Shown in pieces: positions 1-23,622 of a stretch of 23,622 nt of DNA (within the stretch, counting starts at the first letter, position 1; each line of letters opens with the position of its first letter). This DNA is from a virus, in IMG/VR virus record IMGVR_UViG_3300032224_000504, positions 1 through 23,622 of that record, one strand, 5' to 3'. A model generated the notes under the pieces. That model made no database searches. It saw only the letters and a list, made by a program, of their open reading frames with translations, and was not told the DNA's origin. A program made the position numbers and the translations under genes.

Positions 1-45
1 CATATCTCTTACTAAATTGTCGTGGTCTTTTACTTTAGCAAACAT
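1..45 (-). CDS. N-terminal fragment of a T4-like structural-cluster gene (cut by window edge)
   Basis: Reading leftwards from an ATG at 45-43 gives an open frame of 15 codons, MFAKVKDHDNLVRDM, which continues beyond the window. The start lies one base past the TAA stop of the large DUF4815 gene (TAA-T-ATG), the same close coupling seen between other genes of this block, which favours it being the next gene of the minus-strand operon. The opening resembles the start of small conserved proteins in baseplate clusters of T4-like marine phages, but that is recollection rather than alignment. No function can be assigned from 15 residues. Confidence 0.55.
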   Translation of the reverse strand, partial: MFAKVKDHDNLVRDM

Positions 46-46
46 A

Positions 47-3000
47 TTATGCACCGGCTGGTAAAGCAATTGCACGGAAATCACGAACCTTAGGAACATC
101 AGTAGTATCAGTTCCAGTCAACACAATTTTAATAGCAAATGTTCTAAATGAGTTATATGCAGTTGAACTAGTTGTATAGTTCACAGAATTATTGGCAGAA
201 CCACCAACACCTGGCGCATATGCAATTTCTCTGTAATCATCAGGACCAGCAGAAGCAAAGTTTGCATTACTTAACTGTGTCATCAATTGCCAAGTTTTAT
301 CATCAAATGTTGCAGTATCAGCAGCAGACAATAACTTGTAATATACACGAATGTTTGCAGCTGCAGGTTTGTATGCGGTCAAATAAACACGCAAGTCACC
401 AGAATCAAATCCGTCAGCAAGAACCACTTTACGAGTTAGGTAACGAACATAAGAGTTACCACCAGATTTCTTATCTTCACCGTTATAGGTAATTGTTGCA
501 CCAGTACCTGGAGTTGTGTTAGCATCAACCAATGTAAATGTTGGAGATGTTTCGTAACCAGAACCAGGATTTGTCAAGTAGATAGATGTTACCACATTAG
601 CAGTAACAACGGCAGCCGCAGTTGCACCTGAACCTCCGCCACCTGTAATAGTTACAACGGCGTTGGCGTTAGTTGAGTAACCTGTTCCACCACTTGTTAA
701 TGTAATACCAGAATTACTCAATGGCAAATCATTGATAATGTTTTCAACGGCAATTACACCATATCGTGATGTGTCCAAAAATGGAGAAATATCAGGATTG
801 GATGTTTGTAATGTAGCCTTAACAGTTAATGTTGTATTACCTGTTGCTGGGTTTAATACACGGCGGCCAAAACCATCATTCATTTGGAAATCGGTTAATG
901 GAGTAATGTTTTTATATCCAGTCATACCACCAGTTGATTTCTCAGAATTAAACTGGTAAGATAAAGAAGTATTAGCAACAGTAACATCTGAGGTAATCAA
1001 GTGTGTTAAGTCATAGACTGTATTTGAACTTGGATAATTAATCTTAAATGTTGCTTGAACAGGATCGGTACTAAACACATAACGGAACAATCTAAACATG
1101 AGGTCTGAATTTTGGTCAGCAGTCCATGTAGAACCGTTTTGTGATAAGAACAATGAACCGCCATATGGTTGTTCAGAAATTTGACGACCACTTACTGTGT
1201 CAAGTTTACCAATTTCAGCAACATACACCTCATACTTGTTAGAGTTAGCCAACAATACAAATGAATGTTCACCTGGCTGCAAGTAGATTGGTGCATCAAA
1301 CTCAAACTCTGTATATTTACTAGCAGTATCTAAGTTTGGAGATGTAGTTGTATTAACTTTATCTGGTGTCAAAGTAACTGTTGAGTAAGGATAGATTATA
1401 GAAGATGATGGGTAACCATTTGTTGCAGGACGAACCTGTAATGTAACTGGTACTGTTGTATCTTTCGATTTAAATGCAAAACGAGCCTTAGACAGGAAAA
1501 TACCTTGTGGGTAATTTACTGGTGATATTAAGAATGTTTGTGCAAGTGGATCCCAATAACCAATCACAACTTGGCGACTTGTTGTAGAAGAAACAACACG
1601 ATTGTCGGTTACAGAAGCTCTTTGAATTGTTGGTACAGTTGTAGAGATAATAGTATTCTCTGTTGACTGTAAAATGCCTTGTGCAAAGAATGTAGCGTCA
1701 CCGTTTGTAGATGAAGAACCTAAATCGCCGGTTGAATTGTCAACCATTCTAAAGTTCTTTTCACCAACACGGAATGTTGCAGAAGGAATATTAAACACAC
1801 CAGCAACATCGCCTGCCATGGTAGTTTTTAGATTACCAATTGAGTAGATAGAATCAGTAGATGGTATAGTTGTCCATGCACCAGAGATTGCTACATTTCG
1901 TGTAGCAGCTGTGTAAGTAGTAATTGTGCCTTTTTGGCCAGCACCAGTTCCACTAACAATATAGATTGGTGAACCAACATAATCAGTAGTATTATTAGCA
2001 CCAAACGCATCAACATTCAATACAATAGTATTTCCAGTAGCAGAGGCTGCATTACCAGAGTAGTGGTCATAGCCAACAACACGAACAGTTGTTCCTGTTG
2101 AAGAACCAACCAAGTTCATTGTAGAACCGTTAAGTGCAGAAGATGGGTTAACACTAATAATAAATGCTTCAGTATTAGATGTGCGAACAACATATGCAGT
2201 AGCATTAGTTGTGCTAGTTGCAGTATTAACTACTGAAACTGTTTCTGGATTGCCAATCTCAGTTCTGAAACCAAGATTATTTGTGGCAATTTTAAATTTG
2301 TTAGCACGAGCAACATACTTGTCAATGTTAACATTATCAAAGAAAGAATATAATGTGGTATCTGGTTTAAAATCGGAACCAGTAAATAACACATTACGAT
2401 TTCTCATGTAAGGAATAATAGACACATCAACAACACGGTCACCCAAAGATTGAGTAATTGTGGTTGGAACAACAGTCGTTTTAACACCAGTTCTTGTTTG
2501 TGATGATGATGTTGTTGTTGTTTCGGTACCGTAAACCACTTCATATCGGCCTGTTGCACCTAACCAACCACGATATGCAGGACTGTCAGTTGTTGTTCCA
2601 GTCCAATATGTCGACCAATCACCCCACTCATATGAGTAAGCGTTGGCAGTAATTATATTCCAAGCATCTTTGTCACCTTGCAGGTTAACAAGAACATCTG
2701 GTTGTTTATTAGTGTCAATCCAAATATCAGACGCTGGGTCTAATTGAATTTTACCTAAGAAGTTAATCACATTGAATGGATTAACATTGATTGATTTGGA
2801 AGCTTTGTTTTGGTCAATAAATGCTGAGTGTGCAGCATTAGCAGTAACCAAAGGACCGTTCTTCATAAAGTTGCTTGAAGTGGCGGAATCAAATGTTAAT
2901 AAATGTGAAGATATGTTAAATGATGGACGCAGTTCTTTGTTCTTAGGGTCAATAGATGATAAGTAATCATTTTTTGCCACATCAGCTACAGAGTGGCCAT

Positions 3001-5989
3001 CAAATGCATCAACCAAAATACCATTCTTAAATCGTGGTAAATTTGTGCTATCAAGTATTGTTAAATCTTGTTTGTTAACAGCAGATTGTTCTAGCAATGA
3101 CAATGATGTATAATATTCTAAGTTTTCAACACGCTTGTCAATTGCGCCAATATCACGCATTGTATAACGGCGATTGTCTTTGTATTCAACTCTAATTAAA
3201 GATGTATTGGCAACATACGCAGGCTCACGCAAGGTATACAAAGTCATTGCCCCATCTTTGTCTTTTGGTTCAACAGGAGTTAAGGAAGGAATGCCTTGAA
3301 TTACCTCAAATGTTCTATCTTTGTTTAATACTACCTTGTCAATTCTTGGTAAGTAGTATTGATAGTTTAGAATGATGTCGGAACCATTCTCAGGAATCTT
3401 AGGACCAGTCGTGGTTGAATCAACATCGAATGTGACGGTGTTTGCTGTTGTTGTGCTTGTTGGCGTTGCTCGGACAGGCCTAAAATCAAGGCAATCCGAA
3501 AGTTGGTAATTGTTGCCTGCACCAACAGATGAATATGTGGGAATAGAACCGTAATCATACCCACTATAAGAATCAACATCAAAGAAACCAGCACCAGACG
3601 AACTGAATAGGTTATATTTAACGACTAGGGGACCAACAGGAGTTGCTACACCAGCTTTCAAACTAATAGAAGCATGGTCATAATAAGAATCTCTTTGACC
3701 ATTATCTAGTGTGTAGCGTGAAGTGATATCTGTTGCAATAGCAGCATTAGCAACTGTAATTTGATTGCCATTAAAATCTAATACTGAAGAAACAGCTACA
3801 ACATCAGACACAAATAATGATTGTGCAGTTGCAGGTGTTTTAACAACAGTATTGGCCATAATGTGAGTTTGGCCTTGTGAAGCATAAAGAATTACACCGT
3901 TATTAGCAAACAATGCTGTGCCGCCACTTGTTTGAACGGTTGCATTTGCAGTTACAAAAGTTTTTGTTTTTGCTGATGGATTTGAAGAATCAATCGTTGC
4001 AACAATATTAGCAGTCATATTGTTACCAGAAGTAACAGTAATTTTACGAGTGCCTGTATCTACTGTAAATAGATTAGAAGGAATAATTTGACCAACAGTA
4101 TATGGTGAAGTACCAGATGATGTTACAACAACTGTATATTTTTCGTTTTTACTTGAAGTGCTTACAGCAGCAGAAATGGCTTCACCAGTACCTACTGAAA
4201 GTGTAGGTGATATTGAAGATGAAAAAGCTTGTGCTTCATACATTCTCTTATATGAGAAAGACAAATTACCAATAGTTCCACTAGCAACATAATTTTGACC
4301 AAGTGGCAATAATAGTGGCTCTAACTTAGTATCTGAAATAAATGTGTCATCGTAAGTTGTTGCTGGGTCTTTAGAAGCGCCATCAATATCAGCAGCTGCA
4401 ACACGAGTTGTCCCGCTTGTAACAGCTAATGATTTGATATCATTAACTTCAAAGTCAATAGACCATGTAGATTGCGTATTTGTTGTAGCAATAAATTGTT
4501 GAGATAATGTGATAACACCAGTAGCGCCATTATAATTTGTAATATATTTTGGAGTTTCACCAGCGCCAGGACCAGCAATGATACGAAGTTTAGCACCGGT
4601 GTATGCATTGTTCTGTGTAGAATAATATTGTCCAGCACCAGTATTGCCAATAGTAATTGTTGTAGTATTAGATGTTAATACATTTCCAGTTAATGAAGAA
4701 ACATTAACATCAAACAAGTATGTGCGATATTCATAAGTTGCGGAGTTTGATGTGTTTGAAGCCGCTTCAAATTCAATACTTTTTACACGAGCAGTACCAA
4801 TCTTTGTATTAGTAATTGTGTTTGTAGATGAAACATTAATTGAACCATTTGATACACAATGCAAATCAATAGTAGCTAAACTATTAATTGGAAATGTACC
4901 AAAGTGTGTATTTGAATAAACATAATAACCATAGTCAGCAGAAATACGTTTATTAGAAACATTATCTGTTGTTCTTGGTTTATTAAATGTAATTGTTGTT
5001 GGTCCAATTGTTTCGTGTTCGTAACCATAGACATATGCTTTACCTGGCGACAATACAACATTTGCCTTTGCGGTATTGGCAGCACTTGTGTCTAATGAAA
5101 GCTTAAATGGTCTTACTGTGTAGTTACCAGATTCATCGTATGTTCTACGAGCAAGAGTATCTTCTAATACCGCATACAATGGATATTTTACAGAATAGGT
5201 TAATGCGCCTTGTTCAACACGAGCAAGTTCAATAAATTGTGTATCATCGGTAGAATCTAAAGCACGAGTTGATAATACCAATGAAATTTTGTAGCGGTCG
5301 GAACCAGGTGCTTGAAAGTTTGAAGCATCTTGAGCAGGATCCAACAACGAAGTATCTTGTGTATATTCTACAACAGCTTCAGTAACTTCAAAACCAATTC
5401 TTGCATTAGCTGTTGCATTGTTATATTTTGATGTGGCAATAGTTTGTGCATCGTTCTTAATGAAAAAACCATCGTAATAGAATACACCATCATTTACAGA
5501 AAATGTTTGGCCTGTTCCAACGCCAGATGTTGAAACATTAGCATATGCAGGCGCAGTTTCAACTGTGGAAATTTTATCTCCAGAAGCAAAAGCAGTACCA
5601 TAAATCTGTTTGACTAATAGTGTTTTTGGATCACCTGTACCAGAATCAGCATCATAAACAACAACAACTTCACCACGCTTTGTTCCTGTGGAATCAGTAA
5701 TTGTTTTACCATTAAAATTTGTTACAGAAACAGCTAAACCAGAATAATCGGTATCTAATTTTAAGTATGTAGCATTTTGAAGAAAAGTTTGACCACCAGT
5801 TACAAGAGAACCATTTTTGAAAACATTATTACCAAAACGACTAATTTGGCTCTGTAAAAGAGTTTGTAATTGTGTTAACTCACGAGCTTGAACAGCATAA
5901 CCTGGCTTAAACAATAGACGAAGAAACTTTTTAGCTTCATCGAAGTCGTCATAGTATGGGTTGACATTAAAATTAGTATTTAACGACAT
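47..5989 (-). CDS. Large DUF4815-type baseplate/tail structural protein (1980 aa)
   Basis: A very long virion protein, probably part of the peripheral baseplate or a fibre attachment. The N-terminus, with NPYYDDFDEAKKFLRLLFKP followed by GYAVQARELTQLQTLLQSQI, is the hallmark of DUF4815 proteins found in tail clusters of T4-like marine phages. Around residues 450-515 and 1320-1380 are two copies of a GAG-x-x-K/x-I-T-x-Y module. Near residues 1500-1640 is a segment with AQTFLISP, QGIFLSKARFAFKSKD and ISEQPYGGSLFLSQN, which recurs in large phage baseplate proteins. Residues about 1759-1836 are a glycine-rich repeat shared with gp6, gp7 and gp8. The start is supported by a Shine-Dalgarno AAGGAA at 6003-5998, eight bases upstream. 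It follows gp8, where T4 has gp9-gp12, so it may replace some of those functions; that is inference. Confidence 0.85.
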   Translation of the reverse strand: MSLNTNFNVNPYYDDFDEAKKFLRLLFKPGYAVQARELTQLQTLLQSQISRFGNNVFKNGSLVTGGQTFLQNATYLKLDTDYSGLAVSVTNFNGKTITDSTGTKRGEVVVVYDADSGTGDPKTLLVKQIYGTAFASGDKISTVETAPAYANVSTSGVGTGQTFSVNDGVFYYDGFFIKNDAQTIATSKYNNATANARIGFEVTEAVVEYTQDTSLLDPAQDASNFQAPGSDRYKISLVLSTRALDSTDDTQFIELARVEQGALTYSVKYPLYAVLEDTLARRTYDESGNYTVRPFKLSLDTSAANTAKANVVLSPGKAYVYGYEHETIGPTTITFNKPRTTDNVSNKRISADYGYYVYSNTHFGTFPINSLATIDLHCVSNGSINVSSTNTITNTKIGTARVKSIEFEAASNTSNSATYEYRTYLFDVNVSSLTGNVLTSNTTTITIGNTGAGQYYSTQNNAYTGAKLRIIAGPGAGETPKYITNYNGATGVITLSQQFIATTNTQSTWSIDFEVNDIKSLAVTSGTTRVAAADIDGASKDPATTYDDTFISDTKLEPLLLPLGQNYVASGTIGNLSFSYKRMYEAQAFSSSISPTLSVGTGEAISAAVSTSSKNEKYTVVVTSSGTSPYTVGQIIPSNLFTVDTGTRKITVTSGNNMTANIVATIDSSNPSAKTKTFVTANATVQTSGGTALFANNGVILYASQGQTHIMANTVVKTPATAQSLFVSDVVAVSSVLDFNGNQITVANAAIATDITSRYTLDNGQRDSYYDHASISLKAGVATPVGPLVVKYNLFSSSGAGFFDVDSYSGYDYGSIPTYSSVGAGNNYQLSDCLDFRPVRATPTSTTTANTVTFDVDSTTTGPKIPENGSDIILNYQYYLPRIDKVVLNKDRTFEVIQGIPSLTPVEPKDKDGAMTLYTLREPAYVANTSLIRVEYKDNRRYTMRDIGAIDKRVENLEYYTSLSLLEQSAVNKQDLTILDSTNLPRFKNGILVDAFDGHSVADVAKNDYLSSIDPKNKELRPSFNISSHLLTFDSATSSNFMKNGPLVTANAAHSAFIDQNKASKSINVNPFNVINFLGKIQLDPASDIWIDTNKQPDVLVNLQGDKDAWNIITANAYSYEWGDWSTYWTGTTTDSPAYRGWLGATGRYEVVYGTETTTTSSSQTRTGVKTTVVPTTITQSLGDRVVDVSIIPYMRNRNVLFTGSDFKPDTTLYSFFDNVNIDKYVARANKFKIATNNLGFRTEIGNPETVSVVNTATSTTNATAYVVRTSNTEAFIISVNPSSALNGSTMNLVGSSTGTTVRVVGYDHYSGNAASATGNTIVLNVDAFGANNTTDYVGSPIYIVSGTGAGQKGTITTYTAATRNVAISGAWTTIPSTDSIYSIGNLKTTMAGDVAGVFNIPSATFRVGEKNFRMVDNSTGDLGSSSTNGDATFFAQGILQSTENTIISTTVPTIQRASVTDNRVVSSTTSRQVVIGYWDPLAQTFLISPVNYPQGIFLSKARFAFKSKDTTVPVTLQVRPATNGYPSSSIIYPYSTVTLTPDKVNTTTSPNLDTASKYTEFEFDAPIYLQPGEHSFVLLANSNKYEVYVAEIGKLDTVSGRQISEQPYGGSLFLSQNGSTWTADQNSDLMFRLFRYVFSTDPVQATFKINYPSSNTVYDLTHLITSDVTVANTSLSYQFNSEKSTGGMTGYKNITPLTDFQMNDGFGRRVLNPATGNTTLTVKATLQTSNPDISPFLDTSRYGVIAVENIINDLPLSNSGITLTSGGTGYSTNANAVVTITGGGGSGATAAAVVTANVVTSIYLTNPGSGYETSPTFTLVDANTTPGTGATITYNGEDKKSGGNSYVRYLTRKVVLADGFDSGDLRVYLTAYKPAAANIRVYYKLLSAADTATFDDKTWQLMTQLSNANFASAGPDDYREIAYAPGVGGSANNSVNYTTSSTAYNSFRTFAIKIVLTGTDTTDVPKVRDFRAIALPAGA

Positions 5990-5997
5990 TAAATATT

Positions 5998-6003
5998 TTC
6001 CTT
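5998..6003 (-). promoter_or_regulatory. Strong ribosome binding site of the DUF4815 gene
   Basis: Read on the minus strand, AAGGAA lies eight bases before the ATG at 5989. It is one of the clearest Shine-Dalgarno sequences in the minus block. It overlaps the end of the upstream gp8 gene, so the two genes are probably translated from one message. Confidence 0.6.
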
Positions 6004-7552
6004 AGAATCTAATAACAAACTTAACATTTTCAGCTTGTCCTTCTGCTCTTTCAACTTTTTGTATATTTTCAGCATACATGATATCACCACTATATGGTTG
6101 GAACTCTGGTAAATTTTGTTTAACAATTGTTCTGTTTACACCAGAACTAGCACCAATCAAAATACCACCGACCGCAGCTTGACCTCTAACTTTAGTCAAT
6201 CTAACTTGGTTTGAAGATTGTGCATTAACAAAACCATAAAAATAGGCATTGTTTGCAGAACTACCTTGGTAGACAAATTCGTTCAATGTAAAATCAGTAC
6301 CTGCAACCAATGTCAAATTGGTTGTCTGTGAGATAACAGTATTTGCATTAGAACTTGTTACTGGTGATGTTTCACCATATTTATATGGGTCCCTTAGAAG
6401 GCCATATTGTCTAAATGATGTGCTAGTGGAAATAAGTCCACCTTCTGTTGAATCTACTAATCCAATTTTATCAGCAATCATTACATTTCCACCATTCAGT
6501 TCTTTAGCGGGATTGTATGCATGGCCGTATTGTGGAGGTAAAGCAACACGAGCATTTGCACCTGTGCCAGAACCATATACAATGGCATTTGCATATGTAT
6601 ATCCTGATCCTGTTACACTTACTGTAATTTTTGAGATTGCACGATTGGCGATTGTAGCAGAAGCTTCTGTACCAGAACCATCACCACTAACATAAACTCT
6701 TGTTGTAAATGTTAAATTGTTTGCTACTGTTCCGCCACCGTTTGCGGTTGTGGCGGTAGAAATTGTAATTGTAGAACTAATAGCATTAACTGCGGTAACT
6801 AAAGTGGATGTTGCAATACCTGTTCCACTAACATACATATTTGCAGCCACATTTGTTGTGTTGGCCAAATTAATTGATGTTACGCCTGGACCAAATGCAG
6901 TAGATAAAATAGAAGGTTCCGCATATCCAGTTCCGCCATTTGTAACAATGATGGTAGTTAATTCACCACTTACAATGTCAGCAGAACTTACATTATAGTC
7001 TAATTTTGATGTGGAAACTGGTGCAGGTATCCAATCGGTTGTCAAAAACTTATTAGAAGGTTTGACATTATACATATACTTCCAAATGTAACCGTCAGCA
7101 GTTTTAATTGTACCGTTTGCGGTGGTGTAATCACCAGTTGGCATAACAGTAGAATTAGCGGAAGCGTTGTTTGACAAACATTTATAGACATTTCGGTCTG
7201 TGGTAATAACATACATTGGTTTAACATTCAATGTTGTATTGCCGGTTGTCAAATCATCTATTGTAATTAAATCATCATATTGTTTGTATTTTGTGGATCC
7301 TGTCCAATTGACCCTAGGAACAACCAATTCCACATCGTTACCAGTAACTTTTTTGGCTGCAAACATATTGTCCCAAACTGTCTTTTCATCGGATGTAGAA
7401 TCAACGATGGAGTTTGGTGACGATTCGTTTGCATAAGGAACATGGTTTCCAATAAAAACATAACCAACTGTTGCAGCTGGTTCTGAGAACGATTCTTTGA
7501 ATTGTTCTGCGTTATTGAACGAGAGTTTCTTTGAGGTATAAAAAGTTGCCAT
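6002..7552 (-). CDS. 8: Baseplate wedge protein gp8
   Basis: Wedge component that in T4 joins gp10, gp7, gp6 and gp53 in each of six wedges. The T4 gp8 landmarks I recall are all present in order: VWDNMFAAKKV, then VELVVPRVNW (T4 has VIPRRDW), then VYKCLSN (T4 VYRCLD), then TADGYIWKYMYNV (T4 GDGYVWEYLFEI), then a proline-rich WIPAP. At 516 residues it is longer than T4 gp8 (about 334). The excess lies mostly after residue about 200, where glycine-rich segments such as GGTGYAEPSI and GSGYTYANAIVYGSGTGANA occur. The gene sits between gp7 and the DUF4815 gene with 12-13 base gaps, matching the T4 order 6-7-8. The start has only a weak AAGAA upstream; the same AAGAATTAATATG string precedes gp53. 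Confidence 0.8.
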   Translation of the reverse strand: MATFYTSKKLSFNNAEQFKESFSEPAATVGYVFIGNHVPYANESSPNSIVDSTSDEKTVWDNMFAAKKVTGNDVELVVPRVNWTGSTKYKQYDDLITIDDLTTGNTTLNVKPMYVITTDRNVYKCLSNNASANSTVMPTGDYTTANGTIKTADGYIWKYMYNVKPSNKFLTTDWIPAPVSTSKLDYNVSSADIVSGELTTIIVTNGGTGYAEPSILSTAFGPGVTSINLANTTNVAANMYVSGTGIATSTLVTAVNAISSTITISTATTANGGGTVANNLTFTTRVYVSGDGSGTEASATIANRAISKITVSVTGSGYTYANAIVYGSGTGANARVALPPQYGHAYNPAKELNGGNVMIADKIGLVDSTEGGLISTSTSFRQYGLLRDPYKYGETSPVTSSNANTVISQTTNLTLVAGTDFTLNEFVYQGSSANNAYFYGFVNAQSSNQVRLTKVRGQAAVGGILIGASSGVNRTIVKQNLPEFQPYSGDIMYAENIQKVERAEGQAENVKFVIRF

Positions 7553-7562
7553 ATTAATTCTT

Positions 7563-7570
7563 TATTTATG
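7563..7570 (-). promoter_or_regulatory. Possible late promoter CATAAATA before gp8
   Basis: Read on the minus strand, CATAAATA differs from the T4 late -10 element TATAAATA only in the first base, and the ATG of gp8 follows after ten bases. It covers the gp7 stop codon. In AT-rich DNA this could be chance, and the implied leader would be only a few bases long. Confidence 0.25.
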
Positions 7571-10064
7571 CCACTATTATTAAATCTTGAACATTTGATG
7601 TATATGTAAATGGTGTGGAAACTGTCAATAGGGTATTACTGTAAATGGCATTAACCGTTCTAATTTCAGAGTTAACCGCAATCTGTGAACCAACAGTAAT
7701 GATTCCAGTAACCACATTAAACAATGTGCCTGTTCCCATCACATACATACTGCCGTTTGTGTTTACAGTACCAGCAACACTATTGCTTATAGTTATGCTA
7801 CTTCTGGAAAGATTGTTTGCGGCCACAACTTCATCAATCTTAAATTCTGCATACTCCACAAAACCAGCTGGATGAATAAGGTTTTTAAAGACATCTTTAA
7901 ATTTACCAAATTCGACTTTAGAAGAAAGAACATAGGCATAATCAATATAGAAATTACGACCTTGAATAACTCTTTCTGAAGCAGAAAGAATAGAATCGGA
8001 TGTCGTCCAACGACCAGGAAATTCAACATAACTAGGTTCAACTGAAGCATTGGCTCTTGCAGCTCTATTACCACTTCCAGTCAAATCAATTTCTGGTGGA
8101 TATTCATATCCTTGACCAGCATCAACAATACGAATTTTTAAAATTTCACCTGGATTTTTGTCTGCCGTTGCAAATAGATTTTCACCATCACCAAGTATTC
8201 CTTGGACTGCAATATTAGCATTTGCACCAGATGTAGAAGATACTGTTACAGAAGGAAGTTTATTAAAAGCATAATTGATACCACCAATTGGCAACAATTC
8301 AAATTTACCAAGTTTTCTATTTGTTTCAGTATAACCAAAATTTACATTGGTTGTCAATGAAGTATTAGAACTAATAGCATTAACCCAACTGATTTGGTTG
8401 TTAACCATAATCTGGTCACCAATCTCCAATTCTCTTTGAAATAATGTGCCTGTTCCAGTAAGAGTGTTTAATGTTGAAGTAACATTAACTGTGCCAGTAA
8501 GTCTTGGTGGTTGTAATTGAACTTTAGTAATTGCACCACTTGTAGATACATTAGTTACAGCAGCAGCTGCACCAAAACCAAACGACATTGGTTGAGTTAA
8601 TGTGAATACAAGTTCATCACCAATGGCATAGTTTGTTCCGCCACTATTGATTGTTAATCTACCTAAAGAGCCTGTTGAATAAACGTGCTCAACTTCTCCA
8701 CTAGCAGTATATGGTGCAGATTCAGCATCCAAAGTTGGAACAGTAGAAAAAATTGCGTTAGCAAAAAGAATTGCCACATTGGTAATTGGACCAATACCTG
8801 TCAATGGTGCAAATGTAAAAGCGTCAATTAATCTTGTTGCAACATTTTCCGTAACAGCACTTGGAAATCCATAATTTGCATCACTAATAGTTTTTGTAGT
8901 GTAGTCACCAATCTTATCAGTATTAACAATAAAACTATTAGCTGCATTGGCACCTGAAGTATCAACTCCGTCAATTGCCAAAACTAATGAAGCATTTGCA
9001 GTTGTACCAATCAAGTTTACATTTGAACCAATTTTAAAACCTGAACCACCAGCAAGAACACGAATTTGATTAATGTAACCAGAGAATACTTCTGAAACCA
9101 ATGCTTCAGCTTGTTTAACAGCATTACCACCAGTAATAACTACGGGGTCACCAACATTATAACTTGCGCCACCATCAATAACATTAATAGTTCTTAAAAT
9201 TGATAATCCTAAAACTTCAATATAAATTAATGTGGAATCATCAGGATCAATAATAGTTAATGTTCCAACTTCACCATCGGCAAATTGACCAACCAAAGTT
9301 TTTGTATTTACATATAATTCAAATGAACCAACACCATTAACCGTTTTTTGGCCAGTTCTTTCAACAATAGCATATGCATTAGATGTTGTACCAACAACTT
9401 TTCTATTGTTTAATAGTTCATAATTAAAATTATTATAAAGAATTCTTATTTTAGCATTACTACTTGGTGCAGTATTGAATACAAGTTTGCGGCTTTCTTT
9501 ACGAATTCTAAAATTAGTTGTCTGAATAACATCATCCACATAAACAACAATTTCAGTAGAATCAACAACTTGTGCTAGTTTGAATATAGTTGTTGTACCG
9601 TTGCCTGTATAGGTGCTGTAAACATCTTGTGAAATACGAAAGGCTTTTTCAATTAACCACTTACCATCTGAAGCTTTAAGAACACTTGATTTGGGTTGAA
9701 TAACTTCCACATCTTCATTGAAAAGAAGTCTGAATAGAAGTTTAAATGATTTTTCATTACCTTTAGCAAGATACAAAGGCAATAAATTTTTAATTAATAA
9801 AGCTTTATCAACAGCAACTGTTTTTGGAACTAAAGAAGCGTAAGTATTAAAAAAGTTATCTTCAAATTGAACAATAGATGAATCAACATCAGAAACATAC
9901 CGCAAATCTTTAGCTTGCGATGTTAAATCATTATTTTTGCCGGTTTGTTTTGTTTCCAAAAATTCATAATATGCTTCCAAAAAAGCAATAAAATTAGGAT
10001 ATTCTTCCCGAACAAACTCCGGTACCTGACGATTAATCAGTAAGGAGGTCTTTTGATTGGACAT
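7566..10064 (-). CDS. 7: Baseplate wedge protein gp7-like (832 aa)
   Basis: Assigned mainly by position between gp6 and gp8, where T4 encodes the wedge-organising protein gp7 (1032 aa). The N-terminus, with the motif EEYPNFIAFLEAYYEFLE, is characteristic of the large baseplate protein at this place in T4-like marine phages. The middle carries at least five short glycine-aromatic repeats, for example GGASYNVGDPVVITGG, GGSGFKIGSNVNLIG and GGTNYAIGDELVFT. Two copies of a GTGTLF-type module are present, one near residues 520-575 and one at the extreme C-terminus (about 768-830). Its ATG overlaps the gp6 stop by one base (TAATG), which indicates translational coupling. Direct similarity to T4 gp7 is not evident by eye, so the gp7 name rests on synteny. 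Confidence 0.7.
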   Translation of the reverse strand: MSNQKTSLLINRQVPEFVREEYPNFIAFLEAYYEFLETKQTGKNNDLTSQAKDLRYVSDVDSSIVQFEDNFFNTYASLVPKTVAVDKALLIKNLLPLYLAKGNEKSFKLLFRLLFNEDVEVIQPKSSVLKASDGKWLIEKAFRISQDVYSTYTGNGTTTIFKLAQVVDSTEIVVYVDDVIQTTNFRIRKESRKLVFNTAPSSNAKIRILYNNFNYELLNNRKVVGTTSNAYAIVERTGQKTVNGVGSFELYVNTKTLVGQFADGEVGTLTIIDPDDSTLIYIEVLGLSILRTINVIDGGASYNVGDPVVITGGNAVKQAEALVSEVFSGYINQIRVLAGGSGFKIGSNVNLIGTTANASLVLAIDGVDTSGANAANSFIVNTDKIGDYTTKTISDANYGFPSAVTENVATRLIDAFTFAPLTGIGPITNVAILFANAIFSTVPTLDAESAPYTASGEVEHVYSTGSLGRLTINSGGTNYAIGDELVFTLTQPMSFGFGAAAAVTNVSTSGAITKVQLQPPRLTGTVNVTSTLNTLTGTGTLFQRELEIGDQIMVNNQISWVNAISSNTSLTTNVNFGYTETNRKLGKFELLPIGGINYAFNKLPSVTVSSTSGANANIAVQGILGDGENLFATADKNPGEILKIRIVDAGQGYEYPPEIDLTGSGNRAARANASVEPSYVEFPGRWTTSDSILSASERVIQGRNFYIDYAYVLSSKVEFGKFKDVFKNLIHPAGFVEYAEFKIDEVVAANNLSRSSITISNSVAGTVNTNGSMYVMGTGTLFNVVTGIITVGSQIAVNSEIRTVNAIYSNTLLTVSTPFTYTSNVQDLIIVA

Positions 10065-12127
10065 TATTTGCTAATTTTTTCTAATGTTGTTGATATGGCA
10101 GTTGGATCATCCACATCAATAGTAAGAATTGTATCTCTTGTCGATTGAAGATAACCTTTTTCAATCTCAATTGATAGGCGAATTAATTCATCATCCGAAT
10201 CAATTCTTATAAAACGAATATTATTAATAGTAACAATACCATTATTGTAGTCAATTGTTCCAGCATTTGAATTAATAATCTGTCTTTGTGCTAATGTATC
10301 GTAGTAAATTGTTCTAAGTGTGCCTGTTCTACCATCAATAACAGCTACAGCTTCTGCGCCGTAACCACTACCGCCTGTAATTGAAACAGTAGCACGAGTA
10401 TAATCTGTACCACGATTTGTGATATTAATTGTTTGAATTCTTCCATTAACAATTACAGCTTCAGCAGTTGCACCAGTTCCATCACCATTAATTGTTACTG
10501 TTGGAGTTGTTGTGTAGCTTGAACCAGGATTTGTAATTTGAATTTCCGAAACGCCTGTATAAGATTGTGGTGTTTCTTCAAACAACGCCGTTCTTAATGT
10601 TCCTGTTAAATCATATACTGCAAATTGTGTTGATGTTAATTTATTGGTAATTGTACCACGATGCAAAGGAACATTAAATTTAATTTCATAACTTACTGAT
10701 TTATCTAATTGTGGTTGAAATCTTTTTTGAACTCTTGTTGTTGTTCTTACACCAACAACAGCATTAGGATTTACTTGATTAATGTCAGCCTCAACATCAG
10801 AAGCAACATATATTGTTCCAAATTTATTTAAATAAGTGGTATTATAATTTAATATTGCTTGTTTAATAGATTGTTTTAATGCAGTTTCAGTAGATGTTGT
10901 TTTTCTTGGGTCATATTGGACATCATTTTCCAACAACAAATACAAATATTCGGCATCACGAATTTCAGTTTGTACCGAAATAATAGATTTTGGATTAATA
11001 ATTTCCGATACAATTCTAGCTTTCTCTGTTTCAGAAATATAATAATTTGCTTTTGGTTTTAAAGCTACATATACTTTACCATAAACTTTAGGAATCTCAT
11101 CTTCTCCACCCCAAACAGAAATTGAATCGACACTTGGGTAATGATTTTTAATATATGATTCATAATCTTTTACTGTAACCAAACGATTCTGTGTGGCATA
11201 TTGTGCTTGTGCTGAGAATTTAATATTATCAACAGATTCACGGTCTGAACCACCAGAAGCAGAAATGATTGGAGTAATTGTAAAATTTGTTTGAGAAACA
11301 CTTAAAGAATCTGTTAGTGTAGCAGTTGCAATAAAATTATTTGCTTTATTGGCCGCAGTACCATTGGTAACCAAATATCTTACAGATACGGTTGCACCAT
11401 CAGGCAAAGATTTACCTACATCATCGTTACCAAAATAAATTTCATATTTTCCGTTGCGACTTTCTTGTAAGAAATAAACTTCAGATGTATTAGAAACATC
11501 CAAAACATCAGTAACTTTGCTATAAGTGGAAGTTGCAGTATTGGCAGATTGTGGTGTTACTACAACTTTAATTGTGTTAGTATCAATACCTTCATCAGGT
11601 AATGTAAAAATTTGTTTTGGATTTGAAGCTGCATTATATCCAAAGCTATAAGTAATTAATTGACCTTCACGAATTTCAAGGTTATCGAAATAATAACTTG
11701 TATTTGATTTGGTAACTGTTGTGTCATCCAAAACAACAAAATTGTAGGACTTATTATCAATTTGATTTGATAAGAAAGCAAATCCTGATGGAATAGTTAA
11801 TGTTGCTGGTGTTGTTGAACCAGATGCAACTTGAAAATCAATAGTTGCAGTTGGTGCAGTAGTTGAATATGGTGTGTAACCCAAAGTCTTTGCGTGTGAA
11901 ACGGCAGAATCACGCAACAAAGCGGTATCTAAAAATGACTCATTTGCAACCATGTTAAGGTAATAAGCATTATAGTGGGTGTTGTATGCCAAGATATCCA
12001 ACAAAACAGAAAGGCCAGACCCTTCAAAGTCATAGTCTGTAAACTCTGTTTGTTGATTTAAAAAGGTCTTTAAATTCGACTTGATTGTATCAAAATCAAG
12101 TTCGGTAACTCTTAAACGGTCTGCCAT
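10064..12127 (-). CDS. 6: Baseplate wedge protein gp6 (baseplate J family)
   Basis: Wedge core protein; in T4, gp6 dimers form the continuous inner ring that holds the wedges together and rearranges on contraction. At 687 residues it is close to T4 gp6 (660). The N-terminal segment includes FDTIKSNLKTFLNQQTEF, then DYDFEGSGLSVLLDILAYNT, then NAYYLNMVANESFLDTA and an RDSAVSHAKTLGYTP motif, all typical of gp6/gpJ proteins. A central GGSDRESVDNIKFSA followed by NRLVTVKDYES is the conserved baseplate-J core. Residues about 525-605 contain two consecutive glycine-rich repeats (NPGSSYTTTPTVTINGDGTG and NRGTDYTRATVSITGGSG), which I do not recall in T4 gp6. The gene is four bases downstream of gp25 and its stop overlaps the gp7 start. 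Confidence 0.9.
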   Translation of the reverse strand: MADRLRVTELDFDTIKSNLKTFLNQQTEFTDYDFEGSGLSVLLDILAYNTHYNAYYLNMVANESFLDTALLRDSAVSHAKTLGYTPYSTTAPTATIDFQVASGSTTPATLTIPSGFAFLSNQIDNKSYNFVVLDDTTVTKSNTSYYFDNLEIREGQLITYSFGYNAASNPKQIFTLPDEGIDTNTIKVVVTPQSANTATSTYSKVTDVLDVSNTSEVYFLQESRNGKYEIYFGNDDVGKSLPDGATVSVRYLVTNGTAANKANNFIATATLTDSLSVSQTNFTITPIISASGGSDRESVDNIKFSAQAQYATQNRLVTVKDYESYIKNHYPSVDSISVWGGEDEIPKVYGKVYVALKPKANYYISETEKARIVSEIINPKSIISVQTEIRDAEYLYLLLENDVQYDPRKTTSTETALKQSIKQAILNYNTTYLNKFGTIYVASDVEADINQVNPNAVVGVRTTTRVQKRFQPQLDKSVSYEIKFNVPLHRGTITNKLTSTQFAVYDLTGTLRTALFEETPQSYTGVSEIQITNPGSSYTTTPTVTINGDGTGATAEAVIVNGRIQTINITNRGTDYTRATVSITGGSGYGAEAVAVIDGRTGTLRTIYYDTLAQRQIINSNAGTIDYNNGIVTINNIRFIRIDSDDELIRLSIEIEKGYLQSTRDTILTIDVDDPTAISTTLEKISK

Positions 12128-12131
12128 TTTA

Positions 12132-12536
12132 TTATCTAATCCGCTCTAAAAAGAAATTGATTGAAATTGGATTTGGGTTATTAATGATAAAAAACTCCAA
12201 TAGTATTTTATATCCATTATCGTCTGGTGCTGCTGAGGCTATTACTTTTGACACTTTAACTCGTGGTTCAAAATTGCTAATAGTTTCAACTATATCTCTC
12301 TCAATCTGTGCAGCTGTAACAGAATCTACTTGTTCAAACAAAAGACGGCGAATATTACTACCAATTTCTGGTTGAAATGGACGCTCGTAATGATTTGTTA
12401 GAATCAAATTCTTAACCGAATTAATTACTGCGTATTCGTTTTTATAAGTGTTAATGTCTTTACGAATTGGATGAATTGTAAACGACAAATCCAAATCTTT
12501 AAACGACCTTGCACTTTCTATGTCTATTGTTGCCAT
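12132..12536 (-). CDS. 25: Baseplate wedge protein gp25
   Basis: Small wedge protein of the gp25/TssE/GpW family that links the inner wedge to the first sheath ring and helps trigger sheath contraction. The length of 134 residues matches T4 gp25 (132). Diagnostic features are SFTIHPIRKDI near residue 20, the block ERPFQPEIGSNIRRLLFE at 51-68, and the conserved E90-P91-R92 motif (NFEPRVKVS), the family signature involved in contacts with the gp6-type protein. It lies between gp5 and gp6, as in several T4-like marine phages; in T4 itself gene 25 is elsewhere. An AATAAATA sits just before the start. Confidence 0.92.
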   Translation of the reverse strand: MATIDIESARSFKDLDLSFTIHPIRKDINTYKNEYAVINSVKNLILTNHYERPFQPEIGSNIRRLLFEQVDSVTAAQIERDIVETISNFEPRVKVSKVIASAAPDDNGYKILLEFFIINNPNPISINFFLERIR

Positions 12537-12540
12537 ATCT

Positions 12541-12548
12541 TATTTATT
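12541..12548 (-). promoter_or_regulatory. Late-promoter-like AATAAATA before gp25
   Basis: Read on the minus strand, AATAAATA matches seven of eight bases of the T4 late element, but only four bases separate it from the gp25 ATG, so a transcript from it would start inside the gene. It is listed because the ATAAATA core recurs in several short gaps of this window. On its own it is weak. Confidence 0.15.
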
Positions 12549-12550
12549 CA

Positions 12551-13561
12551 TTATTCCGTAGCGGTTGGTGGTCCCGATGTGTCTGAACCAGCTCTTACTC
12601 CAGTATGTTTGTGTGAATTGTAAATTGCACGGTCATTTGCTATTGACCTAGTTCCGTCAATAATGTCTTGTGTAGCTTTAATTGTTCCAGTAACATTTAA
12701 ATCTCCAGTCAAATTAAAACTACTAGCCTTAGCGTTTACTGTACCACCAGCAGTCATATCTACTTGCCCGCCAACTGTTGCCTTAACATCACCTTTAATA
12801 TCTGCGGTAACATTACCATCAACATAGATGGCAACATCACCTTTCACATATATTGAATCGTTTCCGATTACTACTGTGAACTTATCTTTTTCAATGCGTT
12901 CCGCTCTGTCTCCAGCAGGTCCCCATTCAATGTAGGAACCAGAGCGATGATACAGATGAACTCTCTCTGAATCCTTCGTGTCATCAAACTCCAAAGCGTG
13001 CCCACTTTCTGATTCATAAACATTATTATACGGGTATTTTGCCGCATAATATGAGTCTGGTTCTACCTTGTCTGCCTTCTTTGCCTTCTTTAAGGAAACA
13101 ATTGAATCATCTATCTTTTCATTTCTTGCCAAGCGTGATGTGCTTGGTTCATCTATTCTTCTTGGATAACCTGTTGCACTTTCATTTGGTTTAACTGGCG
13201 CAGAGGTTAATTGGTCACCTGTTCTCGGGTCTGCAAATGCTTCTTGTGCGTTTGCAGCCTTCAATGCAATACCAGGAAATACACCCATAATAACTGGCTC
13301 TTGTGCCGCTTCTCCGTCTGTAAAGAATCCAATAACCATATCACCTTCTTTTGGTGCATACGGGTTTGTATTATTTACAGGTAACATAGGCATAGCCCAT
13401 GGCAACTGGTCTGTTGGTAATTGCATTTTGTTATCAGCATTCCAACCAACAGCTCGCACACGCACACGACCCATCTTTAGTGGGTCTTGTCTATCTTCTA
13501 CAACACCGACCCACCATGTGAATCCGTTTTTACCAGCAAAATCTTTATCGTTTTCGGCCAT
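12551..13561 (-). CDS. 5: Baseplate hub spike gp5, lacking the lysozyme domain
   Basis: Central spike of the baseplate that pierces the outer membrane. Residues about 12-100 form a gp5-type OB-fold (WWVGVVEDRQDPLKMGRVRV, then PYAPKEGDMVIGFFTDGEAA and PVIMGVFPGI). A linker follows, then a segment with GHALEFDDTKDSERVHLYHR, as in VgrG/gpV spikes, and from about residue 225 a beta-helix with alternating short repeats (GDVAIYVDGNVTADIKGDVK). The C-terminus has H317-K318-H319, an HxH motif that in P2 gpV and related spikes binds a metal ion at the tip. At 336 residues it is much shorter than T4 gp5 (575), and no lysozyme domain is present between the OB-fold and the helix. The start is one base past the stop of the hub gene. 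Confidence 0.9.
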   Translation of the reverse strand: MAENDKDFAGKNGFTWWVGVVEDRQDPLKMGRVRVRAVGWNADNKMQLPTDQLPWAMPMLPVNNTNPYAPKEGDMVIGFFTDGEAAQEPVIMGVFPGIALKAANAQEAFADPRTGDQLTSAPVKPNESATGYPRRIDEPSTSRLARNEKIDDSIVSLKKAKKADKVEPDSYYAAKYPYNNVYESESGHALEFDDTKDSERVHLYHRSGSYIEWGPAGDRAERIEKDKFTVVIGNDSIYVKGDVAIYVDGNVTADIKGDVKATVGGQVDMTAGGTVNAKASSFNLTGDLNVTGTIKATQDIIDGTRSIANDRAIYNSHKHTGVRAGSDTSGPPTATE

Positions 13562-13562
13562 A

Positions 13563-14894
13563 TCAATAATCTAAAATGTCAGCGTTTTGAGCAGAATCAC
13601 TCGTTTCAACAAATTCTTTTTCTGTTGATGTAGTAGCAACTTCAATAATTGTTTCATGTTTTTCTAAACCAATAATTTGTCGAGAAGCAATAATAATATA
13701 TTTACCACTTAAACTATCATCGGTATTATCATCACCCATTTCTTTTTGTGCCATATTAGGTAACATAACATTAACATTTAAACCAGACGTCAATTGAAAG
13801 TTACCAGGCATTGCAAACTTAATTCTTTTTTCCATTAAATTAGCAAGAATAGCTTTTCTTTGAAACAAATAATTTTCATAATTCTCTTGTTTCTGTAATG
13901 AATATGGGTCGTTTTGTTTGATGTATGAACTTAACTGTTTAGCTGCACTAAAAATACTAACCGTTTTCTTAGAATCAAAAGCTTCTTGATTACTTAAACC
14001 ATCACGGTTTTTAATGTTAGTTATATTTGGTGTTTCATTACCGTGATCCATACTGTTATAGTGGTCACTAAATTTAATGTTCTTTTTGGCAACTGTTCTG
14101 GTCATTGGATCAAAACCAACAAATTGACCAGCATTAACACCTTCTCTTGTTTTTTTAATATTGTCAGACTGAGTTATAACTTCATAACCACGAGCACTAC
14201 TAATTTCATTTATTGCACCAGAATCACTTAAATTTTTAATTTGATATTTAATATCAAGCACTTCATCTTGTGTCAATAAAGTAGATAGTGAAGCAAAATT
14301 ATATCCAATCATATTTTGAAAGAACATAAAATTAGGAGACTGTTTACTATCAACAGCTCTTTTTGCACACCATTCAATTGCTTCAAGTGGTCTTAAATTT
14401 GGTATAGTAATATTACGAATGCCTGAAGTTAATTCGTAAATACCGCCAGCGTTGTTTCCTGGAACTTTTAAATAATTTTCTAAAATCTTTTTAACAATAT
14501 CAGAATATGTGCCAGTAAAAGATTGATTAATTTTTTGTTGGTCAGAATACATAAACTCATCGGCAACAAAATGAAGAATATATGATTCAGAACCACCATT
14601 TTCTTTTCTGTTGGATTGTTTATAAATTCTAAAAGCCTTTTTAAATTTACCAATATCAGAATTTTCATCTTTTGATATATCAATTAATAAAGCTTCAGAG
14701 CCATCAAAAGATAATTTACTTGACAAACCAACAGCATCAGTAATTAAAACACTACCACTCATAACTGGCATAAGGATTGAATCATGGATATTCAATTCAT
14801 CAAAAATTGATGTTACATCAACGCTACCAGATTTGGTTACAATAACCAGTTCATTTATGGTAAACTGTGTTGATTTCTGTAAAGAAAATTCCAT
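13563..14894 (-). CDS. 27: Baseplate hub protein, gp27-like
   Basis: Trimeric hub protein on which gp5 sits and which caps the end of the tail tube. At 443 residues it is near T4 gp27 (391). The N-terminal part (FTINELVIVTKSGSVDVTSI, then IHDSILMPVMSGSVLITDA) and the middle, with SFTGTYSDIVKKILENYL followed by RPLEAIEWCAKRAV and NFMFFQNMIGYNFASL, match the tube-fold hub proteins of T4-like phages. A late segment, KFAMPGNFQLTSGLNVNVML, is typical of the second tube-like domain. It lies directly upstream of gp5, consistent with a gp27-gp5 complex. Its ATG overlaps the gp53 stop by one base (TAATG). The fold assignment is by motif and context and was not searched. Confidence 0.8.
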   Translation of the reverse strand: MEFSLQKSTQFTINELVIVTKSGSVDVTSIFDELNIHDSILMPVMSGSVLITDAVGLSSKLSFDGSEALLIDISKDENSDIGKFKKAFRIYKQSNRKENGGSESYILHFVADEFMYSDQQKINQSFTGTYSDIVKKILENYLKVPGNNAGGIYELTSGIRNITIPNLRPLEAIEWCAKRAVDSKQSPNFMFFQNMIGYNFASLSTLLTQDEVLDIKYQIKNLSDSGAINEISSARGYEVITQSDNIKKTREGVNAGQFVGFDPMTRTVAKKNIKFSDHYNSMDHGNETPNITNIKNRDGLSNQEAFDSKKTVSIFSAAKQLSSYIKQNDPYSLQKQENYENYLFQRKAILANLMEKRIKFAMPGNFQLTSGLNVNVMLPNMAQKEMGDDNTDDSLSGKYIIIASRQIIGLEKHETIIEVATTSTEKEFVETSDSAQNADILDY

Positions 14895-15541
14895 TACTTA
14901 ATCACTTTTTTAAATTCTTTTTCTACTGAAGAAACAAATTCAGGTTTAAGCAATTTAATTTCTCGTTTAGTATCATTTAAATCAACTTCATATTGGTAGT
15001 ATGATTCTTTTTCTTTTGTAACAACTTGTGTGATGGTTGTCCCATCATTTAAACTAAATGTGTTGGTACTTTGAGTTACATTAGCATATGTGTTAGCATC
15101 AACTTTTAGTTTTTCAATAGTTTGTGTACCATCAAAAGATGTTCTTGTAACAATTTTATAATAGGCATGAACATTATTTGTATCCATTGCCCAAGCTAAT
15201 CCAGTTTGAACTTTAGTATTTGCTGAACCATTTGCCGTATATTTGGCGTCAACATAATTAACCAATGTTTTTTCATTTAATGGCCAATCATATTGTGCAT
15301 CAAGAATATCATTAAACAATAATACAATCCAATGCCTTTCAACATTATCATAAAATTTACGAGCAATAATTTCTGGAGTATCAGATTCTTGAATGTTATA
15401 TTTGTAAAATGCCGATGAATTCTGTTTTAAAGAATTTTCAAAACCAAATCGAGCAGTAATATTGGTAACACTATCTAAACCAGTATTGTTATTGTTGGCA
15501 CTATAAAATGTTTTAGGAAAATAATTAAAGTATTTTGCCAT
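14894..15541 (-). CDS. 53: Baseplate wedge protein gp53
   Basis: Wedge protein that completes the wedge and clamps it to the hub during baseplate assembly. The length is 215 residues against 196 in T4. The N-terminus, with MAKYFNYFPKTFYS, is typical of gp53 in T4-like phages. The LysM-like segment at about 50-90 (ESDTPEIIARKFYDNVERHW, then IVLLFNDILDAQYDWPL) is the family core. It is expected to bind gp6 and gp25. It lies one base after the gp48 stop and overlaps the hub gene by one base. It shares its translation start string AAGAATTAATATG with gp8. Confidence 0.88.
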   Translation of the reverse strand: MAKYFNYFPKTFYSANNNNTGLDSVTNITARFGFENSLKQNSSAFYKYNIQESDTPEIIARKFYDNVERHWIVLLFNDILDAQYDWPLNEKTLVNYVDAKYTANGSANTKVQTGLAWAMDTNNVHAYYKIVTRTSFDGTQTIEKLKVDANTYANVTQSTNTFSLNDGTTITQVVTKEKESYYQYEVDLNDTKREIKLLKPEFVSSVEKEFKKVIK

Positions 15542-15542
15542 A

Positions 15543-16808
15543 TTAATTCTTAGCCTGTGAGTTGCCTTCTTTCCATCTAAAATCAGATTTTGTAAGGTAA
15601 GTGGTTTCTTTAAATGACAAACTAACTTTCATGGCTACTGGCATACCTGTGCGACCTAAAGACGGCTGCGACTCATTAGGCACTTCATATGCCGAGAATC
15701 CGTTTGGTGCATAGTCAACATTAATTGTTTCCAAAACACAAGTTGAAATTGGAGGAATGTTGGGGTTTTGTGTGCCACCATAGTAGAACTTAATATCAAA
15801 TTCAGATGGAGGAATTAAAAATCCAGAAGCACCTTTTGCTAATTCTGGTGCTTGATGAAAACGCAAACGCTCAACAATTCTTTGAACTTCAAGAGCTTCT
15901 TTTTCATCTCTTGGATAAAATACAAAATCAAATGAGAATGTTCTAAAGTTTGGTGATTTATAAATCATTTCAAGCATTGGGTTTCTAACTGTACCGGTAA
16001 CAGCAGTAAAACCTAATCTTGCAGTATTTTCACCAGCTAAACCACCAATAGCTTTACTTCCAACAGCTGCACCTTCATTTCTTATACTTGTTCCTAATGA
16101 TGTTGCAGCTTTACCCATTGAGTTTGTTGTATCTGAACCAGCTTTGTAAGCATCAACCGCAGAACCACCGGCCGCCAGTATTTTACCACCTAATTCATTA
16201 CCTAATTCCATTTGGTCATAGGATTGTGAATAAGTATAGGATAAAGAGTCTGGCATATACAGAGCAATAGCGTCTGTTGTCAAACTTGTAATTTTTAGAA
16301 AGCTTTGATTTGTAATGTTTTTGATTGAGGTATCAATAACTGATTTTGTTAGAGCAGAACTTCCACCAAATGTAACACCTGTTTGACCAAAAATATTGTT
16401 TATACCACCAACAACACCGTTGTATGCATCACCAAGAAATCCTGAAATTGTACCACCAAGATTGCTAGTATTTACTTTACTAAGAAGGTCACCGCCAATG
16501 GCAGTGTTTAATTTATTTTGTGCAGCTTGCAAACCACTTTGAATTTCTGCTTTTGCTTTGTTCTGCAAATTGTTAGCAGCTGCTGCAAAACCAGCATTAC
16601 CGGCAGCAAAAGGAGTAGTTTTAAATGAACTTCTATCCTGTTGGCGAATATAAATCATTAGGTAATGGCCTTTATCTGCATTACCAATATCTAAAGGATA
16701 GCGATATGTGTTTTTTTCAAACTCACTACCAACAAGCTTGCCAAGAGGGCCAACTTTTGATACCACATTTTTATCAAAAGAAATATCGGAGAAACCGAAA
16801 AGTGACAT
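15543..16808 (-). CDS. 48: Tail tube cap / baseplate tube protein gp48
   Basis: First gene of the minus-strand block. In T4, gp48 sits on the hub and, with gp54, forms the platform from which the tail tube polymerises. The length is 421 residues (T4 gp48 about 364). The N-terminus has RYPLDIGNADKGHYLMIYIR. The middle is low-complexity and rich in Ala/Gly (about residues 75-140 and 205-255). The C-terminal half holds the conserved tube-fold block NPMLEMIYKSPNFRTFSFDF, then YPRDEKEALEVQRIVERLRF and HQAPELAKG. A late-promoter-like CATAAATA lies 31 bases before the ATG, and GGAAA lies just upstream as a weak ribosome binding site. Because gp48 and gp54 share a fold, a gp54 identity cannot be excluded. 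Confidence 0.8.
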   Translation of the reverse strand: MSLFGFSDISFDKNVVSKVGPLGKLVGSEFEKNTYRYPLDIGNADKGHYLMIYIRQQDRSSFKTTPFAAGNAGFAAAANNLQNKAKAEIQSGLQAAQNKLNTAIGGDLLSKVNTSNLGGTISGFLGDAYNGVVGGINNIFGQTGVTFGGSSALTKSVIDTSIKNITNQSFLKITSLTTDAIALYMPDSLSYTYSQSYDQMELGNELGGKILAAGGSAVDAYKAGSDTTNSMGKAATSLGTSIRNEGAAVGSKAIGGLAGENTARLGFTAVTGTVRNPMLEMIYKSPNFRTFSFDFVFYPRDEKEALEVQRIVERLRFHQAPELAKGASGFLIPPSEFDIKFYYGGTQNPNIPPISTCVLETINVDYAPNGFSAYEVPNESQPSLGRTGMPVAMKVSLSFKETTYLTKSDFRWKEGNSQAKN

Positions 16809-16839
16809 ATATTTTCCACGGAAAGGGTTAACTAGATAC

Positions 16840-16847
16840 TATTTATG
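16840..16847 (-). promoter_or_regulatory. Candidate late promoter for the minus-strand baseplate operon
   Basis: Read on the minus strand this is CATAAATA, one base from the T4 late consensus TATAAATA. It lies 31 bases upstream of the gp48 ATG, so a transcript would have a leader of about 25 bases, which is a sensible length. It overlaps the ATG of the divergent gp4 gene. This is the only obvious promoter-like element in the 36-bp divergent gap. The T4-type late sigma (gp55) would be the expected reader. Confidence 0.45.
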
Positions 16848-17276
16848 TCATATCGAGGATGGTTTAAACCAAAAAACCCACAAAAATATAAAGGCGATGC
16901 TACAAATATCGTCTATCGGTCAACGTGGGAAGTGCGTGTAATGAAATGGTTGGATGAACATCCAAGTGTAATATGGTGGGGGTCTGAAGAATTACCTATT
17001 CCTTACATATCTCCAGTAGATAACAAGAAACACAAATATTTTCCAGACTTTATTGCAAAGATGAAATTGAAAGATGGAAAAGTGATGACCTACATTATTG
17101 AAGTCAAACCATTAGCCCAAACCAAGATGCCCACGCAAAAGAAAAAGACTAGACGGATGATTCAAGAAATGGCAACCTTTGCGGTCAATCAAGAAAAGTG
17201 GAGAGCTGCTGATATCTTCTGTCAGGAACATGGTTGGAAGTTCCTATTGGTAACAGAGAAGGAATTAGGTATCTAA
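16845..17276 (+). CDS. 4: Head completion nuclease gp4
   Basis: Head-completion protein required before tails can join DNA-filled heads, with a predicted PD-(D/E)xK nuclease fold related to TnsA. The N-terminus has WFKPKNPQKYKGDATNIVYR followed by STWEVRVMKWLDEHPSVIWW, and the GSEELPIPYISPVD block is characteristic of T4 gp4. Catalytic residues are visible as D68 (YFPDF) and E86-x-K88 (IIEVKP). The length of 143 residues is normal for the family (about 150). It is the first gene of the plus-strand block, divergent from gp48. In T4, gene 4 also lies next to gene 53. No good Shine-Dalgarno is seen; AAAGGG is 17 bases away, so initiation may be weak. Confidence 0.9.
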   Translation: MSYRGWFKPKNPQKYKGDATNIVYRSTWEVRVMKWLDEHPSVIWWGSEELPIPYISPVDNKKHKYFPDFIAKMKLKDGKVMTYIIEVKPLAQTKMPTQKKKTRRMIQEMATFAVNQEKWRAADIFCQEHGWKFLLVTEKELGI

Positions 17277-17321
17277 CTTAAAACCGGACACCGATACTTA
17301 TAAGGTTCCGCCATCAAAATC

Positions 17322-17347
17322 AAGGTAATCTTAAGCCTTATTTTTTT
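17322..17347 (+). terminator. Weak possible terminator after gp4
   Basis: In the 87-bp gap after gp4, AAGG and CCTT (17322-17325 and 17336-17339) can pair across a ten-base loop, followed by A and then seven T (17341-17347). An alternative is ATAAGG at 17300-17305 with CCTTAT at 17336-17341. Either stem is short and AT-rich, so termination would be partial at best. It is followed directly by a late-promoter match. Confidence 0.25.
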
Positions 17348-17349
17348 AG

Positions 17350-17357
17350 TATAAATA
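17350..17357 (+). promoter_or_regulatory. Exact T4 late promoter element TATAAATA
   Basis: TATAAATA is a perfect match to the T4 late -10 element and stands in one of the few real intergenic gaps, immediately before the 192-aa gene and the tube/tape-measure operon. Only six bases separate it from the ATG at 17364. With the usual late-promoter geometry, transcription would begin at or next to the start codon, giving a leaderless or nearly leaderless message. No other strong promoter is visible for the plus-strand genes. Confidence 0.5.
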
Positions 17358-17363
17358 GACGAT

Positions 17364-17942
17364 ATGGCTTACTTAATCCAGCGAATCAAGGAAGAACTAG
17401 AAAAATCTGGCCATGAGTCCAGAACTAGTGAAGCAAGAGATTGGCTAAAAGCAAAGGTTAAAGACTTGAGTCCTAACCGCACGGCATTGATGAAAGACCG
17501 TGAGAAATTAAAAGATAAGTCCATATTGGGTCGGATGTATTTTTACTTCTATGACGCAAAAACGAAAGATATGTTGCCATATTACGACAGGTTCCCATTG
17601 GTTATACCAATTGAACGATACCAAGACGGTTTTTTAGGACTGAATTTACATTATATCAGTCCAAAGCAACGTGTCATTCTTTTAGACAAACTGAGCCATT
17701 TTTTGAATAACCATAAGTATGACGAAACGACAAAGCTTCGATTAACTTATAATGTTCTTAAAAATGCCAGCACAATTTACGAAGGTCTTCCTTGTATTAA
17801 GAAGTACCTTTACAAACAAGTCAAAAGCAGATTCTTAGAGATTACTGCCGATGAGTGGGATATTGCCGCCTTAATCCCATATGAGTATTTTGACGGCGCA
17901 ACGAAAAACAAAGTATGGACAGATTCTAGGAAAAAATTCTAA
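17364..17942 (+). CDS. Conserved T4-like phage protein of unknown role (192 aa)
   Basis: The central block, with MLPYYDRFPLVIPIERYQDG then FLGLNLHYISPKQRVILLDK, looks like a protein widely kept next to gp4 and tube genes in T4-like marine phages, but I cannot name its function with certainty. The N-terminal 50 residues are charged and helical (about 5-45). The rest is mixed, ending in DEWDIAALIPYEYFDGATK. No signal peptide, membrane segment or enzyme motif is visible. In T4, genes 3, 2, 4 and 53 are adjacent, so gp2 (DNA end protector) or gp3 (tail terminator) are positional candidates; sequence similarity to either is not evident by eye. Its stop is immediately followed by the next ATG. Confidence 0.85.
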   Translation: MAYLIQRIKEELEKSGHESRTSEARDWLKAKVKDLSPNRTALMKDREKLKDKSILGRMYFYFYDAKTKDMLPYYDRFPLVIPIERYQDGFLGLNLHYISPKQRVILLDKLSHFLNNHKYDETTKLRLTYNVLKNASTIYEGLPCIKKYLYKQVKSRFLEITADEWDIAALIPYEYFDGATKNKVWTDSRKKF

Positions 17943-18707
17943 ATGTCATTTTCACCAAATTTATTTTTATCGAATATAAGAGCAAAGGACGGACTTGCAA
18001 AGCCTTCTCGCTTTGAGGTTATTCTTCCTATTCCACCATACATCAATAGTTTTGTTGGCAATTCAATCATTAATAAGATTTTGAATTTCCCTAACTCTGT
18101 ATTCACCGATGTGAGTGATGCCATTGGTTCGGCGTTTGGTCGTCAAGGAACACAAGACGAATATTCAAAGACATCCAATTCTTCTTTGTCCAGATATTTA
18201 GCATTACAATGTGAAAACGCTGAATTGCCTGGTAAAACATTACAGACAGCTGATGTTAAGATTTACGGTCCCATATTTAAGGTACCATATCAAACACAAT
18301 ACGCTGATACAGCACTTACATTTTTATGTACCAATGAGTTCTATGAAAGAAAGTTATTTGACCGTTGGATGGAATCAATTCATCCAGGCGATACAAATAA
18401 CATGAGATTTCCAAAAGGTGCTCAATCACGGTACATGACAAACATTAAAATTATACAGTATGATGAGTTTATTAAACAGATTCATGCTGTCGAATTGATA
18501 GATGCTTTTCCAATTGGAATTGCACCACAACAGTTAAGTTGGTCAGAAGATGGGTTTCATCGTCTATCAGTCCAATTTGCTTATCAAAAATACCGCACCA
18601 TTTACGAGGGGTCTTATGACCTGGCTGCGGCTGCAACTGCGTTATTTGGTAGTGCTGCGGTATCAGCATTGCCATTAGGTAAGGCGATTACGAGAAATAC
18701 TTTTTAA
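17943..18707 (+). CDS. 54: gp19-fold tail tube protein, candidate tube initiator gp54
   Basis: Tube-like protein. Its segments align in order with T4 gp19: LAKPSRFEVILPIP (gp19 FARPNLFQVEI), CENAELPGKTLQ, a strand-helix unit with ADTALTFLCTNEFYERKLFD and RWMESIH, and a C-terminal part with IKIIQYDEFIKQIHAVELID then AFPIGIAPQQLSWSEDG and HRLSVQFAYQKYRT. At 254 residues it is larger than gp19 (163) and nearer to gp54 (320). An extra N-terminal loop (about 40-75) and a C-terminal Ala-rich tail account for the difference. Lying among baseplate assembly genes rather than beside the sheath gene, it is more likely gp54, the baseplate-tube initiator, than the major tube protein. AGGA about ten bases upstream supports the start. 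Confidence 0.75.
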   Translation: MSFSPNLFLSNIRAKDGLAKPSRFEVILPIPPYINSFVGNSIINKILNFPNSVFTDVSDAIGSAFGRQGTQDEYSKTSNSSLSRYLALQCENAELPGKTLQTADVKIYGPIFKVPYQTQYADTALTFLCTNEFYERKLFDRWMESIHPGDTNNMRFPKGAQSRYMTNIKIIQYDEFIKQIHAVELIDAFPIGIAPQQLSWSEDGFHRLSVQFAYQKYRTIYEGSYDLAAAATALFGSAAVSALPLGKAITRNTF

Positions 18708-18726
18708 TTATTAAAGCGAGGTTATT

Positions 18727-19458
18727 ATGCTACCAAAGTTAGACATTCCAACATATACGGTGAAACTGATATCATCTGGTAAAACTATCAGATATCGTCC
18801 GTTTCTTGTGAAGGAACAAAAATTATTCTTAATGGCTTCTGAGGCAGATGATGCTAAAGAAACGATTAATACTATCCGTCAGGTATTGAAGAATTGTATT
18901 TTGGATGAGATTGATGTTGACAATCTTCCAACATTTGATTTGGAATACTTGTTCATGCACCTGCGTGCTAGGTCAGTAGAAGAAGTTGTAGAATTAAAAT
19001 ATAAATGCAACAATGAAGTTGATAATGAAGAAGGTGTTAAGATTAAGTGTAACGGATCAGTTGCCTTTAAATTAAACATCCTTGAAGTAGAACCAACAAT
19101 CAATCCAGAACATACTAACAAAGTTCAGCTAACTGAAAATCTTGGCATTTGCCTAAAGTATCCTACTTTTGAGATGATTCAGAAATATGATACGATTGGT
19201 GAAGATGAAGTTATGACCAGAATTTTGGTTGATTGTATTGATTACATTTATGATAAAGACCAAATCTACTATGCCAAAGATTCCAGTAAAGAAGAATTGG
19301 AAGAATTTGTAGATAACCTACAACAAAAAGATTTAGAAAAGATTAAAAAATTCTTTGATACGATGCCTGAAATTAAAAAAGATGTCCACTTCAAATGTCC
19401 AAAATGTGCATATGAAGAAGATATTACGATTAAGGGTCTCCAAAGTTTTTTCGTCTAA
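18727..19458 (+). CDS. 26: gp26-family baseplate hub assembly protein (T4_baseplate family)
   Basis: Similar to the T4 gp26 family of hub assembly factors, which act in assembly and are not major virion components. The N-terminal half holds IRYRPFLVKEQKLFLMASE and the block around LPTFDLEYLFMHLRARSVEE, which is typical of the family. Four cysteines (C94, C108, and the C224-P-K-C227 pair) suggest a zinc ribbon. The length is 243 residues (T4 gp26 208). A good GAGG ribosome site lies seven bases before the ATG. The last codons cover a T-TTT-TTC heptamer (19446-19452) overlapping a -1 frame ORF, so a longer product of about 306 residues may also be made. The position directly before the tape-measure-like gene is that of a tail assembly chaperone. 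Confidence 0.85.
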   Translation: MLPKLDIPTYTVKLISSGKTIRYRPFLVKEQKLFLMASEADDAKETINTIRQVLKNCILDEIDVDNLPTFDLEYLFMHLRARSVEEVVELKYKCNNEVDNEEGVKIKCNGSVAFKLNILEVEPTINPEHTNKVQLTENLGICLKYPTFEMIQKYDTIGEDEVMTRILVDCIDYIYDKDQIYYAKDSSKEELEEFVDNLQQKDLEKIKKFFDTMPEIKKDVHFKCPKCAYEEDITIKGLQSFFV

Positions 19459-19503
19459 TTTTTCGTTATGATACATTAGGTAACTACTATCAGACGAACT
19501 TTG
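19441..19503 (+). promoter_or_regulatory. Predicted hairpin spanning the gp26 stop and slippery site
   Basis: TTCGTCT at 19450-19456 is exactly complementary to AGACGAA at 19492-19498, and CAAAG at 19441-19445 continues the pairing with CTTTG at 19499-19503. This gives 12 base pairs interrupted by a four-T bulge at 19446-19449, around a 35-base loop. The slippery T-TTT-TTC lies within the 5' arm. A translating ribosome would melt this stem, so it is not a classical downstream stimulator; a role in frameshifting or in coupling is inference. Confidence 0.35.
19446..19452 (+). promoter_or_regulatory. Candidate -1 ribosomal frameshift site T-TTT-TTC
   Basis: In the reading frame of the gp26-family gene this heptamer is T TTT TTC, a canonical X-XXY-YYZ slippery pattern. 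Both tRNAs can re-pair after sliding back one base. It sits two codons before the stop at 19456-19458 and inside the overlap with the -1 ORF, which is open from 19434. Slippage would continue into FRLIFRYDTLGNYYQTN. Confidence 0.5.
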
Positions 19504-19646
19504 CTTTAATGCAACACCACAAGTATAGTTTGACTGAGCTTGAGAATATGTTACCTTGGGAAAGAAATATTTACTTGGGACTTTTAATGAAGTACCTTGA
19601 AGAAGAAAGAGAACGCATTAAATTGCAGAAACAAGCGAAACGATAA
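19452..19646 (+). CDS. Small -1-frame ORF, probable frameshift extension of the gp26-family protein
   Basis: Sixty-four codons in the -1 frame relative to the upstream gene, reading RLIFRYDTLGNYYQTNFALM, then QHHKYSLTELENMLPWER and NIYLGLLMKYLEEERERIKL, with a charged C-terminus. It looks like real protein: a helical, Trp-containing WERNIYLGLLMKYLEEE unit as in tail assembly chaperone C-terminal domains. No credible start exists. The frame has no ATG, GTG or TTG before an internal ATG at 19509, which lacks a Shine-Dalgarno and would remove the YYQTNFALM block. A rare ATT at 19458 is the only alternative. Its TAA overlaps the next ATG by one base. The coordinates given start at the first codon after -1 slippage; the fused product would be 242 + 64 residues. 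It is too short to be T4 gp51 (249 aa). Confidence 0.65.
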   Translation, partial: RLIFRYDTLGNYYQTNFALMQHHKYSLTELENMLPWERNIYLGLLMKYLEEERERIKLQKQAKR

Positions 19647-21436
19647 TGGCAAAAAAACCTATCCTCGAAGCTTTAGCACAAGAACTTGGTTACAAGGATG
19701 CTAAAGCATTAAAAAAGAAAATGACCGAAGGTCATGGCGATGACTTTGCCGGCAGTGTAAAGAGCCGCCTTGAGGAAGGTGCCGGCTTTGGCGAAGCATT
19801 TAAAGGTGGTTTTTCTGATGCTAAAAAAGGACTTGAAAAGAAGTTAGACCCAAAAAATATTAAAAAAGAACTTGTTAAAGGTGCATTTGGTGGAGATGAT
19901 ATACTCTCTGCCTATATGCGTGGCAAGTTTAGAGATAAATCTGAAGATAAAAAAGAAGAAGATAAAAACTCTCCTTCTGCTGAAGGTTCGACTGAAGGTG
20001 GTAGTTTTACTGAATTAAATAGTTTCTTAAAAATTATTGCTAAAAATTCTATGTCGTTGCATTTGATGGCAAGAGATATGAATGTGCTTCGGCAAAACAT
20101 AGTTAAACTTGTTAAATTGGAAGCAAAAGATTATAATAAAGGCAAAAGCAAACGAGACCAAATTGAAGCACGAACAGGTGCCGACACATACTTTCTCCGT
20201 GCTGATGAAGCTGAAACAAAACTGGAAGTTGATAGACAAAAATATGCACCTAAGCCAGTAGCTAAAGAAGGTGAAAAGAAAGATCCAGAAAAAGAGAGTG
20301 GTATATTAGACACAATTCTTGGTTTCTTTAAAAATGGATTACTTGCAGGAATCATGTCTATTTTTAATCCTGCAAACTTGTTAAAAGTTTTAGGTAAAGT
20401 CTTTTTAATTACTGCCATATTTGCTGGATTATTTCAAGGTATTACAGCTGCATTTGACAAATGGAAAGAAACTGGTTCTCTTAAAGATGCTATTATTGCA
20501 GGTTTAGGTGGAGTTTTAGACTTTTTAACATTTGGTTTATTTGGTGAAGATAGCGTTAAAAAGATGTTTGATGCTGTTCAAGGATTTGTTACACCTATTA
20601 TTCAATCTATTGCTGATGTTATTACCTCAATGAAAGATTGGGTAGCAAATAATATTGGTATTCCTAAAGTCAGTTTAGGTACTTGGTTTGGAAAAGAAAG
20701 GTCAATTGGTCCATACTATCCATTTAAAAATAATCCAACTAGTGAAGAACCACAGACTAGCACAGCACCACAAATTGGTGATGTTAAAACTGTATCGGCA
20801 CCTCCTGCTCCTGGCGCACCTGAAGCGACTCAACAAATTGATGCTAGCGGTTTATCTAAAACAGCTAGTGAGCTTGAAAGACAAATTACTGGTGACAATG
20901 GCACCGTAATAAAATCTGAAACTCAAATTGGGACTTCACCACAATTACAACTACCAAGTAATCCTGAAGAAGCTAAAAAAGTTCTTATTGAACAGGCATC
21001 TAAAGTTCTTGGTATGCCTTTGCCTGACCCCACTAAACCAACACCTGAAGGTTCAAGTGGCAATCCACAATTAGATGAAACAATTATATCAAAGGTTGAA
21101 TCTATAATTAAGCAAAAAGGTTTATCTGCACCACCATCAGGTGGAGGTTCGGTTGAATCTGCACCATCAGGTGGCGGCAGTTCTGGTAACTTGTCTGCAC
21201 CATCAGGTGGTTCTTCACCATCTGCTGAATCTGATTCACCAGCATCAAGTGGTGCGGCTTTATCAACCGCATCCGCTGATGTTGCTGAAATGCAAAGAAT
21301 GGAGTCTGCTGCTGATATGGGTGGTTCAGTCAATTCACAAACAATTACAAACAACAGTAATTCATCTGGTAAAGAACCAACACCACAAATTGCTGATGTT
21401 TATGATACAGAATTTGCAAAGTTAATTGCAGCTTAA
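19646..21436 (+). CDS. 29: Tape-measure-like baseplate hub protein, gp29 candidate (596 aa)
   Basis: Probably sets tail length and occupies the tube lumen and hub. The length is almost that of T4 gp29 (590), and it follows the gp26-family gene as a tape measure should. The N-terminal 125 residues are Lys/Glu-rich helix. Residues about 125-205 share a block with the next gene (SLHLMARDMNVLRQN, then TGADTYFLRADEAETKLEVD). Residues about 225-335 are hydrophobic, with IFNPANLLKVLGKVFLITAI then FAGLFQGITAAFDKWKETGS, which may be the membrane-active segment typical of tape measures. Residues about 365-550 are Pro/Ser/Gly/Thr-rich with three SAP-PSGG repeats. The C-terminus, with NSQTITNNSNSSG, resembles the Asn-rich end of its neighbour. 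Which of the two paralogs is the true tape measure is not settled by sequence. Confidence 0.7.
   Translation: MAKKPILEALAQELGYKDAKALKKKMTEGHGDDFAGSVKSRLEEGAGFGEAFKGGFSDAKKGLEKKLDPKNIKKELVKGAFGGDDILSAYMRGKFRDKSEDKKEEDKNSPSAEGSTEGGSFTELNSFLKIIAKNSMSLHLMARDMNVLRQNIVKLVKLEAKDYNKGKSKRDQIEARTGADTYFLRADEAETKLEVDRQKYAPKPVAKEGEKKDPEKESGILDTILGFFKNGLLAGIMSIFNPANLLKVLGKVFLITAIFAGLFQGITAAFDKWKETGSLKDAIIAGLGGVLDFLTFGLFGEDSVKKMFDAVQGFVTPIIQSIADVITSMKDWVANNIGIPKVSLGTWFGKERSIGPYYPFKNNPTSEEPQTSTAPQIGDVKTVSAPPAPGAPEATQQIDASGLSKTASELERQITGDNGTVIKSETQIGTSPQLQLPSNPEEAKKVLIEQASKVLGMPLPDPTKPTPEGSSGNPQLDETIISKVESIIKQKGLSAPPSGGGSVESAPSGGGSSGNLSAPSGGSSPSAESDSPASSGAALSTASADVAEMQRMESAADMGGSVNSQTITNNSNSSGKEPTPQIADVYDTEFAKLIAA
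21125..21210 (+). repeat. Three short direct repeats encoding SAP(P)SGG in the gp29-like gene
   Basis: TCTGCACCATCAGGTGG occurs exactly at 21158-21174 and 21194-21210, and with an extra CAC codon-length insertion at 21125-21144. The spacing is about 35 bases. The repeats encode a flexible Ser/Ala/Pro/Gly linker near residues 494-522 and could vary in copy number by slippage. Confidence 0.7.
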
Positions 21437-21437
21437 T

Positions 21438-23201
21438 ATGGCAAGTAAATCTCCAACAATAGATAGAACAGTTAGTTCTTCTCCTTCCGAATCCGTAATT
21501 TTAGCTAAAATAATTGCTAGAAGTTTTCTTAGTTTACCGTATATTGCTAGAGATTTAAATGTCGCTAGGCAAAACCTTCAAAAGATGGTTAAAATGCGTG
21601 GCGGTGAAGCATCAAAAGGCGCTGATACTCATTTTCTAAAAGCAGGTGAAGCTGAAAAGAAGCTAGCAGTAGAGCAAGAAAGAGGAACTGCTAAGAAAGT
21701 AACACCAGTCAAAAAAGAAGAAGAAGGTACTGGACTATTTGGTAAAACTGGCAAAAAAGTTTTTGATAAATTCAAATCAACAAAAGCTGGTGGTAAAGCC
21801 GTATCTATTGGTGAAAAACTACTAAACGGTTTTAAAGCAATTTTCAACCCTAAGAATTTTATGAAGATTCTTGGGCGCCTTGCATTGCCACTAATGATAT
21901 TTTCAGCCTTATTTGAAGGATTTACTTCCGCATTTGATACTTGGAAAGAAACTGGTTCTATTTGGGAAGCATTTAAGGCAGGCATTGGTGGTATAGTTGA
22001 ATTCTTCACCTTTGGTTTGATTGATAAGAAAATGGTTTCCGATTTCTATGATTGGGGTCTTGGTGCGATTGAAAAGATAATGAAATCTGTAGCTGATTTC
22101 TTTGGATTCGGTGATGTCTTTACAGAACAGTTTGCTAAAGTTAAAAAGTTTTTGGGGGTATCAATTCAACCTAAAAATCAACCACAAACTCCTTCTATTG
22201 ATAAACCAAAAGAAGGTGAAGGACAAGCTAAAAAAGACAAAGAACTTTCTAAGCAAGAAGTAGAAAGATTAGAAAAAGAAAAACAATATACTGGTAAAGA
22301 TGAGATTGTCCGTAAAAGAATGGGTCTTCCACCAAAGCCCGCTTCTGAAATGGAACCAACTCCAACTGCACCCGCTGCAGCCGAAACACAACCATCTAAA
22401 GCACCATCAGCAGCACCAGTAAGTCCTTCTGATACTAAACCAGTTAAAGTTGGAGAAAGTGCTGGTAAATCCGCCATGATTAAGGCGATGGATGATAACA
22501 AGATTACTGACCCAACTGCTCGTGCTTCTATTATGGCACAAGTGGGCCATGAGTCTGGTAACTTTACTACATTGAGTGAGAATCTTAATTATAAACCAGC
22601 AACACTATTAAAAATATTTCCAAAATACTTTAGGTCACCAGAAGAAGCACAAGAAACAGCTTCACAGGGACCACAAGCAATTGCTAATCGTGTTTATGGT
22701 GGAAGAATGGGTAACACGGATGCTGGCGATGGCTTCAAATATCGTGGTCGTGGATTCATTCAATTAACCGGTAAATCAAACTACAAGAAATTTGGTGTTG
22801 ATAGTGATCCTGATTCTGTATCACAAATGGGTAAAGCCGCTGAAACTGCTATCCAGTATATGAAAGGTTACAAAGGTGATTGGGGTGATATTAAGGCGGT
22901 GACCAAATTCGTTAATGGTGGTTACATTGGTCTTGAAGATAGAGCAAAACACTTTCAAGCATATCTAAACGACCCAACAATTACTAAAGTTTCTGGTGCT
23001 CAGACTGCTATTAGTGGTGGCGGTGTTGCAACCGCTTCTAATGATGTGGCATCAAGTCAAAGGCAACAAGCTAAACCATCCGCACCCGTGGTAGTTAATA
23101 ATACTACTGTCAATAACAATAACTCTAGTAGAACTCAACTAGCATCACAGCCTAAAGATAATAACTCTACAAACGGTGCATTAGTAGCAAGAGCCACGTA
23201 A
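21438..23201 (+). CDS. Tape-measure paralog fused to a GH19-type peptidoglycan hydrolase
   Basis: Start chosen at the ATG at 21438, one base past the upstream TAA, rather than an in-frame TTG at 21426; this gives 587 residues. The N-terminal half is a paralog of the previous protein: SLPYIARDLNVARQN, GADTHFLKAGEAEKKLAV, then IFNPKNFMKILGRLALPLMI and SAFDTWKETGS. A charged linker (about 240-345) leads to a GH19 chitinase-like domain at about 346-510: IMAQVGHESGNFTTLSENLN with the likely catalytic acids E372 and E381, NYKPATLLKIFPKYF, IANRVYGGRMGNTDAGDG and YRGRGFIQLTGKSNY. This is the arrangement of phage GH19 endolysins, but there is no separate lysis context, so a virion-associated wall-degrading enzyme is more likely. 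The C-terminus is Asn-rich (VVVNNTTVNNNNSS). Confidence 0.8.
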   Translation: MASKSPTIDRTVSSSPSESVILAKIIARSFLSLPYIARDLNVARQNLQKMVKMRGGEASKGADTHFLKAGEAEKKLAVEQERGTAKKVTPVKKEEEGTGLFGKTGKKVFDKFKSTKAGGKAVSIGEKLLNGFKAIFNPKNFMKILGRLALPLMIFSALFEGFTSAFDTWKETGSIWEAFKAGIGGIVEFFTFGLIDKKMVSDFYDWGLGAIEKIMKSVADFFGFGDVFTEQFAKVKKFLGVSIQPKNQPQTPSIDKPKEGEGQAKKDKELSKQEVERLEKEKQYTGKDEIVRKRMGLPPKPASEMEPTPTAPAAAETQPSKAPSAAPVSPSDTKPVKVGESAGKSAMIKAMDDNKITDPTARASIMAQVGHESGNFTTLSENLNYKPATLLKIFPKYFRSPEEAQETASQGPQAIANRVYGGRMGNTDAGDGFKYRGRGFIQLTGKSNYKKFGVDSDPDSVSQMGKAAETAIQYMKGYKGDWGDIKAVTKFVNGGYIGLEDRAKHFQAYLNDPTITKVSGAQTAISGGGVATASNDVASSQRQQAKPSAPVVVNNTTVNNNNSSRTQLASQPKDNNSTNGALVARAT

Positions 23202-23222
23202 AAACACCCGCCGAAGCGGGTG
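23200..23222 (-). terminator. Intrinsic terminator of the gp32 transcript
   Basis: Read on the minus strand, CACCCGC-TTCG-GCGGGTG forms a perfect seven-pair GC-rich stem closed by the very stable C(UUCG)G tetraloop, followed at once by five T (23204-23200). It begins 21 bases after the gp32 stop. On the plus strand the hairpin (23205-23222) lacks a following T-run, so it should stop gp32 transcription mainly, and only poorly the convergent tape-measure operon. Confidence 0.88.
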
Positions 23223-23243
23223 CCAGCACTTGCATGGGTATTA

Positions 23244-23622
23244 TTACTCAGCGTCTGCTAATGACTTGAAGTAATCCAAATCATCATCTTCAGCTAATGA
23301 AGGTGCTTTTGCAGAAGGAATGCTCTTAGCATCTTCCGACTTGAATGGACTAATATCAGCAGTTTCTGCCTTACTAGCTGCAACTGGTGCACCTAGAACT
23401 TTATCCAAACGACCTTTTAATTGCTCATAAGGTTTGAACTGTGAAGCAGCAGTAAACTCTTTTAGAGAAAACTCTTTCTTCCACAATTCTTCCAATTTGG
23501 CATCATCACCTTCATAGAGAGGACTTGCATCGTCAAATTCACTCTTATCATAGTTACGATAGCCTTCAACATTACGAATCTTCAACTTAAAGTTGGCACC
23601 GTCCCACAGGTCAAATGGGTTA
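23244..23622 (-). CDS. 32: Single-stranded DNA-binding protein gp32, C-terminal part (cut by window edge)
   Basis: C-terminal 126 codons or so of a T4-like gp32; the frame is open to the window edge and begins NPFDLWDGANFKLKIRNVEG. This aligns with the end of the T4 gp32 OB core ([20 protein letters not shown], then YDESKF). A helical segment follows, with LEELWKKEFSLKEFTAASQF then KPYEQLKGRLDKVLG, then an Ala/Ser/Lys linker and an acidic tail (SLAEDDDLDYFKSLADAE), the region that recruits replication and recombination partners in T4. A TTG inside the frame near 23585 is not the real start. gp32 coats ssDNA during replication and is an early/middle gene; its convergent orientation against the late tail genes and its own terminator fit separate control. 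Confidence 0.9.
   Translation of the reverse strand, partial: NPFDLWDGANFKLKIRNVEGYRNYDKSEFDDASPLYEGDDAKLEELWKKEFSLKEFTAASQFKPYEQLKGRLDKVLGAPVAASKAETADISPFKSEDAKSIPSAKAPSLAEDDDLDYFKSLADAE

Follow-up and report, generated by a model that had tools for sequence, protein, structure and literature searches.

We propose that a single gp26-family gene of a T4-like virus is decoded with a -1 programmed ribosomal frameshift and in this way gives a TAC-N/TAC-NC chaperone pair, a reading to which we assign a probability of roughly 0.9. The proposal had been put forward in the initial annotation of this DNA, and it is supported by the retention of a slippery heptamer among relatives, a switch of codon phase at that heptamer, the missing start codons in the -1 frame, the colinearity of the frameshift product with T4 gp51, and the pattern of copy numbers of the family. 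According to the scenario we favour, most ribosomes would translate the gene (18727-19458) up to its stop and release a 243-aa TAC-N, the equivalent of gp26. A minority, probably paused by pairing with an SD-like AAGGG about 9 nt upstream, would have both Phe-tRNAs slip one base back on T-TTT-TTC and would continue in the -1 frame (CGT CTA ATT...), yielding a 306-aa TAC-NC colinear with T4 gp51. Both chaperones would engage the tape-measure protein and the tail tube in tail assembly and, like gpG and gpGT of lambda, would be absent from the virion. That frameshifting occurs, how often it does so, and what part the SD-like element plays are points that we infer from the sequences.

The window, i.e., the whole stretch of DNA analysed here, is a 23,622-base IMG/VR metagenomic viral contig whose tail and baseplate gene set is T4-like in profile searches (Table 1). 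Its 23.6 kb contain one gp26-family gene, with a PF12322 match of 209.9 bits against a cut-off of 24.5 and a strong SD (-7.1 kcal/mol) upstream of the start at 18727. This gene lies directly 3' of the tail tube gene, and the next ORF fits a tape measure by position, size and hydrophobic helices. Judging from position, ORF 19646-21436 is likely the tape measure, and the earlier description of the junction as lying just before that gene has to be qualified accordingly; profile searches returned no family match for this ORF. The same ORF and ORF 21426-23201 are tandem paralogues sharing 40% identity over 211 residues, the hydrophobic stretch included; the second one also has an endolysin/chitinase-like domain (phrog_181), and its better start is the ATG at 21438, just past the stop of the first. 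Elsewhere in the window, the -1 frame after the gene at 7566-10064 is open for 299 nt (7267-7565, minus strand), within the next gene.

Table 1. Coordinates of the gp26-family gene, the candidate frameshift elements and the neighbouring genes in the window.
Feature	Position	Strand	Evidence or remark
Tail tube protein gene, gp19-like, upstream neighbour	17943..18707	+	phrog_45 tail tube E=5e-34; PF06841 weak
gp26-family gene, short product (TAC-N), 243 aa	18727..19458	+	PF12322 E=5e-62; phrog_150 E=7e-71
SD-like AAGGG, candidate dnaX-type stimulator, 9 nt upstream of heptamer	19432..19436	+	window energy -5.0
Slippery heptamer T-TTT-TTC, in phase with 0 frame	19446..19452	+	first six bases T in all 102 representatives; seventh C/T
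-1 extension, 64 aa + stop, predicted C-terminal part of TAC-NC; gp51 C-terminus homologue	19452..19646	+	phrog_634 E=3e-27
Weak hairpin UCUAAU/AUUAGG, 1 nt past heptamer	19454..19480	+	z=-1.3, 88-nt fold
0-frame stop TAA, one codon past heptamer	19456..19458	+	
TAATG, -1-frame stop overlapping start of next gene, without clear SD	19644..19648	+	SD energy -1.6 vs -7.1 (gp26 start)
596-aa ORF in tape-measure position	19646..21436	+	position and hydropathy; hydrophobic helices near residues 243-300

At its 3' end the gp26-family gene reads AGT TTT TTC GTC TAA in the 0 frame, while the -1 frame, which opens at 19434 and closes with a TAA at 19644-19646, is translated as GSPKFFRLIFRYDTLGNYYQTNFALMQHHKYSLTELENMLPWERNIYLGLLMKYLEEERERIKLQKQAKR. 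Re-derivation from the sequence returned the very coordinates that the initial annotation had given for the gene, the in-phase heptamer and the -1 frame, and translation through the junction confirmed a frameshift product of 306 aa. The observation that no usable start lies upstream of the protein-like part of the -1 frame also held, the earliest ATG being the M of FALMQ, well inside the conserved core that has already started by then. Because in-phase XXXYYYZ motifs occur 43 times per 7553 codons of the window genes (0.57%; 5 of them TTTTTTN), and because the chance of 63 successive codons without a stop in a -1 frame is about 2e-4, the window sequence by itself is only moderate, suggestive evidence for a frameshift.

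In order to place the junction among its relatives, IMG/VR was scanned with the genes of the window, S-PM2, Mosig and Cr30, which gave 236 junction-spanning loci, 181 of them distinct; codon-phase and start-codon analyses were carried out on 102 representatives of less than 85% identity. This comparison of related junctions, suggested in the initial annotation, spoke for the frameshift. An in-phase T-TTT-TTC or T-TTT-TTT near the 0-frame stop, together with a long -1 ORF, is present in all 236 loci, with the six T of the heptamer invariant in 102/102 representatives, and no ATG, GTG or TTG precedes the heptamer in the -1 frame of any of the 102. In the Pelagibacter-phage (Mosig-type) branch the 0 frame runs on to a stop 31 nt past the heptamer, yet the heptamer and the -1 protein are unchanged. 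Distant annotated phages of Synechococcus, Prochlorococcus, Pelagibacter and Caulobacter, as well as those of Sinorhizobium, Rhizobium, Vibrio and Pseudoalteromonas, carry T-TTT-TT(C/T/G/A) at the same place. Given both amino-acid sequences, the heptamer is almost forced by the genetic code, and its conservation alone is worth less than appears; the argument for a frameshift is carried by the coding character of the -1 frame from the heptamer onward. Among the 102 representatives, nucleotide variability peaks at position 3 of the 0 frame before the heptamer and at position 3 of the -1 frame after it. This switch of phase at the heptamer indicates that FFRLIFRYD...MLPWERNIY is under selection as a -1-frame protein from the heptamer onward.

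The same data bear on the idea that the -1 ORF forms a small gene of its own, gp51, with ribosomes either initiating internally or reinitiating after termination at the gp26 stop; we give this idea only a slim chance. Most GenBank records do annotate a distinct gp51, and an ATG overlapping the gp26 stop (TRATG) is found in several alphaproteobacterial, Vibrio and other phages, in which an additional separate C-terminal product may be made. However, in addition to the starts missing upstream of the heptamer, 53 of the 102 representatives, the window branch included, have no -1-frame start before +60 nt past it, and the conserved -1 coding begins at the heptamer, before any available start. The annotated gp51 starts are inconsistent among relatives and truncate conserved residues, and T4 gp51 holds both parts in a single chain. 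In 10/102 representatives, the -1 frame is already closed directly before the heptamer. Internal initiation of a separate gene was thus rejected as the main mechanism, its starts being absent or unconserved, and AUU at 19458 was rejected as a non-standard start, since ACA or ACT stands there in some relatives (L040, L079).

If RNA polymerase slipped on the T6 run, the two frames would also be joined, but this appears even less probable than a separate gene. A run of six or seven T is present in all loci except those of the Ackermannviridae and their near relatives, but six T is short for transcriptional slippage, Ackermannviridae homologues such as those of Marshall and Kevin have a run of four T only, and an SD-like element at ribosomal spacing as well as downstream hairpins are features of ribosomal frameshifting. 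With pairing energies computed with the E. coli 16S tail, the SD-like tract has a family mean of -6.2 kcal/mol as against -4.9 for synonymous shuffles (p=5e-8) and -1.9 for other windows of the same genes, and RNA structure from +6 to +53 is stronger than in synonymous shuffles when the whole set is taken together (p=8e-14; no excess in a control stretch), both p-values being too small because related phages were treated as independent. In S-PM2-type phages, a 12-bp hairpin with compensatory pairs begins 9 nt past the heptamer. RNAalifold over all 102 representatives found no family-wide hairpin at the right distance, and the hairpins are branch-specific: the downstream hairpin is above synonymous expectation in the cyanophage and pelagiphage branches, whereas the window branch has no clear excess. 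For that reason, the upstream SD-like element is the better candidate in the window branch. It stands at close to the spacing of the stimulator of E. coli dnaX, where an SD-like element lies about 10 nt upstream of the heptamer A-AAA-AAG and a hairpin follows downstream; the gene and the heptamer are different ones, and the hairpin is weak in the window branch. The hairpin at 19454-19480 of the window, too near the heptamer and without clear excess over synonymous shuffles, was rejected and is probably not a stimulator.

In the Ackermannviridae, a homologous -1 ORF (phrog_634 E=0.0026; phrog_9633) follows N-NTT-TTC, which is not a canonical heptamer. A -1 ORF that encodes an MPW motif and matches phrog_9633, as well as phrog_634 weakly in Marshall, was seen after N-NTT-TTC in a mostly unannotated stretch following gp26 in four loci from Ackermannviridae and a Vibrio phage (L088, 3232-3402; L262; L263; L265), and a non-canonical frameshift may be hidden in these loci. 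Finally, errors of sequencing or assembly, or decay of the gene, as might be suspected at a homopolymer site of a metagenomic contig, have a negligible probability, with the arrangement shared by 236 loci and cultured isolates and with the -1 frame under purifying selection.

The proposed frameshift also bears on the relation of the window to T4. T4 gp26 and gp51 are PF12322 paralogues (PHROG 150, 634), gp51 adding the phrog_634 C-terminal part, and the fusion predicted for the window can be aligned to T4 gp51 across 245 columns at an hhalign probability of 99.3%, with no gap at the junction (SFFRLI vs DVFKLL). PF12322 is present in one copy in each of the 19 other phage records, complete or near-complete, that were examined outside the T4 type, and in two copies in T4, Aeromonas phage Aes012 and the T4-like IMG/VR genome G001. 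Because the alignment spans the junction and one gene stands against two, the predicted frameshift fusion is the counterpart of gp51 and the 243-aa product that of gp26. The products thus belong to the same family and correspond through the junction; the difference is that T4 has two separate, divergently transcribed paralogues on opposite strands, whereas the window has one gene and a probable -1 frameshift. The breadth of the single-gene form suggests that it may be the ancestral one.

T4 genetics and homology together point to a chaperone role of the pair. In T4, both gp26 and gp51 count as chaperones of hub assembly, and gp51 does not occur in the particle (PMC3004832). The lambda proteins gpG and gpGT bind the tape measure, the T part binds the tail tube protein, and the virion contains neither chaperone (PMC5009743). 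A G/GT-like pair in a T4-like lineage, as envisaged from the start, agrees well with the gp51 colinearity, the copy numbers and the place beside the tail tube gene. As in lambda, a short chaperone with a minor -1 extension would be encoded between the tail tube and tape-measure genes, but gp26 is larger, and the window heptamer T-TTT-TTC differs from the G-GGA-AAG of lambda. For the TAC locus of Vandenendeviridae/Andersonviridae, which precedes the tape measure, a -1 frameshift has likewise been predicted from a poly-T motif and an open -1 frame, but the locus belongs to other phage families, and its site is given as GTTTTT, not as a full XXXYYYZ (PMC12846349). When the AF2 model of the 243-aa gp26-family protein (pLDDT 88.6) was compared by Foldseek with 350,542 PDB chains, the HK97 chaperone 2ob9_B came at rank 2 (E=0.93, TM 0.44 by target) and 2ob9_A at rank 25, so the likeness of the model to the HK97 tail assembly chaperone is only suggestive; its best BFVD matches were gp26-like baseplate proteins. 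A T4-type gp51 from IMG/VR, a natural fusion, gave no credible PDB match when folded, and sequence search for solved homologues returned none that was credible.

Without a frameshift, ribosomes terminate 188 nt before the end of the -1 frame. Because of the TAATG overlap and the lack of a clear SD, translation of the gene in the tape-measure position may depend on frameshifted ribosomes, and among the window-branch representatives listed, TAATG or TAAATG recurs at the start of the next gene with the SD weak or absent. It is conceivable, if rather doubtful, that the slip site also sets the supply of tape measure, in which case the frameshift would fix the ratio of short chaperone to long chaperone to tape measure.

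Vladimirov, Gautam and Davidson (2022) reportedly identified gp26 and gp51 as the tail assembly chaperones of T4-like phages and, judging by the title, proposed a mechanism other than frameshifting; the remark in the initial annotation that no standard description was known for T4-type gp26 has to be corrected in this respect. Our search of the open literature found no description of cyanophage gp26 frameshifting. A passage of the PRFect paper mentions separate genes in 'some T4-like phages' (PMC10885494), and a passage of the Adele paper cites Vladimirov et al. 2022 for poly-T slippery sequences within TAC-N genes of T4-like phages (PMC12846349). The papers citing that work imply frameshifting in some T4-like phages.

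As for the deposited records, 731 of them match the -1 ORF, including T4-type genomes where it is genuinely part of one chain, and cyanophage records routinely list it as a gene of its own, 'gp51'. In S-WAM1 (L082), ACG-2014e (L087) and S-BM3 (L089), no gene is annotated between gp26 and the next ORF, and the -1 extension has been missed. For S-WAM1, gp26 (locus 1845-2522) has been given a start at 1935; its PF12322 match extends back to record position 5658 (locus 1845), so that the true start probably lies upstream of the deposited one.

The standard review of Atkins et al. (2016) describes G/GT frameshifting as a conserved trait of long-tailed phages, 'except T4' (PMC5009743). The present data indicate that this exception concerns T4, which has two genes instead, and its close relatives, and that the wider T4-like group of cyanophages, pelagiphages, alphaproteobacterial phages and Vibrio phages would keep the frameshifted single gene. 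In cyanophage-type records, the separate annotation 'gp51 baseplate hub assembly catalyst' probably stands for the frameshift product.
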